From the IMG/VR virus record IMGVR_UViG_3300025141_008753, positions 1-64,000 of that record: DNA of 64,000 bases. One strand, 5' to 3'. The stretch's first letter is position 1. Each line of letters opens with the position of its first letter. The translations under genes were made by a program, and so were the position numbers. Source of the stretch: a virus. The notes below the pieces were generated by a model. The model was not told the DNA's origin. It was given only the letters and a program-made list of their open reading frames with translations, and ran no database searches. This document shows, one piece after another, positions 1-64,000 of the stretch.

Positions 1-2126
1 CCCCTGACACCGTTGTAGGTGGTCAAGGTATCCTCGGCGGTCTTGAGATTCTTGGTAGTACTAATCAACTGTATTACGTTCGCGCTGAGGCTACTGGAGC
101 CGCAGGCGCCGCTAACTATATCCCACTTGGTACCTGTCCTCACGCGAGACACAACCCTGACGCTCTATCCAAAGACGTTGCATTTAAAGTAGCCTTTAAT
201 GTTTCTTCGGGAGGCACAGAGAAAACTACCGCCGGAGCTAATTACATCATTGCTTACCGCGAGCGCCCCGGTGTTGCTGGCGCTTTTTCTAAAGCTGACT
301 TCGTATGGAAGGATGAGTTCGCACGCGCAACCGCCGCTCAATTCGACCCGGGAACAGGACCTGTAAACTATTCGGCGGTTGATGCCTATACGGGTTACTG
401 GATTGGCGCTTACGCTGGTTCCGGGTCTAATATGGAAGTAACGATTACGTCCGGGTCCGTCACTTACTCCGACGCCTTGTCTGCCACTCCCGTTGACACT
501 GATGCAATCACTTGGCAAGCATTGGTTACGGCTGGCACTAACAATGGCTACGGAACTTCTGGTGCTTCCGGTGTTGTTGGTTATACTCACGCCGCATTGC
601 CGTCAGTAGAACCGCGTGCCGCCGACATCACTGATGTTTCGGGCGCTGAGTGCCTCGCACACGGAGCGACTTTCTCCATGATTGAGGGAGGAGGATATGT
701 CCCTAAATCATTATGGAATGGTCAAGGATACAACTACTCGTCTACTACAGCTGCCAATGGTAGCTCTAAAGTTCGAGGTATTCAAATTGTCGCTACTAAC
801 AAGAACGGTCCTGGCACCGACTTGAAAGTATACAACGATGGCGTTTTGGAAGAAACATTCGCCTCTGAATTCATAAAGCCTGCTAATGGCAGCAGGTACG
901 CTGAGGACTTAATTCAACTAGGAACTACAAACCTCAAGTCTGAGTTTATTAAAGGTCGCTTCTACACCATCGCCCAGACAGGTGGAGATGGCACCGCGTA
1001 CTCTTCAGACACTAGCGCAGTACCTTACACTGCTCCTACTAACTGGAGCGATACTATTACTGGAATGGGTCGCGCTGTGTGGGTTTCTGGTAACGGAACC
1101 ACTCACCCAGTTACCACACCGGCTAATGGATACGCCTTAAACTGGCGATTCCCTAAGATGCTTGGTGGAACATTCAATCTGGCTGGCGGAGATAACGGTG
1201 ACGCCGATAGTGACAGCAATGCTGGTAGTTTAACTACCTCTCATACTACAGGGGCTGTCATTGGAACCGCTGGAGCTAGAACCGGAATGTATGCTCTTGA
1301 TAGAGAGGACATTGATATTAACCTGGTCGCTGTACCAGGCATCACTGCCCAAACAGTTCAAAACGCTCTCATCACTTTGTCTGAAAGCACGGCGAACTTC
1401 TTAGCGTTAGTCTCACCTCCTTATGGATTTAGTACTGCGCAACAAGCACTTAACTGGTCCAACGGCACAGCATCTGGTAGAACTGCTGCTATAAACAGCT
1501 CTTATGCCGCAATATATTGGCCTTGGGTAAAAGTGTACGATAATTACAGCAAACAAGATTTATGGTACGACCCAGTCATCTTCGCGCTCAAGCAGTACGC
1601 TTTCACCGATTCTGTTGCTGACCCTTGGTTCGCACCTGCTGGTATCGTTAGAGGTCGCTTAACTAAGCCGACAGACGTTGAAGTTAAACTAAACGTTGGC
1701 GATAGAGAAGCCCTGTACGGTCCCGCTTGCGTCGTTAACCCCATCGTTAAGTTCACTACGGACGGTATCGCAATCTACGGTCAAAAGACTACACAACGAG
1801 CCGCAACGGCTCTTGATAGAGTTAACGTCCGTCGCTTGATGATTTACTTGCGGAAGCTAGTACTAGCCTCTACTAGACAGATTGTCTTTGAGCCTAATGA
1901 CCCGATTACGTGGCAACGCGTTAAGGAAATTCTAAACCCAGCTCTTGATGATATCAAGATGCGTCGAGGTGTTACCTCCTACAAAGTAGTGTGTGACTCT
2001 TCAACTAACACCTCCCTTCGAATCGATAGAAACGAGCTGTGGTGCAAAATCTTCATCAAGCCAACTAAGACTGCTGAAGTCCTAGTCTTCGAGCTGAATC
2101 TCACTTCTGCAGGAGCATCTGTATAA
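1..2126 (+). CDS. Contractile tail sheath protein (5' partial)
   Basis: The reading frame is already open at base 3 and runs without a stop to 2126, so this is the 3' ~708 codons of a gene that begins outside the window. An internal ATG at 432 should not be taken as the start. The upstream part reads GGLEILGSTNQLYYVRAEA, typical of the N-terminal region of T4 gp18-type sheath proteins. The C-terminal part has the usual sheath order: YWPWVKVYDN, DPWFAPAGIVRG, NVRRLMIYLRKL, then a beta-rich end. The sheath polymerises around the tail tube and contracts during injection. The tail tube gene follows directly, as in T4. Confidence 0.93.
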   Translation, partial: PDTVVGGQGILGGLEILGSTNQLYYVRAEATGAAGAANYIPLGTCPHARHNPDALSKDVAFKVAFNVSSGGTEKTTAGANYIIAYRERPGVAGAFSKADFVWKDEFARATAAQFDPGTGPVNYSAVDAYTGYWIGAYAGSGSNMEVTITSGSVTYSDALSATPVDTDAITWQALVTAGTNNGYGTSGASGVVGYTHAALPSVEPRAADITDVSGAECLAHGATFSMIEGGGYVPKSLWNGQGYNYSSTTAANGSSKVRGIQIVATNKNGPGTDLKVYNDGVLEETFASEFIKPANGSRYAEDLIQLGTTNLKSEFIKGRFYTIAQTGGDGTAYSSDTSAVPYTAPTNWSDTITGMGRAVWVSGNGTTHPVTTPANGYALNWRFPKMLGGTFNLAGGDNGDADSDSNAGSLTTSHTTGAVIGTAGARTGMYALDREDIDINLVAVPGITAQTVQNALITLSESTANFLALVSPPYGFSTAQQALNWSNGTASGRTAAINSSYAAIYWPWVKVYDNYSKQDLWYDPVIFALKQYAFTDSVADPWFAPAGIVRGRLTKPTDVEVKLNVGDREALYGPACVVNPIVKFTTDGIAIYGQKTTQRAATALDRVNVRRLMIYLRKLVLASTRQIVFEPNDPITWQRVKEILNPALDDIKMRRGVTSYKVVCDSSTNTSLRIDRNELWCKIFIKPTKTAEVLVFELNLTSAGASV

Positions 2127-2130
2127 ACAC

Positions 2131-2138
2131 TATATAAC
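2131..2138 (+). promoter_or_regulatory. Candidate late promoter TATATAAC
   Basis: TATATAAC lies 16 bases upstream of the tail tube ATG, with no -35 element. It fits the T4-type late pattern (a lone extended -10) and resembles other sites before virion genes at 2818, 32823 and 40704. An AGAGGA ribosome binding site follows at about 2141. Inferred from position and sequence only. Confidence 0.4.
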
Positions 2139-2153
2139 ATAGAGGAATAATAA

Positions 2154-2801
2154 ATGGCAACTGGCAAATTTTACATCGACCGAGCAATAGACGTTACAAC
2201 TGGAGGACACAAACTTTCACACGAATTAGAGTCCTTTCGTTCTTACGGGTGGGAAATCGAAATCCCAACTCTTCCTGGAATTCTCGGTAAGCTTCCAGGA
2301 ACAGAGAATGAAAGACTTACATTGGCTTGTAAACAAGTCACCCAAATTGGGTTCAGTGTAGAAGATGTTGAAGTGCATCGTGTTAATGAGCGTTTCTACT
2401 ACCCCGGTAAACCACAACCGGAAGAGATTACTGTAACCTTCGATAACTTAATTAAAGGTGATGTAGCTCGACACTTATTCGCTTGGATGAGAACCGTATA
2501 CGACCCTGTTTACGGAGTTCACTATGCTGGCGTAATGGGTGGTGATATTGTCAACGACCCTATCACAGACGCGCCTATCTTTAAGAAAGCTGTAACTTTG
2601 TGGCAGTTAGATGCTCATAGAAACCCGAGAACGCACGTTGTCCTGTACGGTTGCTACCCGAAAGGGTGGAAACTGGGCGAGTTCAACTATAGCACGAATG
2701 ATTTTCACACTATTGAAATGACGCTCAAATATGACTTTGCGGTACAGTTCACTGATAATGATGGTTTCATCCCAGCTGAACTTTCGCCGGTCGCAGTTTA
2801 A
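2154..2801 (+). CDS. Tail tube protein (T4 gp19-like)
   Basis: 215 aa. It forms the inner tube of the contractile tail. The sequence begins with a short strand followed by FRSYGWEIEIPTLPG, then LACKQVTQIGFSVEDVEV and FYYPGKPQPEEITVTFDN, matching the gp19/phage tail tube fold. Family length is about 160-210 aa, so the gene is complete. AGAGGA lies about 8 bases before the ATG. It directly follows the sheath gene, the canonical T4 order. In T4 the portal gene comes next; here an unrecognised large protein follows. Confidence 0.9.
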   Translation: MATGKFYIDRAIDVTTGGHKLSHELESFRSYGWEIEIPTLPGILGKLPGTENERLTLACKQVTQIGFSVEDVEVHRVNERFYYPGKPQPEEITVTFDNLIKGDVARHLFAWMRTVYDPVYGVHYAGVMGGDIVNDPITDAPIFKKAVTLWQLDAHRNPRTHVVLYGCYPKGWKLGEFNYSTNDFHTIEMTLKYDFAVQFTDNDGFIPAELSPVAV

Positions 2802-2817
2802 TATATTAAATTAACTT

Positions 2818-2825
2818 TATATAAC
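2818..2825 (+). promoter_or_regulatory. Candidate late promoter TATATAAC
   Basis: TATATAAC sits directly before a GC-rich hairpin (2826-2854) and the ATG at 2868. If used, the mRNA would begin in or just before the hairpin. Same sequence as the element at 2131. Confidence 0.3.
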
Positions 2826-2866
2826 GGGGTGCTCCTATAACTACTATGGGAGCCCCTGTTTTTTAT
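2825..2866 (+). terminator. Rho-independent terminator after the tail tube gene
   Basis: GGGGTGCTCC and GGGAGCCCC form a GC-rich stem around a ~13-nt loop, with one bulge, followed by TGTTTTTT. It ends only a few bases before the ATG of the next gene, so that gene either has its own promoter at this point or depends on read-through. Confidence 0.75.
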
Positions 2867-2867
2867 T

Positions 2868-5543
2868 ATGAGACAATCACTAGCCGACTTAATTAAAGAG
2901 ATTTACGCCGATACCAAGATTATTTGGGAAGCGGCGGAGGGGGGGGAGCACCCGAATGCTAAGTTCTTTAATAGTTGGAAGAGAGCAGTAGCAGACTCAA
3001 CCGGGAAATATGCAGACCTAAAAGCAATGCTGAAAGTGGCGGACGCCCCCGAAGCAAGCCCGTCAGCACCCCAAGGACAAGGTCCCAACGGTCAGGCTTT
3101 AGACGTGCCGCCTAGGAATACTAAAGAGGCAACAGAAGGTCATGGCATGGAATTCGGAAAACCGGTAAAAGGTTCGGGGAATAGGATGTTTTTTATGGGC
3201 AACGGAGGACCCAAAGATACAGGCAATATGGGCGTGGATAAATTTAAAGAGTTTATCGAGTACTGGATGAAGAAGGAGGCTGAGGGAGAATCCCCAGAAG
3301 CTAGCGAGCCGGGTGAAGGTGAGTTCAATACTATGGATGGGTATAAGGATTCTCAAGGAAATCCCCTCCCCGAGAAAGATGCCGAAGTGTCCGAGGAGCA
3401 GACACGAGAGTGGGAGCTAGAGCAAAGCACGAACCAGACTAAAGAGCATATGAATCTTGCCAAAGACCAAGCGATTAAAGTTGTAAACGACATGGTTGAA
3501 GGTGGTCAAATGGATGCTAAAGACGCTCCGGCGTGGATAACGAATATCAAAAAGACGTTTGCTGATGGGGAACGATACGTGGAAGGTAAGCTATTTAAAC
3601 TATTGACTGTCGCTCATTTAGCCGACATAGACCCAGACGACCCTAATTTTGAGCAAGAACTTCACGATGCCACTATGAGGAGCCAGGCTGGGATGAGGGA
3701 CTACCTGACGGAGTTTAGCGCAGATTTAAAGGCGTACATTAGTATGGCTTCGGGTAAAGACGATTTAAAACCAGAAGATTTAACAAAAGACCAGAAGAGG
3801 GCGGCTGACAGATTTATTCTAAAATCCAACGGGGGACAATTGTACTACAAACACGAAGACCCAAAATATGCCTCGATTGTTGGAGCTTACGCAGGCACTG
3901 GCAATTATAATGCATTAGGCATATCAACCCCAACGGGTGCGCTAAACAAGATGGCTCGTTCCCTTGTGAAACAGGGCGTTATCGTTAAAGGTCGAAGTAA
4001 TGACCCGGGACCCGCCGCTCGCCAGCTTACCGGAGATGTCCTTGAGCATGCTCTTGCTATGGCAACTAACTGCTCTAAGTTGGAAGGGGATGCCCTTCTT
4101 AAATGTAGGAAGAAAAATATAGATAAGGTGATTGCCGGGATACGAGGCTCTACAAAATGGCAAGCAATGAAGGAAGCAGTGGACCAGGGTCATGGGAAAA
4201 TTGAAGGTGGTGTCGAAGGTTTAGGAAATTGCTTTGAGACAGCAGATGCTGAAGCTGTTAAAGAGTTGCTGGATATGGTAGAAGAAGATTTAGGCTTGGA
4301 ACCAGGTACTGGTGAATTGGAGCATTTAGCTGTATACTTTACTGTGGCTAGTGCTAAGGGGCTGGAAGAAGCAGGAGAGGTACTGGCAGAAGTTTGTCCC
4401 GGTATTGAACTGGAACAGCTAGGTACTGGAGAAAAAGGGATTAACGACGAAGGAACCCGAACCAACGTAGATGCTGGTGGTAAGTGTGGGGGCGACATGG
4501 AGGCGTTGCGACGAGCCCTCGCCGAACACACAGGGGAAGGGGATGAGAAATTCTCTCAATGTGCGAAGCAATCAAAGAACTTGAACGCCAGCGTGAAATC
4601 CATGCAGGGGAAAAATGCCAATACCAGCGACCTAGGAAAGAGAAGTAGAGGCGGCGACACGCCCGAAGGTATCGCTGCGAATATTCAGAATGGGGGTGAT
4701 TACATGAGATGTATAGGAGAAAAATCAGGACACAGCCCTAAGGAGGTCGAGGTGGAAACAAGGAAGATGCAGGAAGCTATGGCGAAGGAGGATAAGGACG
4801 TAGAGACGGTTATGAACGCGATTGATGAACTGGACAACGCATCCATAGACGGCATCTTGAAGAAGCTTCAAGGGGAAATTGGTGGAACAGACCTCGCGTC
4901 ACTGGAAATAATAAAAGGTATGAGGGACGATTTCAAATGCGCTGCCAACAAAAACATCCACAAACTAAAACAAAAAGCTTGCCGGGCTCGCGCTGAGGCT
5001 GCGTACACTCAGGTCCGGCGTGTAAGTAAAATGGGCACCTCTGAGGGTCGTAGACTGTATGCCGGTAATGTGCTGCGCATGCAGGCGACTGAGGATTCTA
5101 TTAATTTAGGTATAGACCTTAGAAATGGTCTGAACAACATGGAAGTTTCTATGGGAAACGAGCAGCAAATATCAGGTAAATTAGCTGAGTCGTTATTGTT
5201 CGGAGACCCTGCCCCCACTCAAGAGAATTTTCACATAACTAAAGACGGCATCACTTATACCCCTCCGAAAGAGCATGGAGTGCATGATGGTCCTTCGGTA
5301 ACTTTAGAGTCCAGGGTTAAGGCGGAGAGATGCAGCACTATGGTGAAGACTCACGAAGCCTACCAATCGAAACAGAAGGTTCCAATCTCCAAACTTAAGG
5401 GCTCAATCGCAAAGCAGGCAGAAGCCATAAAGAAAGAAAAGGCTGCTAAAGAGAAAGAAGAGGCTGAGTCCCTAACGGATGTTCAGCGAGCCTTGGGTCT
5501 TGTCCAGAAGATTATTGAAAAAACCAAGAATCGTCAAGCCTAA
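2868..5543 (+). CDS. Large charged protein of unknown function, probably virion-associated
   Basis: 891 aa. I do not recognise it. It is strongly hydrophilic and rich in Glu, Lys, Gly and Ala, with predicted helical stretches, no signal peptide and no membrane segment. The first ~120 residues include a Pro/Ala-rich linker. About ten cysteines are scattered from the middle onward, in contexts such as NCSKLEGDALLKC and GGKCGGD. The last ~60 residues are a Lys/Glu coiled-coil-like tail. The ATG lies directly after a terminator T-run with no Shine-Dalgarno site. Its position after sheath and tube suggests a structural or injected protein, but that is inference only. The 3' end overlaps the convergent nuclease gene by 32 bases. 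Confidence 0.7.
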   Translation: MRQSLADLIKEIYADTKIIWEAAEGGEHPNAKFFNSWKRAVADSTGKYADLKAMLKVADAPEASPSAPQGQGPNGQALDVPPRNTKEATEGHGMEFGKPVKGSGNRMFFMGNGGPKDTGNMGVDKFKEFIEYWMKKEAEGESPEASEPGEGEFNTMDGYKDSQGNPLPEKDAEVSEEQTREWELEQSTNQTKEHMNLAKDQAIKVVNDMVEGGQMDAKDAPAWITNIKKTFADGERYVEGKLFKLLTVAHLADIDPDDPNFEQELHDATMRSQAGMRDYLTEFSADLKAYISMASGKDDLKPEDLTKDQKRAADRFILKSNGGQLYYKHEDPKYASIVGAYAGTGNYNALGISTPTGALNKMARSLVKQGVIVKGRSNDPGPAARQLTGDVLEHALAMATNCSKLEGDALLKCRKKNIDKVIAGIRGSTKWQAMKEAVDQGHGKIEGGVEGLGNCFETADAEAVKELLDMVEEDLGLEPGTGELEHLAVYFTVASAKGLEEAGEVLAEVCPGIELEQLGTGEKGINDEGTRTNVDAGGKCGGDMEALRRALAEHTGEGDEKFSQCAKQSKNLNASVKSMQGKNANTSDLGKRSRGGDTPEGIAANIQNGGDYMRCIGEKSGHSPKEVEVETRKMQEAMAKEDKDVETVMNAIDELDNASIDGILKKLQGEIGGTDLASLEIIKGMRDDFKCAANKNIHKLKQKACRARAEAAYTQVRRVSKMGTSEGRRLYAGNVLRMQATEDSINLGIDLRNGLNNMEVSMGNEQQISGKLAESLLFGDPAPTQENFHITKDGITYTPPKEHGVHDGPSVTLESRVKAERCSTMVKTHEAYQSKQKVPISKLKGSIAKQAEAIKKEKAAKEKEEAESLTDVQRALGLVQKIIEKTKNRQA

Positions 5544-6021
5544 CGAAATCCTCGTAGGCGTACACGAAATATTCTCCATTTATTTCCATTCTTCTGTGCA
5601 CAGGATGAGAATTCCCTACTATAACTAATGTAGTGCGACGGGTCTTTTTGTAAATAACCATCCAATCCTTGTTTGCTGTTGAAGCATCTCTCTTTGCTTG
5701 GTTAATAAAGTCCCACAAATCGCTGTTCTTTTTAAAGGGGTCATCTAACTCTAAGGTATAACCTGATTTACACTCGATAACAAATTTAAAATTTTGTGGA
5801 GTAATAAGGTCCCCTTGGATTTTAAGATGTTCTGGGAGATTCTTATGCGTTGTTGCAAAGGCTCCCGACCCCGGCGTTCTTGCAAACTCTTTGGTATTAA
5901 ACCTTTCGTTTAGCGAGCTCGCCATTTTTCTCTCAAAGGCGTTCCCTTTTCGGCGACTGTTAACCCGCTTCTTTTTAGCGAATTCACCGTGTCCTAAAAT
6001 ATCGTCTAATTTCTTAGCCAT
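5512..6021 (-). CDS. PD-(D/E)XK nuclease, Holliday-junction-resolvase-like
   Basis: 169 aa. After a Lys/Arg-rich N-terminus comes the Hjc/VRR-like pattern: KGNAFERKMASSL (first acidic residue), ARTPGSGAF, IQGDLI (metal-binding Asp) and FVIECKSG (the E-x-K). All catalytic residues of the PD-(D/E)XK fold can be seen. Such proteins resolve branched DNA before packaging, a role held by gp49 in T4, which has no homologue in this window. It is on the minus strand, divergent from the gene at 6039 and convergent with the gene at 2868. The alternative is another PD-(D/E)XK endonuclease; the exact substrate is not certain. Confidence 0.75.
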   Translation of the reverse strand: MAKKLDDILGHGEFAKKKRVNSRRKGNAFERKMASSLNERFNTKEFARTPGSGAFATTHKNLPEHLKIQGDLITPQNFKFVIECKSGYTLELDDPFKKNSDLWDFINQAKRDASTANKDWMVIYKKTRRTTLVIVGNSHPVHRRMEINGEYFVYAYEDFVRLDDSWFFQ

Positions 6022-6038
6022 AATACTATAATAGTAAA
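6022..6038. promoter_or_regulatory. 17-bp divergent start region with embedded TATAATA
   Basis: Only 17 bases separate the two divergent ATG codons (5512-6021 minus and 6039 plus). CTATAATA at 6026-6033 ends five bases before the plus ATG, and neither gene has a Shine-Dalgarno site. A plus transcript from this -10-like element would be leaderless. Confidence 0.4.
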
Positions 6039-6386
6039 ATGTCAGAAAATCCTGATAAAATTAAAATTAAAATTAATTCCGGAGAATTCGGAAAATTCAA
6101 AATCAAAAACAACGGTAGACGAATGAAACTTTACGTTAAACTAAACCAACATGAAACCGAGCAATGGGAGGCATTGCGGGAAGCTCTTACGGGTAACAAT
6201 GTCAGCAACGATGAGCTAGCGCGTGTAATGTTCTTACGCGGTGTAATGGCTTTCACGACAGAGTTGAATGAGCGAATCGAGAAAATGTCTGATGAAGATA
6301 AAGCCAAGCTCATGGAAGAAGCTGGTATTTCTGAAACTCAAGTTGAGGTGGAAGGTGCCTCTGATGCGGACAATAAAGAAAATTAG
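6039..6386 (+). CDS. Small acidic/basic protein of unknown function
   Basis: 115 aa. The N-terminus is Lys/Ile-rich (DKIKIKINSGEFGKFKIK), the middle is helical (QHETEQWEALREAL, DELARVMFLRGVMAF) and the C-terminus is acidic. The central part resembles a small ribbon-helix-helix or protein-interaction segment, but I cannot assign a family. It overlaps the following thioredoxin-like gene by 23 bases, suggesting co-translation. Confidence 0.65.
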   Translation: MSENPDKIKIKINSGEFGKFKIKNNGRRMKLYVKLNQHETEQWEALREALTGNNVSNDELARVMFLRGVMAFTTELNERIEKMSDEDKAKLMEEAGISETQVEVEGASDADNKEN

Positions 6387-6690
6387 TCAAGATAAGGAGC
6401 TTAATGAGATTCTAAAAAGACGTAAGTCGTCTAGTTTCTCGCTCCTTTATTACTCTTTATGGTGCAGTAGGTCCAAGACGGCGATTGCGCTGGCGGACGA
6501 ATGGAGGGAGAGAGAAGGAGACGAGACGATGTACCTAGTAAATAGCTGGGACCTCCCGCAATCGTTTGCGGCGTTCTCCATCACTTCAGCCCCTACTCTC
6601 GTACACGTTAAAAAGGGCAAGATACGCGTGGATGTTGAATATCCAAAAGTATATTCTTACCTTACTGCGGGTCGTCCAAAAACTGCTTAA
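6364..6690 (+). CDS. Thioredoxin-like protein with WCxxS active site
   Basis: 108 aa from the ATG at 6364; a longer upstream ATG at 6268 would run through the preceding gene. LLYYSLWCSRSKTA corresponds to the thioredoxin beta-strand plus WCxxC motif, with the second cysteine replaced by Ser. SAPTLVHVKKGK carries the conserved cis-proline. A monothiol site could not cycle like normal thioredoxin but could act like a monothiol glutaredoxin or chaperone. Class II ribonucleotide reductase, encoded at 13867, needs a dithiol donor, so this protein is an imperfect candidate partner. The 3' end overlaps the minus-strand sigma gene by 29 bases. Confidence 0.65.
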   Translation: MRTIKKISQDKELNEILKRRKSSSFSLLYYSLWCSRSKTAIALADEWREREGDETMYLVNSWDLPQSFAAFSITSAPTLVHVKKGKIRVDVEYPKVYSYLTAGRPKTA

Positions 6691-7027
6691 TTTTACGGTC
6701 TTTGTAGTCTTGAATTTTCTCTTGATACTTTTTATTCTTAGTATAAATGAGTTTCAGATTATTTACGATTACTGTAGTAAAATAATTAAAAGCCGAGCCT
6801 TTATCTGGAGTGAAGTTCTTTAATACTTTAAGCGCCAATACAAAGCACTCCTGTTTTGCGTCGTCGTGGTCCACCTTAAATTTGAAGGATAGGAGAATGT
6901 TGGAGATAAGTAAATCCAATTTTTCTACCAAATCATCGACATGACCCTCCTCATCTTCCAAATAGTTCTTAATAGTTGCCTCAAACTCCTTGTTGTTGAG
7001 GTAATGCTTACCTTTCTTTTTAGCCAT
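6662..7027 (-). CDS. RNA polymerase sigma factor, gp55-like late sigma
   Basis: 121 aa from MAKKKGKHY at 7027; an upstream in-frame ATG at 7045 is possible. The pattern DHDDAKQECFVLALKVLKNFTPDKGSAFNYFTTVIVNN matches region 2 of T4-type late sigma factors, where NFxPDKGxAFxYFTxxIxN is characteristic. gp55 homologues direct host RNA polymerase to late promoters with a TATAAATA-type -10 and no -35, and such a site exists at 32823. The gene is divergent from the polymerase gene at 7040 with 12 bases between the ATGs. Confidence 0.72.
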   Translation of the reverse strand: MAKKKGKHYLNNKEFEATIKNYLEDEEGHVDDLVEKLDLLISNILLSFKFKVDHDDAKQECFVLALKVLKNFTPDKGSAFNYFTTVIVNNLKLIYTKNKKYQEKIQDYKDRKIKQFLDDPQ

Positions 7028-7039
7028 AACATGTAATAG

Positions 7040-8014
7040 ATGCAAGACTTAGAAAAATTAATACAAACTTTTGAAGAAACTAGTTCAGAATTCGATATAA
7101 TACAAAACCCTGTAGGGGAAGAGGAAATTGTTTTCGTACATTCTTCTTACCATAAAAGTATGGGACAAGTATTCAACTTTCCGGATAATGAATATGGGAT
7201 TTTTACAAAACTTTTAAAACAGACAAAAATCCCCGAAAATTCGTATCAATTAGTTCCTGCGATTAAATTGGCTAATATTCCCGATGACGACATTGATACC
7301 AAGATGTTCCATAAGATGCGCCCGGTGCTTCACGATGAGATGGAGCAAATCAAACCTAAGCTAATTATCCCTTTGGGTAATGTGGCGATGAAGGCGTTGA
7401 TTAAGAAATCCGGACTCAGTAATAAGAGAGGCAGGGAGTTTAAACTAGGAGACTTTCCTGTAGTACCGACATTTGGACCAGACACTTTATTCTTAGAGCC
7501 TAAGGTACGGGACCTGTTTATACAGGATGTAAATAACGCTTATGATAAATTTATCCTAGAGACTAACAAGCTTGCAGACTCCACTTATGTTTTATGTAAG
7601 ACAATGGACGAGGTTAATGAGAACCTAGACAAAGTAGAAGCTTGTGATGTAGTAGCAGTAGATTTGGAGACAACAGGATTAGACTTCAAAAAGGATAAGA
7701 TTACAACTATTGGCTTTTCTATGGGGGAAGAGGAAGCTTTCGTCATCCCTGTTAATCATAGAGAGACGCCCTTTGACGAGAAAGAGATAAAGCATATCTC
7801 TGAACGAGTAGCCAAAATTATGGCTAACGATAACATTGCTAAAGTTTTTCATTACTGTCAATTTGATTTAAAATTTTTGATGAACTTTGGCTCAACCACT
7901 TTTAACAACATTGAGGATACGAAAATTATGCATGCTTTGATTGATGAGAATTTGCCGCACGGCTTAATTGATTTAGTAAAGCAGTATTTCCCACATGAAT
8001 TGGAGAAGTTCTAA
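7040..8014 (+). CDS. DNA polymerase A, N-terminal part: UDG-like domain plus 3'-5' exonuclease
   Basis: 324 aa. Residues ~20-175 resemble the family 4 uracil-DNA glycosylase fold (IKPKLIIPLGNVAMKAL, KRGREFKLGDFPVVPTFGPD), as in SPO1-type phage PolA proteins, but the usual catalytic N-terminal motif is not visible. Residues ~195-324 are a DnaQ-type exonuclease: ExoI DLETTGLD, ExoII FHYCQFDLKFL, ExoIII beginning DTKIMHALIDENLPHGL. The protein stops at FPHELEKF, where the family normally continues into the rest of ExoIII and the polymerase domain. That continuation is encoded at 9447-10967. The stop overlaps the ATG of the next ORF (TAATG). Confidence 0.85.
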   Translation: MQDLEKLIQTFEETSSEFDIIQNPVGEEEIVFVHSSYHKSMGQVFNFPDNEYGIFTKLLKQTKIPENSYQLVPAIKLANIPDDDIDTKMFHKMRPVLHDEMEQIKPKLIIPLGNVAMKALIKKSGLSNKRGREFKLGDFPVVPTFGPDTLFLEPKVRDLFIQDVNNAYDKFILETNKLADSTYVLCKTMDEVNENLDKVEACDVVAVDLETTGLDFKKDKITTIGFSMGEEEAFVIPVNHRETPFDEKEIKHISERVAKIMANDNIAKVFHYCQFDLKFLMNFGSTTFNNIEDTKIMHALIDENLPHGLIDLVKQYFPHELEKF

Positions 8015-8259
8015 TGACTCTAGAAGAGAAATACATATTACTTCGGCTCCTCGTGGAATGGGACCCATCTGTAGTCTCGGAAAACACTGGGAAGTTCAGG
8101 ATGTCTAAATTGGATGCGCATCTAGACCGCTTAGACTTACCTACTGCAAAATCCATAGTGACAAGTCTCAAAGACCACTTGGCTTCGTACGTTGACGATA
8201 ATGATTTTTGCAACAATATCCAATGGTGTTTCCCAAGAATAAAGCATGTCTCCCAATAA
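8014..8259 (+). CDS. Small protein between the polymerase halves, unknown
   Basis: 81 aa, starting in the TAATG overlap with the exonuclease gene, so translation is probably coupled. It is helical with no cysteine cluster or known motif (LLVEWDPSVVSENTGKF, DLPTAKSIVTSLKDHL). It shows no HNH, GIY-YIG or LAGLIDADG motif, so it is not an obvious homing endonuclease. Confidence 0.55.
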   Translation: MTLEEKYILLRLLVEWDPSVVSENTGKFRMSKLDAHLDRLDLPTAKSIVTSLKDHLASYVDDNDFCNNIQWCFPRIKHVSQ

Positions 8260-8297
8260 AGCGGAGAAATTTTAACGCCACTTACTATTATTATATC

Positions 8298-9293
8298 ATG
8301 GATAAAATCAAAGCAGAATACATTTGGTTGGACGGCACAGAACACATGCCCCGCCTTAGAAGTAAAACCCGAATCATCGAGGCTTCGGGCGAAGTCCCTG
8401 AATGGGGGTTTGATGGCGGGAGTACTTACCAAGCTGATAACGAGAACTCAGACCTAACTCTCAAGCCTGTAAGGGTTTACAAAGACCCGTTTCGCGAAGA
8501 AGACGACGTCCTCGTTCTGTGTGAAGTGTATGTCCCAGAAACAGGGCTTCCTCATGACAGTAATACGAGGGATGGTCTTTTAGATATGCCTGTAACAGAT
8601 GCTCCACTATTCGGCTTTGAACAGGAGTACACTTTATTTAACGGTAAAATGCCTATCGCATGGATGTACAACGAGATGCCAGAGCCACAGGGAGATTACT
8701 ACTGCGGTATCGGTAATCGGATTGTGTACGCAAGAAATATGGCAGAAGACCATTTAGTTAAATGTCTGAAGGCTGGAGTGGATATCTACGGGATGAATGC
8801 TGAAGTTATGCCTTCCCAGTGGGAGTTTCAAACCACCGCCAACGACCCCCTCAAAGCTGCTGACGACCTGTGGATGGCTAGGTATATCCTAGAACGTGTA
8901 GGGGAAGCTTTCGGCTGTACTATTTCGTATGCGCCAAAGCCTCTTGCTGGAGAATGGAATGGTGCTGGATGCCATACCAATTTCTCAACCAAACCCATGC
9001 GAGAGGGCTGGGACGCCATTCAGACAGCTATTAAGCGCCTTAAGAAGCGTCATGAGGTTCATATGCTATGTTACGGGGCTGACAACGAAGAACGCATGAC
9101 AGGCGATTGTGAGACGTCTGACATCACTAAGTTCACGGTGGGAGAAAAAGACCGCTCTTGCAGCATTAGAATCCCCGCTGGTGTGTCCCGAGACAGGAAA
9201 GGATATATCGAGGACCGTAGACCAGCCGCTAATATTGACCCCTATCTCGTTTGCACTAGGATACTTAAGTCGGTATGCTTAGACCAGGACTAA
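8298..9293 (+). CDS. Glutamine synthetase, type II (eukaryote-like GSII)
   Basis: 331 aa from the ATG at 8298. It makes glutamine from glutamate, ammonia and ATP. GSII signatures are in order: YIWLDGT, LRSKTRII, WGFDGGSTYQA, FGFEQEYTLF (metal-binding Glu), NAEVMPSQWEFQ, GEWNGAGCHTNFST, RMTGDCETSDI, SCSIRIPAGV and KGYIEDRRPAANIDPY. Length matches the compact GSII class (~350 aa), not bacterial GSI (~470 aa). The catalytic segments look intact. It lies between the two parts of the DNA polymerase gene and its end overlaps the next small ORF, so it appears to be expressed in the replication operon. Glutamine is the amide donor for nucleotide and amino-sugar synthesis, both prominent in this phage. 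Confidence 0.93.
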   Translation: MDKIKAEYIWLDGTEHMPRLRSKTRIIEASGEVPEWGFDGGSTYQADNENSDLTLKPVRVYKDPFREEDDVLVLCEVYVPETGLPHDSNTRDGLLDMPVTDAPLFGFEQEYTLFNGKMPIAWMYNEMPEPQGDYYCGIGNRIVYARNMAEDHLVKCLKAGVDIYGMNAEVMPSQWEFQTTANDPLKAADDLWMARYILERVGEAFGCTISYAPKPLAGEWNGAGCHTNFSTKPMREGWDAIQTAIKRLKKRHEVHMLCYGADNEERMTGDCETSDITKFTVGEKDRSCSIRIPAGVSRDRKGYIEDRRPAANIDPYLVCTRILKSVCLDQD

Positions 9294-9478
9294 GCGAACA
9301 TGATAGAAATGAAGCACTTCGGCTTCTAACCGAGGTGTCTCGTACTATAACAAGCATAGGGGAAATTACCTTAGTAGACCATAAGGTAGACGGACGCTAC
9401 GTAAATTTAATCTTTGACATTGGAAAAATAAAACAGGAGCTACATAATGCTAACAGTAACAGACGGCGGAACCCATGA
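9275..9478 (+). CDS. Small protein between glutamine synthetase and polymerase part, unknown
   Basis: 67 aa. It overlaps the 3' end of the glutamine synthetase gene by 19 bases and the start of the polymerase gene by 32 bases. It has a helix followed by a strand-rich segment (ITLVDHKVDGRYVNLIFDIGK) and a basic C-terminus. No family recognised. The overlaps suggest a translational chain linking the synthetase and polymerase genes. Confidence 0.5.
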   Translation: MLRPGLSEHDRNEALRLLTEVSRTITSIGEITLVDHKVDGRYVNLIFDIGKIKQELHNANSNRRRNP

Positions 9479-10967
9479 TTGGGAAAACATGCCACTTGAC
9501 GACATTGCCTTTGGTAATGCTATGGACTGCGATTTTACTCTTCGGTCCTTTAAGAAAATGCGTCGCGAGATGGAGAGTAAGCAAGTCGACCTAGTATATG
9601 ATAACCTTCTGAAGTCTATTCTTGTAACTGCGTCCACTATAGAGAACAAAGGAATCTTAGTTGATACCGAGTATCTCGATGAAATAGATGAGATTCTAAA
9701 AGATGAAATTGAGGATATAAAAACGAGGCTTGCGACCCTCTCTCCTGTTTCTGACCTTAACCCCAACTCAAATTTAGAGTTGGCGGGCATTCTGTTCACG
9801 TCTGCGGGGTTTGATTTGCAACCTGTTTCCTTTTCGGAGAAGACTAAAACACCTCAAATATCTGAACAACACCTACTCAAGGTTAAGGCTAACACGGACT
9901 CTGACGATGCTGTTGAGTTTATTGAACTCTTATTGAAGTATAAGTTCCGTGTTAAACAACATAAGACATACGTGAACGGTATCAGGGATGCAATCACATA
10001 CAACGAAGACGGACGGGTCTACTCCAGCTACAACTTCGGTACAGTAGTTACGGGTAGACTATCCTGCTCTACGTATACAGTAGGACCTAAAAAGAAAAAA
10101 GGCATCTCTTTCCATACTTTACCTAGACCTGACGAAAATGATAATATCAATCTAAGAAGGCTCATGATTCCGGACGGGGATAAGGTCTTCATCGCAGCCG
10201 ACTTCTCACAGGCTGAGCTTCGTATGCTCGCACAATGTTGTCGTGACGAAAGCCTTATCGAGGCATTTAATAGCGGAATGGACTTACATAAGTTTACAGC
10301 CTCTATGGTGTTTGATAAGCCTATTGACGATATTACTAAGCAAGAAAGACAAATTGCCAAGAGCGTAAGCTTCCTTATTGTGTACGGGGGAGGACCCCAC
10401 AAACTATCTGAACAGATTGGAAAGCCTGTAGGTTACTGTAAAAGTATCTTTGCGGCATACCAGGAATCGTTCCCTAAGGTTTTTCAATGGATTAATGGAG
10501 TTCATAAGTTTGTCCGGGAGAATGAATACGCGGTAAGCCCTTTCGGACGCCGTAGACACCTCTCTAACGTGAAGAGCCCTAACCGCAAATACCAGTACAG
10601 AGCCCTGCGGCAAGGTATGAACTTCATCATTCAGAGCTCAGCTTCAGACTTGATGTTACACTCTATTAAACGATTACAGAAGTATATCGAGGCTGCGGGA
10701 GTTAGCGCAGAGATTTTAGCGACTGTACACGACTCTGTGGAGTTGCAGTGCGATAAAGAGGATTTGGACAAAGTACTAGAGTTGCTGAAGTTTTCTCTTA
10801 CAAATACAGAAGATTTTAAAGATAATTATGGATTAGACTTTGTTGTTCCGTTTGAGGTAGATATCGAGGTCGGACATTCCTTCGGAGACGGTAAGGAGGC
10901 TAAATTTACTCCTGAAGGACGACTAACGAATTTAACAGAACTTTATGAATACATCGAGAATAAGTAA
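9447..10967 (+). CDS. DNA polymerase A, polymerase domain
   Basis: 506 aa. It starts at MLTVTDGGTHDWENMPLDD, which corresponds to the segment normally just before the end of the exonuclease domain, so the break from the 7040 gene falls inside the exonuclease ExoIII region. Polymerase motifs are complete: TGRLSC, motif A ADFSQAELRMLA, motif B RQIAKSVSFLIVYGGG, motif C TVHDSVELQ (HDS instead of the common HDE). The two proteins would have to associate to give a proofreading enzyme. The 3' end overlaps the gp47-like gene by 23 bases. Confidence 0.92.
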   Translation: MLTVTDGGTHDWENMPLDDIAFGNAMDCDFTLRSFKKMRREMESKQVDLVYDNLLKSILVTASTIENKGILVDTEYLDEIDEILKDEIEDIKTRLATLSPVSDLNPNSNLELAGILFTSAGFDLQPVSFSEKTKTPQISEQHLLKVKANTDSDDAVEFIELLLKYKFRVKQHKTYVNGIRDAITYNEDGRVYSSYNFGTVVTGRLSCSTYTVGPKKKKGISFHTLPRPDENDNINLRRLMIPDGDKVFIAADFSQAELRMLAQCCRDESLIEAFNSGMDLHKFTASMVFDKPIDDITKQERQIAKSVSFLIVYGGGPHKLSEQIGKPVGYCKSIFAAYQESFPKVFQWINGVHKFVRENEYAVSPFGRRRHLSNVKSPNRKYQYRALRQGMNFIIQSSASDLMLHSIKRLQKYIEAAGVSAEILATVHDSVELQCDKEDLDKVLELLKFSLTNTEDFKDNYGLDFVVPFEVDIEVGHSFGDGKEAKFTPEGRLTNLTELYEYIENK

Positions 10968-11970
10968 GGTAGTAATTCTAACAGACCTTCACCTAAGGTC
11001 GGATTACATGCCTGGATTTTTGGATACCCAAGTTGAAACTTTGCTCCATTACGCTAATAGGAAGCCGTGCTCACACGTCGTTATAAACGGCGATGTTTTT
11101 GAGAGAAGGAATCCTACTGGGGAGGAGCTTTTAGCTTTTAGGAAAGTTCTGGACGGCATTAAGTGCAACAACATTATTGTAAACAGGGGGAACCATGACA
11201 CGCTACGCAAAGATGGCTCGTCGGAGACGGTCCTTAGTCTATTTTCAGACAAAGCGAAGATTATTACAGATACAGAGACAGTTAGAATTGGAACAATCGA
11301 CTTCGACTTCATCCCCCACTACGAAGATGAAGACAGAATCATCCAAGACTTAAAGAAAACGAATAATCCAGTATTTGGACACTTCGGTTTTGATGGTTGC
11401 GTATCTAACGGTCACTACGCGTATGAAGCGCGAGTGAAGAAATGGCATTTCAAAAAGAAACCTTTTGGTTTCCTAGGACATATACACAAACCTCAAATTT
11501 ATAATAATGTGGTTATTATGGGTACGCCTTATTCTAATACCTTCGGAGAAGCCAACGCTCAAAAGTTTATTCACGAGCTGGTGATTCGTGACCAAGAGAT
11601 AGAACTTGTTAAAAAGCCCATCGACAGAGGTATTAAACACATAGTAGGAACGGTAGACCAGCTACCAGCGCTAGCTAAGAAGCATAGGTTCGACAGCTTC
11701 TACACGATTCTACGGGTTAAGTTGGATAAGCTGGACTCATACACAGAAGAGCAGTTAAGGGATAAGTTATTTGCTCAGTACCCTATAAAACATTTAGAGT
11801 TAGTATTCGAAGATGTCTTGCCTAAATTTGAATCAGGTTATGTTCCTGAGAACCGTATTTTTAGTTTAGACGAGAGTGTTATAAATCAATACATATCCGA
11901 AAGCGATACTGTGTTTTCTAGAGAAGATATAATGGGAGCTTTGGAGGAGATTAGAGATGAAATTAAATAA
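10945..11970 (+). CDS. Recombination nuclease, SbcD/T4 gp47-like
   Basis: 341 aa calcineurin-like phosphoesterase. Metal-binding motifs: LTDLHL, INGDVFERR, NRGNHD, GHFGFDG and GHIHKPQ. With the SbcC-like ATPase encoded next it forms an Mre11-Rad50-type complex that processes DNA ends for recombination-dependent replication. ATG overlaps the polymerase 3' end; the gene overlaps the next one by 14 bases. Confidence 0.92.
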   Translation: MNTSRISKVVILTDLHLRSDYMPGFLDTQVETLLHYANRKPCSHVVINGDVFERRNPTGEELLAFRKVLDGIKCNNIIVNRGNHDTLRKDGSSETVLSLFSDKAKIITDTETVRIGTIDFDFIPHYEDEDRIIQDLKKTNNPVFGHFGFDGCVSNGHYAYEARVKKWHFKKKPFGFLGHIHKPQIYNNVVIMGTPYSNTFGEANAQKFIHELVIRDQEIELVKKPIDRGIKHIVGTVDQLPALAKKHRFDSFYTILRVKLDKLDSYTEEQLRDKLFAQYPIKHLELVFEDVLPKFESGYVPENRIFSLDESVINQYISESDTVFSREDIMGALEEIRDEIK

Positions 11971-13567
11971 AATTGAGATTCATAATTTTCTTTCGATAAA
12001 GGAAGCTGCCATAGATTTTGATTCGTATGGAAATTTGGTCCGCATTGTAGGAAAGAACTTTGATACAAAGCCGAGAAGTTCTAACGGGGCTGGTAAGAGT
12101 TCTATTATTGAGGCGGTTATGTTTGCGTTGTTTGGGAAGACAATACGAAAGACAAATGATAAAAGTTTAAAGAATTATCATACAAAAGGTAAGTGCCGCG
12201 TTGTTCTTACTGTTAACGGGGATACAGTCATAGAGAGAATTAAGAAAGCTCCTATGTTGTCCGTGACGGTAGCAGGAGAAAACTGTACACAAGATTCCAT
12301 ACAAGCTACTCAGAAATACCTAGAGAAGTTTCTTAACATTAACCATAATGTGTTCCTAGCCTCCATCGTATTTGGACAACAGAACAACACGTCATTTTTA
12401 ACGGCAACGCCCGACGAGAAACGTTCTATTATCCAGAGTTTCCTGTCAGTCAAAGACTTATTCCAGAACAGGTCCACGATTAAATCATTAAAGACTAAGT
12501 ATTTAAACGAAAAGAAGATTAATCTGACCTTACATAATGATGGATTAACTAAAATTGAAAGGTCGCAAAAGAAGATTAAAAAGCTTAAAGGCATGCAAAA
12601 GCAGGCTAAACAGTTTTTAGCGTCTGATAAAGCTAAGTTTATTTTCGCTCACACGTTCAGTGAGATACAAGAGGCTGAAAGGTTGTTCCACGAGAAAGAC
12701 GTAGAGTATGAACAAGAACAAGCTAGCCTTACCGCTAATAGAGCTCGTATCAATCAAACAAAAAAAGTTATTCTGCAAATTAAGGATACAGACTGTGAGC
12801 ACTGTGGTAAATTGTCCCGCGCGAATTGGAATAATACACAAGACCTAGCAGCTAAAGTTGAGAAATGGGAAGAAGAAGATAGAGAGAAAGTAAAATATCT
12901 TCGTCAACTAGGAAAAGAAGTGGATGCGTTAGCTATACCTGTATCTGCAGAAGACTTTGAACTCATTGAAAAGCTTAAAGCTGTAGATACTGAAATTAAG
13001 ATTTTAGGCAAGCAACTCAGAAACGAGAAGGGTCGTGTGAGGAAATACGGAGAGCTATCAGTGGCTGCTCAGAAGCGGTACGATTTGATGAGGTTTTGGG
13101 AGCACGCGTTCTCCGAAGCGGGACTTATTAAGTATATCATACGAAATGTCCTGGAGTATTTTAATGAGCGGTGCAACTCGTACCTCAGCACTTTGACAAA
13201 AGGAAATTTTATGATAAAGTTCGATGATACTTTGAACGAGGTCATCTATAATAATGAAGTCGGAGCGCATTACGATTCCTTGTCTGGAGGAGAGAAGAAG
13301 CGGGTATCCTTGGCTGTAATGCTGGGGCTTAATGACCTACTGCTTCTAACCGGAAAGGACAGGTCCAACGTAGTATTCTTCGATGAGGTAGCGGAATCTT
13401 TGGATGCTGATGGAGTGAAAGGGCTAATCGAGCTGATTCACCAAGTCTCGGAGCATAAGAAACTGTTCTTAATAACCCACAATGAATATCTCACGTCTTT
13501 AGTCGAGGAATATTCAGAAACATTAACGGTAACAAAACGTAATAACATTACCAAAATCACTAAATAA
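11957..13567 (+). CDS. Recombination ATPase, SbcC/Rad50/T4 gp46-like
   Basis: 536 aa. Walker A NGAGKSS lies near residue 43. A coiled coil is interrupted by the zinc hook CEHCGK near residue 280, followed by the returning coiled coil. Signature SLSGGEKKRVSLAV and Walker B VVFFDEVAESLD are near the C-terminus. It is shorter than bacterial SbcC but typical of phage gp46. It is paired with the gp47-like gene just upstream. Confidence 0.93.
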   Translation: MKLNKIEIHNFLSIKEAAIDFDSYGNLVRIVGKNFDTKPRSSNGAGKSSIIEAVMFALFGKTIRKTNDKSLKNYHTKGKCRVVLTVNGDTVIERIKKAPMLSVTVAGENCTQDSIQATQKYLEKFLNINHNVFLASIVFGQQNNTSFLTATPDEKRSIIQSFLSVKDLFQNRSTIKSLKTKYLNEKKINLTLHNDGLTKIERSQKKIKKLKGMQKQAKQFLASDKAKFIFAHTFSEIQEAERLFHEKDVEYEQEQASLTANRARINQTKKVILQIKDTDCEHCGKLSRANWNNTQDLAAKVEKWEEEDREKVKYLRQLGKEVDALAIPVSAEDFELIEKLKAVDTEIKILGKQLRNEKGRVRKYGELSVAAQKRYDLMRFWEHAFSEAGLIKYIIRNVLEYFNERCNSYLSTLTKGNFMIKFDDTLNEVIYNNEVGAHYDSLSGGEKKRVSLAVMLGLNDLLLLTGKDRSNVVFFDEVAESLDADGVKGLIELIHQVSEHKKLFLITHNEYLTSLVEEYSETLTVTKRNNITKITK

Positions 13568-13582
13568 AAGGCAAAAAAGAAA

Positions 13583-13867
13583 ATGGCATTAATCCCAAAT
13601 GGAAATAGAGTAATCGTGCAGAGAAAAACTGCAGAAAGCGAGACCGCTGGTGGTATTATTATCCCCGGAGCGGAGGAGAAGAAGTTGAACGAAGGAGTAA
13701 TTGTTGCCGTGGGTCCGGACTGTAAGGACTACATGGTAAACGGTGAATATGTAATTTTTGACGCCTTTGCAGGCAAAGAAGTCCATCACGAAGGTGAAGA
13801 CTACGCAGTGTTGGAGGAAGATGATATTGTTGTTTTCGTGAGAGGAGCGGAAGGAGCTGAGGTATAA
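13583..13867 (+). CDS. GroES-type co-chaperonin
   Basis: 94 aa, the normal GroES length. It begins LIPNGNRVIVQR, has a mobile loop with the GGIIIP sequence that binds GroEL (ETAGGIIIPGAEEK), then GVIVAVGP and the C-terminal strand. It would replace host GroES to fold phage proteins, the role gp31 plays in T4. It shares TAATG with the reductase gene that follows. Confidence 0.93.
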   Translation: MALIPNGNRVIVQRKTAESETAGGIIIPGAEEKKLNEGVIVAVGPDCKDYMVNGEYVIFDAFAGKEVHHEGEDYAVLEEDDIVVFVRGAEGAEV

Positions 13868-15783
13868 TGGGGTTTGAAATACCTAAAGACTCCCTATCCG
13901 AAACTATCTTTATGGATAAGTACGCATATCCGGGAGAGACCTCTTGGAAGGAGCTTTCTAAAAGGGTGGCTCGCCACGCTTCAGACCCTGAGTTCCCTGA
14001 GAACCGGGAGAAGATTGAGACCAAGTTTTATGAGGCAATTAATTCAGGAGATTTCTGTCCGGGCGGACGTATTTTGTTTGGTTCTGGTAGAAGTAAGCAG
14101 AATCTTTTGAACTGTTATGTCCTAGACCCAGAAGACTCAGTAGAGAGCATCGGAAAGGTTATCTCGGATATGTACAAAATATCTTGTGGAGGAGGTGGAA
14201 TAGGGTTTAACTTTTCCAAGATTAGACCTAAAGGGGATGACATTCAGAATATTAAGAACTCTGCACCGGGCTCTATATCCGTGATGAGGATGATTAATGA
14301 GATTGGCAACCATGTACGCGCAGGTAAGAACCGTCGCACGGCACTAATGTCCATACTCAGTATCACTCACCCCGATTTTCTAGAATTTCTAAAAGTAAAA
14401 TTAGACCGTAAGGAGCTTACCAATTTTAATATCTCTGTAGCTATCACCAAGCCTTTCTTGGAAGCTGTGGAAAAAGACGAAGAGTGGTACTTTACTTTCG
14501 GAGGTCGTCAGAATAAGTATTACGTTTACGAGGTAGACCGTGCATCGACCGCAGGGGTAGCGCCTCTTAACCACACTATTGAAGTTGTGGCTAAGTCGGA
14601 AGAGGATGCTATTGGTCGTGCGGAATTACACCACTTAAGTCACCCTGATGATACTTTTGCCAATGCAAGGAAAAAAGAAATTCGTGCTAGGGACTTATGG
14701 ACCACTATTGTGGATAACGCAATTGAATCCGGAGAACCCGGTATTTTTAACATTGATTTTGCAAATGAATACACTAACGTTTCTTACTTTGAGCACATGC
14801 CTTCTACTAACCCCTGTGGCGAAGAAGTTCTTCCAGCATACGGTAACTGTTGCCTTGGTCATGTCAATCTTGCTAATATGGTTGACCTTGACGGCAACGT
14901 GGACTGGCGTAGGATGGCTCGTACGATTCGTACGGGCGTGCGGTTCTTGGATAACATCCTTACCGTCAACCATTTTCCAATTGAAGAATGTAATGAAGCT
15001 GGAACCCGAAGTAGACGTGTCGGCTTGGGAGTTACCGGTCTTCACTACTTCCTCATCAAAGCGGGATACAAATACGGGTCTGAATCGTGTCTTGAATTCC
15101 TGGAACGGTTATTCGCAACGATAAGAAATGAGGCGTATAAAGCATCCATGTATCTTGCGAGGGAGAAAGGAAGTTTTGCCGCTTATGATTGGGGTAAATT
15201 AAAAGATGAGAAGTTCTTTAAAACGTTACCTTCCAGGATACGCTCTGACGTTAAGAAGAATGGGTTGAGAAATGCCGTCCTCCTTACTGTTGCTCCAACT
15301 GGAACTATCAGCATGGTACTCGGAGTCTCCACTGGTCTTGAGCCGATATTTGCCCCTGTCTACAAACGTAGGTGGCGCACTGGCACTGATGGCGTCTGGA
15401 ATGAGACTCATGTCATCGATAATCTATTTAAGCAGCTATATCTTCGTGGAAGAGACATTTCTCACTGTGTGGGTGCGTATGATGTTACTCCGGAAGAGCA
15501 TATTAAGGTACAGGCGGTTGTACAGTCGTATATTGATTCGGCGGTTTCAAAGACGTGTAATTTGCCGTCGGACTACAAGCCAGAAAACTTGTACGACGAA
15601 CTCTTGACGTATGCTAATGATATGAAAGGGTTTACGTTCTATCGCGCAGGGTCTAGAGGTAACGAACCTTTAGAAGCTGTTGATATTAGCAGTATAGACC
15701 TAGATAACTTAATAACAAAAGGCAAAATTTCCGCTGAATCTAGGTCTGTAGATTCGTGCAAAAATGGAGTCTGCGAGCTATAA
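13867..15783 (+). CDS. nrdJ: Ribonucleotide reductase, class II (adenosylcobalamin-dependent)
   Basis: 638 aa. It makes deoxyribonucleotides without oxygen dependence or a small subunit. NCYVLD carries the first active-site cysteine (about residue 83), CGGGGIGFNFS is the class II glycine-rich segment, NPCGEE holds the radical cysteine (about 317), APTGTISM is the substrate-binding loop, and SCKNGVC at the extreme C-terminus is the redox-shuttle pair. There is no ATP-cone. No nrdB-like gene is visible nearby. Start ATG overlaps the groES stop codon. Confidence 0.92.
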   Translation: MGFEIPKDSLSETIFMDKYAYPGETSWKELSKRVARHASDPEFPENREKIETKFYEAINSGDFCPGGRILFGSGRSKQNLLNCYVLDPEDSVESIGKVISDMYKISCGGGGIGFNFSKIRPKGDDIQNIKNSAPGSISVMRMINEIGNHVRAGKNRRTALMSILSITHPDFLEFLKVKLDRKELTNFNISVAITKPFLEAVEKDEEWYFTFGGRQNKYYVYEVDRASTAGVAPLNHTIEVVAKSEEDAIGRAELHHLSHPDDTFANARKKEIRARDLWTTIVDNAIESGEPGIFNIDFANEYTNVSYFEHMPSTNPCGEEVLPAYGNCCLGHVNLANMVDLDGNVDWRRMARTIRTGVRFLDNILTVNHFPIEECNEAGTRSRRVGLGVTGLHYFLIKAGYKYGSESCLEFLERLFATIRNEAYKASMYLAREKGSFAAYDWGKLKDEKFFKTLPSRIRSDVKKNGLRNAVLLTVAPTGTISMVLGVSTGLEPIFAPVYKRRWRTGTDGVWNETHVIDNLFKQLYLRGRDISHCVGAYDVTPEEHIKVQAVVQSYIDSAVSKTCNLPSDYKPENLYDELLTYANDMKGFTFYRAGSRGNEPLEAVDISSIDLDNLITKGKISAESRSVDSCKNGVCEL

Positions 15784-15789
15784 TAAACT

Positions 15790-16284
15790 ATGCCAACTTA
15801 CATGTACTACTGCAAGAAGTGCGATGCCAACTTCGACAACATCAGCTCATACGAGAAGATGAAGAAGGAGTTGACGTGTCCGGAGTGCAGTAAGAGAAGG
15901 TGCCCGCGCTCTTATGATATGAGTAAGTGCAGAGGTCCCAAAGCGGGGGTTTTGGTTAAAGGCGGAGGAACTCCTAAGTTCTACCATACCGGTGAGGCAC
16001 GCGCCAAAAGCGAGCACCGTTGGATGGAAAATCAAATTGACGCCACGAAGGAAGCTCTTCAGTTTAAGAAGGGCGCAAGCCCCTATTCTAGTTACAAACT
16101 AAATAATGAAGCTTTGGAAAAATCAGGTGTCGCGAAACGGGTCACTGGTGACGAAGCTAAAGACAGAAAGAAAACCGCGCATAAACGTAACCTAAGGGCA
16201 GCAGAGTCTGCCAACAAGGAAATGTCGCAACTCGACAAAGACCACATAAGCGGGCAACAAGGAAATGTCGATAAAAAGAACTAA
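15790..16284 (+). CDS. FmdB-type zinc-ribbon protein
   Basis: 164 aa. The N-terminus MPTYMYYCKKCDANFD followed by LTCPECSKRRC is the FmdB/CxxC zinc-ribbon pattern. The rest is a basic, charged helical extension (Lys/Ala/Glu) of ~110 residues with no known domain. Function in phages is unknown; regulatory or nucleic-acid-binding roles are possible. Only 6 bases follow the nrdJ stop. Confidence 0.7.
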   Translation: MPTYMYYCKKCDANFDNISSYEKMKKELTCPECSKRRCPRSYDMSKCRGPKAGVLVKGGGTPKFYHTGEARAKSEHRWMENQIDATKEALQFKKGASPYSSYKLNNEALEKSGVAKRVTGDEAKDRKKTAHKRNLRAAESANKEMSQLDKDHISGQQGNVDKKN

Positions 16285-16309
16285 TTACACTGGATACACA
16301 AAATTTAAA

Positions 16310-16756
16310 ATGGATGGAATACTAATTAATAACCGTTCTGATAATCCCAACCCCGAATACGCTACAGAAGGCTCTGCAGGATTCGACATACGGGCTGACC
16401 AGGACATCACTATACCACCCGGAGAAACCGTGGTGATTGGCACTGGGCTATATTTCGCAGTACCTCAAGGATTTGAGGCACAAATACGAATGCGCTCTAG
16501 TTTGGCTATACGGGGATTGACTATCCCAAATGCTCCTGGAACCATCGATTCGGATTACCGAGGCGAGGTTAAGGTTGTAATGCATAATATGAGCAAACAA
16601 GGTTACGTGGTTGAACACGGAGACCGTATCGCGCAAGTCGTTGTAGCGCCTGTAGTTAAAACTACACCATATTTTCTTTCTAAAAAAGAGTTCCTAGACG
16701 TCTCTCTTATGACTATAAGAGGTGAAGGGGGATTCGGTTCAACAGGAAGAAACTAA
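16310..16756 (+). CDS. dut: dUTPase (trimeric type)
   Basis: 148 aa from the ATG at 16310; an ATG at 16265 inside the preceding gene would add 15 residues. All five motifs are present in order: GSAGFDIRA, RMRSSLA, GTIDSDYRGEV, GDRIAQVVVAP and RGEGGFGSTG. It hydrolyses dUTP to dUMP and pyrophosphate, preventing uracil incorporation and feeding dTMP synthesis. Directly followed by the helicase gene (TAATG). Confidence 0.95.
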   Translation: MDGILINNRSDNPNPEYATEGSAGFDIRADQDITIPPGETVVIGTGLYFAVPQGFEAQIRMRSSLAIRGLTIPNAPGTIDSDYRGEVKVVMHNMSKQGYVVEHGDRIAQVVVAPVVKTTPYFLSKKEFLDVSLMTIRGEGGFGSTGRN

Positions 16757-18042
16757 TGGCATATCAATTTCAAGATTCAATTCAACGAGGGTTACTTTAT
16801 CTGGCAAAGTCAGAGGAGAACTTTCTGGTACAGGTGATGCCTATGGTGAAGGCGGATTACTTTGAGTTTCCGTCCCATCAAAAGTTTTACTCGATTATTA
16901 AGGACCATTATCAAGCATACCGCGCCCTTCCTTCGGATGACCAAATCCTAGAAGAGGCTAAAGGGCTTAAAAGCGATAACGAACTTTTAGCTGACTTCAG
17001 AGATGAGTTAGACGCTCTTAACAGCGTAGACGAGAAGTCTATTCAAAATGAAGAGTACTACTTGGATTTGGTTGAGGAGTTCGCCAAGGAACAAGCCTTA
17101 AAGGACGCTATTATAAATTCTTTGGACCTTTTGAAAAGCAAGAAATTTGGAGAAATAGAAGCCGAGTTCCGCACTGCTCTTACTATTAGCAGAGATGTTG
17201 ATTTAGGGTCCGACTACTTCACAGGTATTGAGGAACGATGGAACCGTATTAACAGTTCTAGTTTAGATGTTCAGTACCGGACGCCCTTCGGAACTGTCAA
17301 CGAACAGCTTGAGGGAGGGTTATGCTCCAAAGAGCTTGCTATGGTTGTAGCTCCTCCAGGAGTGGGTAAGTCTTTGTTCTTAGCTAATCAAGGGGCACGT
17401 TCTGTCTTGGACGGAAAGAACGTTCTATACATCTCCTTGGAAATGGCGGAAGACAGGGTCGCCCAACGGTTCGACAGCATTTTCACACGTATCCGACAAA
17501 AGGAATTAGCGGGGAAGGTGGGTACACTGAAAGAGCGGTTAGAAGAAATTTCAGACGCCGTAGATGGAAGAGGGAAGCTTAAGATTAAGGAGTTCCCTAC
17601 GAAGCGTTTAACTATCGCTGCTCTTAGGGCTTACTTAAACCAATTACAGAACTACGAGGACTTTGTACCTGACGTTCTTATTATTGATTACTTAGAACTG
17701 CTGACGACGGACGCACAGCTCGCAGAGTATTCCGCGCAAGAAAGACTAGCACAGGAACTTCGGGGCATTGCCGTAGAGAACAATCTGTTAGTATGGACAG
17801 CCACACAGACAAATCGTGAGGGTAGGAAAGTAAACATTATCACTGACGCCGAGCTAGCAGATTCTTACGGTAAGATTCGTGTCTGCGACTTGGTATTTTC
17901 AATCAATCAATCCGAGCAAGAGTTTGATGAATCTAAAGCGCGTTTGTACATTATGAAATCTCGTAACGGCAAGGCTAGGTTTATTGTTCCTGTTAGGATT
18001 AACTACTCAACATTAGTAGTATCACAAGAAAATGGCATCTAA
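16756..18042 (+). CDS. Replicative DNA helicase, DnaB/gp41-like
   Basis: 428 aa. Walker A APPGVGKS near residue 200, LYISLEMAEDRVAQR (helicase H1a), Walker B VLIIDYLELL, and WTATQTNREG (H3-type sensor). An N-terminal helical domain of ~170 residues resembles the primase-interaction domain. It is expected to be the hexameric replication-fork helicase. Start overlaps the dUTPase stop. Confidence 0.92.
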   Translation: MAYQFQDSIQRGLLYLAKSEENFLVQVMPMVKADYFEFPSHQKFYSIIKDHYQAYRALPSDDQILEEAKGLKSDNELLADFRDELDALNSVDEKSIQNEEYYLDLVEEFAKEQALKDAIINSLDLLKSKKFGEIEAEFRTALTISRDVDLGSDYFTGIEERWNRINSSSLDVQYRTPFGTVNEQLEGGLCSKELAMVVAPPGVGKSLFLANQGARSVLDGKNVLYISLEMAEDRVAQRFDSIFTRIRQKELAGKVGTLKERLEEISDAVDGRGKLKIKEFPTKRLTIAALRAYLNQLQNYEDFVPDVLIIDYLELLTTDAQLAEYSAQERLAQELRGIAVENNLLVWTATQTNREGRKVNIITDAELADSYGKIRVCDLVFSINQSEQEFDESKARLYIMKSRNGKARFIVPVRINYSTLVVSQENGI

Positions 18043-18385
18043 AAAACTAAAACTAAAAATTAGAGAACACCCTAGCACGTTGTATATTGGGTTTAAGAAG
18101 TTCGATATCGTACAGGAATGTTTATCAAAGGATAGCCTGTATGGATGCGTAGAATTCCCTAAAGCAAAAATAACAATCGACCCTAATCAGTCAGACGTTG
18201 ATTACAAGGGAACGTTATTACATGAAATTTGCCATGTAGGTTTTGATTTGTTTGGCTTGGGTGATGATGATGAAATGCCCCAAATGGGAAATGAGTACCT
18301 TACTACTGTAACAAGTAATATGTTTCAAATGTTAGTAGGACTAAACAAAGAACTTTTTGATTTTATCTTTAGTGAAAATGAGTGA
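18032..18385 (+). CDS. Small HEXXH putative metallopeptidase
   Basis: 117 aa. TLLHEICHVGFDLFGL near residue 64 is a perfect HExxH zinc-peptidase motif in a helix, preceded by strands (YGCVEFPKAKITID) as in SprT/ImmA-like minimal gluzincin folds. No third ligand can be assigned with confidence. It lies between helicase and ssDNA-binding protein genes, where a peptidase is unexpected. Overlaps both neighbours. Confidence 0.6.
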   Translation: MASKKLKLKIREHPSTLYIGFKKFDIVQECLSKDSLYGCVEFPKAKITIDPNQSDVDYKGTLLHEICHVGFDLFGLGDDDEMPQMGNEYLTTVTSNMFQMLVGLNKELFDFIFSENE

Positions 18386-18833
18386 TTCCGGACCCGACAT
18401 TAAAAGTGTATACGATGCTTTGGAAGAATCCTATATGGAAATTACAAAGAAGTATATCAGCATTAACGAATCTAATTTTCAAGATAAGATGGTAAGGCAC
18501 CCTTCTATCTTCGCTTTCTTTGGAGGCATATTAGCATACGCTAAAAAAGAAGTAGAACGAGTAGACACTTTGTTTGAAACACGAGAAGCAGAGATTAGAG
18601 AAGAAAGGCGAGAGGAGCTATCCTCCTCTGGAAAGAAAGTAACTGACCGTGCGTTGGACGCCTACCTCCGCACTGTCCCTGAGCTGCAAACCCTAAAACA
18701 GGGCGTGATAAGAAAATCTTACAAATTTAATTTAGCTAAGAATATTCTGTCCAGTTTGGAGCATCAGAAGGATATAATAATACAACTGAGCGCTAACCGC
18801 CGTGCGGAAGCGAAACTAATTGAACAACTGTAA
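18378..18833 (+). CDS. Small helical protein, possible UvsY-type recombination mediator
   Basis: 151 aa from ATG 18378. It is mainly helical and charged; the C-terminus reads NLAKNILSSLEHQKDIIIQLSANRRAE, a pattern seen in UvsY-like and similar phage proteins encoded beside gp32. T4 UvsY is 137 aa and loads UvsX on gp32-coated DNA. The position next to the gp32-like gene supports this, but similarity by eye is weak. Confidence 0.4.
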   Translation: MSDSGPDIKSVYDALEESYMEITKKYISINESNFQDKMVRHPSIFAFFGGILAYAKKEVERVDTLFETREAEIREERREELSSSGKKVTDRALDAYLRTVPELQTLKQGVIRKSYKFNLAKNILSSLEHQKDIIIQLSANRRAEAKLIEQL

Positions 18834-18842
18834 AAAAATAAA

Positions 18843-19613
18843 ATGGTAAATTTAAACGAACTACGTAAAAAATACGAACAAATTAATAATCCTGGAGGAG
18901 GTGGCAACACTGATTTCCTTAGCAAGTTTTTTATGATGGAAGAGGGCACATCTGTTGTCCGTGTTCTTCCTTGGAAAGACGATAGCCAAGAATTCTACAC
19001 CGAAACCGCAATTCACCGATTGGATGATAAGAACTACCACTGCCCCCGTGTTAAGGGTGGTAAGTGCCCCGTGTGCGATACATACTACGATTTGTGGAAG
19101 CAGATTAATGTTATCGGTAAGGAAACACCTGAAGGTAAGGAGCTAGCTGAGTTAGCTCGTGGTATTAAGGCTCGCAAGCGTTTCTACTTGAATGTAGTTG
19201 ACCGCCGCGACGAAAAGGTTAAGATTCTTTCTGTGGGGCAAAAGCTCTTCGGTAAGATTCTTGATTGTTTCTTTGATGAAGACTTTGGAGATATCACTGA
19301 CTTAAAAGAAGGTTGGGATTTTAAGATTGTAAAAGACACTCAAGGACAGTGGCCGAATTATGATAAGTCTGCTCCTAAACCAAAACAAAGTGAAGCAGGT
19401 ACTGATGCTGAAACTGCGACTTGGATGGACGAACTTCATGATATTCACGGTCTTGTTAAAGTAGCAGACTATGAAGAGCTTAGGCAAATGATGATGTCTT
19501 TAACCGGACAGTCTGAGCCCAAAACGATTGCAGAAATCGAGGCTACGGCGTCAGAAGAAGATACTACCGAGGAAGATTACCTCTCACACTTAAAGAATCT
19601 TAAGGTCGACTAG
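18843..19613 (+). CDS. Single-stranded DNA-binding protein, gp32-like
   Basis: 256 aa. An N-terminal basic segment (NELRKKYEQINN) resembles the cooperativity LAST-type region. A core contains the metal-binding HCPRVKGGKCPVCDTYYDLW, and the tail is acidic (TASEEDTTEEDY) as in gp32 proteins that recruit partner enzymes. Its neighbours are the helicase and a possible UvsY. The next gene starts at GTG within the TAGTG overlap. Confidence 0.82.
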   Translation: MVNLNELRKKYEQINNPGGGGNTDFLSKFFMMEEGTSVVRVLPWKDDSQEFYTETAIHRLDDKNYHCPRVKGGKCPVCDTYYDLWKQINVIGKETPEGKELAELARGIKARKRFYLNVVDRRDEKVKILSVGQKLFGKILDCFFDEDFGDITDLKEGWDFKIVKDTQGQWPNYDKSAPKPKQSEAGTDAETATWMDELHDIHGLVKVADYEELRQMMMSLTGQSEPKTIAEIEATASEEDTTEEDYLSHLKNLKVD

Positions 19614-20815
19614 TGAAAGAGAAGCGGAAGCTTAGAATTCTGGCATGCCCCTCTAACGAAGGGGGGTGTGCCTACTACCGTATTATAATGCCACTACAAA
19701 AGTTGGAAGAGAAGTGCGGGGACGAAGTAGAGATTAGATGGAACTCTAATCCGTTAGGGGCTGACCCCAAGACAGGCAAAACACTGCCGGATTGGGAGCC
19801 TACTGACTTTGAATGGGCTGACATTGTTTTTACCCAGAACATTCATAACTTTGGAGGTCATTACACTGTGAATATTTTAAAATGTGCTTTTGACCACGGA
19901 TGTTTCACCCACTTTGATACAGACGACTTACTTACAGATTTATATGAGGGGCACCGCCTGTACAAAGTATACAAAGAACAAAAGTTAGATGAGATAACCA
20001 AGTTTATTTATAGTAATGTAGACTTGGTTACCGTTACTCAGCGAAAGTTTGCTGAGCGCATCATGCCTTATGTACGTAATGCATTGGTTGTGATTAAAAA
20101 CGCAATCGACTTTAATCTACCAAGCTGGAATGTCCCTCGGATGTCCACTAAGCAGTGTAGAATCGGATGGGCTGGGGGTATCCACCACGACGTGGACGTT
20201 AAAGAGTTTGCCAGCGTACCTTTAGGAGTAAATTCTAAATGCGGGGTTGAAAATATTCATTGGGGATTCTACGGTAGACCGCCTATGCCTATGGAAGATG
20301 GGAAACCAAAACCTGACTGGCAACAAGATGTATGGGATGGTTATGAACGTACAATGACTATAGGCATGAAAGGCAAGAGAAAGAACTACGACATTTTCTT
20401 CGCTTTACCATGCCACGAGTACGGAAAAATGTTTTCTAACATGGACTTGTGTATAGCCCCCCTAGAACATAACGCGTTTAATGACTCTAAATCAGAGATT
20501 AAAGCTATTGAAGCAGGTCACTACGGACTCCCTTTGATTGCTACAAACACTGGCTGTTATGACGAGTTAATTGTGAACGGCGAAACCGGGTTTTTAATCG
20601 ACCCCGAAAACAAAAGGAAAGATTGGGTCAATGCCATTTCTAAAGTAGTTAAGGATAAAAAACTACGTGACAGAATGGGGCGCAATTTAAAGAAGATTGT
20701 AGATGAAAATTACGATATTAATAATATTGTACAAGGACGTTTAGAGTTATACCAGCAATTAATGGATGCAAAAACTAAAGCTATGGAGATGCATAATGCC
20801 AAAGCATTATCTTAG
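19613..20815 (+). CDS. Glycosyltransferase, GT4-like (GT-B fold)
   Basis: 400 aa, starting at GTG 19613 that overlaps the previous stop. The N-terminal domain begins LRILACPSNEGGCAYYRIIMPL. The C-terminal half contains DLCIAPLEHNAFNDSKSEIKAIEAGHYGLPLIAT with the E-x7-E type nucleotide-sugar site, then NGETGFLIDP, typical of group 1 transferases. It is first in a run of sugar genes that continues without gaps to 32.6 kb. Confidence 0.85.
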   Translation: MKEKRKLRILACPSNEGGCAYYRIIMPLQKLEEKCGDEVEIRWNSNPLGADPKTGKTLPDWEPTDFEWADIVFTQNIHNFGGHYTVNILKCAFDHGCFTHFDTDDLLTDLYEGHRLYKVYKEQKLDEITKFIYSNVDLVTVTQRKFAERIMPYVRNALVVIKNAIDFNLPSWNVPRMSTKQCRIGWAGGIHHDVDVKEFASVPLGVNSKCGVENIHWGFYGRPPMPMEDGKPKPDWQQDVWDGYERTMTIGMKGKRKNYDIFFALPCHEYGKMFSNMDLCIAPLEHNAFNDSKSEIKAIEAGHYGLPLIATNTGCYDELIVNGETGFLIDPENKRKDWVNAISKVVKDKKLRDRMGRNLKKIVDENYDINNIVQGRLELYQQLMDAKTKAMEMHNAKALS

Positions 20816-21614
20816 TATAGTTGCGTGTCTAAAGAATGAAGCGCCTAATATTGTAGAATGGTTAGAGTTTCATAAGTTGGTCGGCGCTGAACATTTCTAC
20901 TTGTATGATAACGAAAGTACTGACAACACCAAAGAAGTTCTGCAGCCCTACGTAGACGCTGGGGAAGTATCTTTATTTTATACTGACATGGACAACTGTC
21001 AGTTTGCGTGTTACTATAACGCTTTAACAGCTTATCGAGACCAGTCCGTATGGATGGCTTTTATAGACTTGGATGAGTTTTTGTTTTCTCCCGAAGGCGA
21101 GTTAATCGAGAACCTTAAAGAGTTTGAAACGAAATGTCCCGGCATAGCCGTTAACGAAGTATTCTTTGGGTCGAATAACCACCTTACTAGACCAGACGGA
21201 TTAGTAATAGAGAATTATACTAAAAGAGAGAAGGAACTTAATAAACACATAAAGAGTATCTGCCAGCCGAACTACACGCTTTGTCCTGCAAACAACCCGC
21301 ACTCATTTGTTTACATGCAGGGACAGGCTATTACAGAAAACGGAGAGGTATGTGGAGGAGCTTTTACCGAAACTCATAGTTCTGATAAGTTTAGGATACA
21401 CCATTACTTTTCTAAATCTAAAGAAGAGGCTGAAGTAAAACTTAATCGCGGTCGGGCGGATGTTCCTAAAAGGGACCCAATGTTCCGATACGGCACAGGG
21501 CTAGATGATTTTAGTTTTGATGATTATTGCGCTGGAGCAAACGATGTTGAAGATATGGCAATGTTAAAGTACGTACCAGAATTAAAGAGGATAATTGATG
21601 AAAGAGAAAATTAA
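20796..21614 (+). CDS. Glycosyltransferase, GT92/GT2-like
   Basis: 272 aa from ATG 20796. YLSIVACLKNEAPNIVEWLEFHKLVGAEHFYLYDNESTDN is the GT92/DUF23 start, and MAFIDLDEFLF supplies the DxD metal site. It has several cysteines. It would transfer a sugar from a nucleotide donor. Overlaps the preceding gene by 20 bases. Confidence 0.85.
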   Translation: MPKHYLSIVACLKNEAPNIVEWLEFHKLVGAEHFYLYDNESTDNTKEVLQPYVDAGEVSLFYTDMDNCQFACYYNALTAYRDQSVWMAFIDLDEFLFSPEGELIENLKEFETKCPGIAVNEVFFGSNNHLTRPDGLVIENYTKREKELNKHIKSICQPNYTLCPANNPHSFVYMQGQAITENGEVCGGAFTETHSSDKFRIHHYFSKSKEEAEVKLNRGRADVPKRDPMFRYGTGLDDFSFDDYCAGANDVEDMAMLKYVPELKRIIDEREN

Positions 21615-22392
21615 AATTTTGACGGGGTGGTCTAACCCTGGAGGCTCTACCGTAGCTCTTATTAATTTATGTAACTTATTAAATGAAAGAGGTTATGACT
21701 GTACTATGTACGGTCCACACGGATGGCACATTAAACAGTGCAAGTCGGGATGGCTTAATGAATGCCCCTTAAACGAAGTTAACGAGCGATTGATTGTGCA
21801 CTTTTTACGCTTGCCTGCGCGCCCTACGGAATCGGAGGCTGTTGTTTTGGCTTGTCACGAGAAGGACGTGTTTCCTATAAAAGATGTGCCGTGTTACTGG
21901 GACGAGACAGTCTTCGTATCGAAGACGCAGAAGGAATGGCAGGGCACAGAAGGCGTGGTAATCCCTAATGTTATAGCGCCTCTCGCTCCCCCTAAACTAG
22001 TGGTCTTAGGTAAGCCCGCAGGTATTATAGGAAGTATAGACGAGAATAAGAATGTTCATGTATCAATTGAACGCGCCGTTAAGGACGGACACAAAGACAT
22101 CAAACTATACGGCATAGTAACGGACCAGCCTTACTATGATAAGTATGTAAAGTCTTACGTAGAGGAAGGCACCGCTACGGTGATGGGGCACGAGGACAAC
22201 AAACAAGAAATGTATGACTCAATCTCTTGTGTATATCACTCATCTAAAAGTGAAACTTTTAATCTAGTTAAAGCAGAGTGCAAAAAAACAAACACTCCGT
22301 ACCACGGTCTAGACTCAGCTGAATCAGGCGCTGAGGACTGGACAGACTCCCAAATTTTAAACGCATGGAAAACCGCACTAAACTTGTCGTAA
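21598..22392 (+). CDS. Glycosyltransferase-like protein (GT-B)
   Basis: 264 aa, short for GT4. KILTGWSNPGGSTVALINLCNLLNERGYDCTMYG is a typical donor-domain start, and YHSSKSETFNLVKAECKKTNTPYHG resembles the nucleotide-sugar binding end. It lacks the usual C-terminal helices. Overlaps the neighbouring genes on both sides by under 30 bases. Confidence 0.7.
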   Translation: MKEKIKILTGWSNPGGSTVALINLCNLLNERGYDCTMYGPHGWHIKQCKSGWLNECPLNEVNERLIVHFLRLPARPTESEAVVLACHEKDVFPIKDVPCYWDETVFVSKTQKEWQGTEGVVIPNVIAPLAPPKLVVLGKPAGIIGSIDENKNVHVSIERAVKDGHKDIKLYGIVTDQPYYDKYVKSYVEEGTATVMGHEDNKQEMYDSISCVYHSSKSETFNLVKAECKKTNTPYHGLDSAESGAEDWTDSQILNAWKTALNLS

Positions 22393-23432
22393 CAGTAACC
22401 GGGATTCGTCCGGACTTTATCCGTATGTCCAAGGTGTTTAAAGCTTTGGACGACGACCCGGACATTGAACATGTCCTTGTTCATACAGGTCAGCACTATG
22501 ATGAGCTATTGTCAGGGGTATTTTTTGACGAGCTAGACATTAGAGAGCCAGATTACAATTTAGCTATTGGTGACGGAGGATGTACGCATTACGAACAGCT
22601 AGGCAGAGTATCAACACGCCTTATTGAGTTGTTTAAAAAAGAAAGTCTTCACCCTCACGTCGTTATGTTTCTAGGAGATTCTAATTCGGTCGGGGCGGCT
22701 TTCCCTTTAAAGAAAGAAGGTTACAAGGTAGCTCATATAGAAGCGGGTATGAGGTCAGGAGATAAGAGAATGTTAGAGGAGATTAACAGGATTGTGTGCG
22801 ACCACTGCTCAGACGTTCATTTCGTATATCACGAGGATTACAAACAGAACCTTCTAAGAGAGGGGTTACCGGAAGAAAACATCTTTGTAGTAGGTAATAC
22901 TATCGTTGAACCTCTCTCAGAAATATGGGAACCTTCTACCCCCTCTAATGATTACATTTTAATGGATATACATAGACCAGAGAATTTCAAACACTCTCAT
23001 AGAATGTCACGTATTATGCTATTTGCTAATAAATGTGCCGAAAGGTTTGGAGTTCCTGTAAAAATGGTAGCATGGGGCAGGACGTTATCTGCCTTGGAAC
23101 CGTTGAACATGGGTAATGTAGAGTTATCCCCATTGATGTCTTATAAAGATTATATAAAAGCTCAGTGGAATTCTAAATTTATAATCTCTGATTCAGGCAC
23201 GGCACAAGAAGAACCTTCCTTAATGCACGTCCCTGTTATAGTACCTCGGGATTTTACCGAGAGACCTCAATCTGTTGAGCATGGATGTTCCTACATGCTG
23301 AAGGTAGATGATATGGACTCATGGGAAGAGCCTATCCGCTGGGTAGAAGAGTGGGAAGGTTGTTATAGCCGTTGGCTCGGAGACGGGAACACATCACAGG
23401 AGATAGTAAAATGCTTAAAGTCTCGATTGTAA
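22365..23432 (+). CDS. wecB: UDP-N-acetylglucosamine 2-epimerase
   Basis: 355 aa. VVTVTGIRPDFIRM, HTGQHYDE, FLGDSNSVGAAF, HIEAGMRSGDKRMLEEINR, DIHRPENF and SDSGTAQEE are all conserved WecB motifs. It converts UDP-GlcNAc to UDP-ManNAc, a precursor of surface polysaccharides. Length is near the family norm (~375 aa). Confidence 0.93.
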   Translation: MENRTKLVVTVTGIRPDFIRMSKVFKALDDDPDIEHVLVHTGQHYDELLSGVFFDELDIREPDYNLAIGDGGCTHYEQLGRVSTRLIELFKKESLHPHVVMFLGDSNSVGAAFPLKKEGYKVAHIEAGMRSGDKRMLEEINRIVCDHCSDVHFVYHEDYKQNLLREGLPEENIFVVGNTIVEPLSEIWEPSTPSNDYILMDIHRPENFKHSHRMSRIMLFANKCAERFGVPVKMVAWGRTLSALEPLNMGNVELSPLMSYKDYIKAQWNSKFIISDSGTAQEEPSLMHVPVIVPRDFTERPQSVEHGCSYMLKVDDMDSWEEPIRWVEEWEGCYSRWLGDGNTSQEIVKCLKSRL

Positions 23433-24184
23433 TGTCTTACTATAACCGCAGGGCACAGTTCCTGCGGACGTTATCTACTATACAAAAAACTAAGTATACG
23501 AATTACGAAGTTATTGTTGTAGATGATGGTAGTGTAGAAGAGCATAGGTTAGAAGATGTAGACGGTATAAAGTTAATACGGACAGAGCCGGAAACGAAAA
23601 ATTACATTAATCCTTGCATACCTTTTAACAGAGGGTTTAAAGAAGCCACAGGAGATATTGTTATCTTACAAAACCCCGAGTGTTTGCATTTAGGAGATGT
23701 TATATCTCATGCGAAGGATAACGTTACTGATGAAAATTATATTTCTTACGAGTGTTACTCGTTCGACGAATTTATAACTAAAAGGTTGCCGGACGATATA
23801 ACCCACGAAGGAATGGATAGGATAAAGAGCATCCTTCCCCAGTTACCACAGCAACCTCCCGAAGCAGGGCAGTGCGGGTGGTATAATCACAATAATATAA
23901 AACCTACGGGGTATCACTTTACATCTGCTATAACAAAAAAGAATCTGGACACTTTAAAAGGTTTCGATGAGCAGTTTGCTCATGGCATAGGATTTGATGA
24001 TGATGAGTTTTTGGCTAGAGTGAAGCATCTCGGTCTCGAAGTTGTCATACCTTCAGCCCCGCCTATGTCTGTTCACCAATGGCACTATTCGTCAGGTGGA
24101 TTTGAGGCGGAAGCAAGTAAAGACTGGAGCTTATTTCATAGGAACAGGGCTCTGTACGAACAATTAAAAAATAGTTTAAAATGA
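23411..24184 (+). CDS. Glycosyltransferase family 2
   Basis: 257 aa from ATG 23411. VSIVMSYYNRRAQFLRTLSTI and YEVIVVDDGS are the GT2 donor-site motifs, and GFDEQFAHGIGFDDDEFLARV is the acceptor-side ED-like motif. Overlaps wecB by 22 bases and shares ATGA with the next gene. Confidence 0.9.
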   Translation: MLKVSIVMSYYNRRAQFLRTLSTIQKTKYTNYEVIVVDDGSVEEHRLEDVDGIKLIRTEPETKNYINPCIPFNRGFKEATGDIVILQNPECLHLGDVISHAKDNVTDENYISYECYSFDEFITKRLPDDITHEGMDRIKSILPQLPQQPPEAGQCGWYNHNNIKPTGYHFTSAITKKNLDTLKGFDEQFAHGIGFDDDEFLARVKHLGLEVVIPSAPPMSVHQWHYSSGGFEAEASKDWSLFHRNRALYEQLKNSLK

Positions 24185-24981
24185 AAATAGTCGGATTTTG
24201 TCAATTACACAACGAGCTCTCTAACGGTAACCTAGAGAATTGGTTTAAATGCATGGAAGTATGTGATTACATATACATCTATGACCAGAACTCTACTGAC
24301 GGCAGTAAAGAGTATTATAAGAAGTTTGATAATGTAGTAGTTATTGAATCACCTATTAACGATTACGAGAATGAACGTATTTGTAAAGGTACACTTCTGA
24401 AAAAACTTCTTAAGGAGCATCCCGACACTGACTGGATTTACTGGATAGACGGTGATACTATGATGGACGGTAGGTTAATAGGCAACAACGGCTATTACCT
24501 ACGAGACCTTTGCAGACATTGTTCGGAGCAGAATATTGACGGTATTTATTTTGGTCACTTAAACTTGTGGAGAAGCGATGTCTGGGTTCGCACTGATAAT
24601 AACTATGATATGTTTGATAGAGACGGTAGGCGAGCACTATGGAGAAACAATGGTAAATTGTATTTTCATGAACAAGCAGGTTTGCATGGCAGAAACCCTG
24701 ATATGACAGATGCGCAAGAGCCTATGGGCATGGAGAGAAGTATACGTGTTCCATTTACCCTTGTTCACCGTGGGTTTGCTGACGACAAGCAGCTTGTAGG
24801 TAAATATGAAAACTACAAAAGCAGAGGGCAGGAAGGAGAATCGTTAGACCGGATAATAGATGAACGAGGTTTAACTGTACAACCTATTCCGCCCGGTATT
24901 CTACCTCATTGGATTGAGCCTAAAGATGTACAGGACCCAAGAGAAAAGGAGAGGTTGGTAGATGCGTACGACAAAAATTAA
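24181..24981 (+). CDS. Glycosyltransferase, GT2-like (GT-A fold)
   Basis: 266 aa. IVGFCQLHNELSNGNLENWFKCME and YIYDQNSTDGSKEYY are a GT2-related start; WIYWIDGDTMMDG carries the DxD motif. LVHRGFADDKQL lies near the end. Donor and acceptor unknown. Confidence 0.82.
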   Translation: MKIVGFCQLHNELSNGNLENWFKCMEVCDYIYIYDQNSTDGSKEYYKKFDNVVVIESPINDYENERICKGTLLKKLLKEHPDTDWIYWIDGDTMMDGRLIGNNGYYLRDLCRHCSEQNIDGIYFGHLNLWRSDVWVRTDNNYDMFDRDGRRALWRNNGKLYFHEQAGLHGRNPDMTDAQEPMGMERSIRVPFTLVHRGFADDKQLVGKYENYKSRGQEGESLDRIIDERGLTVQPIPPGILPHWIEPKDVQDPREKERLVDAYDKN

Positions 24982-25825
24982 TATAGTTACAGTTAATAGC
25001 GGATGGATTCTGCAGAAGATAGCTGAACGTATTCATGACGAACTAAAAAATTTATGTGAGTCGTCTATCTCTCATGAGCCTGATGAAACTGCGGACGCCA
25101 ACTTTTATGTTGATGTACAAAACTGTTTCTTTGGACCAACCAAAACGTTTGATATCGGGTATTTCACGCACGTACACGAAAATAATCCACAGTGGATTAA
25201 CCCAACTTGGTTTCAGTTAGATTACATCATGCATATGTGTACCAGGTACTACGATATGTTTAGTAATCACTATCCAAAAGAGAAGATGCAAGTCGAGTAT
25301 CAAGGGCAGACGGATTCAGCATTTACTTTGAAGAAACCTGTCTTAGGGGTATTTCAGAGAGGCGGGTTTGAAGGAAAGGGTGAAGGGGTAATGCATAATC
25401 TGATTTCGCGCCCGTGTATGAAAAATTATAAACTACTGTTTGTGGGAGGTGGTTGGGAAAATGTAATGCGGGCTTGTGAGCAGGCTGGAGTAGAAGCTGA
25501 ACACGTAACCGATGAGTCGTATGAAAACTATCCTGCCCACTATGACCGTATTGATTATCTTCTCATTCCTTCTCTATGGGAAGGAGGACCTATGTCTGTT
25601 ATAGAAGCCTGCGCTAAAGGGATTCCTATCATAGGCTCGAATGTAGGAGTAATTGGCAAGGACCTGGAGATTGATTATATGTACGAACCTGGAGATATTA
25701 ACGCCCTTGAAGGTATTTTAGACTCTATAATGGAGGAGCCATTAAAGCGCAGAAAAAAAGTGGCGGGTTTATCTTGGAAAAAGTACGCAGAAACACTATT
25801 ACAAGTTGTGGAGAATAACATATGA
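24962..25825 (+). CDS. Glycosyltransferase, GT4-like
   Basis: 287 aa. VFQRGGFEGKGEG, LFVGGGWENV and LLIPSLWEGGPMSVIEACAKGIPIIGSNVG form the group 1 C-terminal domain with its E-x7-E-like motif. The N-terminal domain is short. Overlaps both neighbours. Confidence 0.85.
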   Translation: MRTTKINIVTVNSGWILQKIAERIHDELKNLCESSISHEPDETADANFYVDVQNCFFGPTKTFDIGYFTHVHENNPQWINPTWFQLDYIMHMCTRYYDMFSNHYPKEKMQVEYQGQTDSAFTLKKPVLGVFQRGGFEGKGEGVMHNLISRPCMKNYKLLFVGGGWENVMRACEQAGVEAEHVTDESYENYPAHYDRIDYLLIPSLWEGGPMSVIEACAKGIPIIGSNVGVIGKDLEIDYMYEPGDINALEGILDSIMEEPLKRRKKVAGLSWKKYAETLLQVVENNI

Positions 25826-26277
25826 AGTTAAATTTAGGATGCGGTAATGATTACAGAGAAGGATGGGTAAATGTGGACAGGGGAGACTGTAAGTGTGATG
25901 TGGAGCACGACTTGTTCGAGTTTCCTTATCCTTTTGAAGACAGTTCTGTTGATGCTATCTTTCTTTCTCATATGATGGAGCATTTCCCAAAGGACATGTT
26001 TGTGGATGTTGTTCGTGAGCTTTATAGGATATGTAGAAATGACGCAGAGATTTTAATTATATCCCCTCACGCAGGCTCCGATAATTTTTGGACCGACCCT
26101 ACGCATAGCATGCCGTTGACATCTAGAACATTCGATTATTTTGACCGAACTAAACCATTGTTTGAGAACGGGGAGATTTATGGTTGGGATGATGTTAATT
26201 TTTTGGTACAGGCTGAGGTGGTTCCCAATGAGCCAAATGGACCCGACGTTAAACATTTATTAAAAGTTATAAAATGA
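25822..26277 (+). CDS. SAM-dependent methyltransferase
   Basis: 151 aa. LNLGCGNDYREGWVNVD is motif I of class I methyltransferases, FPYPFEDSSVDAIFLSHMMEHF is motif II/III, and ELYRICRNDAEILI is the post-III segment. It is shorter than usual (~200 aa). Within a sugar cluster it may methylate a glycan or precursor. Confidence 0.85.
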   Translation: MKLNLGCGNDYREGWVNVDRGDCKCDVEHDLFEFPYPFEDSSVDAIFLSHMMEHFPKDMFVDVVRELYRICRNDAEILIISPHAGSDNFWTDPTHSMPLTSRTFDYFDRTKPLFENGEIYGWDDVNFLVQAEVVPNEPNGPDVKHLLKVIK

Positions 26278-27080
26278 CACCGTTTACTTATTACACAATT
26301 ATAGGAAAAGACCCTTCATTGCTGAAAGGTCATTTGGAAAACGTTACTAAGTACGCAGGGTTTGATAAACTTGAATGCGAAAAAAGACTTTTGGTTATTG
26401 TTTACCGTAATTCGTTAATCACTAAAGAAACCACGGATAAAATACTGGAAGTTTGTGATGAGTACGGCGCTCACCCAGTTATGTACGATGAGCCTGTAAC
26501 TGAATTCCTGCCTAATTTATATGCTTGCTGGAACTTAGGTTATGAGTATGCTCTGGACGGGTTTGTGTTTAGGGGAGGGTCTGACCAAGTGTTCTCCAAG
26601 GATTCGTTTGTCTCCTTGCACAGGGTCGCGGAGGAGACGAAAAACCGTAACATAGTACTGCAAGCAAATACCATTGAAAATGGAGACAGAAATTTGGGCA
26701 GCAGGCACATCCTAAAATCTTTTGGGGATACTTTTGAGGGGTTCAAGTTAGAAGAGTTTGAAGAAACTTGCGAAGAGCTTAACGGAAGCCCTTTCTTGCC
26801 TGACGGTGACTTGGTTTCTATTTCGGAAGCACTTGAAGTGTGGGGAAAACCCACATCATTTAATTCTTCTTTAGGGCATATTAATCGGTGTGACGGATGT
26901 TCCTGGTTAATGTCTAAGAAGGATTGGGAAGAGTTCGGTCCTTTACCTATCACAGAAAACGGTCACACAGGAGATGTTGTTATTCACGATAGGTTACAGA
27001 AGGCAGGGTACCAGTCTTATATCGCCAAGGACTGTATTACGTATCATTTTGTTAGAGGCGAGTCTTTAGAAGTACAATGA
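26274..27080 (+). CDS. Glycosyltransferase-like protein (GT-A type), tentative
   Basis: 268 aa. [40 protein letters not shown] and the tail [26 protein letters not shown] resemble GT2-like transferases that end in a His near the acceptor site. A clear DxD is not visible. Coordinates link it to methyltransferase and gmd by four-base overlaps. Confidence 0.6.
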
Positions 27081-28042
27081 AAACTGCATTTATTACTGGA
27101 ATTACGGGGCAAGATGGCTCCTACCTCGCCGAACTTCTTTTGGAGAAGGGGTATACTGTTGTTGGTTTAGTTAGGAGGGTTTCTACTGAAAATACTCAGC
27201 GTATATCTCATATTGAGTCGGAGCGGTTGACCTTGGTTGAGGGAGATGTCACAGACCTGTCATGTTTGGTGCACGCGATGCAGGAGCATAAACCGGATGA
27301 GGTTTATAATTTAGCCGCACAGAGTTTTGTTATGGGCTCATTCGCAGAACCTATTCACACAGCTGAAGTAAATGCGATAGGTACTCTTAATGTTTTAGAG
27401 GCGGTGCGTATTATGCACCCAACTGCAAAGGTGTACCAAGCTTCTACTAGCGAAATGTTTGGGAAGGTTCGTGAAACTCCTCAAAACGAAGACACCCCTT
27501 TCCATCCGCGCTCCCCTTACGGAGTAGCGAAAACATACGCCCATTTTATGGTACAGAATTACAGAGAAAGTTATAAAATATTTGCATGTTGTGGTATCTT
27601 GTTTAACCATGAGTCTCCCCGTAGAGGAGAAGAGTTTGTAACACGTAAAATTACTAAAGCGGTTGCTAACATTAAAAAAGGTAAACAGGATAAGTTATTT
27701 TTGGGTAACTTAGACGCAAAGCGTGATTGGGGATTTGCTCCTGATTATGTTGAAGCTATGTGGATGATGTTACAACAGGAGAAGCCTGATGATTATGTTA
27801 TTTCCACAGGAGAGACGCACACTGTTCGAGAGTTCTGTGATGTTGCGTTTTCACGTCAAGGTCTTAACTACAGAGATTATGTTGAGGTAGACCCAAAATT
27901 TTATAGACCTGCCGAGGTTGAGATTTTGCTAGGAGATAACACCAAAGCTACGACTGTCCTGCAGTGGACACCACGTCATAGTTTTAAAGACTTAGTTGAA
28001 ATTATGGTTGATGCTGATGTGACGGGGGGTGAATCTAAATGA
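27077..28042 (+). CDS. gmd: GDP-mannose 4,6-dehydratase
   Basis: 321 aa [26 protein letters not shown] is the NAD(P)-binding motif of Gmd, [18 protein letters not shown] with the catalytic Thr/Glu region, and [11 protein letters not shown] is the Yxxx[19 protein letters not shown] is a Gmd hallmark. It makes GDP-4-keto-6-deoxymannose, the precursor of GDP-fucose, rhamnose or perosamine. Confidence 0.94.
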
Positions 28043-28836
28043 AAATAGGAATTATGGGCGTGGGCGCCGTTGGTAGCGCTATTAAATATGGGTTTGAAAA
28101 GCTGGGGCATGATGTCTTTGGATATGATACAGCAGATTTTGAGACCGAGTTTCGGGACGTACTATACACGGACATTTGTTATATTTGTGTACCTACCCCC
28201 AAAAATGAAGATGGCTCCTGCAACGTAGGCATTGTGGACAAATGCGTAAGGGACCTCATCGCCGCCGACTACACCGGTATTATAGCTATTAAATCTACGG
28301 TTTCTCCAGGAACCACGCAAAGGCTGATTGATTCGTTCGGAGATAGAATATGTTTTGTGCCTGAGTTCCTTCGTGAGAGATGCGCTATCACAGATTTCAT
28401 GGAATCGCATGATGTGTGTATTATAGGCACGGAGGATAAGGAAGTGTTTAAGGCTGTTAGAAAGTCTCATGGTCGTTACCCTAGGAAGGTTGTACAGGTA
28501 TCCCCAACGGAAGCTGAGATGTGCAAGTATTTTAATAACATATACAATGCTACGTTGATAACATTCGCTAACAGCATGTTTGAAGTGTGCGAGGTTCTGG
28601 GCGCTGACTACACCGCAGTTAAAGAAGCGATGACCGAACGCATACATATTTTTGATAGGTACTTAGACTGTAACCCCAAGACACGAGGGTTTGGTGGGGT
28701 GTGCTTGCCCAAAGATACAGCCGCGTTAGATAGCTTGTGCAAAGACCTTTCTATCGATGTAGAGTTGTTTGGGTGCCTACTCAAAGAAAACAACAAATAC
28801 GAGACTACAGTATTCGAGGGTATGAGGAAAATATAA
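28039..28836 (+). CDS. UDP-glucose/GDP-mannose dehydrogenase-like protein, lacking the C-terminal domain
   Basis: 265 aa versus ~390-450 aa for the family. [29 protein letters not shown] is the NAD site, [28 protein letters not shown], and [10 protein letters not shown] holds the catalytic cysteine. The UDP-binding C-terminal domain is missing, so the protein may be a minimal two-domain version or have altered substrate specificity. Confidence 0.85.
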
Positions 28837-28837
28837 C

Positions 28838-29860
28838 ATGAAAACAGTATTAGTAACAGGAAGCCAAGGGTTCATCGGGTCGTACGTGTGTACGGAGCTG
28901 TTAAACAAAGGGTATAAAGTAATAGGGGTGGACAACTACTCAAAGTACGGAGAGGTACAAAGAGCCCACGACACTCATGAACATTTTCGCCTTATTGAGT
29001 GCGATGTACGATGTCTTAGCAATCATCTCGACAAACTTTCTGACGTGGAATACATTATAGCAGGTGCAGCTATGATTGGAGGTATTAGTTATTTCCATAA
29101 ATATGCTTATGATTTGTTAGCGACCAACGAAAGGATTCTCGCCGAGACCTTTGACGTTGCCATCAACTTGCGCCTTCACGGGAAGCTAAGCAAAGTAGTA
29201 GTTCTGTCCAGTAGCATGGTATTCGAGAACACAGACGTTTACCCTACCCCAGAAAGCGAGGTAGAGGTAAGCCCACCGCCCCTAAGTACTTACGGGTTCC
29301 AGAAGCTGGCTTCGGAGTTCTTTGCAAAAGGAGCATGGGAACAGTACGGTATCCCTTACACTATCATTAGACCATTTAACTGTGTAGGTATTGGTGAGGA
29401 GGAGTCGTTACAGGATGAGGAGTATTACGTAGGCAACCACAAACTACTGATGAGCCACGTATTACCTGACCTAATCCATAAAGCACTTACTTTAGGTCCT
29501 AATGAAAAGCTGCCTATTTTGGGAGACGGTTCACAAGTAAGATGTTATACCAATGGGAAAGATATTGCCCGAGGTATCGTTATAGCTATGGAAAGCGAAA
29601 AAGCTCTTAACGAAGACTTTAATATTTCTACTCCCACACCCACGACGGTTAAAGAGTTGGCGCAGGAGATTTGGAGCCAACTGTACCCAGTAGGACCCCA
29701 ATTAGATTTTGAGTACCAAGAGCCGTTTATGTATGATGTACAGAAACGAATACCTGACGTTAGGAAAGCAGAAGAGCTTCTAGGGTTCAAAACCGAAATC
29801 AGTTTATCTGAAAGTGTCGGAGAAGTAATAGAATGGATGAAACAAAAATTAGTAAAGTAA
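28838..29860 (+). CDS. NAD-dependent sugar epimerase/dehydratase (SDR)
   Basis: 340 aa. VLVTGSQGFIGSYVCTELLNKGYKVIGVDN is the Rossmann motif; SSSMVFENTDVYP and STYGFQKLASE give the Ser and YxxxK of extended SDRs. DGSQVRCYTNGKDIARG is typical of sugar-nucleotide epimerases. The substrate cannot be assigned. Confidence 0.88.
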   Translation: MKTVLVTGSQGFIGSYVCTELLNKGYKVIGVDNYSKYGEVQRAHDTHEHFRLIECDVRCLSNHLDKLSDVEYIIAGAAMIGGISYFHKYAYDLLATNERILAETFDVAINLRLHGKLSKVVVLSSSMVFENTDVYPTPESEVEVSPPPLSTYGFQKLASEFFAKGAWEQYGIPYTIIRPFNCVGIGEEESLQDEEYYVGNHKLLMSHVLPDLIHKALTLGPNEKLPILGDGSQVRCYTNGKDIARGIVIAMESEKALNEDFNISTPTPTTVKELAQEIWSQLYPVGPQLDFEYQEPFMYDVQKRIPDVRKAEELLGFKTEISLSESVGEVIEWMKQKLVK

Positions 29861-30192
29861 TAAACAGTATTATAACAGATACGATTCACGATTTCCCTTC
29901 AGGGGCTTATGAGTTGGAGCAGGTCCCCTGCCCTTTTGAGACCTTGTTAAGTTTTGGGGAGTTAGTAGACCGCCTGTCAATAGTAAATTTTAAACTGTAC
30001 AACTTGAAAGATAAGGTTATGGAAAGCGAAGACCCTGAGTTTAAGGCTTGGGCTTCTGAACATGACGTAATTCTGGTCGAGGAAAGAGCTAGATTAAAAA
30101 AGTGCATAGATTTAAAACTTTTATCTATTATAAAGGGAGCCAACTCAGGCTCGGACACGTTTAACCCCGAAGTAAAGAGGTACGGAAAATGA
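29833..30192 (+). CDS. Small helical protein of the sugar cluster (DUF6165-like), unknown
   Basis: 119 aa. LSFGELVDRLSIVNFKLYNLKD resembles the SxGExxDKLxILxIKL pattern of DUF6165-type proteins, which are often encoded next to glycosyltransferases in bacteria. Overlaps both neighbours, so it is clearly part of this unit. No biochemical function known to me. Confidence 0.55.
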   Translation: MDETKISKVINSIITDTIHDFPSGAYELEQVPCPFETLLSFGELVDRLSIVNFKLYNLKDKVMESEDPEFKAWASEHDVILVEERARLKKCIDLKLLSIIKGANSGSDTFNPEVKRYGK

Positions 30193-31145
30193 AAGTATTA
30201 GTAGTAGGTGGTGCAGGGTACATCGGAGGATGTACCGTAGACACGTTAATTGGCGGCTCTGGTCATGAGGTTACTGTATATGATAATCTCATGTATGAAA
30301 ATATGTATTTAAAGCCGGTTAAATTCATCGCAGGGGATATTAGAGACCCTGAGCTTTATACTGATATCTTACCGAACTACGATGCCGTGGTCTGGTTGGC
30401 GGCTATAGTAGGGGACGGTGCTTGTACCGTTGACCCCGCTCTAACCACCGAGGTTAACTACACTTGCGTGAAGCGCTTGGTTGATAGTTATAAAGGACGA
30501 ATCGTCTTCACTTCTACGTGTTCTGTTTACGGTAAGAATGACGCAATCATTGACGAAGAAGCAGAACCAAACCCCCTTTCCCTGTATGCTAAAACTAAAT
30601 TGCAGGCTGAGCAGTACCTCGTGGAAAACCATAAAGACTATCTTATTTTTAGATTAGGGACTTTGTTCGGGCTTAGCGACCAGTACTCTAGACTTCGTTT
30701 GGATTTGGTCGTTAATATCTTAACGAAGAAGGCTACTAGCGGGGAGGACCTAACTGTCTTTGGTGGAGAGCAATGGAGACCGTTACTGCACGTTAAAGAT
30801 GTAGCGAGTGCCGTTGCGTATGGCTTAGATAATAGTATTGTAGGTTTATATAACCTTAGCTATGATAACTTTACTATCAGTGAGTTAGCCCGCACAATTC
30901 AAGGGCAGATTCCAGGCGTTAATATCGTGGAAACTGATTTGGCATTTGAGGATATGAGAAATTACAAGGTTAAAACGGACTTGTTCGCAGCGACGGGATG
31001 GACCCCAATGTGGACATTGGCTGACGGCATTAGTGAGCTACACACAGTAATGAAAGAAGGTAGAATCACGAACGCGAATAATCCGGTTTATAATAACCAC
31101 GCATACATGAAATCAAGAGCAGTAGCAGAGGGGTGGGTATCATGA
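30189..31145 (+). CDS. NAD-dependent epimerase (GalE-like SDR)
   Basis: 318 aa. VLVVGGAGYIGGCTVDTLI, VVWLAAIVGDGAC, TSTCSVYGKND and SLYAKTKLQAE give cofactor and YxxxK catalytic motifs. WRPLLHVKDVASAV fits UDP-sugar epimerases. Substrate unknown. Confidence 0.87.
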   Translation: MKVLVVGGAGYIGGCTVDTLIGGSGHEVTVYDNLMYENMYLKPVKFIAGDIRDPELYTDILPNYDAVVWLAAIVGDGACTVDPALTTEVNYTCVKRLVDSYKGRIVFTSTCSVYGKNDAIIDEEAEPNPLSLYAKTKLQAEQYLVENHKDYLIFRLGTLFGLSDQYSRLRLDLVVNILTKKATSGEDLTVFGGEQWRPLLHVKDVASAVAYGLDNSIVGLYNLSYDNFTISELARTIQGQIPGVNIVETDLAFEDMRNYKVKTDLFAATGWTPMWTLADGISELHTVMKEGRITNANNPVYNNHAYMKSRAVAEGWVS

Positions 31146-31564
31146 GACCGTGGACAATAGATGGTGGAGTTGCCGTCGATGACAGGGGTTCTGTACGGTT
31201 TGTTAACGATTTTACCTTTTCAAATATTAGTAGGTTCTACCAAGTAGAAAACCATAAACGCGGTACTGTTAGAGCATGGCACGGACACAAAACAGAAGCA
31301 AAATATGTGTATGTAGTGAAAGGCTCAGCTAAAATAGCAACAGTATCAATGCGCGAAGATGACCCTACTCCTAAAGTATGTGTTATGAGCGACAAAAATC
31401 CCCAAGTACTTTACGTTCCGGAGATGCATTACAACGGGTTTCAAACTTTGGAAGAAGATACGATTGTTATGTTCTTTTCTACAAAGCCGTTAGAAGATAG
31501 TTTAAAGGACGACTTCAGAGAAGATTGGAACAAGTGGAATGTCTGGGAGGATGACTACAGGTAA
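31142..31564 (+). CDS. Cupin-type sugar epimerase/isomerase (RmlC/FdtA-like)
   Basis: 140 aa from ATG 31142. VDDRGSVRFVNDF, FYQVENHKRGTVRAWHGHKTEAKYVYVVKG and HYNGFQTLEEDTIVMFF follow RmlC and WxcM/FdtA cupins. It probably epimerises or isomerises a dTDP/GDP-keto-sugar. A second RmlC-like gene is at 34845. Confidence 0.75.
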   Translation: MRPWTIDGGVAVDDRGSVRFVNDFTFSNISRFYQVENHKRGTVRAWHGHKTEAKYVYVVKGSAKIATVSMREDDPTPKVCVMSDKNPQVLYVPEMHYNGFQTLEEDTIVMFFSTKPLEDSLKDDFREDWNKWNVWEDDYR

Positions 31565-31752
31565 TGGCAGTAGAGACTCGGGTACGAAGCCTTCTCAAGA
31601 CCGTAGTGTGGAGAGTAGTTGCAACGGCTAATAGTTACCTGGTTTTAGTCTCTGATTTCTGCCAAACAAATATAGAGAGCGCTGTTCTAATGAACATTAC
31701 AGGGTTCTTTATTTTTTACGCGCATGAGCGTGTATGGGCACACATAAAATAA
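31564..31752 (+). CDS. DUF2061-type small membrane protein
   Basis: 62 aa. SLLKTVVWRVVATANSYLVLV and the tail FFIFYAHERVWAHIK match the DUF2061 pattern (KTxxWRxxAT ... YxHERxW). Two hydrophobic segments are expected in the inner membrane. Function unknown. It overlaps its neighbour by one base. Confidence 0.7.
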   Translation: MAVETRVRSLLKTVVWRVVATANSYLVLVSDFCQTNIESAVLMNITGFFIFYAHERVWAHIK

Positions 31753-31757
31753 ATAAA

Positions 31758-32624
31758 ATGGCAAAAGTATTAGTATTAGGTTCAACGGGGATGTTAGGTT
31801 CTCAAGTAATGAAAACTCTCAAAGAGAAAGGTCATACTGTTAAAGGGACAATTCGTCCCTATAGCTCTCAGCAGCCACTGGCGACAGCTATTAAATCCCA
31901 ACACTCAGACCGGACAGAAGGGTTGGTAACCTTCGACGCTTACCATGACCGTGAGATGGCTCTTATCCCTATGTTGGATTGGGCTGATTATGTCATTAAC
32001 TGTATCGGAATAATTAAGCCCTTTATGAACAAATACATGGCAGCGAGTATTAAAGTTAACTCTATCTTTCCAAGGATGATGGCTCAGATGATAGAAAAGT
32101 TTGACGGTAAGACTAAGTTCATTCATATCACGACGGACTGCGTTTACTCAGGGCAACAGCCTACGGCTTCGGTGGAAAGCACCCCACACGACGCTCTGGA
32201 CGAGTACGGAAAGAGCAAGTCTCTAGGTGAGCCGGTTGATACGTGCATGGTTCTTCGAACCAGTATTATAGGTGAGGAAATGGATAAACACGCTAGTCTA
32301 ATTTCATGGGTTAAATCCCAAAAAGGGGAAGAGATTGATGGGTACAGCCACCACTTATGGAACGGTGTAACCACGGCTCAATACGCTGACGTAATACATC
32401 AGATTATGGAAAAAGAGTTGTTTGAAATTGGTTTGTTTCACGTACATTCTAATACAGTAAACAAGTTTCAACTAATGAACATGTTGAATGAGCGATTTGA
32501 TTTAAGTCTCAAGATTAATGAGGTGGAAGGGTTCCCTGTAGTGAACAGGGCTCTGGCTACAGAAAAAGGTCTTATGGATAAATTAGAAATTCTACCATTG
32601 TCTGAACAGATTAAAGCTATATAA
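31758..32624 (+). CDS. SDR sugar reductase (RmlD-like)
   Basis: 288 aa from ATG 31758. VLVLGSTGMLGSQVMKTLKEKGH, CIGIIKPFMNKYMAASIKVNSIFPR, HITTDCVYSG and DEYGKSKSLGE (YxxxK) resemble the RmlD/dTDP-4-dehydrorhamnose reductase group. A second RmlD-like gene lies at 40024, so one of the two may act on a different sugar, for example the Gmd product. Confidence 0.82.
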   Translation: MAKVLVLGSTGMLGSQVMKTLKEKGHTVKGTIRPYSSQQPLATAIKSQHSDRTEGLVTFDAYHDREMALIPMLDWADYVINCIGIIKPFMNKYMAASIKVNSIFPRMMAQMIEKFDGKTKFIHITTDCVYSGQQPTASVESTPHDALDEYGKSKSLGEPVDTCMVLRTSIIGEEMDKHASLISWVKSQKGEEIDGYSHHLWNGVTTAQYADVIHQIMEKELFEIGLFHVHSNTVNKFQLMNMLNERFDLSLKINEVEGFPVVNRALATEKGLMDKLEILPLSEQIKAI

Positions 32625-32627
32625 AGT

Positions 32628-32771
32628 ATGAAACGATTTACCAAATTCCGTCACTTTATGCCTGGTAGCCCTATGTGGAGAGAGGAGCAAGCGCGCATAC
32701 TCGCCGAAGAAGAAGCAGCTAAAGCTAAGTCTAAAAAGAAAAAGACTACCAAGAAAAACCCCAAGAAATAG
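32628..32771 (+). CDS. Short lysine-rich protein
   Basis: 47 aa (MKRFTKFRHFMPGSPMWREE..., then Ala/Glu and a poly-basic tail KSKKKKTTKKNPKK). The ATG follows the preceding stop by three bases. Basic tails of this kind occur in small DNA-binding phage proteins. Shortness limits certainty. Confidence 0.5.
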   Translation: MKRFTKFRHFMPGSPMWREEQARILAEEEAAKAKSKKKKTTKKNPKK

Positions 32772-32822
32772 TTCAGGTTAAAGCGAAGTTTTTTTTAGTT
32801 TAGGTCAGAGGTACCACCTAGA

Positions 32823-32830
32823 TATAAATA
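32823..32830 (+). promoter_or_regulatory. T4-type late promoter TATAAATA
   Basis: An exact TATAAATA, the T4 late consensus, lies 10 bases before the ATG of a putative virion gene, with no -35 element. AGGAAA follows it. The region just upstream (32762-32822) is non-coding. It is the best evidence that the gp55-like sigma at 6662-7027 acts in a T4-like late programme. Confidence 0.65.
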
Positions 32831-32840
32831 GGAAAACATC

Positions 32841-33833
32841 ATGCCTCAACAACTCAATCCAACACCAACTAACACTTCCATAGCTGTCTCTGGCGGCGGT
32901 GGAAATACTACAACTTCCGGCACAATACCACGCGGGGGTTGGACAGGCGCCTCGGGCACTTTTTCAGGTCCTCATTTTATTGAGGAGCAGTCGATGCATA
33001 TAGACTATTGGCGCGATGCATCGTGGACATGGAATACTCTTAACCCTAACGACTTCAGCCTGAGCTCAAGTGCACCAATAATCACCAACCTTTCAGGCTC
33101 TGTTGCATGGTCTAATGTAAATGTAAAAGTAGTCGGGTCAGTAATCCGCTATAAAAGCGATGACCTATACGGCACATCCTCCTTCCAACAGGCGCAAAGA
33201 TTTGAAGTTCTGTCAACTAGTGCAGATGCTCAAGGGTATACTTATGGCGCTGTCCCAACCGGAGCTTTAGGACCTGCAGGCAGCATTGTAACCACTCAAA
33301 AGTTTTATTCTAGGCGACCATGGATGTCAACCGATACATCGTGCTCGTATACTGCAGAGGGTTACAGCTACGCCTTCGAACCGAGCGGCATAGGTATTAT
33401 GGGACAGGCTGGGTGTGCATTTGTACCTAACTACGGCGGACCGTACGGTCAAGGTGGCGACCTGCAAATGCACGCCATAGGGTTAACTTACTTAACCGAA
33501 CTCAAAGAAAGAGAAGAGCTCCGCCCGACATGGAATCCCGACTGGGTTTGGATTGTGCCATACAGTTGGAGTGTGCCGGGTCGACTAATGGGACCTTACC
33601 AAGCAGCGAACGACCAAGCATACTTTGTACCGCAGGTCGTGGACTGGTGTGGGCGAATGATTCAATGTGGCTACAGTTTATATAATGGTGAGATAGCGAC
33701 AGAAGACCCTGGCACCGCCGCAAACAATTACTACCCGTCCACTTACATCGCTAGGGGCGCACTCCACGCTTTCGATGCCTCCGCTGGCGGAGCTATCACC
33801 GAGTACGACATAAACCGCCACGATTTTAGTTAA
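32841..33833 (+). CDS. Putative virion structural protein, beta-rich
   Basis: 330 aa. No family recognised. It is rich in Gly, Ser, Thr, Tyr and Trp with very few Lys, has a low-complexity N-terminus (SVGGGGNTTTSG-like) and looks like a secreted or capsid-surface beta protein. It is preceded by the T4-type late promoter at 32823, supporting a late structural role. Possible fibre, fibritin or head decoration protein. Confidence 0.6.
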   Translation: MPQQLNPTPTNTSIAVSGGGGNTTTSGTIPRGGWTGASGTFSGPHFIEEQSMHIDYWRDASWTWNTLNPNDFSLSSSAPIITNLSGSVAWSNVNVKVVGSVIRYKSDDLYGTSSFQQAQRFEVLSTSADAQGYTYGAVPTGALGPAGSIVTTQKFYSRRPWMSTDTSCSYTAEGYSYAFEPSGIGIMGQAGCAFVPNYGGPYGQGGDLQMHAIGLTYLTELKEREELRPTWNPDWVWIVPYSWSVPGRLMGPYQAANDQAYFVPQVVDWCGRMIQCGYSLYNGEIATEDPGTAANNYYPSTYIARGALHAFDASAGGAITEYDINRHDFS

Positions 33834-33851
33834 AAGTACCGTCTAATTTAC

Positions 33852-33881
33852 CTAGCCATGCCTATAATAAGGCATGGCTAG
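33852..33881. promoter_or_regulatory. Perfect 11-bp inverted repeat covering the uvsX start codon
   Basis: CTAGCCATGCC (33852-33862) and GGCATGGCTAG (33871-33881) are exact reverse complements around the loop TATAATAA. The start codon of uvsX (33874) lies in the right arm. The loop matches the -10/late promoter pattern. As DNA it could be an operator; as RNA it would be a stable hairpin hiding the AUG. Confidence 0.8.
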
Positions 33882-34848
33882 TATTCTAGATGATATATGT
33901 AAGCGCCTTGACGGCGCTAGTTTGCTTTCTGAGGAAGGGCAGGTTTACGGTTACGTAGACTCCGGCTCCTACGCCCTTAATAAGATTATTTCGGGGAGGT
34001 ACGATGGCGGTTATCCTATTGGAGCGATTACCGAAATTTACGGAGAAAGTAGTACGGCGAAAACAGTTTTTCTAACACACGCTTTTGTAGGAGCACAAAA
34101 GAAAGGCTACTACACAGTCATGATAGATAACGAGCACGCCTACTCACCGTCTTTTGCCAAGACATTAGGCGTAGACCCAGAGAGGCTAATCTATCAAATG
34201 CCAGAGACAATGGAAGATTGTTTTGAGGCTATTGAGACTGTTATCGGAGCTATTCGGGAGCACGATAAAGACACCCCAATTGTTATCGGTTACGACTCCA
34301 TTGGAGTTTCTCCTACCCGAAAGGAAATGGATGATACGTTTGGAAAGAACAGCGAGATGGGTGGAGCTCTACGAGCGAAGGTAGCAGGTCAATGCCTGCG
34401 TCGAATTAACCCACTTCTCCGCAAGCACAAGGCGGCACTCCTTATTGTAAACCAAGTACGAAGTAAGGTAGGTGTTATGTTTGGTGACCCTCGCACTAAA
34501 GCGGGTGGAGGTAAAGCACTGCTTTACTACTGCGGCGTTTCTTTGGAAACACAGTCTGCTAAGAGCGATGTCCTGTATGATGACCTGAAGAATCCTATAG
34601 GTATTAAAGGTAATATTAAATGTGTTAAGAATAAAGTTACCGTACCTTATCAGGAATGTGAGTTTAGGTTAGTGTACGATGAAGGTCTGCGACGAGATAC
34701 AGGGCTGACCACGTTCATGGCTAAGAAAGGGCAGGTGACGGTACCTTCCAAAGGTTGGTATAGTGCTGATGGCGGCAAAACGAAATCCCGAGCCGTCGAC
34801 TTAAATAAGGTTCTATGTGAGAGAATTGAGAAGGGAGAAATTGAATGA
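33874..34848 (+). CDS. RecA/UvsX recombinase
   Basis: 324 aa. GAITEIYGESSTAKT carries a Walker A variant (GESSTAKT, residues ~56-63), MIDNEHAYSPSFAKTLGVD, VIGYDSIGV is Walker B, and LLIVNQVRSKVGVMFG is loop L2/MAW-like. It pairs DNA strands in recombination-dependent replication with gp32-like and gp46/47-like proteins. It lies apart from the replication block, between late genes. Confidence 0.92.
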   Translation: MASILDDICKRLDGASLLSEEGQVYGYVDSGSYALNKIISGRYDGGYPIGAITEIYGESSTAKTVFLTHAFVGAQKKGYYTVMIDNEHAYSPSFAKTLGVDPERLIYQMPETMEDCFEAIETVIGAIREHDKDTPIVIGYDSIGVSPTRKEMDDTFGKNSEMGGALRAKVAGQCLRRINPLLRKHKAALLIVNQVRSKVGVMFGDPRTKAGGGKALLYYCGVSLETQSAKSDVLYDDLKNPIGIKGNIKCVKNKVTVPYQECEFRLVYDEGLRRDTGLTTFMAKKGQVTVPSKGWYSADGGKTKSRAVDLNKVLCERIEKGEIE

Positions 34849-35276
34849 AGCTCCATAAAATAGAGAAATTCATGGATGCTCGGGGGTGGAGTATGAACGA
34901 TATTTACGCTTGTACCCCTGTGGGTAGCACCGATGATTACCAAATCAATTATTCGGTACTGTACCCAGGAATTATTAAAGCGTGGCACCGTCACAAACAT
35001 CAGAATGATTTCTTTTGCGTGTTGCATGGCACCGCACAGGTCGGGATATACAATCCCGATACACAGGAAGCCACCAAGCTCTTTGTCGGGGATATGAATC
35101 CTCAGATAATCGAGATTGAAGCGGGAGAATGGCACGGTCTGACAGCCGTGGGACCACAGCCTGTAGGTTTACTGTATCTTGTTACTAACCAATATAACCC
35201 AAGCGAGCCAGATGAAGAGCGGGCTAGCTGGGCTTCCTTTGTAGGCTCTGAATGGTGGCTACCAGAAAACAAATGA
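34845..35276 (+). CDS. rmlC: dTDP-4-dehydrorhamnose 3,5-epimerase-like (RmlC)
   Basis: 143 aa. YSVLYPGIIKAWHRHKHQNDFFCVLHGTAQVGIY holds the cupin His residues; HGLTAVGPQPVGLLYLVT and YNPSEPDEER are RmlC hallmarks. With RmlA, RmlB and RmlD at 38.4-40.7 kb it completes dTDP-L-rhamnose synthesis. It shares four bases with uvsX. Confidence 0.8.
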   Translation: MKLHKIEKFMDARGWSMNDIYACTPVGSTDDYQINYSVLYPGIIKAWHRHKHQNDFFCVLHGTAQVGIYNPDTQEATKLFVGDMNPQIIEIEAGEWHGLTAVGPQPVGLLYLVTNQYNPSEPDEERASWASFVGSEWWLPENK

Positions 35277-35554
35277 TGCCTCCCATTGTTAATGAGGTTT
35301 TAGGGTTTATTTTAGCTATTGGAATTTTGCTATGGTTGGGAGCAGCTCCTGTAATAGCGTTGAGAAGCTTAAAAACTGTAGTGAAACCCAAGAAAGTTAA
35401 AAAGGCTAAGACCGCCGAGAAAAAAGTGGCGAAAACGCCCAAGGTACCGGCAAACGTCATACCCGGGTGTAGCCCGGAATACGAAATAAACGATAATTTT
35501 AGTTGGAATAATGAGCACAGTCGCAGTAAAAGGAAAAGGCTACTTCACAGGTAG
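35273..35554 (+). CDS. Small membrane-anchored lysine-rich protein
   Basis: 93 aa from MMPPIVNEV. One N-terminal transmembrane segment (GFILAIGILLWLGAAPVIAL) is followed by a Lys/Ala/Val-rich stretch and a polar tail. The layout resembles small phage membrane proteins such as spanin or holin partners, but no family is recognised. Confidence 0.5.
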   Translation: MMPPIVNEVLGFILAIGILLWLGAAPVIALRSLKTVVKPKKVKKAKTAEKKVAKTPKVPANVIPGCSPEYEINDNFSWNNEHSRSKRKRLLHR

Positions 35555-35741
35555 TCAGTGTAAAGCTGGCTACAATGTAGTCCGTAGGTATCAGAGAGCA
35601 GATGAGCCTTGTGATAAGACGGATGTGTTTGAGTGGCTAGGAGCGTTTAAAACCGAGGCTGCTGCTAATAAGTACATTAAAGCAAATAATTTAAAAGATA
35701 CTACTGAAATAATTGAGTACAAGAAACCGAAAACCCCCTAG
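35511..35741 (+). CDS. Small protein of unknown function
   Basis: 76 aa, starting inside the previous gene in another frame. STVAVKGKGYFTGSQCKAGYNVVRRYQRA and FKTEAAANKYIKANN suggest a small alpha/beta domain. No family recognised. Confidence 0.5.
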   Translation: MSTVAVKGKGYFTGSQCKAGYNVVRRYQRADEPCDKTDVFEWLGAFKTEAAANKYIKANNLKDTTEIIEYKKPKTP

Positions 35742-35758
35742 ATAAGGTGGAGTTTATT

Positions 35759-36157
35759 ATGAAATATCTCGGAGAAGTAAAGAAAAAATCTGGAAATAAG
35801 GAGATTAGCGCCGACAAAATGGGTCATTTAGACAGTTCAAAGAAGTCTAGAGTTCCTGTCGTGGGGTCTATCTCGCAAGCCATGTCTAAGCATGAGTACG
35901 GTTTTATTTTTACAACTCCTAAGTCTGACAGGATTTATGTCATTACGCAAGGTACCTGGGGCGAAAAATCTGACAACAAAGTTGTTAAAGGATTTCCCGG
36001 AACAACCGCTATTGAGAAAATCAAAGGTTACGGCAAAAGGACTAAAGTTAAACACGGTCCTGCGAAAGCCCCTACTTCCACCGAAGACGCTGGAAAGAAG
36101 GGCTACGCCACCCGTAAAATGAAGGACGGAAAGAAACGACGAAAAGACCTAGACTAA
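35759..36157 (+). CDS. Small basic protein of unknown function
   Basis: 132 aa from ATG 35759, chosen because AAGGTGGAG precedes it at a suitable distance. It is Lys/Gly-rich with FIFTTPKSDRIYVITQGTWG in the middle and a strongly basic tail. Possibly DNA-binding or virion-associated; function unknown. TAATG overlap with the next gene. Confidence 0.55.
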   Translation: MKYLGEVKKKSGNKEISADKMGHLDSSKKSRVPVVGSISQAMSKHEYGFIFTTPKSDRIYVITQGTWGEKSDNKVVKGFPGTTAIEKIKGYGKRTKVKHGPAKAPTSTEDAGKKGYATRKMKDGKKRRKDLD

Positions 36158-36468
36158 TGGCAAGAAATTATATCCCTAAGCGCTCATATTTTTCTGAAAC
36201 GCGTGTTCAGAAGATAGCGAAGGAGGTTATGAAAGATTGCCAGCAGGACAGGCAAAAAGCGTTAGAGATGTTTCAGTATTTCTTGAAAATGGTCGAAAAT
36301 AATCCAGAGGATGACAAGGCGAAAGCTGAAATGTCTAAAGCCTTGGATTTAGCTCAAAGCTCAAATGATAAGGTAGTTAAAGTACTGGACATGATGCTGA
36401 AGATGACCCAACATGAAATGAAAGATAAAAAACCAGACGAATTCTCGTTTGAACAACTCCAAAAATGA
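36157..36468 (+). CDS. Small helical protein, possible packaging or adaptor factor
   Basis: 103 aa, all helical: RVQKIAKEVMKDCQQDRQKALEMFQYFLKMV and AKAEMSKALDLAQSSNDKVVKVLDMMLKM. The arrangement recalls small terminase subunits but also adaptor proteins. It overlaps the start of the Clp-type ATPase gene by four bases. Identification is weak. Confidence 0.4.
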   Translation: MARNYIPKRSYFSETRVQKIAKEVMKDCQQDRQKALEMFQYFLKMVENNPEDDKAKAEMSKALDLAQSSNDKVVKVLDMMLKMTQHEMKDKKPDEFSFEQLQK

Positions 36469-37682
36469 ACGACCCATACATACTTTATAGCCCCGTTATC
36501 GACAACTTCATTAAGATTAAAAAGTTGTCTGAAAAGGAATGCCTAGTTATTGTAGAGGAGCTTAGAGGAAAAGTTAAAAGCCCTAAGTTCAAAATAACTA
36601 ATTACGTTAACTACATGATTAGTTTGCTGGTTGATAAGCATGAGACTTTAATTAAGGGAAACGGGGAAGGAACTCACGAAGCATTGTTTGAATGTGTATG
36701 TGAAGTTTATCCTGGATTTTCTATAGAGCTTTTAAACAAAACTCTTAATGATGGATTTGAGGACGAATCTGAGGTTGGCGTATCCGTTTCAGGTCTAACT
36801 CTTCCGCAGGTGGAGAAGATTGAAAGGAAAATTAAAAGTTTTTTAGTCGGTCAGGATTCTGCGGTATCAGAGGTTGTGAAGTGCATTAAATTAATGTCCT
36901 CAGGATTGGAAGGCTCCACTTCAATGTTTTTCATCGGACCTACAGGAGTAGGAAAGACGGAATTAGGCAAGTTACTAGCCAAGTGTTACTTAGGCACGGA
37001 TAAGAGGTTACTGAAGGTAAACTGTGCCGAGTACTCAGGCTCACACGAGTACGCTAAGCTCATCGGAAGCCCTCCAGGGTATATCGGTCATAATGAAAAG
37101 GGAATCCTTACTGAGTGCGCTAAGAAGTCGTCTCAATGGATTCTACTGTTTGATGAGATAGAGAAGGCATCTGACAAATTACATAATCTCTTACTAGGCT
37201 TATTAGACGAGGGCAAAATTACCGATTCACATGGCACGGTTCTGGATTTCACCAATACTATTATCTTATTCACCAGTAACGTAGGTGTTAAAGATGTCGT
37301 AAATAGAAAACAAATGGGATTTGGCGCTGAGAAGATGTCATATGCAGATTCCCGGGCTGAGGTGGAAGAAGCGTTCAAGGATACATTTTCTCCGGAATTT
37401 ATTAATAGACTAGACTCTATTGTGTACTTCAACACCCTAAATAAAGATGACGCTAAGCATATTGCTCGTCTTAATCTGAAACATCTCCCTATACGAGTTA
37501 CGAAGAAGCTCGTGGATTGGGTTGTCGAAGAATCCTTTTCGGAGGACTTTGGGGCGAGGAACATCAAGCGTTTTATTAAAAATAATATAACCTTACAGGT
37601 AGCTGATAAGATACTAGAGGGCAATGCAAACACAGTATTTTCTCCGGTATTTTCTAAAAATAAATTTCAAGGATTAAAATGA
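36465..37682 (+). CDS. AAA+ ATPase resembling the ClpA/ClpB D2 domain
   Basis: 405 aa. A ~115-residue N-terminal part is followed by one AAA+ module: Walker A GPTGVGKT (residue ~158), VNCAEYSGSHEYAKLIGSPPGYIGH (Clp pore-loop region), Walker B ILLFDEIEKA, sensor 1 LFTSNVG, and the arginine-finger segment FSPEFINRLDSIVYF. A C-terminal ClpB D2-small domain (FGARNIKRFIKNNI) follows. It has no ClpP-binding IGF/L loop that I can see, so it may be a disaggregase-like machine. Confidence 0.85.
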   Translation: MNDPYILYSPVIDNFIKIKKLSEKECLVIVEELRGKVKSPKFKITNYVNYMISLLVDKHETLIKGNGEGTHEALFECVCEVYPGFSIELLNKTLNDGFEDESEVGVSVSGLTLPQVEKIERKIKSFLVGQDSAVSEVVKCIKLMSSGLEGSTSMFFIGPTGVGKTELGKLLAKCYLGTDKRLLKVNCAEYSGSHEYAKLIGSPPGYIGHNEKGILTECAKKSSQWILLFDEIEKASDKLHNLLLGLLDEGKITDSHGTVLDFTNTIILFTSNVGVKDVVNRKQMGFGAEKMSYADSRAEVEEAFKDTFSPEFINRLDSIVYFNTLNKDDAKHIARLNLKHLPIRVTKKLVDWVVEESFSEDFGARNIKRFIKNNITLQVADKILEGNANTVFSPVFSKNKFQGLK

Positions 37683-37942
37683 CATCTAAAACAAACGCCC
37701 CCCTTCGCTTTTCTATAGCGAACATTATAACTTTATCGTTATCTTTGATTTCGGTGGGAGTTACGTTTGGCATCACTGCACAGAGGCTGGCGGAGATTGA
37801 GAACCGGGTTGCTGTATTAGAGGATGGTACATCCAAATCTTTGAATGAAATTAGAGAACAATTAATTCAGCTCAGAGTGGACACCGGGAAGATGGCTAAA
37901 GACGTAGAATGGCTCCGGTCGACCGCAAAGTCTGATGAGTAA
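37679..37942 (+). CDS. Small membrane protein with coiled coil
   Basis: 87 aa. An N-terminal transmembrane helix (IITLSLSLISVGVTFGI) is followed by a coiled coil (LAEIENRVAVLEDG...LNEIREQLIQLRVDTGKMAKDVEWL). This layout resembles small phage lysis or XhlA-like proteins, but neighbours do not include an endolysin. Overlaps the AAA+ gene by four bases. Confidence 0.55.
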   Translation: MTSKTNAPLRFSIANIITLSLSLISVGVTFGITAQRLAEIENRVAVLEDGTSKSLNEIREQLIQLRVDTGKMAKDVEWLRSTAKSDE

Positions 37943-37990
37943 AGGACTTAAGTTTTACCAAATTTAGGGTCAAAACTGCCCCCAAAGTGC

Positions 37991-37998
37991 TATAATAA
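37991..37998 (+). promoter_or_regulatory. Candidate late promoter TATAATAA
   Basis: TATAATAA, preceded by GC, lies 41 bases upstream of the ATG at 38040 in a 97-base intergenic gap. No TTGACA is correctly spaced. It has the same octamer as the loop before uvsX. Confidence 0.4.
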
Positions 37999-38039
37999 TA
38001 TGTAACGAGGTAAAACAACCCTCCGAACAAAGGTAAAAC

Positions 38040-38318
38040 ATGAAAGATAAAAAATTTAACTACAAAACCGCGTCTAGCGATAAGTCCCCACGTGTGTTGA
38101 TTACTACTGAGAATCAGCACGTTCTTCGTGGGTTTAACATTCATTATATGACACCCAAACAAATTGGGCAGATTCGTAAAGAGTGGAATATGGTTCGTAA
38201 CCAGCCTTGGACCAACGCAACTAAAGAGCGTGTAACTATCCGCCGTGCGGGTAAGTTCGCGAAAAACTGTTTCCGTTCATACAAGAAGCCTAATATTACC
38301 AAGTGGTATAACAGCTAG
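38040..38318 (+). CDS. Small basic protein of unknown function
   Basis: 92 aa, rich in Lys, Arg and Asn. PRVLITTENQHVLRGFNIHYMTPKQIGQIRKEW is followed by RVTIRRAGKFAKNCFRSYKK. It stands as a single-gene unit between a TATAATAA element and a strong terminator, suggesting high or separate expression. No family recognised. Confidence 0.6.
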   Translation: MKDKKFNYKTASSDKSPRVLITTENQHVLRGFNIHYMTPKQIGQIRKEWNMVRNQPWTNATKERVTIRRAGKFAKNCFRSYKKPNITKWYNS

Positions 38319-38337
38319 TAAGTACTGGAATTATATT

Positions 38338-38369
38338 AAAGGACACAAGTAAAACTTGTGTCCTTTTTT
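38338..38369 (+). terminator. Strong rho-independent terminator
   Basis: AAAGGACACAAG and CTTGTGTCCTTT form a perfect 12-bp stem around TAAAA, followed by a T-run. It ends the single-gene unit at 38040-38318 just before the rmlA unit. Confidence 0.95.
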
Positions 38370-38381
38370 AATTGTTTTTGC

Positions 38382-38389
38382 TATAACAT
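38382..38389 (+). promoter_or_regulatory. Candidate late-type promoter TATAACAT before rmlA
   Basis: CTATAACATG lies three bases before the rmlA ATG and directly after a terminator. There is no Shine-Dalgarno site. If it is a -10 element, transcription would start inside the coding region, so it may belong to an AT-rich start context instead. Confidence 0.25.
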
Positions 38390-38392
38390 GTT

Positions 38393-39118
38393 ATGAAAGG
38401 AATCGTACTAGCAGGGGGACTCGGAACTCGGTTGCGCCCTCTTACATACGCTACTAACAAACACCTGCTCCCAGTGTTTGACAAGCCTATGGTTTACTAC
38501 CCTATCCAATCTTTGGCACAGGCAGGTATCACAGATATTATGGTAGTAACAGGCGGACAACACGCGGGAGATTTTATTAAAGTATTAAAAAACGGAGAAG
38601 ATTTTGGACTGGAGAGACTCAGCTACGCTTATCAGGAAGGCGAGGGAGGCATCGCGGATGCGCTCGCTATGGCAGAAACATTTGTTGGGGGTGACAGTTG
38701 TGCTGTCGTTCTTGGTGATAATATCATTGCTGATGATATCACTACTGCTGTTTCCCATTACAATGATTTGGACGGGGCTGTTATCTTTACTAAAGAAGTT
38801 GACGACCCGGAAAGGTTCGGCGTGATTAAGTTTGATGATACAGGAACCATTATAGAAGATATTATTGAGAAGCCTACTAACCCCCCTTCTAATGAAGCTG
38901 TTATAGGGCTGTATATGTACGATAATACAGTGTTCGATAAGATTCGTTCATTGGCACCGTCACAGCGCGGCGAATTAGAGGTTACGGACCTAAACAAAAT
39001 GTACTTAGGAGATGGCAAGCTAGATTCCTGTAAGATTAGAGGTACATGGATTGATTGTGGTACGCCAGAATCTCTGGCAAGAGCAACATTTAAATTTTAC
39101 GAAGATGCAAAAGAATAA
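38393..39118 (+). CDS. rmlA: Glucose-1-phosphate thymidylyltransferase
   Basis: 241 aa, the short form of RmlA. GIVLAGGLGTRLRPLTYATNKHLLPVFDKPMVYYP is the nucleotidyl-transfer motif; VVLGDNII, EKPTNPPSNEAVIGLYMYDN and WIDCGTPESL follow. It joins glucose-1-phosphate and dTTP to dTDP-glucose, the first rhamnose step. It draws on dTTP, the product of the phage nucleotide pathway. Confidence 0.95.
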   Translation: MKGIVLAGGLGTRLRPLTYATNKHLLPVFDKPMVYYPIQSLAQAGITDIMVVTGGQHAGDFIKVLKNGEDFGLERLSYAYQEGEGGIADALAMAETFVGGDSCAVVLGDNIIADDITTAVSHYNDLDGAVIFTKEVDDPERFGVIKFDDTGTIIEDIIEKPTNPPSNEAVIGLYMYDNTVFDKIRSLAPSQRGELEVTDLNKMYLGDGKLDSCKIRGTWIDCGTPESLARATFKFYEDAKE

Positions 39119-40064
39119 AAAAATAATTATCACGGGGGGCTATGGATTCATCGGCTCTCGCTTTGTTAAGGCAGTATATGATAAGACTAACTATGAAATA
39201 CTGGTTATCGATAGTATAACTTATGCCGCTGATTTCAATAGAATCCCGGACAGGATTAAGGAGGATATCGACAGATTTAGGTTCTTGTCTAAAGATATCT
39301 GTGACGTTACTTGCGAAGACTTAAAAGGTGCTACTTATTTGGTTAACTTTGCGGCAGAGTCCCATGTTGATAACTCCATCACCGACGGCAAACCTTTTAT
39401 TAGAAGTAATATTGAGGGAGTGTTTAATTTGTTGCAGTGTGGAGGAGGTACTGTTAAGAAGTTTATTCAAATATCAACGGATGAAGTTTATGGGGACATG
39501 TACGACCTAAGAGGAAGACAGTATGCGGATGAGTCTTTTAGACTTCGCCCTAGTTCATACTACTCAGCCTCGAAAGCGTCGGCTGACCTGTTAGTACAGG
39601 CGGCTGCTCGTACCTTTGGAACCCCTTACATTATTACGAGAAGCTGCAACAACTTTGGACCAGGACAGCATAAAGAAAAATTCCTCCCAACAATCTTTGA
39701 TTCCATAGCAAACGATAAGGACGTTCCGGTATATGGGGATGGTCTTCAGTCGCGTGAGTGGATTCATGTAGATGATAATGTAGAAATCATTTTAGAGCTA
39801 GTATTATCCAATGTTAAGGACGAGATTTATAACATTGGTTCCGGGTACCATTACAAGAATATTGAGCTCGTGAACTATATTGGTGAGTGTTTAGGCACTA
39901 AAGTTAAACGTGTTCCCGTGGAAGATAGACTTGGTCACGATAAAGTTTATAGGCTTAATTGTAAAAAGGTAGAAGGGTTTCTAGGAGAAAGAGTATATCA
40001 ATGTTTGGAGGGATACTTAAAAGATGAAGCTAAAGGGCTGCAGGGTACTTCTAACAGGAGCTAA
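39105..40064 (+). CDS. rmlB: dTDP-glucose 4,6-dehydratase
   Basis: 319 aa from ATG 39105. IIITGGYGFIGSRFVKAVYD is the cofactor site; NFAAESHVDNSI, ISTDEVYGDM (catalytic TDE) and SYYSASKASADL (YxxxK) are RmlB motifs, with RSCNNFGPGQHKEKFLPT and SREWIHVDDNVE near the end. Overlaps rmlA by 14 bases. Confidence 0.95.
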   Translation: MQKNKKIIITGGYGFIGSRFVKAVYDKTNYEILVIDSITYAADFNRIPDRIKEDIDRFRFLSKDICDVTCEDLKGATYLVNFAAESHVDNSITDGKPFIRSNIEGVFNLLQCGGGTVKKFIQISTDEVYGDMYDLRGRQYADESFRLRPSSYYSASKASADLLVQAAARTFGTPYIITRSCNNFGPGQHKEKFLPTIFDSIANDKDVPVYGDGLQSREWIHVDDNVEIILELVLSNVKDEIYNIGSGYHYKNIELVNYIGECLGTKVKRVPVEDRLGHDKVYRLNCKKVEGFLGERVYQCLEGYLKDEAKGLQGTSNRS

Positions 40065-40710
40065 TGGAAGGCTAGGACAAGAACTTATACCTTTATTAGA
40101 GGCTGAAGGAGCGGATTTATCCACTCCTTCTTCTTCTGTCTGGGATATCACGAAAAAGTCTTATCCGCAGTATTTAAGTACTTGGAGCCCTGAGCTAGTT
40201 ATTCATTGCGCCGCTTACACGGACGTGACGGGAGCGGAGAGGGAAAGAGGGGACGTTGTCGACACTAACATTGTAGGTACCCTCAACGTAGCACAGCTTT
40301 CTCGCATGCACCAAGCTAAACTTGTGTACATTTCTAGCGATTACGCGGCGGTACAGCCTATGGGAATGTATGCTTTTACTAAATTAGCAGGAGAGAGTTT
40401 TGCTAGACCTAATGATATGGTAATCCGTACGTCATTTAAATCTCGTGGAACTTGGGGGAAAAATGCACTAACAAAGGTGTTTCACCCCGTATTTACTAAC
40501 GCTGATTGGGTAGATATAATAGCGGGTAAGATTCTAAAAGCAATAAAACTTGATTTGACGGGTATAGTTAATATCGGAACCAAGAAGAAGACTTTAAAGA
40601 CTCTTGCTCAACAGGAATATCCGTATGTGGACATAATTCCTGTCCGGGAAGCAGATGCTCTAGTAGGATATAAGTATCCTAGGGATTGCTCGATGGATTT
40701 AACTATATAA
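40024..40710 (+). CDS. rmlD: dTDP-4-dehydrorhamnose reductase-like (RmlD)
   Basis: 228 aa, shorter than the usual ~290. RVLLTGANGRLGQELIPLLE, VIHCAAYTDVTGAERE, YISSDYAAVQP and MYAFTKLAGE (YxxxK) follow the RmlD order. The C-terminal substrate region is compressed. It overlaps rmlB by 41 bases. Confidence 0.85.
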   Translation: MKLKGCRVLLTGANGRLGQELIPLLEAEGADLSTPSSSVWDITKKSYPQYLSTWSPELVIHCAAYTDVTGAERERGDVVDTNIVGTLNVAQLSRMHQAKLVYISSDYAAVQPMGMYAFTKLAGESFARPNDMVIRTSFKSRGTWGKNALTKVFHPVFTNADWVDIIAGKILKAIKLDLTGIVNIGTKKKTLKTLAQQEYPYVDIIPVREADALVGYKYPRDCSMDLTI

Positions 40711-40711
40711 T
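40704..40711 (+). promoter_or_regulatory. Candidate late promoter TATATAAT
   Basis: CTATATAATATT overlaps the rmlD stop codon and lies four bases before the ATG of the first fibre-region gene. It matches the AT-rich elements before the sheath and tube genes. Confidence 0.3.
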
Positions 40712-40714
40712 ATT

Positions 40715-41113
40715 ATGGCAAACGATACTACACCAGCACTCGGAGGAGGTTATGGATTTACTCTTAAGGATTCTAATCAGAACGTCCGAAATTACGGCAG
40801 TCTCAGCACAACCTCCGTTGAGATAACAGGAACCAGTGATTACGGTCTTCTACCGGCAGTCGCTGGTCGAACCTATTACATTTGGGGAATGAACCTAACA
40901 ACGGATAATTCCTCAGCATTTGGGGGTTTCTTGGAGGATTCTGATGGAACTGAGCTGATGGCGGGGGTATGCAACCTACAAGGACCGTTCTTCCTGAATC
41001 TTGAAATCCCTATAAAAATTACAACTGGAAAAGGATTACAGTTTGATAGCTTGGCTGGGTCGTCGGGCAAGGAGTGTTGGGCTCTATTATTTTACACTCA
41101 GAGGGATGACTAA
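40715..41113 (+). CDS. Beta-sandwich virion protein, paralogue 1
   Basis: 132 aa. It shares a layout with the proteins at 41113 and 45759: GRTYYIWGMNLTTDNSSAFGG in the middle, a GPFFLNLEIPIKIT strand, and a final LLFYTQ. Probable jelly-roll or beta-sandwich domain on the virion surface, beside the fibre gene. Function unknown. Confidence 0.65.
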   Translation: MANDTTPALGGGYGFTLKDSNQNVRNYGSLSTTSVEITGTSDYGLLPAVAGRTYYIWGMNLTTDNSSAFGGFLEDSDGTELMAGVCNLQGPFFLNLEIPIKITTGKGLQFDSLAGSSGKECWALLFYTQRDD

Positions 41114-41529
41114 TGGTTAACGATACAGTAAATTGGGGAAATGATATGGGAGTTTTTTCGGGAACTCCTTTAAATGCATACGAAACGGGTCATTGTCTGA
41201 CTATGTGTTCTGCTTTGAAGAATGGTATCACTACCTCAGAAACCCATCCTGTTATAGCGGCTCCCACTAACGGAAGAACGATATTTTTGTGGGGGTGGGC
41301 TGCCGCCACCGCTGGAAATAGCAACTCTCAGTCTTTAGTTGCCGGTTTGCAAAATACAGGAGAATCCGTGAATAAGATAAGGGTGCAGTCTTCCTTAGCA
41401 GGACCTCAATTCGTCAGATTAGCTGTCCCGGTAGAATTCCCGGACGGGGTAACATTAGACACAATTAAAACGGCAACGCTCGGCGTCGGCGGTAATAATT
41501 ACCTCACACTGATATACACATTATCTTAA
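41113..41529 (+). CDS. Beta-sandwich virion protein, paralogue 2
   Basis: 138 aa. GRTIFLWGWAAATAGNSNSQ, GPQFVRLAVPVEFPDGV and LTLIYTLS align with paralogue 1 (40715) and paralogue 3 (45759). TAATG overlap with the upstream gene. Likely a small decoration or fibre-associated protein. Confidence 0.65.
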   Translation: MVNDTVNWGNDMGVFSGTPLNAYETGHCLTMCSALKNGITTSETHPVIAAPTNGRTIFLWGWAAATAGNSNSQSLVAGLQNTGESVNKIRVQSSLAGPQFVRLAVPVEFPDGVTLDTIKTATLGVGGNNYLTLIYTLS

Positions 41530-41532
41530 CCT

Positions 41533-44500
41533 ATGGCTCCAGGCAGCAACGACTCGATTGATGTATCATCGGTAATCGACCCAGATAAGGTTGGAGGAAC
41601 ACCAGTTGATACAGTCAGACCGGGGGATGGAACGGACCATCGCCAGATTATTGTATTGGGTGACCCCCATACCATTGGTGGAGTTGCTGGTGTCGTAGAT
41701 GGTCAATTAGTTGTATCCGCTGGACCCACTTCCTCGATGACCGTGGCTGGGGCTACTGCGAATGTCCCTGTTGTTAGAGCTTTAACAGACGCCGTTCTGA
41801 GTGTTGATAACATTGAATTTGGGGATGTCGATATAGGCGGCACGGTTCATACGTCCTCTATCGGAGGCAAAACAGTATCTGCTTTAGTTACATCCGGTGT
41901 CACTGACCTCCTTCATATGACAAAGTTAGATAGTATTGAAGGTAAATTGGATACTATAGACGGTGTTTTAGATAACATTAAAACTGGAACTGATTATTTA
42001 GATGAAATTAAAACTGGAACTGATTATTTAGATGACATAGATGCGGACACTAATGCTATTAAAGTAGGGGTCGGGCTTGTCGAAGGCACTTTGGATGACC
42101 ATCTAGAAGAAGGATTCAACAACGTATCGGGTGGTTTATATCACACTTCCGCAGGTCTGTTTAATGTTTCATCTACTATTAAAGGGCACATTGGGACTTG
42201 GTTGGACAACGTGCGGGTTAACCATACCGAGACTCCCGCCGTATCCGCCATGCGTGTCGCTTTACCTGTCGTAGCCGGTAAGTCTGGTGGAGCAACGAAC
42301 CATCCAACAAATTTCTCTAGACTAGACACTTCTGGTCTCTCCTCTATTAATGGTAGCGGGCTTATGACTCACGCTATTATGGTTGGGGATAGGTGGCAAC
42401 CGATGAGGCAGACAGCTACTGGGCGAATTGGTGTTGAGGCGCGTATTGTATATCCGGACGCCCTAACCCAATGGATTAATTATGGCGACCCTGGCTACAG
42501 TGAAACTGAAGATGTTAGCGCTTTGCGTACCTTGATGTATGTTAGCGCCCAAGGTGAGGAGGCTTTTGTCCTGGCAGGAGACCCTGAGTTCAGTGCGTTA
42601 TATGTTAGCAGTTACGGTCATACTAATATAGTAAGCGCTTTAGACCACATTAATTCTACAAACTCATCCGGTTTTATATGGAATGGTTCTAGTTTAGACC
42701 ACATTAATTCTACAAACTCATCTGGTCTCATATGGAACGGCTCTAGTTTAGACCACATTAATTCTACAAATTCATCTGGTTTTATATGGAATGGTTCTAG
42801 TTTAGACCATATTAATTCTACAAACTCATCTGGTTTTATATGGAATGGTTCTAGTTTAGACCACATTAATTCTACAAATTCATCCGGTTTAGGAGACATA
42901 ATTACTGTAAACTCTTCTGGTTTAGGAGACCTCATTACTGTAAACTCTTCTGGTTTAGGAGACATAATTACTGTAAACTCTTCTGGTCTGGGGGATTTAA
43001 TTACTGTAAACTCTTCTGGTTTAGGAGACATAATTACTGTAAACTCTTCTGGTCTGGGGGATTTAATGACGCAATTACGAGAAAAGTGTCTACCTGTAAA
43101 ACAAACATTCTGTCATGAAAATTGGACCTTCTCCAGCGATATACAAGCTCTCTCAGGGAATGGGTGCTTAGATGCATCTTCTTGTAACCCATGGATGGGT
43201 TTCTGGTTTGATACTATCCACGCACCAACCGTAAGGAACGCTAGCTGTACCCCCGAGGTCATATCTGATGTAGGTAATGATAAGGGAGACGATGGCGACA
43301 CAGGTCTAACAATTCGAGGTAGCGACGGCGGCGGCAATGGTGGAGGCATAGGTCCCCCGCCCGGGGGAGAAATGGATGAAGGGAAGCTCGGCTCGTTGCG
43401 GGGGGACCAAAATAACCCTGACTGGGGAGAAAACGCGACCGACAGAGGTCCGGGTTATGACTTAAACAAAGCGTCCTCGACCACTCGTGGCGGGTCCGAG
43501 TACAAGCTAGAGTGGCACGGCGGAGCTACGAGCGGCACTGTTCACGACATACCTCCTGATGAGTGGTATTGTCAGCACGCTGTTAAGATTGGGGAGGATG
43601 CCGAAGGAACTGAACTAGCTTTTAATCATAACCTAATGCCTATTGTAGCGCCTAGGAAGGCTGGCGGAGTTTGGGTTGCGGGCAAGGAAGCGATATCTAA
43701 AACCGCTTTTGTCAGGTTAGACAGACCGCACAGCGTTAACCCTCCATTAGGATGGATTCCTAATGGGTGTAAGCACTTTACTGATGCCGGGGGACAGATT
43801 GATAATTCATTCTCCGGCACGGTACGTATGACCAACAACCCGTTTGACATTAGACCTTCAGAGAATACGGGCTTCGGGTGGTCCTGGTACGACGCAATAG
43901 CATTACCTAAGACTGTCTCTGCCACGTCTCCTAGCGCAAACGTATCCCCATCAGGAGAGGATTGGGACTGGGCTGGTGCTTCAGCAACCGCAGGCGGGAC
44001 GAACTTCCTCCACCAGACCTATGGACATTGGGAGGTTAATGCAACTCCCGCTACCCCTGTTGCACAAAGCCCTTACATCAAAGCGAAAACTTCAAATATC
44101 AACTACAAATGTTTTCTTGTTTCTGGTGGTTATGGAATGTTTGAAACTAGCAGTTGCGCCACCGTACCCGAGCATTTTGCGTATATAAAAGACTTTAGCT
44201 CTTGCTGGGCTGTTCTTAGCTCTAATATAAACGTTCACCACGAAACCGTTACATTGCCGCATGGCACGGTGGTGGAAACACCAGCCTTAGAACCCAACAC
44301 CGAGTACTTGATAACCGCAGAGGTTTCTTGCGTTAATGCAGGGTCTACGTATCGAGGTCACGATTATTCTGGAGCGTTATTTGTGTGGGGAGGAACTTGT
44401 TGGGAATCTTCTGCTCAATGTTATCCAACCGTGAACTCCGGCTTTGGCACGGGAGGTGGGGTGATGGCGCCAGATGAACACAAAGTCCATGACCTTCAGA

Positions 44501-45351
44501 AGTTCCACTCCCTACAGAGTCCGTATGTTTTAGCAAAGGCGAGACATATAAACGGCGACCAAGACGCTAGAACTAATTGGGGTGACCAAGCCACATGGCA
44601 GGACTTAGGAGTTGTATCTTCCACGTTTAAGACGGATGCGTCATCTACTAACCTTGTATTGGGTTGGGCAGGGCTAAGGGACATTAGCCAAGGTTACGCA
44701 AACAATCACACAGACGTTTGGTGTATCCGTAATATATCTCTTTATAAGAAGTATTACAATACGTGTAAACGTGTAGTATTACATGGAATTACTATGGACT
44801 CAGCCGGAGACACCTCCCTGAAAGAGGATGCGTGGAATATCAAACCTGGGAAACCTAAAGGTACAATGACAGTTTACGACGGAAAGTACCCCACGAACCA
44901 TGGATTTGACCCGCATTGGGCTGGCTGGGCGGGGATTGCGTTTAGTGCTAATCCCTCAGGTCCCCCAGCTAGCGCTCTGCAATCGTATGGAGCGTTAAAC
45001 AACACTCAACATGAATCAAACGTACACGCTGAATACAGACACCACGGGGATGCAATGGGTATGACTAGACAAACCACTTTTGACCCTCCTGTACCTTGTC
45101 ACCCAGGTTACCCGGTGAGAGTAATGTGCACGGAAGAGTGGAATCCCGACTTTACACCTTTCATAGACAAAAAGAACCAGGGAAGCGACCTCACTATATT
45201 AAACCACGGGGTGCGACCTAGTGATGTATACTGGAATGGTACTATTACCTACTCCATAGAAACTATGAAGGACGCAGTGGCGCCCGTAATGACGACTGAT
45301 ACACGTAATCCTAATCAATTAGAAACACCTAACACGGACAAGTGTACATAA
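41533..45351 (+). CDS. Large tail fibre/adhesin with internal peptide repeats
   Basis: 1272 aa. The N-terminal ~200 residues carry a heptad-like GKLDTIDGVLDNIKTGTDYLDEIKTGTDYL stretch. Residues ~370-450 are tandem copies of an 18-residue unit (LDHINSTNSSGFIWNGSS), and residues ~450-513 are six copies of an 11-residue unit (SSGLGDIITVN). The C-terminal ~750 residues are cysteine- and Trp-rich with a Gly/Pro linker, probably the receptor-binding region. This layout is typical of trimeric fibres. It is flanked by small beta-rich paralogues. Confidence 0.8.
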   Translation: MAPGSNDSIDVSSVIDPDKVGGTPVDTVRPGDGTDHRQIIVLGDPHTIGGVAGVVDGQLVVSAGPTSSMTVAGATANVPVVRALTDAVLSVDNIEFGDVDIGGTVHTSSIGGKTVSALVTSGVTDLLHMTKLDSIEGKLDTIDGVLDNIKTGTDYLDEIKTGTDYLDDIDADTNAIKVGVGLVEGTLDDHLEEGFNNVSGGLYHTSAGLFNVSSTIKGHIGTWLDNVRVNHTETPAVSAMRVALPVVAGKSGGATNHPTNFSRLDTSGLSSINGSGLMTHAIMVGDRWQPMRQTATGRIGVEARIVYPDALTQWINYGDPGYSETEDVSALRTLMYVSAQGEEAFVLAGDPEFSALYVSSYGHTNIVSALDHINSTNSSGFIWNGSSLDHINSTNSSGLIWNGSSLDHINSTNSSGFIWNGSSLDHINSTNSSGFIWNGSSLDHINSTNSSGLGDIITVNSSGLGDLITVNSSGLGDIITVNSSGLGDLITVNSSGLGDIITVNSSGLGDLMTQLREKCLPVKQTFCHENWTFSSDIQALSGNGCLDASSCNPWMGFWFDTIHAPTVRNASCTPEVISDVGNDKGDDGDTGLTIRGSDGGGNGGGIGPPPGGEMDEGKLGSLRGDQNNPDWGENATDRGPGYDLNKASSTTRGGSEYKLEWHGGATSGTVHDIPPDEWYCQHAVKIGEDAEGTELAFNHNLMPIVAPRKAGGVWVAGKEAISKTAFVRLDRPHSVNPPLGWIPNGCKHFTDAGGQIDNSFSGTVRMTNNPFDIRPSENTGFGWSWYDAIALPKTVSATSPSANVSPSGEDWDWAGASATAGGTNFLHQTYGHWEVNATPATPVAQSPYIKAKTSNINYKCFLVSGGYGMFETSSCATVPEHFAYIKDFSSCWAVLSSNINVHHETVTLPHGTVVETPALEPNTEYLITAEVSCVNAGSTYRGHDYSGALFVWGGTCWESSAQCYPTVNSGFGTGGGVMAPDEHKVHDLQKFHSLQSPYVLAKARHINGDQDARTNWGDQATWQDLGVVSSTFKTDASSTNLVLGWAGLRDISQGYANNHTDVWCIRNISLYKKYYNTCKRVVLHGITMDSAGDTSLKEDAWNIKPGKPKGTMTVYDGKYPTNHGFDPHWAGWAGIAFSANPSGPPASALQSYGALNNTQHESNVHAEYRHHGDAMGMTRQTTFDPPVPCHPGYPVRVMCTEEWNPDFTPFIDKKNQGSDLTILNHGVRPSDVYWNGTITYSIETMKDAVAPVMTTDTRNPNQLETPNTDKCT
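42639..43068 (+). repeat. Two nested coding tandem repeats in the fibre gene (54-bp and 33-bp units)
   Basis: About 42639-42890 holds 54-bp units encoding the 18-residue repeat, and 42880-43068 holds 33-bp units encoding the 11-residue repeat. Copies differ mainly at silent positions (GGTTTT/GGTCTC/GGTCTG, ATAATT/CTCATT/TTAATT). The shared core AATTCTACAAACTCATCTGG links the two arrays. Confidence 0.9.
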
Positions 45352-45354
45352 GAT

Positions 45355-45759
45355 ATGGCTACTAATATTGACCCATCACGTAACTCACCTTTATCTCGGT
45401 CAGGAGAATGGGGAGAGCAGAGGAATTATGCACGGTACACCTTTGAGCCTGCTGACGACTCTAAGATTCAGACTGACCCAATACCAACCGCAGGGTTTGA
45501 GTACGCTGTTATATTGTGGGACCCGGATTCCGATGGGACAAAACTAGATTTCGATAAAACCTCGTATTTAGCGTATGACGCTAACACAGGCACGAAATAC
45601 ATTAAGGAAAACCCAGAGTGCGGTGTGGTTATAGCCACGGAGACCAAAGTAGGTTACATAGGAAAGCCAGCTCTACCCGCTCAGTTGGTTATCGAGACCC
45701 CCTGTGACGGCTCGCTGGTAGTAGAATTACACAATCCAGTAAACAGGAGAGTGAACTAA
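45355..45759 (+). CDS. Small virion-region protein, unknown
   Basis: 134 aa. RNYARYTFEPADDSKI, EYAVILWDPDSDGTKLDF and QLVIETPCDGSLVVELHNPVNRR suggest a beta-rich domain. It lies between the fibre gene and paralogue 3 with almost no spacing, so it is probably co-transcribed with the fibre. No family recognised. Confidence 0.6.
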   Translation: MATNIDPSRNSPLSRSGEWGEQRNYARYTFEPADDSKIQTDPIPTAGFEYAVILWDPDSDGTKLDFDKTSYLAYDANTGTKYIKENPECGVVIATETKVGYIGKPALPAQLVIETPCDGSLVVELHNPVNRRVN

Positions 45760-46133
45760 TGTTTAATGAAACCAATTATATCTCAGCCAGTGCTGTAGAC
45801 TTTGATGCCAACGGGGATATTGATATGTCTGACACAACATTAATAGCCGCTCCCGGGGCTGGCAACCGTATTGTTTTATACGGAGTAAACATGTCAATGG
45901 CTGGAAGCACGGCTTCTACCGCAGGTAGGTTGTACCTAACTGATGGGGACAAAGGTACTTATACTATTTTGTGGCAACTAAGATGCCAAGGAGTATACCC
46001 TGTACAAAGTGATATGACATTCCCAGTAGGTGTTAAGCTAAGTGCTAACACCGCCCTCAAGATTACAGGTGAGGAAGACTCCGCCCAGGCATACGCATTC
46101 GGTACAGTTTATTACCGTATTGAGCGCACGTAA
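45759..46133 (+). CDS. Beta-sandwich virion protein, paralogue 3
   Basis: 124 aa. GNRIVLYGVNMSMAGSTASTAG, QGVYPVQSDMTFPVGVKLS and FGTVYYRIE align with the proteins at 40715 and 41113. TAATG overlap with the upstream gene. It closes the rightward virion block before the tRNA region. Confidence 0.65.
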   Translation: MFNETNYISASAVDFDANGDIDMSDTTLIAAPGAGNRIVLYGVNMSMAGSTASTAGRLYLTDGDKGTYTILWQLRCQGVYPVQSDMTFPVGVKLSANTALKITGEEDSAQAYAFGTVYYRIERT

Positions 46134-46135
46134 GC

Positions 46136-46156
46136 ATAAGTCAAAGCTATTATAAG
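46136..46156 (+). promoter_or_regulatory. Promoter-like element before tRNA-Ile
   Basis: ATAAGTCAA at 46136-46144 precedes TATAAG at 46151-46156. The -10-like hexamer is spaced so that transcription would start at the first base of the mature tRNA (46163). A closely similar arrangement (GTAAGTATAAGTCAAAG then TATAAT) lies before the tRNA remnant at 46282. Confidence 0.5.
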
Positions 46157-46162
46157 ACTGGG

Positions 46163-46239
46163 GGGGATGTAGCTCAGTCGGTTAGAGCGCCGGTCTTATA
46201 TGCCGTAGGTCCCAGGTTCAAGTCCTGGCATCCCTACCA
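46163..46239 (+). tRNA. tRNA-Ile (anticodon UAU)
   Basis: 77 nt with encoded CCA. Acceptor GGGGATG/CATCCCT, D arm GCTC/GAGC, anticodon loop CTTATAT giving UAU (reads AUA), T arm CCAGG/CCTGG with loop TTCAAGT. The anticodon stem has four pairs plus one C-U mismatch at its top. UAU decodes the AUA codon, rare in many bacteria. Confidence 0.88.
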
Positions 46240-46281
46240 TTATTACGTGCGTAAGTATAAGTCAAAGACTATAATAATACT

Positions 46282-46323
46282 AAGGGGTACTAGTCCAGGG
46301 TTCGACTCCCAGGCACCCTACCA
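46282..46323 (+). pseudogene. tRNA remnant or acceptor/T-arm minihelix
   Basis: 42 nt: a short 5' strand (AAGGGGTAC), then a T arm (AGGGTTCGACTCCC) and 3' CACCCT-ACCA. The 3' half resembles that of the neighbouring tRNA-Ile, but the D and anticodon arms are gone. It still has a TATAAT (46270-46275) upstream at the correct distance. It may be a decayed tRNA gene or a retained minihelix. Confidence 0.6.
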
Positions 46324-46367
46324 CGTAAATATAAGCGTTGCTATAAGTCAAGGCAAGGTATATAACA

Positions 46368-46895
46368 ATGAAAACCCCATGGATAATAACTAATATGAAA
46401 CAAGGAACAAAAGCAAATAAATCAGGATTGAAACTTGAATCCCAAGTTGAGAATCTTATCATCAAGAACTTGAAAGTAGACTCCGAGTATGCGAGTCGCT
46501 ATAAGTCAAGAGAGGATAATGAGGATATTCTACTTAAGAATGTGCCATACACAAACATATATGGCAATACCAAATGTCGCTCTGAGTTTGTCCTCTGCTA
46601 TAAGTCAAGAAAGGTAAGGATAGAATGTAAAACCCAACATTCTGCTGGGAGTGTCGATGAAAAACTACCTTACCTTTACATGAACTTTACACAAACAATA
46701 CCAGAATCCGAAGCAATCATTGTGATTGAAGGAAATGGATTTAAGCAAGGGGCAAAAGAGTGGTTGAAAACGAATTGTAAAGGAACAAAGGTAAAAGTGA
46801 TGGACTTATCTGAGTTTCAGCGATACATCATTAGTGGTATGCCGAAAATCGTTCCCTCAATACAGAATCGTATAAAAAACTGGTTGAGCGGTTAG
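46368..46895 (+). CDS. PD-(D/E)XK nuclease family protein
   Basis: 175 aa. RSEFVLCYKSRKVRIECKTQHSAGSVDEKLPYLYMNF gives the E-C-K catalytic pair in the PDDEXK_7-like pattern (ECKxQxxxGSVDEK), and AIIVIEGNGFKQGAKEWLK follows. Two copies of the dispersed GCTATAAGTCAA motif fall inside this gene. Such nucleases can be homing or DNA-processing enzymes. Confidence 0.75.
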   Translation: MKTPWIITNMKQGTKANKSGLKLESQVENLIIKNLKVDSEYASRYKSREDNEDILLKNVPYTNIYGNTKCRSEFVLCYKSRKVRIECKTQHSAGSVDEKLPYLYMNFTQTIPESEAIIVIEGNGFKQGAKEWLKTNCKGTKVKVMDLSEFQRYIISGMPKIVPSIQNRIKNWLSG

Positions 46896-46963
46896 CCATT
46901 ATTATAATAGACATTTCTCCCTAATACAAACTCCTGAATACCCTAAACTACATAAATACTTAT

Positions 46964-47341
46964 ATGAATAACATTTCGTTTCGACTAAACATGGATGATG
47001 ATGAGGTATTTGCCTTTTTCAATATTCTACCTTTGGCTCGCATAACTGCGTCAGAGAAAGAACGAAAAGCGGTTATGAGAATGATGGGATTCACAAGTGA
47101 GTCTTTATTTGTGAAAGAACTTGATTCTAGTAAGGCTATGCTAGAGCAATACTCTATACTATTATACCTCACGCATTTGAGAACAGAAGATAAAGCCTTG
47201 AGTAATTTTTTTAAGCGACTAACTTGGTTAGATAAGGAAATGGAACAAAGGGTTAGAGATATGTTGTGGATTGAAAATGACGCTCCTAGTAACGAAGAGT
47301 TGTCTAAATGGTTTGAGATTGAGTCCGACAAAGAGTTGTAA
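46964..47341 (+). CDS. Small helical protein of unknown function
   Basis: 125 aa, almost entirely helical (DDEVFAFFNILPLARITASEKERKAVMRMMGF, EQYSILLYLTHLRTEDKALSNFFKRL). No motif recognised. It precedes the element and promoter that open the CobS operon. Confidence 0.55.
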   Translation: MNNISFRLNMDDDEVFAFFNILPLARITASEKERKAVMRMMGFTSESLFVKELDSSKAMLEQYSILLYLTHLRTEDKALSNFFKRLTWLDKEMEQRVRDMLWIENDAPSNEELSKWFEIESDKEL

Positions 47342-47344
47342 TCT

Positions 47345-47393
47345 GAGGTCGTGGGCGTGTTCGTAAGTATAGGCGGGCAAAGGACTTACGAAC
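47345..47393 (+). promoter_or_regulatory. 45-bp intergenic element, copy H (rightward)
   Basis: CGTAAGTATAGGCGGGCAAA is followed by GGACTTACGAAC. GTTCGTAAGT (47359-47368) and ACTTACGAAC (47384-47393) form a perfect 10-bp inverted repeat. It lies upstream of the + strand promoter at 47500, in the same orientation relative to transcription as the seven leftward copies. Confidence 0.75.
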
Positions 47394-47499
47394 GCCATTT
47401 TACCCCCTGAGCGTAACTGCTTTGCTGTAAACGACTTACACGAACCTGTAATATAAAACAAGTTTATGTAAGTATTTTTCTATTATGGCATAATAATAC

Positions 47500-47528
47500 T
47501 TGACACGAGAGCATTTTTTTGGTATAAT
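47500..47528 (+). promoter_or_regulatory. Perfect consensus sigma70 promoter of the CobS operon
   Basis: TTGACA (47500-47505), 17-bp spacer, TATAAT (47523-47528): both hexamers exact. AAGGAGG follows just before the ATG at 47588. Expected to drive early transcription of the rightward operon by unmodified host polymerase. Confidence 0.93.
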
Positions 47529-47587
47529 ATATGTTCAATGTGGGACTCACAAACTCCCATTTCAACTCAATACTAAAAGGAGGTAAA

Positions 47588-48382
47588 ATGTTTGTAATAG
47601 ATAAAATCAAGAAAGATATGATAGCGGAACTTGTTTCGCAAGAACAAAGTGTTCTATTGACAGGGGCAACAGGCTGTGGAAAGACTACTTTATGTAAGGA
47701 AATCGCTGATGACCTAGACATGAATGTGGTTATTGTAAACATGGGTTCGACACAAGATGCTCGCACTACACTAATTGGTTATCACACATTACAAGATGGT
47801 GAAACCAAGTTTGAGAAATCTGCTTTCATAAATGCGATTCAACAAGAAAATACTTTGATTATTCTTGATGAGTTGAGTAGAGCAAGTGATGATGCGTATA
47901 ACATTATCTTCCCACTTTTGGATTTTCGTAAAGAGGTTCATGTAGAAGAAACAGGTGAAACTATTAAAGTTGCTGATGGCGTTAGATTTATCTCTACTGC
48001 CAATGTAGGTTTGGAATACTCATCTGCTCGTTCTATTGACAGGGCTTTACAAGACCGATTTATGATTTTCAACATTCCATACATGACAGGAAAAGAGTTG
48101 AAAGGATACATTAAGACTGTTCATGGTAAGGAGATTGCTTCTTCTATGGCTAACTTGTGTAGTGTTTATGATTATAGTCATCAACAATACGAAAAGTCTC
48201 GCATTTCTGCGAAAATGTCTCCTCGTATGATTCTAAACTGTTGTAGTTTAGTTGGTAAGTTTACTGATGCTGAAGTTATGAACAATGTTTTGTTGTCTAT
48301 GTTTGAGCAAGATAGCAGTAGCATTACTTCTGACGCAAACATTATGCGTGAATACGCTGATTCTTTAGGAATGTTTAACTAA
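47588..48382 (+). CDS. MoxR/CobS-like AAA+ ATPase
   Basis: 264 aa from ATG 47588, which has AAGGAGG at ideal distance. Walker A TGATGCGKTTL (residue ~26), Walker B LIILDELSRA, sensor 1 FISTANVG, and RSIDRALQDRF with the arginine finger. It resembles phage 'CobS' proteins of T4-like aquatic phages. MoxR ATPases act with VWA partners to remodel or metallate proteins, and a VWA protein is encoded at 50428. Confidence 0.9.
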   Translation: MFVIDKIKKDMIAELVSQEQSVLLTGATGCGKTTLCKEIADDLDMNVVIVNMGSTQDARTTLIGYHTLQDGETKFEKSAFINAIQQENTLIILDELSRASDDAYNIIFPLLDFRKEVHVEETGETIKVADGVRFISTANVGLEYSSARSIDRALQDRFMIFNIPYMTGKELKGYIKTVHGKEIASSMANLCSVYDYSHQQYEKSRISAKMSPRMILNCCSLVGKFTDAEVMNNVLLSMFEQDSSSITSDANIMREYADSLGMFN

Positions 48383-49674
48383 TGAACGAAAGGGAAATAG
48401 ACGCAACACTTATGAATAAGTGGTTGGGGGATAAGAAAATTACAGACTTATCTCCTAAGACTCTCTATGATATTCAGACTTTGATTGAGTATTACAGAGA
48501 TGTGATTGTTCCCAATGTAGATGTGAAAGTTGGATTTCCTGTTGAGGGTATCCCATGTGCTGATACGGATAAGAAAGAAATCTTTATACCATATCATATG
48601 TTGAAAGAAGGTCGTGTTGATGAAACCATTGGTGCGATGATTCACGAACTAAGGCACATTGAAGATACTCCTGTAAAGGAAAAAACCGTAGCACCTATTT
48701 GGTCTTTACTTAATAAGATTCTAAATAGTCTCAAACTAGACAATGGAAAGACGATTGCGGAAGTTGTATTTTCAGATTCATCATATACGCTAAACGCTAT
48801 TTTGCGTGAGCCTAAAGATGATGAGAGATATGACCCAAATCTGTTTTTTCTTCGTGAAGCGTGTGGAGTCCTTTTCGGTTTAGCAAATGCGACTGAAGAT
48901 GTTAGGATTGACACTAACACTCCCCCAAACCTAAAAAAGTATATCGACAAGATAGACAAAAATGCTTTTGAGAAGTTTGAGGAAGCACGACAGAAAGGGG
49001 ACATTGAGGATTGGGATTCTTTACATACCATGTTGTTCCGTTTCATATTTCATCATAAAGGTTACTACAATGACCCTTTGATTGAAAAGATTTCTCCTAC
49101 AACAGAAGAAATCTGTGAGATGGGTTCTGTTGAAGCAATCACAAATGTGTTTGATAGATTCAGAGATACTTGCCAAGAAGAAGTTGCCAAACTATTTAAT
49201 CAGTATGTTCCACCACAACCTAATGATGGCGATGGGGAAGATTTGATGGATATGTTTGATGACTATGTTGGAGATATGGTAAACGAAGAACTACAAAATG
49301 ACCTTGCTAACCAAGCAGGAGATGATGGTGGTGCTACAAAAGGTATTACCTTAGAAGAGAAAAGTGTAGGAGATTTTGCTAAGACGCACGATACAACTAC
49401 TGAAATAGAACAAACAGAAGGCGAGAAAACAATGTCGCATGATGACGCTGTTGAAAATGGGCAAACACAATGTAAGCCCTTCGCCAAAAAGGAAACTCCA
49501 ATGAAGGAGTTTGCTAAAACAATGAACGCTGATGCTAGGACACAACTAATATCAGCAGAACTAAATGCTCAAATCCAAAACTTCTCTAACATACAAGTCC
49601 ATACGACTACTGAGAACTTTGGAAGAGACACAAACATAACTTACGATACCGTCATTTTTGACGCAACAAAATAA
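48382..49674 (+). CDS. CobT-like protein, N-terminal part with HEXXH motif
   Basis: 430 aa. IGAMIHELRHIED near residue 88 contains HExxH; LREACGVLFGLANATEDVRID resembles the conserved N-x-x-EDxRI segment of CobT/VWA-associated proteins. Residues ~275-430 are acidic and low-complexity (QPNDGDGEDLMDMFDDY). CobT proteins normally continue into a VWA domain; here that domain is on another gene (50428). ATG overlaps the CobS stop. Confidence 0.7.
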   Translation: MNEREIDATLMNKWLGDKKITDLSPKTLYDIQTLIEYYRDVIVPNVDVKVGFPVEGIPCADTDKKEIFIPYHMLKEGRVDETIGAMIHELRHIEDTPVKEKTVAPIWSLLNKILNSLKLDNGKTIAEVVFSDSSYTLNAILREPKDDERYDPNLFFLREACGVLFGLANATEDVRIDTNTPPNLKKYIDKIDKNAFEKFEEARQKGDIEDWDSLHTMLFRFIFHHKGYYNDPLIEKISPTTEEICEMGSVEAITNVFDRFRDTCQEEVAKLFNQYVPPQPNDGDGEDLMDMFDDYVGDMVNEELQNDLANQAGDDGGATKGITLEEKSVGDFAKTHDTTTEIEQTEGEKTMSHDDAVENGQTQCKPFAKKETPMKEFAKTMNADARTQLISAELNAQIQNFSNIQVHTTTENFGRDTNITYDTVIFDATK

Positions 49675-49688
49675 CAAAGGAGATTACA

Positions 49689-50435
49689 ATGGTTAATAAA
49701 CCCGAAATGTATCACATGGAGCATTACTTAAAAGATGCCCAATCACTACCCAAAGAAGCACTTGCTATCGTGTCCGAACAAGATATGTTAGGATATGAAA
49801 AGGAATACGCAGTTTACCAAAAGATTCAACAAGAGGCGGTTCAGAAATGTTCAACTCTTGTGAGCGAAGTAAAAGAGCGTATAAGTGTTTTGTTTGGAGG
49901 AAACTACTCTAAGCAATATAAGTATTTTGATAGAGCAGTTATGGGGGGCGAGATTTTGACCGACCAACATAACAGTTTGTTCCCTAAGCCAAATGTGGTT
50001 CGTGATTTAGTAGAAACTGCTAAACTGCGATGCCCTAATATCCAAACAGATAATAGTGTTGGTGGACGCAGTAATGAGAGTGTAGAAGAAATGAACTCAG
50101 CAGTATCATACTTGCTAGGAGAAGGTCTTACTCTTAATACTGATTTTACTGTTGGTAACGCTGTTGAAGTAGCGAAAGCAAGAAAGGCTACGGAGTTTCA
50201 TGCTAACATGGCTTCAAAACTTAGAGGATACTTAGATGGAACGAAATTTCCTAAAATGGCGATGAAGGATAACTTCAAGGGAACAAGTTGTGTTGATGAC
50301 GATTGTTTAAGTGAACACATTAAGTTTGATGCTATACATGACAAGTTTGACTGTAAATGTGGCAGTAATTCTTACAAAGGTTGTGTAGGAACAAACGCCG
50401 AAGGGTGTTGGGAGTTTTCTGTAACTGATGCCTAG
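49689..50435 (+). CDS. Unknown protein between CobT-like parts, Cys-rich C-terminus
   Basis: 248 aa with AAAGGAG at ideal distance, so it is an independent gene. The first ~200 residues are helical; the last ~45 contain CVDDDC and FDCKCGSNSYKGC, a likely metal-binding cluster. Its position between the two CobT-like genes suggests a third subunit of the same complex. Confidence 0.6.
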   Translation: MVNKPEMYHMEHYLKDAQSLPKEALAIVSEQDMLGYEKEYAVYQKIQQEAVQKCSTLVSEVKERISVLFGGNYSKQYKYFDRAVMGGEILTDQHNSLFPKPNVVRDLVETAKLRCPNIQTDNSVGGRSNESVEEMNSAVSYLLGEGLTLNTDFTVGNAVEVAKARKATEFHANMASKLRGYLDGTKFPKMAMKDNFKGTSCVDDDCLSEHIKFDAIHDKFDCKCGSNSYKGCVGTNAEGCWEFSVTDA

Positions 50436-51348
50436 AAGTAATACCGACAACATTTCCCTCTGTAAAGAGGGAATGTTCTCCGTCCAAGATTGGAGGACAG
50501 AGGATAACAAACATCTCCGAGATGTTATGTATAACCGATTCAAGAATCAAGTTTCATTGCTTCTTGAAAGTAAAAAACCAAAAGCCTTTCACTCAACTAA
50601 AGGTCGATTAGACCCTCGTAGAGCGTATAGGAGTCCGTTTAGTGATAATATCTTTTTACAAACTACAAAAGTGCCTAATGGAGATACTACTATCGTCATG
50701 TTAATTGACGGTAGTGGTTCTATGGATTGTGGCGTGGAAGTCTTTGGGAAAGGATATACTCGTATTGGTGTGTGTAATGCTATTGTATCCGCTTTTTCTA
50801 AAGCGGTAAACGATGTGTTAGGTAATGAAATCAAGATTGAAGTGTTCCTAAAGTCTGCCCCTTCCTATCATGGTAAGGCAATCACAGGAACTGATAACGG
50901 AAGTTTTGTTACTCTTACAAGAGTGTTTAGTAACTCTAATAAGAACTTGGACTTTGATAAAATCTTGAAGTTAGATTGTGTTTCTCCCATTAAGAGAGGT
51001 GGTAGCAACGATGGCAGTTATACTGCTGAGTATGCTGTGTTACCTGCTTTGTTAAAATGGATGAATAAGAACATTGTTACGAAGAATGTGGTTCTGTTTA
51101 ATCTAACTGATGGAGATGCGTATTGCTCTTTGGGCAGTAACAATATGAGTTTCAATGACGAGGAAAATAAGCAAATGCGAATCAAGTATTTGAGAAATGT
51201 TCCTAACGCAACAATGTCTATCGGTGGCAGAAGTAATCATAACCATATGACCAATGTGTATGGGCAGAATGTGATTGAATGTGATGACGATGGTTTTCAT
51301 GTTAAAATGTTTAATACCTTTATGACCTTTATTGGAGAAGCACTATGA
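50428..51348 (+). CDS. VWA-domain protein, CobT C-terminal-like
   Basis: 306 aa. TIVMLIDGSGSMDCG (residue ~94) is an exact DxSxS MIDAS motif, preceded by KGRLDPRRAYRSPFSDNIF as in CobT C-terminal halves. LFNLTDGDAYC supplies the later MIDAS Asp. Expected to pair with the CobS-like AAA+ protein. Overlaps the 49689 gene by 8 bases. Confidence 0.82.
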   Translation: MPRSNTDNISLCKEGMFSVQDWRTEDNKHLRDVMYNRFKNQVSLLLESKKPKAFHSTKGRLDPRRAYRSPFSDNIFLQTTKVPNGDTTIVMLIDGSGSMDCGVEVFGKGYTRIGVCNAIVSAFSKAVNDVLGNEIKIEVFLKSAPSYHGKAITGTDNGSFVTLTRVFSNSNKNLDFDKILKLDCVSPIKRGGSNDGSYTAEYAVLPALLKWMNKNIVTKNVVLFNLTDGDAYCSLGSNNMSFNDEENKQMRIKYLRNVPNATMSIGGRSNHNHMTNVYGQNVIECDDDGFHVKMFNTFMTFIGEAL

Positions 51349-51890
51349 TTTCTAATGAACAATGGGAAAAGGTGGAGAAAAAGTATAAAAAACTTATGTG
51401 GCACATCTCGCACAGAATCGGACAAGACCCTATCACAAATGATAAGGCAGATTCTTACCAAGAGTTAAGCATAACTTGTTTAGACGCAATCCGAACTTTT
51501 GCCAAATCAACAAATACAGAGTTTGATGACTTCTTTGATACAGTAGCATTTGATAAGTATATTAAAACTTGTCTGTGGAACAAAAAGAATAATCAAGGAA
51601 TGAAGATTGTAAAGAGAGAACCTTTGCGTAGGCAAATAACGATTGAAGAAAGTTTACTTACTGAGAAAGCGATAAACCCAAAAGAGGCTTTTGAACCTTT
51701 CGGATTAGAAAACTTTGATGCTAACTTACAAGAAATCATTGACGCTATCCAACAAGATGGCAAGATGATTAAGCCAAGCGGTAGAATAAATGTCAATCGC
51801 ATGGCAACATACACAAACAAACCAAAGTCGCAAATCAAACATAGCATTGAACGACTACAAAAACAACTAATAAATGATTTCGGAGAATAG
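51345..51890 (+). CDS. Sigma-factor-like protein, tentative
   Basis: 181 aa. KLMWHISHRIGQ...KADSYQELSITCLDAIRTF resembles sigma region 2.1-2.2, and the C-terminal RMATYTNKPKSQIKHSIERLQKQL looks like a helix-turn-helix. A first phage sigma (gp55-like) is at 6662-7027. If real, it could control a middle class of genes. Shares ATGA with the VWA gene. Confidence 0.45.
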   Translation: MISNEQWEKVEKKYKKLMWHISHRIGQDPITNDKADSYQELSITCLDAIRTFAKSTNTEFDDFFDTVAFDKYIKTCLWNKKNNQGMKIVKREPLRRQITIEESLLTEKAINPKEAFEPFGLENFDANLQEIIDAIQQDGKMIKPSGRINVNRMATYTNKPKSQIKHSIERLQKQLINDFGE

Positions 51891-51892
51891 AA

Positions 51893-52762
51893 ATGGCTAA
51901 AATAACTAATAAAACAATCCCTGTGGAAGCAACGATTACCACATTAAAAGGTGTAATGACCATCATCGAACTTTTGAGGACTGCCAACAATGTGTTTGAC
52001 AGAGCAGGTTTTGAGAGTCCTTACAAAATGAATGACAACGATTTGGGTTTGCTTGCTTTTGGAATGGCATTATTTGATGGTAGTATCGACAGTTACCGAC
52101 ATGATGGTATTCCTGACGAGGTTCTTAAACCATTTAAGCCTTTGGTTGAATGGGTTAATGAAGAAGGAAATAGTGGTGTAACTAAGGTGTTTACTTCTTT
52201 TGTTGATACTGATAAGGTTGCTGTAAAGTTTGTTTATACTGCGAATAAGTTTGGTGTAGCAATCTCTAGGGGTTACTTACTAGACCTTGTTGCTAGGTAT
52301 AACAACTTGGAACAAGAGCATAACAAGAAAACTGAAAATAGAAACGATTGGAGGAGAAACTTGCGTGTAGAATCTTCATGGTTTGTTCCACGAATCCTTG
52401 ATGTAGCAAACGCACTTCGTGAGTTGGACACTAACATCGCAGAGAGTAACATTACTTTCTTCGATAGAACTCTCTTTAAGAATAGAGCAGGTCGTGGTTA
52501 CAGTTATTACTCAAGGGGAACAGACTATTTGACTAGCCCACAAAGCAATCCATACCTTTCGCAGAGATACGAACAAGAAACTGTAAAGAATATTTTAATG
52601 GGAACTTATGGAGAACATTATAAGGAATCCGATTTGAGTAATATCAAAAGAGGTTCTTTAGATTATCGTGAAAAGGGTTTTCCTTTGCCTGTGGCACAAG
52701 CAGAACTTATCTATTCACGAAACTATAACAGTAAACTGAAAGGAGTAGAAACAAATGCCTAA
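51893..52762 (+). CDS. Unknown protein of the early operon
   Basis: 289 aa. Mixed alpha/beta with a Tyr-rich segment (GRGYSYYSRGTDYLTSPQSNPYLSQRYEQE). No family recognised. It has a GGAGA-like site and is linked to neighbours by 2-8 base spacing. Confidence 0.55.
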   Translation: MAKITNKTIPVEATITTLKGVMTIIELLRTANNVFDRAGFESPYKMNDNDLGLLAFGMALFDGSIDSYRHDGIPDEVLKPFKPLVEWVNEEGNSGVTKVFTSFVDTDKVAVKFVYTANKFGVAISRGYLLDLVARYNNLEQEHNKKTENRNDWRRNLRVESSWFVPRILDVANALRELDTNIAESNITFFDRTLFKNRAGRGYSYYSRGTDYLTSPQSNPYLSQRYEQETVKNILMGTYGEHYKESDLSNIKRGSLDYREKGFPLPVAQAELIYSRNYNSKLKGVETNA

Positions 52763-53345
52763 TTGGACATTTAATAACTTGGAAGTTGAAGGGAATGAAG
52801 CAAGCCGTAAAAAGTTTGCTTCAGACCACAAGAGTGTTAGGAAAACTTGGAAAAACGACAAACAAGACGGTTGCGAAACAGAACTTGATTTTTCAGCGAG
52901 TGTTTGGGATTCTGAATACGCTAAGAATCATAAATACTCTACTGATGGATACAGTTGGTGTTGTGAGCATTGGGGAACTAAATGGAACGCTTGTGAAGTT
53001 GATACCTATGATGATGGTGTAATGTTACATTATAGTTTTGATACGGCATGGAGTCCTCCTCACGATTGGCTTTTAGAAGCATCAAAGAAGTATCCTAATC
53101 TAACTTTCACTCTCACAGCCACAGAAGAAAGTGATGCTTTCTTGTATGGTGTAGAAGTAAGTAATGGTAAAATACTAAAACAGTATGACACAGGAGATGT
53201 TTTAGGTGCTGTAATGGAAAAAGCAGATATAACATTAGAACAACGAGTAGAATTTAATTCTAGTAATTGGTATGACGATGATGAATTACGAGAAATCTAC
53301 TCATCAACTCAACACGAGATTTTAGGAGATAAAAAATCATGGTAA
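52755..53345 (+). CDS. Api92-like ferredoxin-fold protein (DUF1281-like)
   Basis: 196 aa. MPNWTFNNLEVEG, CCEHWGTKWNACEV and HYSFDTAWSPPHDWL match the Api92/DUF1281 pattern common in phages and conjugative elements. Function not established. Overlaps both neighbours by 7-8 bases. Confidence 0.7.
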   Translation: MPNWTFNNLEVEGNEASRKKFASDHKSVRKTWKNDKQDGCETELDFSASVWDSEYAKNHKYSTDGYSWCCEHWGTKWNACEVDTYDDGVMLHYSFDTAWSPPHDWLLEASKKYPNLTFTLTATEESDAFLYGVEVSNGKILKQYDTGDVLGAVMEKADITLEQRVEFNSSNWYDDDELREIYSSTQHEILGDKKSW

Positions 53346-53575
53346 AGAAAAAAGAAAAACGATATGTAGTGGCACGAAAGTGTCATGCTATTGAATGGGT
53401 ATTTGTAGATGCGACTACTGAAAAGGAAGCGGTTAAGTTCGCTAAACATAGTGATGATGTTGCGTGTGGTCATTTGGAGTTCGCAGGTTATCAAGATATA
53501 AAAACTTGGACTGCCGAAGAACTAGCACAGCCAAAACCAAGTGAGGTTCGATATGGAGATGTTTGTGATGACTGA
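53339..53575 (+). CDS. Small protein of unknown function
   Basis: 78 aa. RYVVARKCHAIEWVFVDATTEKEAVKFAKH suggests a strand-helix unit. No family recognised. Overlaps both neighbours. Confidence 0.55.
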   Translation: MVKKKEKRYVVARKCHAIEWVFVDATTEKEAVKFAKHSDDVACGHLEFAGYQDIKTWTAEELAQPKPSEVRYGDVCDD

Positions 53576-53777
53576 TAACATTACGAAGAAAACTAATATG
53601 ATAAAATGTCCTGTGTGTAGTGGCACAGGCATACAGGAAGAAACCATGAAAGGTTACCGTAGATACAAATGTTGGTGCTGTGAAGGCGCAAGATTTATAA
53701 TGAGTTCTTCCGTAACAGAAACAGAACAAGAAACAGAACAAGAAACAGAACAGGAGGATGAAAATGAACAAGGATAA
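53568..53777 (+). CDS. Small DnaJ-type zinc-finger protein with ETEQ repeats
   Basis: 69 aa from ATG 53568, preceded by GGAG. CPVCSGTGIQ and CWCCEGARF form a CxxCxGxG-type zinc ribbon as in DnaJ. The tail is ETEQETEQETEQ from three 12-bp direct repeats (53718-53755). Overlaps the ligase start. Confidence 0.65.
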   Translation: MTDNITKKTNMIKCPVCSGTGIQEETMKGYRRYKCWCCEGARFIMSSSVTETEQETEQETEQEDENEQG

Positions 53778-54597
53778 GATTGCTATGTTAGCAAAAGATT
53801 TAGATGACAGGAAACTAGAATACCCATGCTATGTTGAACCAAAGTATGATGGTGTTCGTGTTCTTGCTAAAGTAAACACAGAAGAACAGACTGTGGAGTT
53901 TTTCTTCCGTAGTGGGAAAGAGGTTCATACCCTTGACCATTTAGTAGAACCATTATTAGAACTTGATTTAGGAGTTGAGTATTATGTTGATGGAGAAGTA
54001 GTAAACAACGAAGGAGGTTTTATGAAGTGTGTTGGCGATGTTCGTAGAAAGAGCAAGCAAGCACCGCATCTTGAATACCAAATCTTTGATGCTTTCTTTG
54101 AGAATGATAGTAGAGATTACTTAACTCGTAAGGAGTTGGTAAAGAATCAAATCTCTACCCATATTTCTGGTGTGATAGATTATGTTATACATAAGAAATG
54201 TTGCTGTATCGAAGAAGTGTTGGCATTCAAAGACCTTTGGGAAACTATGGATTCTAATGTTGAAGGTGTGATGGTTAAGAAAAATACTTTGTATCAGCAC
54301 AAACGCACTTGGGATTGGATGAAAATCAAAGATGAACTATCGGTAGATTTCCCTGTCGTAGATGCGTATGAGGGAAAAGGAAAATACGATGGTATGTTAG
54401 GAGGACTTATTGTTGAGAATCCACAAACAAAGGTTCGGATTCGTGTCGGTGGTGGCTATAATGATGAGGAACGATATTCTTTTTGGAATGACCTTCCTAC
54501 ATACATCGGAAAAACCGCCGAAGTAAAATACCAATACATGACTCCAAAGGGTTCACTTAGACACCCTGTTTTCAAGGGTTTCAGAATAGACAAGTAA
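53764..54597 (+). CDS. ATP-dependent DNA ligase
   Basis: 277 aa from the second ATG (53764), which is better spaced from GGAGG than 53758. Motif I EPKYDGVRV with the AMP-accepting Lys27, motif III YYVDGEVV, motif IV EGVMVKK, motif V WMKIKDE, then an OB-fold end VKYQYMTPKGSLRHPVFKGFR. A minimal phage ligase that seals nicks during replication and repair. Confidence 0.93.
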   Translation: MNKDKIAMLAKDLDDRKLEYPCYVEPKYDGVRVLAKVNTEEQTVEFFFRSGKEVHTLDHLVEPLLELDLGVEYYVDGEVVNNEGGFMKCVGDVRRKSKQAPHLEYQIFDAFFENDSRDYLTRKELVKNQISTHISGVIDYVIHKKCCCIEEVLAFKDLWETMDSNVEGVMVKKNTLYQHKRTWDWMKIKDELSVDFPVVDAYEGKGKYDGMLGGLIVENPQTKVRIRVGGGYNDEERYSFWNDLPTYIGKTAEVKYQYMTPKGSLRHPVFKGFRIDK

Positions 54598-54599
54598 AG

Positions 54600-55049
54600 A
54601 TGAGTAGTAATTGTAACGAGTGTAACGAATGTTTTACAGGGTGTGTATTTTGTGATGCCACAGGTATAAAAACTGACCATCACATTATCGTGAAAGATAA
54701 ATACCCAATAACGAAAGGACATTTGCTTGTTGTTCCTAAACGCCATTTACTTCATGTTTCACAGTATGAGGTTCAAGAATGGAGTGATTTACATAATGCT
54801 ATCAGCGAAGCAAAACAAATGTGTTCTTTCGCTACTGATTTTAACATTGGAGTAAACGAGGGAACATACGCAGGGCAAACAGTAAATCATTTACATTGGC
54901 ATATTATTCCACGAACAGAAAATGATGGTGGGAAACCTTGTGGTGTTAGAAATGTTTTTCCTAATAAAGCAGACTATCGCAAAGAAGCACAAACAGAAAC
55001 AGATGGGGAAGAAGAAACTTTTAACCATTACTACACAGGAGATTACTAA
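54600..55049 (+). CDS. HIT-family nucleotide hydrolase
   Basis: 149 aa. CVFCDATGIKTDHHIIVKDKYPITKGHLLVVPKRH and NHLHWHIIPR (HxHxH) are HIT/HinT signatures. It probably hydrolyses nucleoside phosphoramidates or dinucleotides, for example AMP released by the ligase adduct. An N-terminal NCNECNECF stretch is extra. Confidence 0.88.
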   Translation: MSSNCNECNECFTGCVFCDATGIKTDHHIIVKDKYPITKGHLLVVPKRHLLHVSQYEVQEWSDLHNAISEAKQMCSFATDFNIGVNEGTYAGQTVNHLHWHIIPRTENDGGKPCGVRNVFPNKADYRKEAQTETDGEEETFNHYYTGDY

Positions 55050-55352
55050 ATGAAACTAATAGGAATGATAATGTTGGCAACAATGATTGTGCCACTAAAA
55101 GTAGAGATTGAAGCAGTAACAGGTGGAGTATTCTATGTTGAAGCATGGGATTGCCAAGCAGGGTTACTCGTAAAAGGAACTAAGGAAAAGAAGGTTATGT
55201 TCAACATGGAACATATCCTCTACGCAGAAGAGAAAGGAAAGTATACTGTTATTACCGTTGAAGATGGTAATGATACTAGACAGTTCTTAATCAAAATGAA
55301 GTTTGATGATGCCATGAAAGGTATTATCTCAACATATCACAAAGGAACTTAA
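55050..55352 (+). CDS. Small protein with hydrophobic N-terminus
   Basis: 100 aa. An N-terminal hydrophobic stretch (LIGMIMLATMIVPL) may be a signal or anchor, followed by a beta-rich domain (VFYVEAWDCQAGLLVKG, YTVITVEDGNDTRQFLIKM). No family recognised. Confidence 0.55.
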   Translation: MKLIGMIMLATMIVPLKVEIEAVTGGVFYVEAWDCQAGLLVKGTKEKKVMFNMEHILYAEEKGKYTVITVEDGNDTRQFLIKMKFDDAMKGIISTYHKGT

Positions 55353-55366
55353 CAAAACAAAAACAA

Positions 55367-55546
55367 ATGAAAACAACAAGCAAATACAGAATACGAAAGA
55401 GATTCAGCAACAGCACAAAGGCTGAGAAATACATGGAACAGTTAAGTAAAACTGTTGATAACCTATCGGTTATGAAGCGTAAGTTTATCGGTAAGGATAA
55501 AACTCGTTTCTATGTCCGAGAACTTGTAAGAAAAGGGAGTAAGTAA
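55367..55546 (+). CDS. Small basic protein
   Basis: 59 aa: MKTTSKYRIRKRFSN..., helical middle (AEKYMEQLSKTVDNLSVMKRKF), end FYVRELVRKGSK. Stop and next start share TAATG, supporting reality. Net positive charge suggests nucleic acid contact; no family recognised. Confidence 0.6.
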   Translation: MKTTSKYRIRKRFSNSTKAEKYMEQLSKTVDNLSVMKRKFIGKDKTRFYVRELVRKGSK

Positions 55547-55734
55547 TGGATTACAGAGATACTAAAGAGCATTACGCTAAGAAGGAAGATGATTTGACGA
55601 AACGCCAAATGTATACTGCTGACGAGTGGAACGAGATGTGCCGAGAAGCAGACTCCTCAGCACGAATGATGGCTTGCGTTATGACTTTAACTGCTGTTAC
55701 TGTTTTCGGAGGTCTAGTATGGTTATGCCTGTAA
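55546..55734 (+). CDS. Small tail-anchored membrane protein
   Basis: 62 aa. Charged N-terminal ~40 residues followed by a C-terminal transmembrane helix (MACVMTLTAVTVFGGLVWLCL). Function unknown. Confidence 0.55.
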   Translation: MDYRDTKEHYAKKEDDLTKRQMYTADEWNEMCREADSSARMMACVMTLTAVTVFGGLVWLCL

Positions 55735-56030
55735 CATCTCCTCAACAAAACGGGCTTCCTCCTTTACGCAAACACACACATGGCTATATGGTTTTCGTAA
55801 CATCAAAGAATGCGTTTTGGGGAAAGAAAGAAGCGTGGACTATGCTAGGTTCTTCTTGGGGATACCCTTACGAAATACTAGGTTTTGCGATAAACAAAGC
55901 AAAGCACTATTCACAACATCACAATCTTAATAAGCCGTCCACTATGAACGATGGGTTTGAGTCGTGTGTTGTGAACCTCCAAACAGGTGAAACTGAATGG
56001 ACTTCTTGGGATAACAAACCCACAACTTAA
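55719..56030 (+). CDS. Small protein of unknown function
   Basis: 103 aa from ATG 55719 (or 55725), with GGAGG at 55709-55713. GYMVFVTSKNAFWGKKEAWTMLG and YEILGFAINKAKHYSQHHN are the main features. No family recognised. Overlaps the membrane protein gene by 16 bases. Confidence 0.55.
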   Translation: MVMPVTSPQQNGLPPLRKHTHGYMVFVTSKNAFWGKKEAWTMLGSSWGYPYEILGFAINKAKHYSQHHNLNKPSTMNDGFESCVVNLQTGETEWTSWDNKPTT

Positions 56031-56040
56031 TAATAAAGAA

Positions 56041-56298
56041 ATGATTAAAACAGATACAAAAAGTGCTTTGACACTAATTCTAATGTTCGCTTTGGGCTTT
56101 ATGGCAGGAGACTTGGTAAATGACCTTACCTACGAATCCCCTACAAAGCAAATGAAGCAACGACAAAACCGTATGGAGTTTCAGCGATACGAATATGACC
56201 AAAACATGGGTCAAGATGAGTATTACCGAAATAAGCGTAAGGAGATGAAGCGAGATGGAAATCGTCCTTCTAACCTCAAACAACGCAACTCGGCATAA
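56041..56298 (+). CDS. Small membrane protein with charged tail
   Basis: 85 aa from ATG 56041. An N-terminal transmembrane helix (LTLILMFALGFMAGDLV) is followed by a highly charged helix (QMKQRQNRMEFQRYEYDQ, RNKRKEMKRDG). The layout resembles spanin-like or anchored regulatory proteins. Followed by a strong hairpin at 56303. Confidence 0.5.
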   Translation: MIKTDTKSALTLILMFALGFMAGDLVNDLTYESPTKQMKQRQNRMEFQRYEYDQNMGQDEYYRNKRKEMKRDGNRPSNLKQRNSA

Positions 56299-56302
56299 AA
56301 GT

Positions 56303-56349
56303 AATAAAAGGGCGGTATCTCCAGAATCAAAAGTGAGATACTGCCCTTA
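56303..56349 (+). terminator. Long stem-loop after the rightward operon body
   Basis: AAGGGCGGTATCTC and GAGATACTGCCCTT pair over 14 positions with a single wobble around a ~13-nt loop. There is no T-run, so it may be an mRNA-stabilising or factor-dependent structure rather than a classical terminator. Confidence 0.6.
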
Positions 56350-56360
56350 ACCTTGTATAG

Positions 56361-56714
56361 ATGATAACTGAACACACAGTAGATAATCACATGAAACTAA
56401 ACATAGACATAAGCACAGAAGAACTATATTCCATACAACAACTACTTAGGATAACTAACAAACATATAGAAGCAGAAAAGGATGATATAGACCATGAAAC
56501 AGCAGAGTTCCTAGACCATATTACCAAGCAATGCGAGTCCGTATTAGAGAAAGGACATAGTGCCTTTGGTAGTGTTGCTAAAAGTCAAAGCCCTCTAGTA
56601 GGAACACACATTGCTAGTGAGATATACCCCCTCCCCCATTGGGAAGAAGTAGAGGGTAATGTTGCTATAAGTCAAAGCACCTCCCCTGAGAAGAAGAACC
56701 CCTTTTGGGAATAA
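56361..56714 (+). CDS. Last gene of the rightward operon, unknown
   Basis: 117 aa (or 107 aa from ATG 56391). KLNIDISTEELYSIQQLLRITNKHIEAEKDD is helical; two copies of the GCTA(T/A)AAGTCAA motif encode AKSQS and AISQS in the C-terminal half. A leftward TTGACT-N17-TATACA promoter at 56757-56785 points into it as antisense. Reality moderate. Confidence 0.5.
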   Translation: MITEHTVDNHMKLNIDISTEELYSIQQLLRITNKHIEAEKDDIDHETAEFLDHITKQCESVLEKGHSAFGSVAKSQSPLVGTHIASEIYPLPHWEEVEGNVAISQSTSPEKKNPFWE

Positions 56715-56756
56715 CATATTACCCATAGTAGGGGTAAGATAGGGGTAAAACATATA

Positions 56757-56785
56757 TGTATAATATAGACTCTGCTATAAGTCAA
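56757..56785 (-). promoter_or_regulatory. Leftward promoter TTGACT-N17-TATACA
   Basis: The -35 is plus AGTCAA 56780-56785, within a GCTATAAGTCAA motif; the -10 is plus TGTATA 56757-56762. Spacer exactly 17. It would produce RNA antisense to the gene at 56361-56714. Confidence 0.6.
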
Positions 56786-56827
56786 GGCTTGTCTGTCTAA
56801 CGCTTCTTACCATATTCTCCTATAAAT

Positions 56828-56862
56828 ACCTGTATCTTCTTGTAAGATATGGGTGTTTTTTT
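56828..56862 (+). terminator. Rho-independent terminator of the rightward operon
   Basis: ACCTGTATCTT and AAGATATGGGT form a stem (TATCTT/AAGATA plus ACC/GGT across a TG/TG mismatch) around CTTGT, followed by GTTTTTTTATTTT. Confidence 0.8.
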
Positions 56863-57116
56863 ATTTTATTTCATATTTTTTTATATCTGTTACACGCCTT
56901 GTTATAACAACAAAAAATAAAAATAAACTCACACACCCGTATTATGCTATAAGTCAAGATGGCATTTACACAACATTAAATGTATTTTTTTTGATTTTCG
57001 CTATGATTTATTATCAAAAAATACACCATATATGGCATTTATGATAACATTACATAATGCTGGCAATCCGTTAAACGACAATGTAAAAGAGCAAAGAAAA
57101 AAGAAAAAAACATAAT

Positions 57117-57154
57117 CCTATGGGGAGAGAAACAACAAACCCCACAGGACTATG
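57117..57154 (-). terminator. Possible leftward terminator
   Basis: TCCTATGGGG and CCCCACAGGA pair over nine positions with one mismatch around a ~14-nt loop. On the minus strand the stem is followed by ATTATGTTTTTTTC. It would stop leftward transcripts entering the rightward operon. Confidence 0.55.
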
Positions 57155-57234
57155 CCTATATGAATACTACTTGTATACACTATATGTCATTGAATAACCT
57201 ATTCTATTTTTTTTCATAAGATGTTGTTGTGATT

Positions 57235-57300
57235 TTTTATGAAAACAAAAGAGCCGCTCCGTCTGGTTTTCCTGAGCAGAGGGGTTCTCGCGCAAATCAC
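57235..57300 (-). ncRNA. Predicted short leftward RNA with terminator-like end
   Basis: Starts near 57300, seven bases from the -10 of the perfect promoter at 57307-57335. It contains a GC-rich hairpin (CTCCGTCTG region against CAGAGGGG) and ends near CTCTTTTGTTTTC. No ORF is present. About 65 nt. Confidence 0.45.
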
Positions 57301-57306
57301 GGATTT

Positions 57307-57335
57307 ATTATACCATATCGGCGTAACTTTGTCAA
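57307..57335 (-). promoter_or_regulatory. Perfect consensus sigma70 promoter, leftward, no downstream gene
   Basis: Minus strand TTGACA (plus 57330-57335), 17-bp spacer, TATAAT (plus 57307-57312). The 45-bp element copy A is ~85 bases upstream of it. Confidence 0.92.
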
Positions 57336-57420
57336 TAGTAAAGACTTACAACCGCACAAATAATAATTTTATTTTCTTTGATTTTTTTTGATTTTGTGCT
57401 ACTATAACTGTCTTTCGTTC

Positions 57421-57463
57421 GTAAGTGCTGTGCTCGCCTATACTTAGGCGCGCCCGGGACCGC
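57421..57463 (-). promoter_or_regulatory. 45-bp element, copy A
   Basis: Minus strand GCGGTCC...CGCCTAAGTATAGGCG...CACTTAC. This copy has a perfect CGCCTA/TAGGCG hairpin. It is upstream of the promoter at 57307. Confidence 0.75.
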
Positions 57464-57533
57464 TAGGCCATTTTGTCAAGTAAAAAAGGGGGAAAATCCG
57501 AAGATAATCCCCCTAGTATGAAACACTCTACAC

Positions 57534-57878
57534 CTAGTCAGCGTTAGCGATTTCTTGAGCAATGTTCTCACTCAAGGTTTGACGCTCATCTTTCAGATTT
57601 CGGAGTTGCTTATTTGCTTCCGAGATTTTAGATTTAGCGATTTCTCCACGCTCAATCCAAGTAGCAACACGATTCTCAAAATCTTCTACTTTCTGCTCCC
57701 ATTCCGTATTCCAACGGTTGAACTTGAGCATTGAGTTATTGATTTCACGAATACGCTTGCCGATAGCAAGGATACGAGGGTCAGCATTAACCGCATCGGC
57801 GTTTGCCTTTGCTTGAAGCATTGAAAGTTGCTTCATGGTTTCTGCGATTCTTTGTTCTACGGGACGATGTTTTGCCAT
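57534..57878 (-). CDS. Coiled-coil protein of unknown function
   Basis: 114 aa. Long heptad helices (RIAETMKQLSMLQAKANADAV, KISEANKQLRNLKDERQTLSENIAQEI). GGAG lies ~8 bases before the ATG, so unlike most leftward genes it has a normal leader (~40 nt) from the promoter at 57929-57957. Confidence 0.7.
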   Translation of the reverse strand: MAKHRPVEQRIAETMKQLSMLQAKANADAVNADPRILAIGKRIREINNSMLKFNRWNTEWEQKVEDFENRVATWIERGEIAKSKISEANKQLRNLKDERQTLSENIAQEIANAD

Positions 57879-57928
57879 TTTAGTTTCTCCTTTGGGTTAT
57901 GGGTAATGGTCTTGATTATTGAATACAT

Positions 57929-57957
57929 AGTATACCATAGTTGTTGCTAAAAGTCAA
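57929..57957 (-). promoter_or_regulatory. Leftward promoter TTGACT-N17-TATACT
   Basis: -35 plus AGTCAA 57952-57957 (part of the GCTAAAAGTCAA motif), -10 plus AGTATA 57929-57934, spacer 17. It drives the coiled-coil gene. Confidence 0.85.
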
Positions 57958-57988
57958 GGATAAAATGGACAAAATGTTGGAATATTTC

Positions 57989-58032
57989 AAAAAAAAACTT
58001 TACCGGGCTGGCAGCCTGGTGCCTGGGCTGGG
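57989..58032 (-). ncRNA. Predicted ~44-nt promoter-terminator RNA
   Basis: From the predicted start at ~58032 a GC-rich segment (58003-58032, CAGCC/GGCTG able to pair) is followed almost at once by nine T residues (57997-57989 on the minus strand). The promoter at 58039 therefore appears to feed only a tiny terminated RNA. Confidence 0.45.
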
Positions 58033-58038
58033 ACATAT

Positions 58039-58067
58039 AGTATAACATATCCGGTGCTAAAAGTCAA
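58039..58067 (-). promoter_or_regulatory. Leftward promoter TTGACT-N17-TATACT
   Basis: -35 plus AGTCAA 58062-58067, -10 plus AGTATA 58039-58044, spacer 17. It carries the GCTAAAAGTCAA motif. Element copy B lies just upstream. Confidence 0.8.
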
Positions 58068-58080
58068 GAACAACCTTAAC

Positions 58081-58120
58081 CCCTTACCCAGCCTATACTT
58101 ACACTCGCGTGGGACCGCCC
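58081..58120 (-). promoter_or_regulatory. 45-bp element, copy B (diverged)
   Basis: Minus strand GGGCGGTCCCACGCGAGTGT followed by AAGTATAGGCTGGGTAAGGGG. The core TAAGTATAGGC and the GCGGTCC block are kept; the last part differs. Confidence 0.6.
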
Positions 58121-58146
58121 CTCAAGGGCTGCTATAAGTCAAAGGG

Positions 58147-58224
58147 TGGTGGAGGTGGTGGGAATCGAACCCACGTCCTGACAAGAGCCATGATAGGTTT
58201 ACCAGTCGAACACCAATCACCCCC
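58147..58224 (-). ncRNA. tmRNA-like tRNA-like domain (78 nt, no mRNA-like region)
   Basis: 5' GGGGGTGATT...TTCGACTGG and 3' GGACGTGGGTTCGATTCCC...CACCTCCACCA match the ends of bacterial tmRNA (GGGG-TGATT--GGATTCGAC and GGACG-GGGTTC). The acceptor stem GGGGGTG/CACCTCC pairs over 7 bp, the T arm GTGGG/CCCAC is perfect, and CCA is encoded. No normal anticodon stem forms; a CCT/AGG plus CA/TG arm remains where tmRNA has P2. The ORF and pseudoknots are missing. Alternative: a decayed tRNA. Confidence 0.6.
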
Positions 58225-58380
58225 AAAAATGAGCCAAAGAGGATTTCTTTCCATGCTCGCTCGCACCACCCTTCCTTTTCAAGGCGTGGATGGGCGCTCT
58301 GGCATTCCAACCTTCATGGAACTTGCTCTGGAATTCTCCAACCTAGGATGTCCAATGGGTGAGGTTGCCTCTTTGACTCG
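58225..58380 (-). ncRNA. Structured leader upstream of the tmRNA-like domain
   Basis: ~156 nt between the predicted start of the promoter at 58387 and the tRNA-like 5' end. It contains hairpins TTCCA/TGGAA and CCTT/AAGG within a larger CCATCC/GGGTGG stem. GGTTGGA...CCAGAGC appears twice. No good ORF. It may be removed by RNase P or be part of a longer RNA. Confidence 0.4.
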
Positions 58381-58386
58381 TTTACC

Positions 58387-58415
58387 ATTATACACGAGCG
58401 CACCCGTATTGTCAA
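58387..58415 (-). promoter_or_regulatory. Perfect consensus promoter for the tmRNA-like RNA
   Basis: Minus TTGACA (plus 58410-58415), spacer 17, TATAAT (plus 58387-58392). Confidence 0.92.
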
Positions 58416-58417
58416 GT

Positions 58418-58466
58418 AAAAAATGGGGTTTTTTCATGAAATCTCAACAAATTATGCGAGAACCCC
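58418..58466 (-). terminator. Leftward rho-independent terminator
   Basis: Minus strand GGGGTTCTC...GAG...AACCCC stem followed by ATTTTTT (58423-58418). It ends a ~70-nt RNA from the promoter at 58495. Confidence 0.7.
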
Positions 58467-58494
58467 AAAACTCGAATTTTAACTCATGCAATAT

Positions 58495-58523
58495 ATTATA
58501 CTACATTTTACCTCCGTTGTCAA
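58495..58523 (-). promoter_or_regulatory. Perfect consensus leftward promoter
   Basis: Minus TTGACA (plus 58518-58523), spacer 17, TATAAT (plus 58495-58500). The terminator at 58418-58466 follows without an ORF, so the product would be a ~70-nt RNA. Confidence 0.9.
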
Positions 58524-58612
58524 GAGAAAAATAGTCTTTCTTTTTTTCAGAGTGTCATTATCGACTCTCAGAGGTGAAAAACTGCCGGAAAAATCTCCCC
58601 TGTTGTGCGTAT

Positions 58613-58641
58613 ATTATACCATTTTCCTAGCATATTGTCAA
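58613..58641 (-). promoter_or_regulatory. Perfect consensus leftward promoter at the array edge
   Basis: Minus TTGACA (plus 58636-58641), spacer ATATGCTAGGAAAATGG, TATAAT (plus 58613-58618). The spacer is identical in the copies at 58924 and 58989. Confidence 0.92.
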
Positions 58642-58674
58642 GGGGAAAACGTGTAAAATTCTCCGCTTTTTTAC

Positions 58675-58703
58675 TTGACAAAATGAGCCTAAACGTGTAA
58701 AAT
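58675..58703 (+). promoter_or_regulatory. Rightward promoter-like TTGACA-N17-TAAAAT, copy 1
   Basis: TTGACA 58675-58680, spacer 17, TAAAAT 58698-58703. The -10 is inside repeat unit 2. No rightward gene follows. Confidence 0.5.
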
Positions 58704-58923
58704 TCTCCGCTCAATCATGTAAAACTTTCCGCTCAATCATGTAAAATTCTCCGCTCCCAATCATGTAAAACTTTCCGCTCAATCATGTAAAATTCTCCGC
58801 TCAATCATGTAAAACTTTCCGCTCAATCATGTAAAATTCTCCGCTCCCAATCATGTAAAACTTTCCGCTCGAACGTGTAAAATTCTCCGCTCGAACGTGT
58901 AAAATTCTCCGCTCTAAGTCCTT

Positions 58924-58952
58924 ATTATACCATTTTCCTAGCATATTGTCAA
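58924..58952 (-). promoter_or_regulatory. Perfect consensus leftward promoter inside the array
   Basis: Minus TTGACA (plus 58947-58952), spacer 17 identical to the copy at 58613, TATAAT (plus 58924-58929). It would transcribe units 11 to 1 of the array. Confidence 0.92.
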
Positions 58953-58988
58953 GGGGAAAACGTGTAAAACTTTCCGCTCTAAGTCCTT

Positions 58989-59017
58989 ATTATATCATTT
59001 TCCTAGCATATTGTCAA
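58989..59017 (-). promoter_or_regulatory. Leftward promoter inside the array, third copy
   Basis: Minus TTGACA (plus 59012-59017), spacer 17 (differs from the other two copies by one base), TATAAT (plus 58989-58994). Confidence 0.9.
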
Positions 59018-59095
59018 GGGGAAAACGTGTAAAACTTTCCGCTCGAACGTGTAAAATTCTCCGCTCGAACGTGTAAAATTTTCCGCTTTTTTTAC

Positions 59096-59124
59096 TTGAC
59101 AAAATGAGCCTAAACGTGTAAAAT
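59096..59124 (+). promoter_or_regulatory. Rightward promoter-like TTGACA-N17-TAAAAT, copy 2
   Basis: TTGACA 59096-59101, the same 17-bp spacer as copy 1 (58675), TAAAAT 59119-59124 inside repeat unit 16. Confidence 0.5.
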
Positions 59125-59151
59125 TCTCCGCTCGAACGTGTAAAATTCTCC

Positions 59152-59193
59152 AAGTCCTTACTACACCTATACTTAGGACCGCCCGGGACCGCG
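59152..59193 (-). promoter_or_regulatory. 45-bp element, copy C
   Basis: Minus GCGGTCCCGGGCGGTCCTAAG then TATAGGTGTAGTAAGGACTT. It lies directly upstream (in leftward sense) of the repeat array and its promoters. Confidence 0.75.
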
Positions 59194-59278
59194 CGGCTCG
59201 ATTTTGTCAAGTAAAAAAGGGGGATTTTAGAAAAAGCGGCGTGGCAGTAGTTCAAGGCTCCCCCAAACCTTTTTAGAC

Positions 59279-59485
59279 TTAGAAACCTTGAGTGGCTTTC
59301 CAAGGACGGGCATTTGACCATCTATGGTTACCCCAATGGTTACCGTCTACCATTTTAGGTAGCATACGGCGAATGTTAATGTAGCGATTAAGCCAAAAAT
59401 CAGCGGACTTGCCAGAGCCTTTAGTATAAGCGGACTCAAAGCGACGAGCGCAGAAGAGAGAAAGTTGATTGAGAAAGTATTTCAT
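59279..59485 (-). CDS. Small basic protein of unknown function
   Basis: 68 aa: MKYFLNQLSLFCARRFESAY, then SADFWLNRYINIRRMLPKMVDG and a Trp/His-rich tail. The promoter at 59532 gives a ~40-nt leader without a clear Shine-Dalgarno site. Confidence 0.5.
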   Translation of the reverse strand: MKYFLNQLSLFCARRFESAYTKGSGKSADFWLNRYINIRRMLPKMVDGNHWGNHRWSNARPWKATQGF

Positions 59486-59531
59486 TTTATTGAATGCCTA
59501 GAGGTAGGACTTTGTTATTTGGTATACGTAT

Positions 59532-59560
59532 AGTATACCACAGCGAGGGCGCTTTGTCAA
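59532..59560 (-). promoter_or_regulatory. Leftward promoter TTGACA-N17-TATACT
   Basis: -35 plus TGTCAA 59555-59560, -10 plus AGTATA 59532-59537, spacer 17 containing CGCTGTGG. Drives 59279-59485. Confidence 0.9.
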
Positions 59561-59561
59561 G

Positions 59562-59798
59562 TTAAAAACCACAAAAATTGTAGGCTTTTTCCATAACGAT
59601 TTGCTGAACATCTGAGTTATCCATGATGATTTCTAACTCATCATTTCCTAGACGAAAGCCGTCAGTCCAAAGTGCTTCGGATACGAAAGCGTCGCAAAAA
59701 TCGAAAGCGTCGGTGATATCGACTCCGTCGATGACGATGGAACGGAGGTCTAGGCTTCTGCCTAGAGTGGGAATGTAGAGGGTATTATTGTTTTTCAT
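59562..59798 (-). CDS. Small acidic protein, predicted near-leaderless mRNA
   Basis: 78 aa from ATG 59798. TLYIPTLGRSLDLRSIVIDGVDITDAFDFCDAFV, acidic overall. Nine bases separate the -10 (59808) and ATG, so the mRNA leader would be 2-3 nt. No Shine-Dalgarno site. Small acidic early proteins often bind host regulators; that is inference. Confidence 0.65.
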   Translation of the reverse strand: MKNNNTLYIPTLGRSLDLRSIVIDGVDITDAFDFCDAFVSEALWTDGFRLGNDELEIIMDNSDVQQIVMEKAYNFCGF

Positions 59799-59807
59799 TA
59801 TGCTAAT

Positions 59808-59836
59808 AGTATAACACAGCGCACCCAATCCGTCAA
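59808..59836 (-). promoter_or_regulatory. Leftward promoter TTGACG-N17-TATACT of gene 59562
   Basis: -35 plus CGTCAA 59831-59836, -10 plus AGTATA 59808-59813. Same spacer as the promoter at 60624; both are inside a 132-bp duplicated cassette. Confidence 0.88.
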
Positions 59837-59875
59837 GTATAAAACAGGAAAAATCTTTAAATATTTGAAGTTTTT

Positions 59876-59920
59876 GTAAGTCCTTTGTGCGCCTATACTT
59901 AGGACTGTCTCGGACCGCCC
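59876..59920 (-). promoter_or_regulatory. 45-bp element, copy D
   Basis: Minus GGGCGGTCCGAGACAGTCCT followed by AAGTATAGGCGCACAAAGGACTTAC; AGTCCT/AGGACT form an inverted repeat. Close to the consensus. Confidence 0.8.
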
Positions 59921-59962
59921 AAAATGTGGGTTTAGAGCCCTCCGGCGTGGTCTAATAGGCGA

Positions 59963-60616
59963 TTAGACGGTAAACCATTTATCCTTAACTTTATTTCCAT
60001 GCAGGGCGTATTTTATAACCTTAACCGATTTTGACCAACACGCTCGGCACGATTTGCATTTTCCATCACGCTCAAACGCTCGGCATAAACTTTCGCCCTT
60101 GCTCGGCTTAAACTCATCGGCGGTTTGTATAATGGTGGAAGATAATCCCTCAACCGTTACGCCATTAATAGAATCGCTAGAATAACGCACTACTACATTT
60201 TCTAATTCGTTCATGCGCTCGAATATAGAAACAAAATTAGAATCCTTATACATTCTAGTTGGCAACCAATGCTGGCAGTTAGGCGTTAAGCCCATAACGG
60301 TATAGATTTTGTGGGCGAGTTTAATATCGTAAACATCGCCACTATCAAACCACCGAAAATATTTTGCCTTGCCGATTTTCTTAACCATAACGGAAACCCA
60401 ATCATCGCACTTCCAATCTTCCATATTATGCTTGCGACTTGCTACCGTAGCAGGAAAGCGATATGCGCCCGTCAAGGCATAGCAATAATTGCAAGCATCG
60501 ACAGGCGAACCGTCAGACTTTCTCGCACTTGGGCAAGAATCCCATGCAGGAAGCGACCAAGATTTGCAAGGCATTTTGGAAGCGTTAGATATTTTAGGGG
60601 TAGCGAGTGTTTTCAT
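59963..60616 (-). CDS. Cysteine-rich GP88/DUF5131-like protein, predicted leaderless
   Basis: 217 aa from ATG 60616. CPSARKSDGSPVDACNYCYALTG, RWFDSGDVYDIKLAHKIY, HWLPTRMYKDSNF and CRAFERDGKCKSCRACW fit a family of phage proteins with CxxCYA and C-terminal Cys clusters, possibly binding an iron-sulfur cluster. I place it near GP88/DUF5131-type proteins without certainty. The -10 ends seven bases before the ATG. Confidence 0.65.
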   Translation of the reverse strand: MKTLATPKISNASKMPCKSWSLPAWDSCPSARKSDGSPVDACNYCYALTGAYRFPATVASRKHNMEDWKCDDWVSVMVKKIGKAKYFRWFDSGDVYDIKLAHKIYTVMGLTPNCQHWLPTRMYKDSNFVSIFERMNELENVVVRYSSDSINGVTVEGLSSTIIQTADEFKPSKGESLCRAFERDGKCKSCRACWSKSVKVIKYALHGNKVKDKWFTV

Positions 60617-60623
60617 TATACCT

Positions 60624-60652
60624 AGTATAACACAGCGCACCCAATCCGTCAA
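60624..60652 (-). promoter_or_regulatory. Leftward promoter TTGACG-N17-TATACT of gene 59963
   Basis: -35 plus CGTCAA 60647-60652, -10 plus AGTATA 60624-60629. Predicted start at or one base from the ATG. Confidence 0.88.
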
Positions 60653-60691
60653 GTATAAAACAGGAAAAATCTTTAAGTATTTTAAGTTTTT

Positions 60692-60735
60692 GTAAGTCCT
60701 TATGCCACCTATACTTAGGGCTGCCTCGGACCGCT
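60692..60735 (-). promoter_or_regulatory. 45-bp element, copy E
   Basis: Minus GAGCGGTCCGAGGCAGCCCT followed by AAGTATAGGTGGCATAAGGACTTAC. Confidence 0.8.
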
Positions 60736-60754
60736 CCAAATGTGGGTTTAGAGC

Positions 60755-60958
60755 CTATTCGTCGGCGTTATTCCCAAAAACAGAGTCCTGACATTCTTGG
60801 CACATTCCGCTGATACCGTATTCCTTAATGCTGATTTCATCTCTAAAATCCATGTCTAGTATATCATTAGGACAGGTTACGCATTGCTTGTTATCTATTC
60901 TCTGAACTAGGTCGGGAACGAGTTGGAATACAGGCTTGTTGAGGTCGGGTTTATTCAT
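60755..60958 (-). CDS. Small zinc-ribbon protein, predicted leaderless
   Basis: 67 aa. CVTCPNDILDMDFRDEISIKEYGISGMCQECQDSVFG has two CxxC knuckles, a pattern common in small phage proteins. The -10 ends six bases before the ATG. No Shine-Dalgarno. Confidence 0.75.
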   Translation of the reverse strand: MNKPDLNKPVFQLVPDLVQRIDNKQCVTCPNDILDMDFRDEISIKEYGISGMCQECQDSVFGNNADE

Positions 60959-60964
60959 GCGTAT

Positions 60965-60993
60965 AGTATAACAGAGCGCCTACTGTTTGTCAA
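60965..60993 (-). promoter_or_regulatory. Leftward promoter TTGACA-N17-TATACT of gene 60755
   Basis: -35 plus TGTCAA 60988-60993, -10 plus AGTATA 60965-60970, then ATACGC and the ATG. It overlaps the 3' end of the upstream lysozyme-like gene. Confidence 0.92.
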
Positions 60994-61387
60994 GCAAAAT
61001 CTGGACTTTTTTCCAATATTTTAATGTTGCGGTTTTCTTATAACCTTTTGGTCCGCCGTTATGGATTCGGGCAACCTTCTCAGCATCAAACTTTAGTGGA
61101 TTAGTCCATGCGGAACGGGCATACCTTCGCATATAAGCGTCAAACACCATAATAGAATAAGCCCTTTTATAACAATCAAGATACTTCCCGCCGATATTAG
61201 AACGCTCGGTAGCATCGGTGTGATAGATTTTCCAAATTTGGAGACAGCCAATAGCATTGCCATTATCTCCGACGGCATCATCTTTGCCGTTTGATTCGAC
61301 TTGGATAAGGGCATTGACGAGTTTAGTTTGTTGAGCATTGAGTTCTACCTGTGGCAGAGCCAATAGGGTGAGTGCGAGAGTTATCAT
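60980..61387 (-). CDS. Secreted lysozyme/transglycosylase-like protein, predicted leaderless
   Basis: 135 aa from ATG 61387. N-terminal signal-like helix (MITLALTLLALPQVELNA), then LVNALIQVESNGKDDAVGDNGNAIGCLQIW, matching the SLT/lysozyme-like active-site Glu region (ES-N-) and G-x-LQI motif. The C-terminal half has KVARIHNGGPKGYKKTATLKYW as in this fold. Being in the early-promoter region it is not a standard late lysin; it might remodel peptidoglycan. Confidence 0.75.
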   Translation of the reverse strand: MITLALTLLALPQVELNAQQTKLVNALIQVESNGKDDAVGDNGNAIGCLQIWKIYHTDATERSNIGGKYLDCYKRAYSIMVFDAYMRRYARSAWTNPLKFDAEKVARIHNGGPKGYKKTATLKYWKKVQILLDKQ

Positions 61388-61393
61388 GCGTAT

Positions 61394-61422
61394 AGTATAA
61401 CAGAGCGGAGGAGGGTTGTCAA
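61394..61422 (-). promoter_or_regulatory. Leftward promoter TTGACA-N17-TATACT of gene 60980
   Basis: -35 plus TGTCAA 61417-61422, -10 plus AGTATA 61394-61399, then ATACGC and the ATG (same as for gene 60755). Confidence 0.92.
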
Positions 61423-61428
61423 GTAAAA

Positions 61429-61638
61429 TTAGAGAATATTTGGAGGGTTCTTTTTGCCGAAAGTGTGCCAATCTTCAAAGGTCATATATGCAACCTTGTG
61501 AGGGTTGTAATGCGCCAAAGCAGCTTTGGCTTGTAGGTAAGGTAGTGAGCCTTCACCGATAAAAACACGGTAGGGCTTCAAAACGCCTTTCTTAGCGTAG
61601 AGAACGTATTCAGGAGAAGCAGAGTTTTTCATTTTCAT
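61429..61638 (-). CDS. Small protein of unknown function, predicted near-leaderless
   Basis: 69 aa from ATG 61638 (or 67 from 61632). PEYVLYAKKGVLKPYRVFIGEGSLPYLQAKAALAHYNP suggests a small alpha/beta fold. Leader predicted at 2-3 nt. Confidence 0.6.
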   Translation of the reverse strand: MKMKNSASPEYVLYAKKGVLKPYRVFIGEGSLPYLQAKAALAHYNPHKVAYMTFEDWHTFGKKNPPNIL

Positions 61639-61647
61639 TATGCCTAT

Positions 61648-61676
61648 AGTATACCATAGCGCAAGGGTATTGTCAA
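61648..61676 (-). promoter_or_regulatory. Leftward promoter TTGACA-N17-TATACT of gene 61429
   Basis: -35 plus TGTCAA 61671-61676, -10 plus AGTATA 61648-61653; spacer ATACCCTTGCGCTATGG is identical to that at 62680. Confidence 0.92.
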
Positions 61677-61694
61677 GCATAATCCCACAATTTT

Positions 61695-61738
61695 TAACTC
61701 CTTATGCTACCTATACTTAGGACTGTCTCGGACCGCCC
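61695..61738 (-). promoter_or_regulatory. 45-bp element, copy F
   Basis: Minus GGGCGGTCCGAGACAGTCCT followed by AAGTATAGGTAGCATAAGGAGTT. The stretch 61648-61738 is nearly repeated at 62680-62770. Confidence 0.8.
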
Positions 61739-61815
61739 AAAATGCCCCTTTTAAGCCTGTTGGCGAGGGGTAAAGTGGGGTTTTGAGCAGACCCCAAACT
61801 GCGTAATGAAAAAAC

Positions 61816-62223
61816 TCAATCCTCCATCATATCCCCAAACTCCTTCGAGGATAGATGGTCTTTAGGTTTCTCTATAACACCCGTTGTAACTGCGTCATCG
61901 AATGATTTATTCCAACGCATATACCATTCCATAGGTATACTTATTATTTTCTCTATATCTCGCCTTCCCAATTCTTGAAGAACGGCAAGGATAGGAACTA
62001 AGGTAGCAATGTTGGCAAGGATTTGCTCCGACTTATTAAAGGCGGGCATTTCCTTATCTCCCATGACTAAGTAAAAAGCCATCGAAGTGCAATTGCGGAT
62101 ATCATTATCCTTGGCAATTAGATTAGCAAACTCATTGCAGACTGAATCGGGTGGGGCTTCATGCCCACCCACCATTTCTATATCGCTTTGATTATAGATT
62201 GTGTAAGTTTGAACATCAGACAT
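61816..62223 (-). CDS. Protein of unknown function, second gene of a two-gene unit
   Basis: 135 aa. Helical (SVCNEFANLIAKDNDIRNC, EQILANIATLVPILAVLQELGRRDIEKI). No family recognised. It overlaps the gene at 62216-62458 by eight bases, one of the few leftward genes without its own promoter. Confidence 0.6.
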   Translation of the reverse strand: MSDVQTYTIYNQSDIEMVGGHEAPPDSVCNEFANLIAKDNDIRNCTSMAFYLVMGDKEMPAFNKSEQILANIATLVPILAVLQELGRRDIEKIISIPMEWYMRWNKSFDDAVTTGVIEKPKDHLSSKEFGDMMED

Positions 62224-62458
62224 TGTAAGTGCCGTAATCTTGAGTTGCTAGGTAAGCATCGTAAGCACCATAACGGCTCTCACAAAGTTTTTCGTTATCC
62301 ACCATACGGCGAGCATCACGATACATTTCCAAAAGTTGCATCGTTTGTTCACAATGCGTATGGATTCTGTATGACTGAGCAAATGCCTTGCCAATGGTAA
62401 GAGAGAGATTGTGCCTATCTTCGACAGACTGAGGAACGGTAGCAGAGTTGTATGCCAT
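62216..62458 (-). CDS. Small helical protein of unknown function
   Basis: 80 aa. DRHNLSLTIGKAFAQSYRIHTHCEQTMQLLEMYRDARRM is helical. The leader from the promoter at 62508 is ~42 nt with no Shine-Dalgarno site; the position where other genes have ATG has ATA here. Confidence 0.6.
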   Translation of the reverse strand: MAYNSATVPQSVEDRHNLSLTIGKAFAQSYRIHTHCEQTMQLLEMYRDARRMVDNEKLCESRYGAYDAYLATQDYGTYNV

Positions 62459-62507
62459 GAGTTTTTTCTATGCCCACGATGGGGACTTGGTTATTTGTTA
62501 TGCGTAT

Positions 62508-62536
62508 AGTATACCATAGCGCAAGAGGTTTGTCAA
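62508..62536 (-). promoter_or_regulatory. Leftward promoter TTGACA-N17-TATACT of gene 62216
   Basis: -35 plus TGTCAA 62531-62536, -10 plus AGTATA 62508-62513, spacer ending GCGCTATGG. Confidence 0.9.
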
Positions 62537-62543
62537 GCAAAAT

Positions 62544-62672
62544 CTAGAAAATATTTGGGATAAAATCCAAACAGTAGACAATCCACAACAGAGCCGATGC
62601 GAACACCTTAAGGCAGAACGCAATAGGTTGGTGGAAGATGACGAACAAGGTAAGGGAGAGTAGCGATTTCAT
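62544..62672 (-). CDS. 42-aa hydrophobic membrane peptide, predicted leaderless
   Basis: MKSLLSLTLFVIFHQPIAFC, then LKVFASALLWIVYCLDFIPNIF. Two hydrophobic stretches, one Lys at the N-terminus. The promoter -10 (62680) ends seven bases before the ATG, exactly as for recognised leftward genes, which supports it as a real gene despite its length. Possible toxin, holin-like or host-membrane modifier; no function assigned. Confidence 0.65.
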   Translation of the reverse strand: MKSLLSLTLFVIFHQPIAFCLKVFASALLWIVYCLDFIPNIF

Positions 62673-62679
62673 TATACAC

Positions 62680-62708
62680 AGTATACCATAGCGCAAGGGT
62701 ATTGTCAA
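62680..62708 (-). promoter_or_regulatory. Leftward promoter TTGACA-N17-TATACT of the 42-aa gene
   Basis: -35 plus TGTCAA 62703-62708, -10 plus AGTATA 62680-62685; spacer identical to that at 61648. Confidence 0.92.
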
Positions 62709-62727
62709 GCATAATCTCATAATTTTT

Positions 62728-62770
62728 AACTCCTTACTACGCCTATACTTAGGGCTGTTTCGGACCCCCG
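62728..62770 (-). promoter_or_regulatory. 45-bp element, copy G
   Basis: Minus GGGGGTCCGAAACAGCCCTA followed by AGTATAGGCGTAGTAAGGAGTT. Confidence 0.8.
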
Positions 62771-62877
62771 GCTCGCGATTTTGTCAAGTAAAAAATGGAC
62801 TTTCTTTGTAGGTGAAAGCCCGAAACATCCTCCCCTAAACTTATACTATCGGCGAAGGGGCGAGCCGTCTCATAATT

Positions 62878-63159
62878 TCAGCCACATGAATACTCACCCT
62901 CCTCATTTTGCCAGTAATCAGCCGTTGCACCATAATCACTATCGTAATCACCGCACTCATGAGCCATATCGCCCTCAGCGTCAGCCCAAGCGCAGAAGGT
63001 TTCATCGCCAGCGTCGCACTCGCAGAAAGTGGTAGAACGGACATCGTAGCCCTTCTCAATCACGCCAGTATCAGCGCAGTTTGAGCAAGCAGGGACATCG
63101 CAAGCCTCACAAGCCTCGTTAGGGCTGTAAGATGAATCGTAGTAGGAGGTGTTTTCCAT
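62878..63159 (-). CDS. Small acidic cysteine-rich protein, predicted near-leaderless
   Basis: 93 aa with nine cysteines: CEACDVPACSNCADTG, FCECDAGDETFC and later CGDYDSDYG, ending YSCG. Strongly acidic (Asp/Glu) with few Lys. Likely binds zinc; small acidic early phage proteins often mimic nucleic acid or bind host proteins. The -10 lies nine bases before the ATG. Confidence 0.65.
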   Translation of the reverse strand: MENTSYYDSSYSPNEACEACDVPACSNCADTGVIEKGYDVRSTTFCECDAGDETFCAWADAEGDMAHECGDYDSDYGATADYWQNEEGEYSCG

Positions 63160-63168
63160 TATGCCTAT

Positions 63169-63197
63169 AGTATACCATAGCGCGTGTGTATTGTCAA
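63169..63197 (-). promoter_or_regulatory. Leftward promoter TTGACA-N17-TATACT of gene 62878
   Basis: -35 plus TGTCAA 63192-63197, -10 plus AGTATA 63169-63174, spacer 17. Confidence 0.92.
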
Positions 63198-63216
63198 GCA
63201 CTTTCTTAGATTTTTT

Positions 63217-63405
63217 TTAATCAAACCAACCTCGCTTTACATCACGCCTAGCCTGAGTTATACTATACCCATTTTCTTCGAGTCTGTCAAGCGTTTCTTG
63301 GATAATTATTTCTTGAGTTACAGAGTCCATCTCCACACGATTAGAAGAAGGAAAGACATAGGCGTGCGTAATGACACCTAAACAGAATGCTAGTGCGTAT
63401 TTCAT
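63217..63405 (-). CDS. Small protein with N-terminal hydrophobic segment, predicted leaderless
   Basis: 62 aa. MKYALAFCLGVITHAYVFP is a possible signal or anchor, then a charged helix (DSVTQEIIIQETLDRLEENGYSITQARRDVKRG). The -10 ends seven bases before the ATG. No family recognised. Confidence 0.6.
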   Translation of the reverse strand: MKYALAFCLGVITHAYVFPSSNRVEMDSVTQEIIIQETLDRLEENGYSITQARRDVKRGWFD

Positions 63406-63412
63406 GGTCTAT

Positions 63413-63441
63413 AGTATAACACAGCGTAAGCGTATTGTCAA
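63413..63441 (-). promoter_or_regulatory. Leftward promoter TTGACA-N17-TATACT of gene 63217
   Basis: -35 plus TGTCAA 63436-63441, -10 plus AGTATA 63413-63418, spacer ending CGCTGTGT. Confidence 0.92.
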
Positions 63442-63548
63442 GTAAAAAACCCTAAATATCTCGCTGGTCGGAGAAAATCGTTGATTCGGTACCATGCCAA
63501 AATGGCAGAGCGCCCTGTATCTTCCGTAGGACCCATGCCTATACCTTT

Positions 63549-63606
63549 TGGGACTCCTACAAAACTGGGACTCCTACAAAACTGGGACTCCTACAAAACT
63601 GGGACT
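63549..63606. repeat. Short tandem repeat, 18-bp unit, three copies plus partial
   Basis: GGGACTCCTACAAAACT repeats perfectly three times and a fourth copy is cut after GGGACT. It lies between two leftward genes. A small inverted repeat TGCCA/TGGCA is upstream at ~63495-63507. No function apparent. Confidence 0.85.
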
Positions 63607-63651
63607 GTAAAAAAATATAATTATTTTATAGCAATCATCCTAGGATTATAC

Positions 63652-64000
63652 TTATTTAATTTTTCGCGCTACGACGACCTCTACGCCCAGCTCTCTTAGG
63701 AATTCGATTCCTGTAGTATCGCTATAAGCCTGTCCGCATACAACTCTCACTATACCAGATTGATATATCATTTTGGCACAATCAAAACATGGCGATAGTG
63801 TAGTATATAACGTAGAGCCGACGCTACTCTGAGAGCCCCTTGCGAGCTTTGTGAGCGCGTTTGTCTCTGCATGTAGGACTTCCTTAAGAGTTTCGCCATC
63901 GTCGCCCTCACACGCGTTAGAGAAGCTTGTAGGGGTCCCATTATATCCATCGGAGATAATCTGATTATCTCTTACCACCAAACATCCAACTTGTTTTCTT
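63652..64000 (-). CDS. dCMP/cytidine deaminase family, 5' partial
   Basis: At least 115 codons, open to the window end. QVGCLVVRDNQIISDGYNGTP, HAETNAL (catalytic HAE) and SPCFDCAKMIYQSGI (PCxxC zinc ligands) are the deoxycytidylate deaminase motifs. It makes dUMP from dCMP and pairs with dUTPase (16310) in dTMP supply. The start codon and promoter lie beyond base 64000. Confidence 0.9.
   Translation of the reverse strand, partial: RKQVGCLVVRDNQIISDGYNGTPTSFSNACEGDDGETLKEVLHAETNALTKLARGSQSSVGSTLYTTLSPCFDCAKMIYQSGIVRVVCGQAYSDTTGIEFLRELGVEVVVARKIK

What the first reader, a model, noticed from the sequence alone, without database searches (positions are those of the whole stretch)
58147..58392. 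Phage gene for a tmRNA-like tRNA domain without the mRNA-like region
The 78-nt minus-strand element combines tmRNA-type 5' (GGGGGTGATT-TTCGAC) and 3' (GGACG-GGGTTCGA...CACCTCCACCA) ends, a perfect T arm, a 7-bp acceptor stem and encoded CCA, but has no usable anticodon arm and only ~20 nt where the tag ORF and pseudoknots should be. A perfect sigma70 promoter at 58387 and a ~156-nt structured leader precede it. It might be charged with alanine and interfere with trans-translation, sequester SmpB/AlaRS, or be a decayed tmRNA.
Basis: partly seen in the sequence, partly recalled or inferred. Interest (0 to 1): 0.85.

Follow-up and report, generated by a model that had tools for sequence, protein, structure and literature searches.

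The report
Phage tmRNA reduced to tRNA domain
This phage carries a tiny gene for just the tRNA half of tmRNA, the RNA bacteria use to rescue stuck ribosomes; over a hundred related versions turned up in other phages, all keeping the features needed to be loaded with alanine, which suggests a widespread but almost unstudied way for phages to interfere with ribosome rescue.

Summary
Window 58224-58147 (minus strand) matches Rfam tmRNA end to end (67.6 bits, E 3e-24) with about 310 model positions deleted; ARAGORN finds no tRNA or tmRNA there. It is not a decayed tmRNA. Pattern scans of viral contigs gave 114 distinct such "mini-tmRNAs" in about 160 contigs, including 12 related to the window phage; cultured Streptomyces phages and one Stenotrophomonas phage carry it unannotated.

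In all 114, acceptor pairs 1:72 and 2:71 are G:C, 3:70 is G:U and base 73 is A (the alanine identity set). The search pattern did not ask for this; ordinary tRNAs in the same contigs show G3:U70 in 10 of 206. Acceptor pairs 4-6, the T stem and a short capped helix 2 covary strongly. A scan of 84,980 bacterial and archaeal genomes found one; no examined phage encodes SmpB.

The kind is known from a single phage, mycobacteriophage DS6A; a TLD-only molecule is reported to inhibit E. coli tmRNA. Best explanation: an alanine-charged decoy that uses host SmpB/EF-Tu and blocks or diverts host trans-translation. Sequence, structure and selection are shown; function is inferred. What is new: the class is widespread and its alanylation signature invariant.

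The parts
58147..58224 (-). mini-tmRNA: complete tRNA-like domain without tag ORF or pseudoknots, 78 nt with encoded CCA
   Evidence: RF00023 67.6 bits; family model R1 68.9 bits; identical copy in L004
58218..58224 (-). acceptor stem 5' strand GGGGGTG, with G1, G2 and G3 of the alanine identity set
   Evidence: pairs 7/7 with 58151-58157; 3:70 is G:U in 114 of 114 family members
58205..58217 (-). D-like region ATTGGTGTTCGAC with the GG and UUCGAC blocks typical of tmRNA
   Evidence: GG present in 112 of 114 family members though not part of the search pattern
58179..58204 (-). short helix 2 (UGGUAA 58204-58199 with UUGUCA 58184-58179) capped by CC(UAUCAU)GG, standing where the tag ORF and pseudoknots should be
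   Evidence: family-wide covariation of this helix; the window copy is one of the weaker ones
58158..58178 (-). GGAC followed by the T arm GTGGG-TTCGATT-CCCAC
   Evidence: matches the tmRNA model
58147..58157 (-). acceptor 3' strand CACCTCC (U70), discriminator A73, encoded CCA
   Evidence: A73 in 114 of 114, CCA encoded in 29 of 114 family members
58387..58415 (-). sigma-70 promoter TTGACA-17-TATAAT upstream of the gene
   Evidence: 12 of 12 match; kept in L004
58225..58380 (-). 5' leader, probably removed by processing; not conserved in its 3' half
   Evidence: fold of leader plus element z -1.5; replaced in L004
58138..58377 (-). possible precursor stem: GTCAAAG (58377-58371) with CTTTGAC (58144-58138), flanking the gene
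   Evidence: direct reading; in L004 the 5' arm reads GTCGGAG and still pairs through G:U; weak, two sequences only

Best explanation
The element is a phage-encoded mini-tmRNA: the tRNA-like domain of tmRNA with the tag ORF and pseudoknots removed and helix 2 closed by a small hairpin. Transcribed from its own promoter and trimmed by host tRNA-processing enzymes, it is charged with alanine by host AlaRS and bound by host EF-Tu and SmpB. It competes with host tmRNA for SmpB and for stalled ribosomes. If it enters the A site it can take the nascent chain but offers no message to resume on. The net effect is inhibition or diversion of host trans-translation, so that unfinished proteins are not tagged. 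Shown here: sequence, structure, selection on the alanine identity set, recurrence in phages. Inferred: transcription, charging, SmpB binding, effect on infection.
For: Full-ends match to RF00023 with the middle missing. 114 distinct phage relatives with invariant G1:C72, G2:C71, G3:U70 and A73, none of them demanded by the search, while acceptor pairs 4-6 covary freely; ordinary tRNAs of the same contigs have G3:U70 in 10 of 206. Strong covariation of helix 2 and the T stem. Found in phages and in only one of 84,980 prokaryote genomes scanned with the first pattern. No SmpB in 35 phage records or in G000, so host SmpB would be used. A TLD-only molecule like that of phage DS6A is reported to inhibit E. 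coli tmRNA (PMC4131195; PMC11915505).
Against: No expression, charging or binding data. The published inhibition is reported to work whether or not the RNA can be charged, which does not by itself explain the invariant alanine identity set. One phage (G003) carries both a mini and a full-length tmRNA, which a simple SmpB sponge would also inhibit. The window copy's family fold is less stable than its predicted minimum-energy fold (-20.4 against -27.1 kcal/mol).
Confidence: 0.6

Rival explanations
1. Tag-less ribosome rescue: the charged mini-tmRNA with SmpB accepts the nascent chain on ribosomes stalled on cut messages and lets it go by drop-off and peptidyl-tRNA hydrolysis, freeing ribosomes for the phage without destroying the protein. 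It is a helper, not an inhibitor.
For: Invariant alanine identity set, which a pure SmpB sponge would not need; mitochondrial and plastid tmRNAs without tag frames are retained (PMC11915505).
Against: No known release step on such a complex; a TLD-only RNA is reported to inhibit in E. coli.
Confidence: 0.17
2. Decoy substrate for host RNases or defence systems that recognise tmRNA or SmpB-bound RNA, such as systems with SmpB-like domains (CoCoNuTs), sparing host tmRNA or blunting the defence.
For: SmpB-like domains in CoCoNuT systems are predicted to bind tmRNA (PMC11090510).
Against: Would not require strict alanine identity; no association with such systems was looked for or seen.
Confidence: 0.08
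3. Non-ribosomal alanine donor: the charged RNA feeds an aminoacyl-tRNA-dependent transferase and does not act on ribosomes.
For: Alanine identity conserved with no decoding part.
Against: Keeps tmRNA-specific sequence (GG, UUCGAC, GGAC, helix 2) beyond what charging needs; no linked transferase in the neighbour clusters examined.
Confidence: 0.04
4. Decayed or misassembled tmRNA, or an integration-site fragment of host ssrA; no function.
For: Large internal deletions of tmRNA genes are known in some older MAGs (PMC11915505); the Alone3 copy is mutated.
Against: Compensatory changes in helix 2, recurrence in many phages and samples, identical copy in L004, both ends of the gene present, complete phage genomes of isolates also carry it.
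Confidence: 0.03

Closest known systems
TLD-only tmRNA of mycobacteriophage DS6A (tmRNA Website 11587; Mao et al. 2009, as cited in PMC4131195 and PMC11915505)
   Same: [quoted passage not shown] such a molecule is reported to inhibit E. coli tmRNA.
   Different: Function not tested here.
tmRNA (ssrA), Rfam RF00023
   Same: 5' and 3' ends, acceptor stem with G3:U70, T arm, UUCGAC and GGAC blocks, start of helix 2.
   Different: No tag reading frame, no pseudoknots; 78 nt instead of about 350-400.
CDS-less organellar tmRNAs (Mallomonadaceae plastids, about 65 bp; mitochondrial tmRNA without tag frame; PMC11915505)
   Same: tRNA-like domain kept, tag frame lost.
   Different: Reduced organelle genes; here a phage gene with a covarying capped helix in many phages.
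Full-length and permuted phage tmRNAs (Phabba, Kumao, crAss-like cr50_1, S-CAM1)
   Same: Phage-borne tmRNA genes, some of them next to tRNA genes.
   Different: They keep a tag region and score at most 38 bits with the mini model.

Membership tests
TLD-only phage tmRNA (DS6A type) | Homologous to the tmRNA tRNA-like domain | tested here: met
   RF00023 67.6 bits, both ends
TLD-only phage tmRNA (DS6A type) | No tag reading frame or pseudoknots | tested here: met
   26 nt between TTCGAC and GGAC
TLD-only phage tmRNA (DS6A type) | Encoded by a phage | tested here: met
   Virus record with tail sheath, DNA polymerase, RNR, helicase
TLD-only phage tmRNA (DS6A type) | Inhibits host tmRNA | not testable with these tools
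   Needs expression and a tagging assay
Functional tmRNA (trans-translation RNA) | Alanine identity set G1:C72, G3:U70, A73 | tested here: met
Functional tmRNA (trans-translation RNA) | Tag reading frame with resume codon | tested here: not met
   No space for it; 310 model positions deleted
Functional tmRNA (trans-translation RNA) | SmpB binding | not testable with these tools
   Needs a binding assay
tRNA (tRNA-Ala) | Anticodon arm of 5 bp with 7-nt loop | tested here: not met
   ARAGORN finds no tRNA here; the R1 family helix has another shape
Permuted tmRNA (RF04321) | 3' half of tmRNA precedes the 5' half in the gene | tested here: not met
   Order is 5' then 3' within 78 nt; no RF04321 match in the window

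The most novel reading that the evidence does not exclude
The charged mini-tmRNA is not a mere SmpB sponge but an active acceptor: with SmpB it enters stalled ribosomes, takes the nascent chain onto its alanine and, having no message, either releases it untagged or is followed by further copies, adding alanines without a template. This would be a phage-made counterpart of RqcH-type alanine tailing, and would explain why alanine identity is invariant although charging is reported to be dispensable for inhibition.
Probability: 0.12. Interest if true: 0.9.

Novelty: new member of a known kind. Interest (0 to 1): 0.64.

Why it matters
A TLD-only phage tmRNA was, in the papers held, a curiosity of one mycobacteriophage. 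Here it is a recurrent, structurally conserved RNA class in many tailed phages, including cultured phages of Streptomyces, and the annotation of those phages overlooks it. Its invariant alanine signature makes a clear prediction: charging is needed in nature. That makes the question whether phages attack or redirect ribosome rescue testable with phages that can be grown in the laboratory.

Tried and rejected
Integration-site fragment of host ssrA: rejected, because the 5' end is present too. Permuted tmRNA with the rest in the leader: rejected; the leader is replaced in L004. Structured leader as part of the function: not supported. Decay or assembly artefact: rejected by covariation and recurrence. 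Bacterial origin: the scan of 84,980 genomes gave 25 hits, nearly all chance TTCGAC sites just upstream of the 3' end of ordinary full-length tmRNAs; only L048 in a Mycobacterium MAG is a mini, and its neighbours match no PHROG or Pfam family, so whether it is phage DNA is open. A shared neighbour protein such as SmpB or a transferase: none found; one set of loci has the RNA between head protease and major capsid genes, others elsewhere, 25 of 162 within 500 bases of a tRNA. INPHARED search with window DNA: no match. The crAss-like, Chryseobacterium, PA_L9 and S-CAM1 hits were permuted tmRNAs, not minis. DS6A itself and the Mao et al. text were not available.

Full report
What is there. On the minus strand of a 67.7-kb virus record, 58224-58147 reads GGGGGTGATTGGTGTTCGACTGGTAAACCTATCATGGCTCTTGTCAGGACGTGGGTTCGATTCCCACCACCTCCACCA. 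Rfam's tmRNA model matches it from first to last position with 310 positions missing (67.6 bits, E 3.4e-24). ARAGORN sees neither a tRNA nor a tmRNA there. The record is a contractile-tailed phage: tail sheath, family A-like DNA polymerase, RNR, DnaB-like helicase, SbcC-like protein. The stretches tried have no nucleotide match in INPHARED.

Outside the pattern, 114 distinct sequences have a complete 7-bp acceptor stem. In all 114, pairs 1:72 and 2:71 are G:C, pair 3:70 is G:U and base 73 is A, while pairs 4-6 take all Watson-Crick types. The acceptor register was chosen for best pairing, which favours pairing but not the identity of 3:70. Ordinary tRNAs in the same contigs have G3:U70 in 10 of 206 cases, 8 of them tRNA-Ala. 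G3:U70 with A73 is the established alanine identity signal (general knowledge).

Architecture. In place of the tag ORF and pseudoknots there are 18-43 nt (median 30). In most members they form a helix 2 of about 4-9 bp, an A-rich asymmetric internal loop, and a short hairpin, often CCG-CAUG-CGG or CCG-CACG-CGG. Pairs 1-4 of helix 2 form in 108, 107, 98 and 105 of 110 sequences against 46-56 after shuffling. On a covariance-model alignment, 18 of 21 pairs show changes on both sides and the covariation score is 0.659, against 0.135 shuffled and at most 0.10 when slid (that alignment includes nine weak tRNA matches and leans towards the model). The model separates minis (53-90 bits) from full-length or permuted tmRNAs (at most 38) and tRNAs (at most 26). 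The window copy scores 68.9; its helix 2 is UGGUAA/UUGUCA with a 2-bp cap. It is one of the weaker helices, and the bare RNA has a lower-energy alternative fold (-27.1 against -20.4 kcal/mol).

Relatives of the window phage. Twelve contigs share flanking proteins with it, directly or through each other. All carry a mini with encoded CCA and mostly differing helix 2 sequences, and a tmRNA search of their records found no full-length gene. The closest, L004, has an identical element while about 130 bases of the leader next to it are replaced. The perfect promoter at 58415-58387 is kept. So the gene, not the leader, is what is preserved.

Distribution. Cultured phages with an unannotated mini are Streptomyces phages LuckySocke, GiJojo, pSt2308, BRock and Shaeky, and Stenotrophomonas virus Jojan60; GiJojo was seen by BLAST only, and in Streptomyces phage Alone3 the copy is mutated (60 bits). 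The 162 loci fall into 34 groups by shared flanking proteins within 4 kb (one group of 105), which is a rough count. In the genome collection 25 hits reduce to one mini, in a Mycobacterium MAG. None of 35 phage records, nor G000, encodes SmpB. Each searched record holds one mini; one of them, G003, also has a full-length tmRNA.

How it most likely works. Invariant alanine identity, the conserved tmRNA D-loop and T-arm blocks, a short helix 2 and the lack of any message point to an RNA that host AlaRS charges and host EF-Tu and SmpB accept, but that cannot finish trans-translation. It would therefore act as a decoy or dead-end acceptor. Two papers report that a TLD-only tmRNA occurs in mycobacteriophage DS6A and that such a molecule inhibits E. 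coli tmRNA, according to one of them whether or not it can be charged (PMC4131195; PMC11915505; both citing Mao et al. 2009, not readable here). The invariant identity set suggests that in nature charging does matter, so a step beyond SmpB titration, such as ribosome entry and peptide transfer, is plausible. All functional steps are inference.

Known or new. It is a new member of a known kind: TLD-only phage tmRNA. It is not a functional tmRNA in the defining sense, since the tag ORF was tested and is absent. What appears new, within the literature searched, is that the kind is widespread, has its own conserved capped helix, and is under strict constraint for alanylation.

Noticed in passing
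window 58495-58641 (minus strand): Two more perfect TTGACA-17-TATAAT promoters at 58641 and 58523, each followed by about 80-100 bases without a long ORF before the next promoter; the second unit ends in a GGGGTT...AACCCC-TTTTTT hairpin. They may be tandem small-RNA genes.
   Followed up: partly
window 58691-58914 and 59024-59087: Arrays of a 22-bp direct repeat (TGTAAAATTCTCCGCTCAATCA and variants) just upstream of the small-RNA promoters; function unknown.
   Followed up: no
L017, L066, L069, L150 (5' flank of the mini-tmRNA): CACC(C)TTC directly abuts the GGGGGTG start, so leader and acceptor 5' strand could form a competing hairpin; absent in the window.
   Followed up: no
G003 77588-77979 and 46486-46567 (L211, L068): A 123.6-kb phage record carries both a full-length tmRNA (94 bits, among tRNA genes) and a mini-tmRNA.
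   Followed up: partly
L023 2509-3013: A mini-tmRNA lies right after a GOLLD giant RNA on the same strand.
   Followed up: no
L012 5916-6012; L017 6292-6379: Pistol ribozymes about 2-3 kb from the mini-tmRNA in two relatives of the window phage.
   Followed up: no
L055, L059 (crAss-like phages cr50_1, cr10_1): Permuted full-length tmRNA genes with RAGATH-22 or RAGATH-9 RNAs about 0.5-1.2 kb upstream.
   Followed up: no
window 36465-37682 (+): A 405-aa AAA+ unfoldase-like protein with AAA_2 and ClpB_D2-small domains (PHROG ATP-dependent protease); tmRNA tags normally feed Clp proteases, but no link was tested.
   Followed up: no
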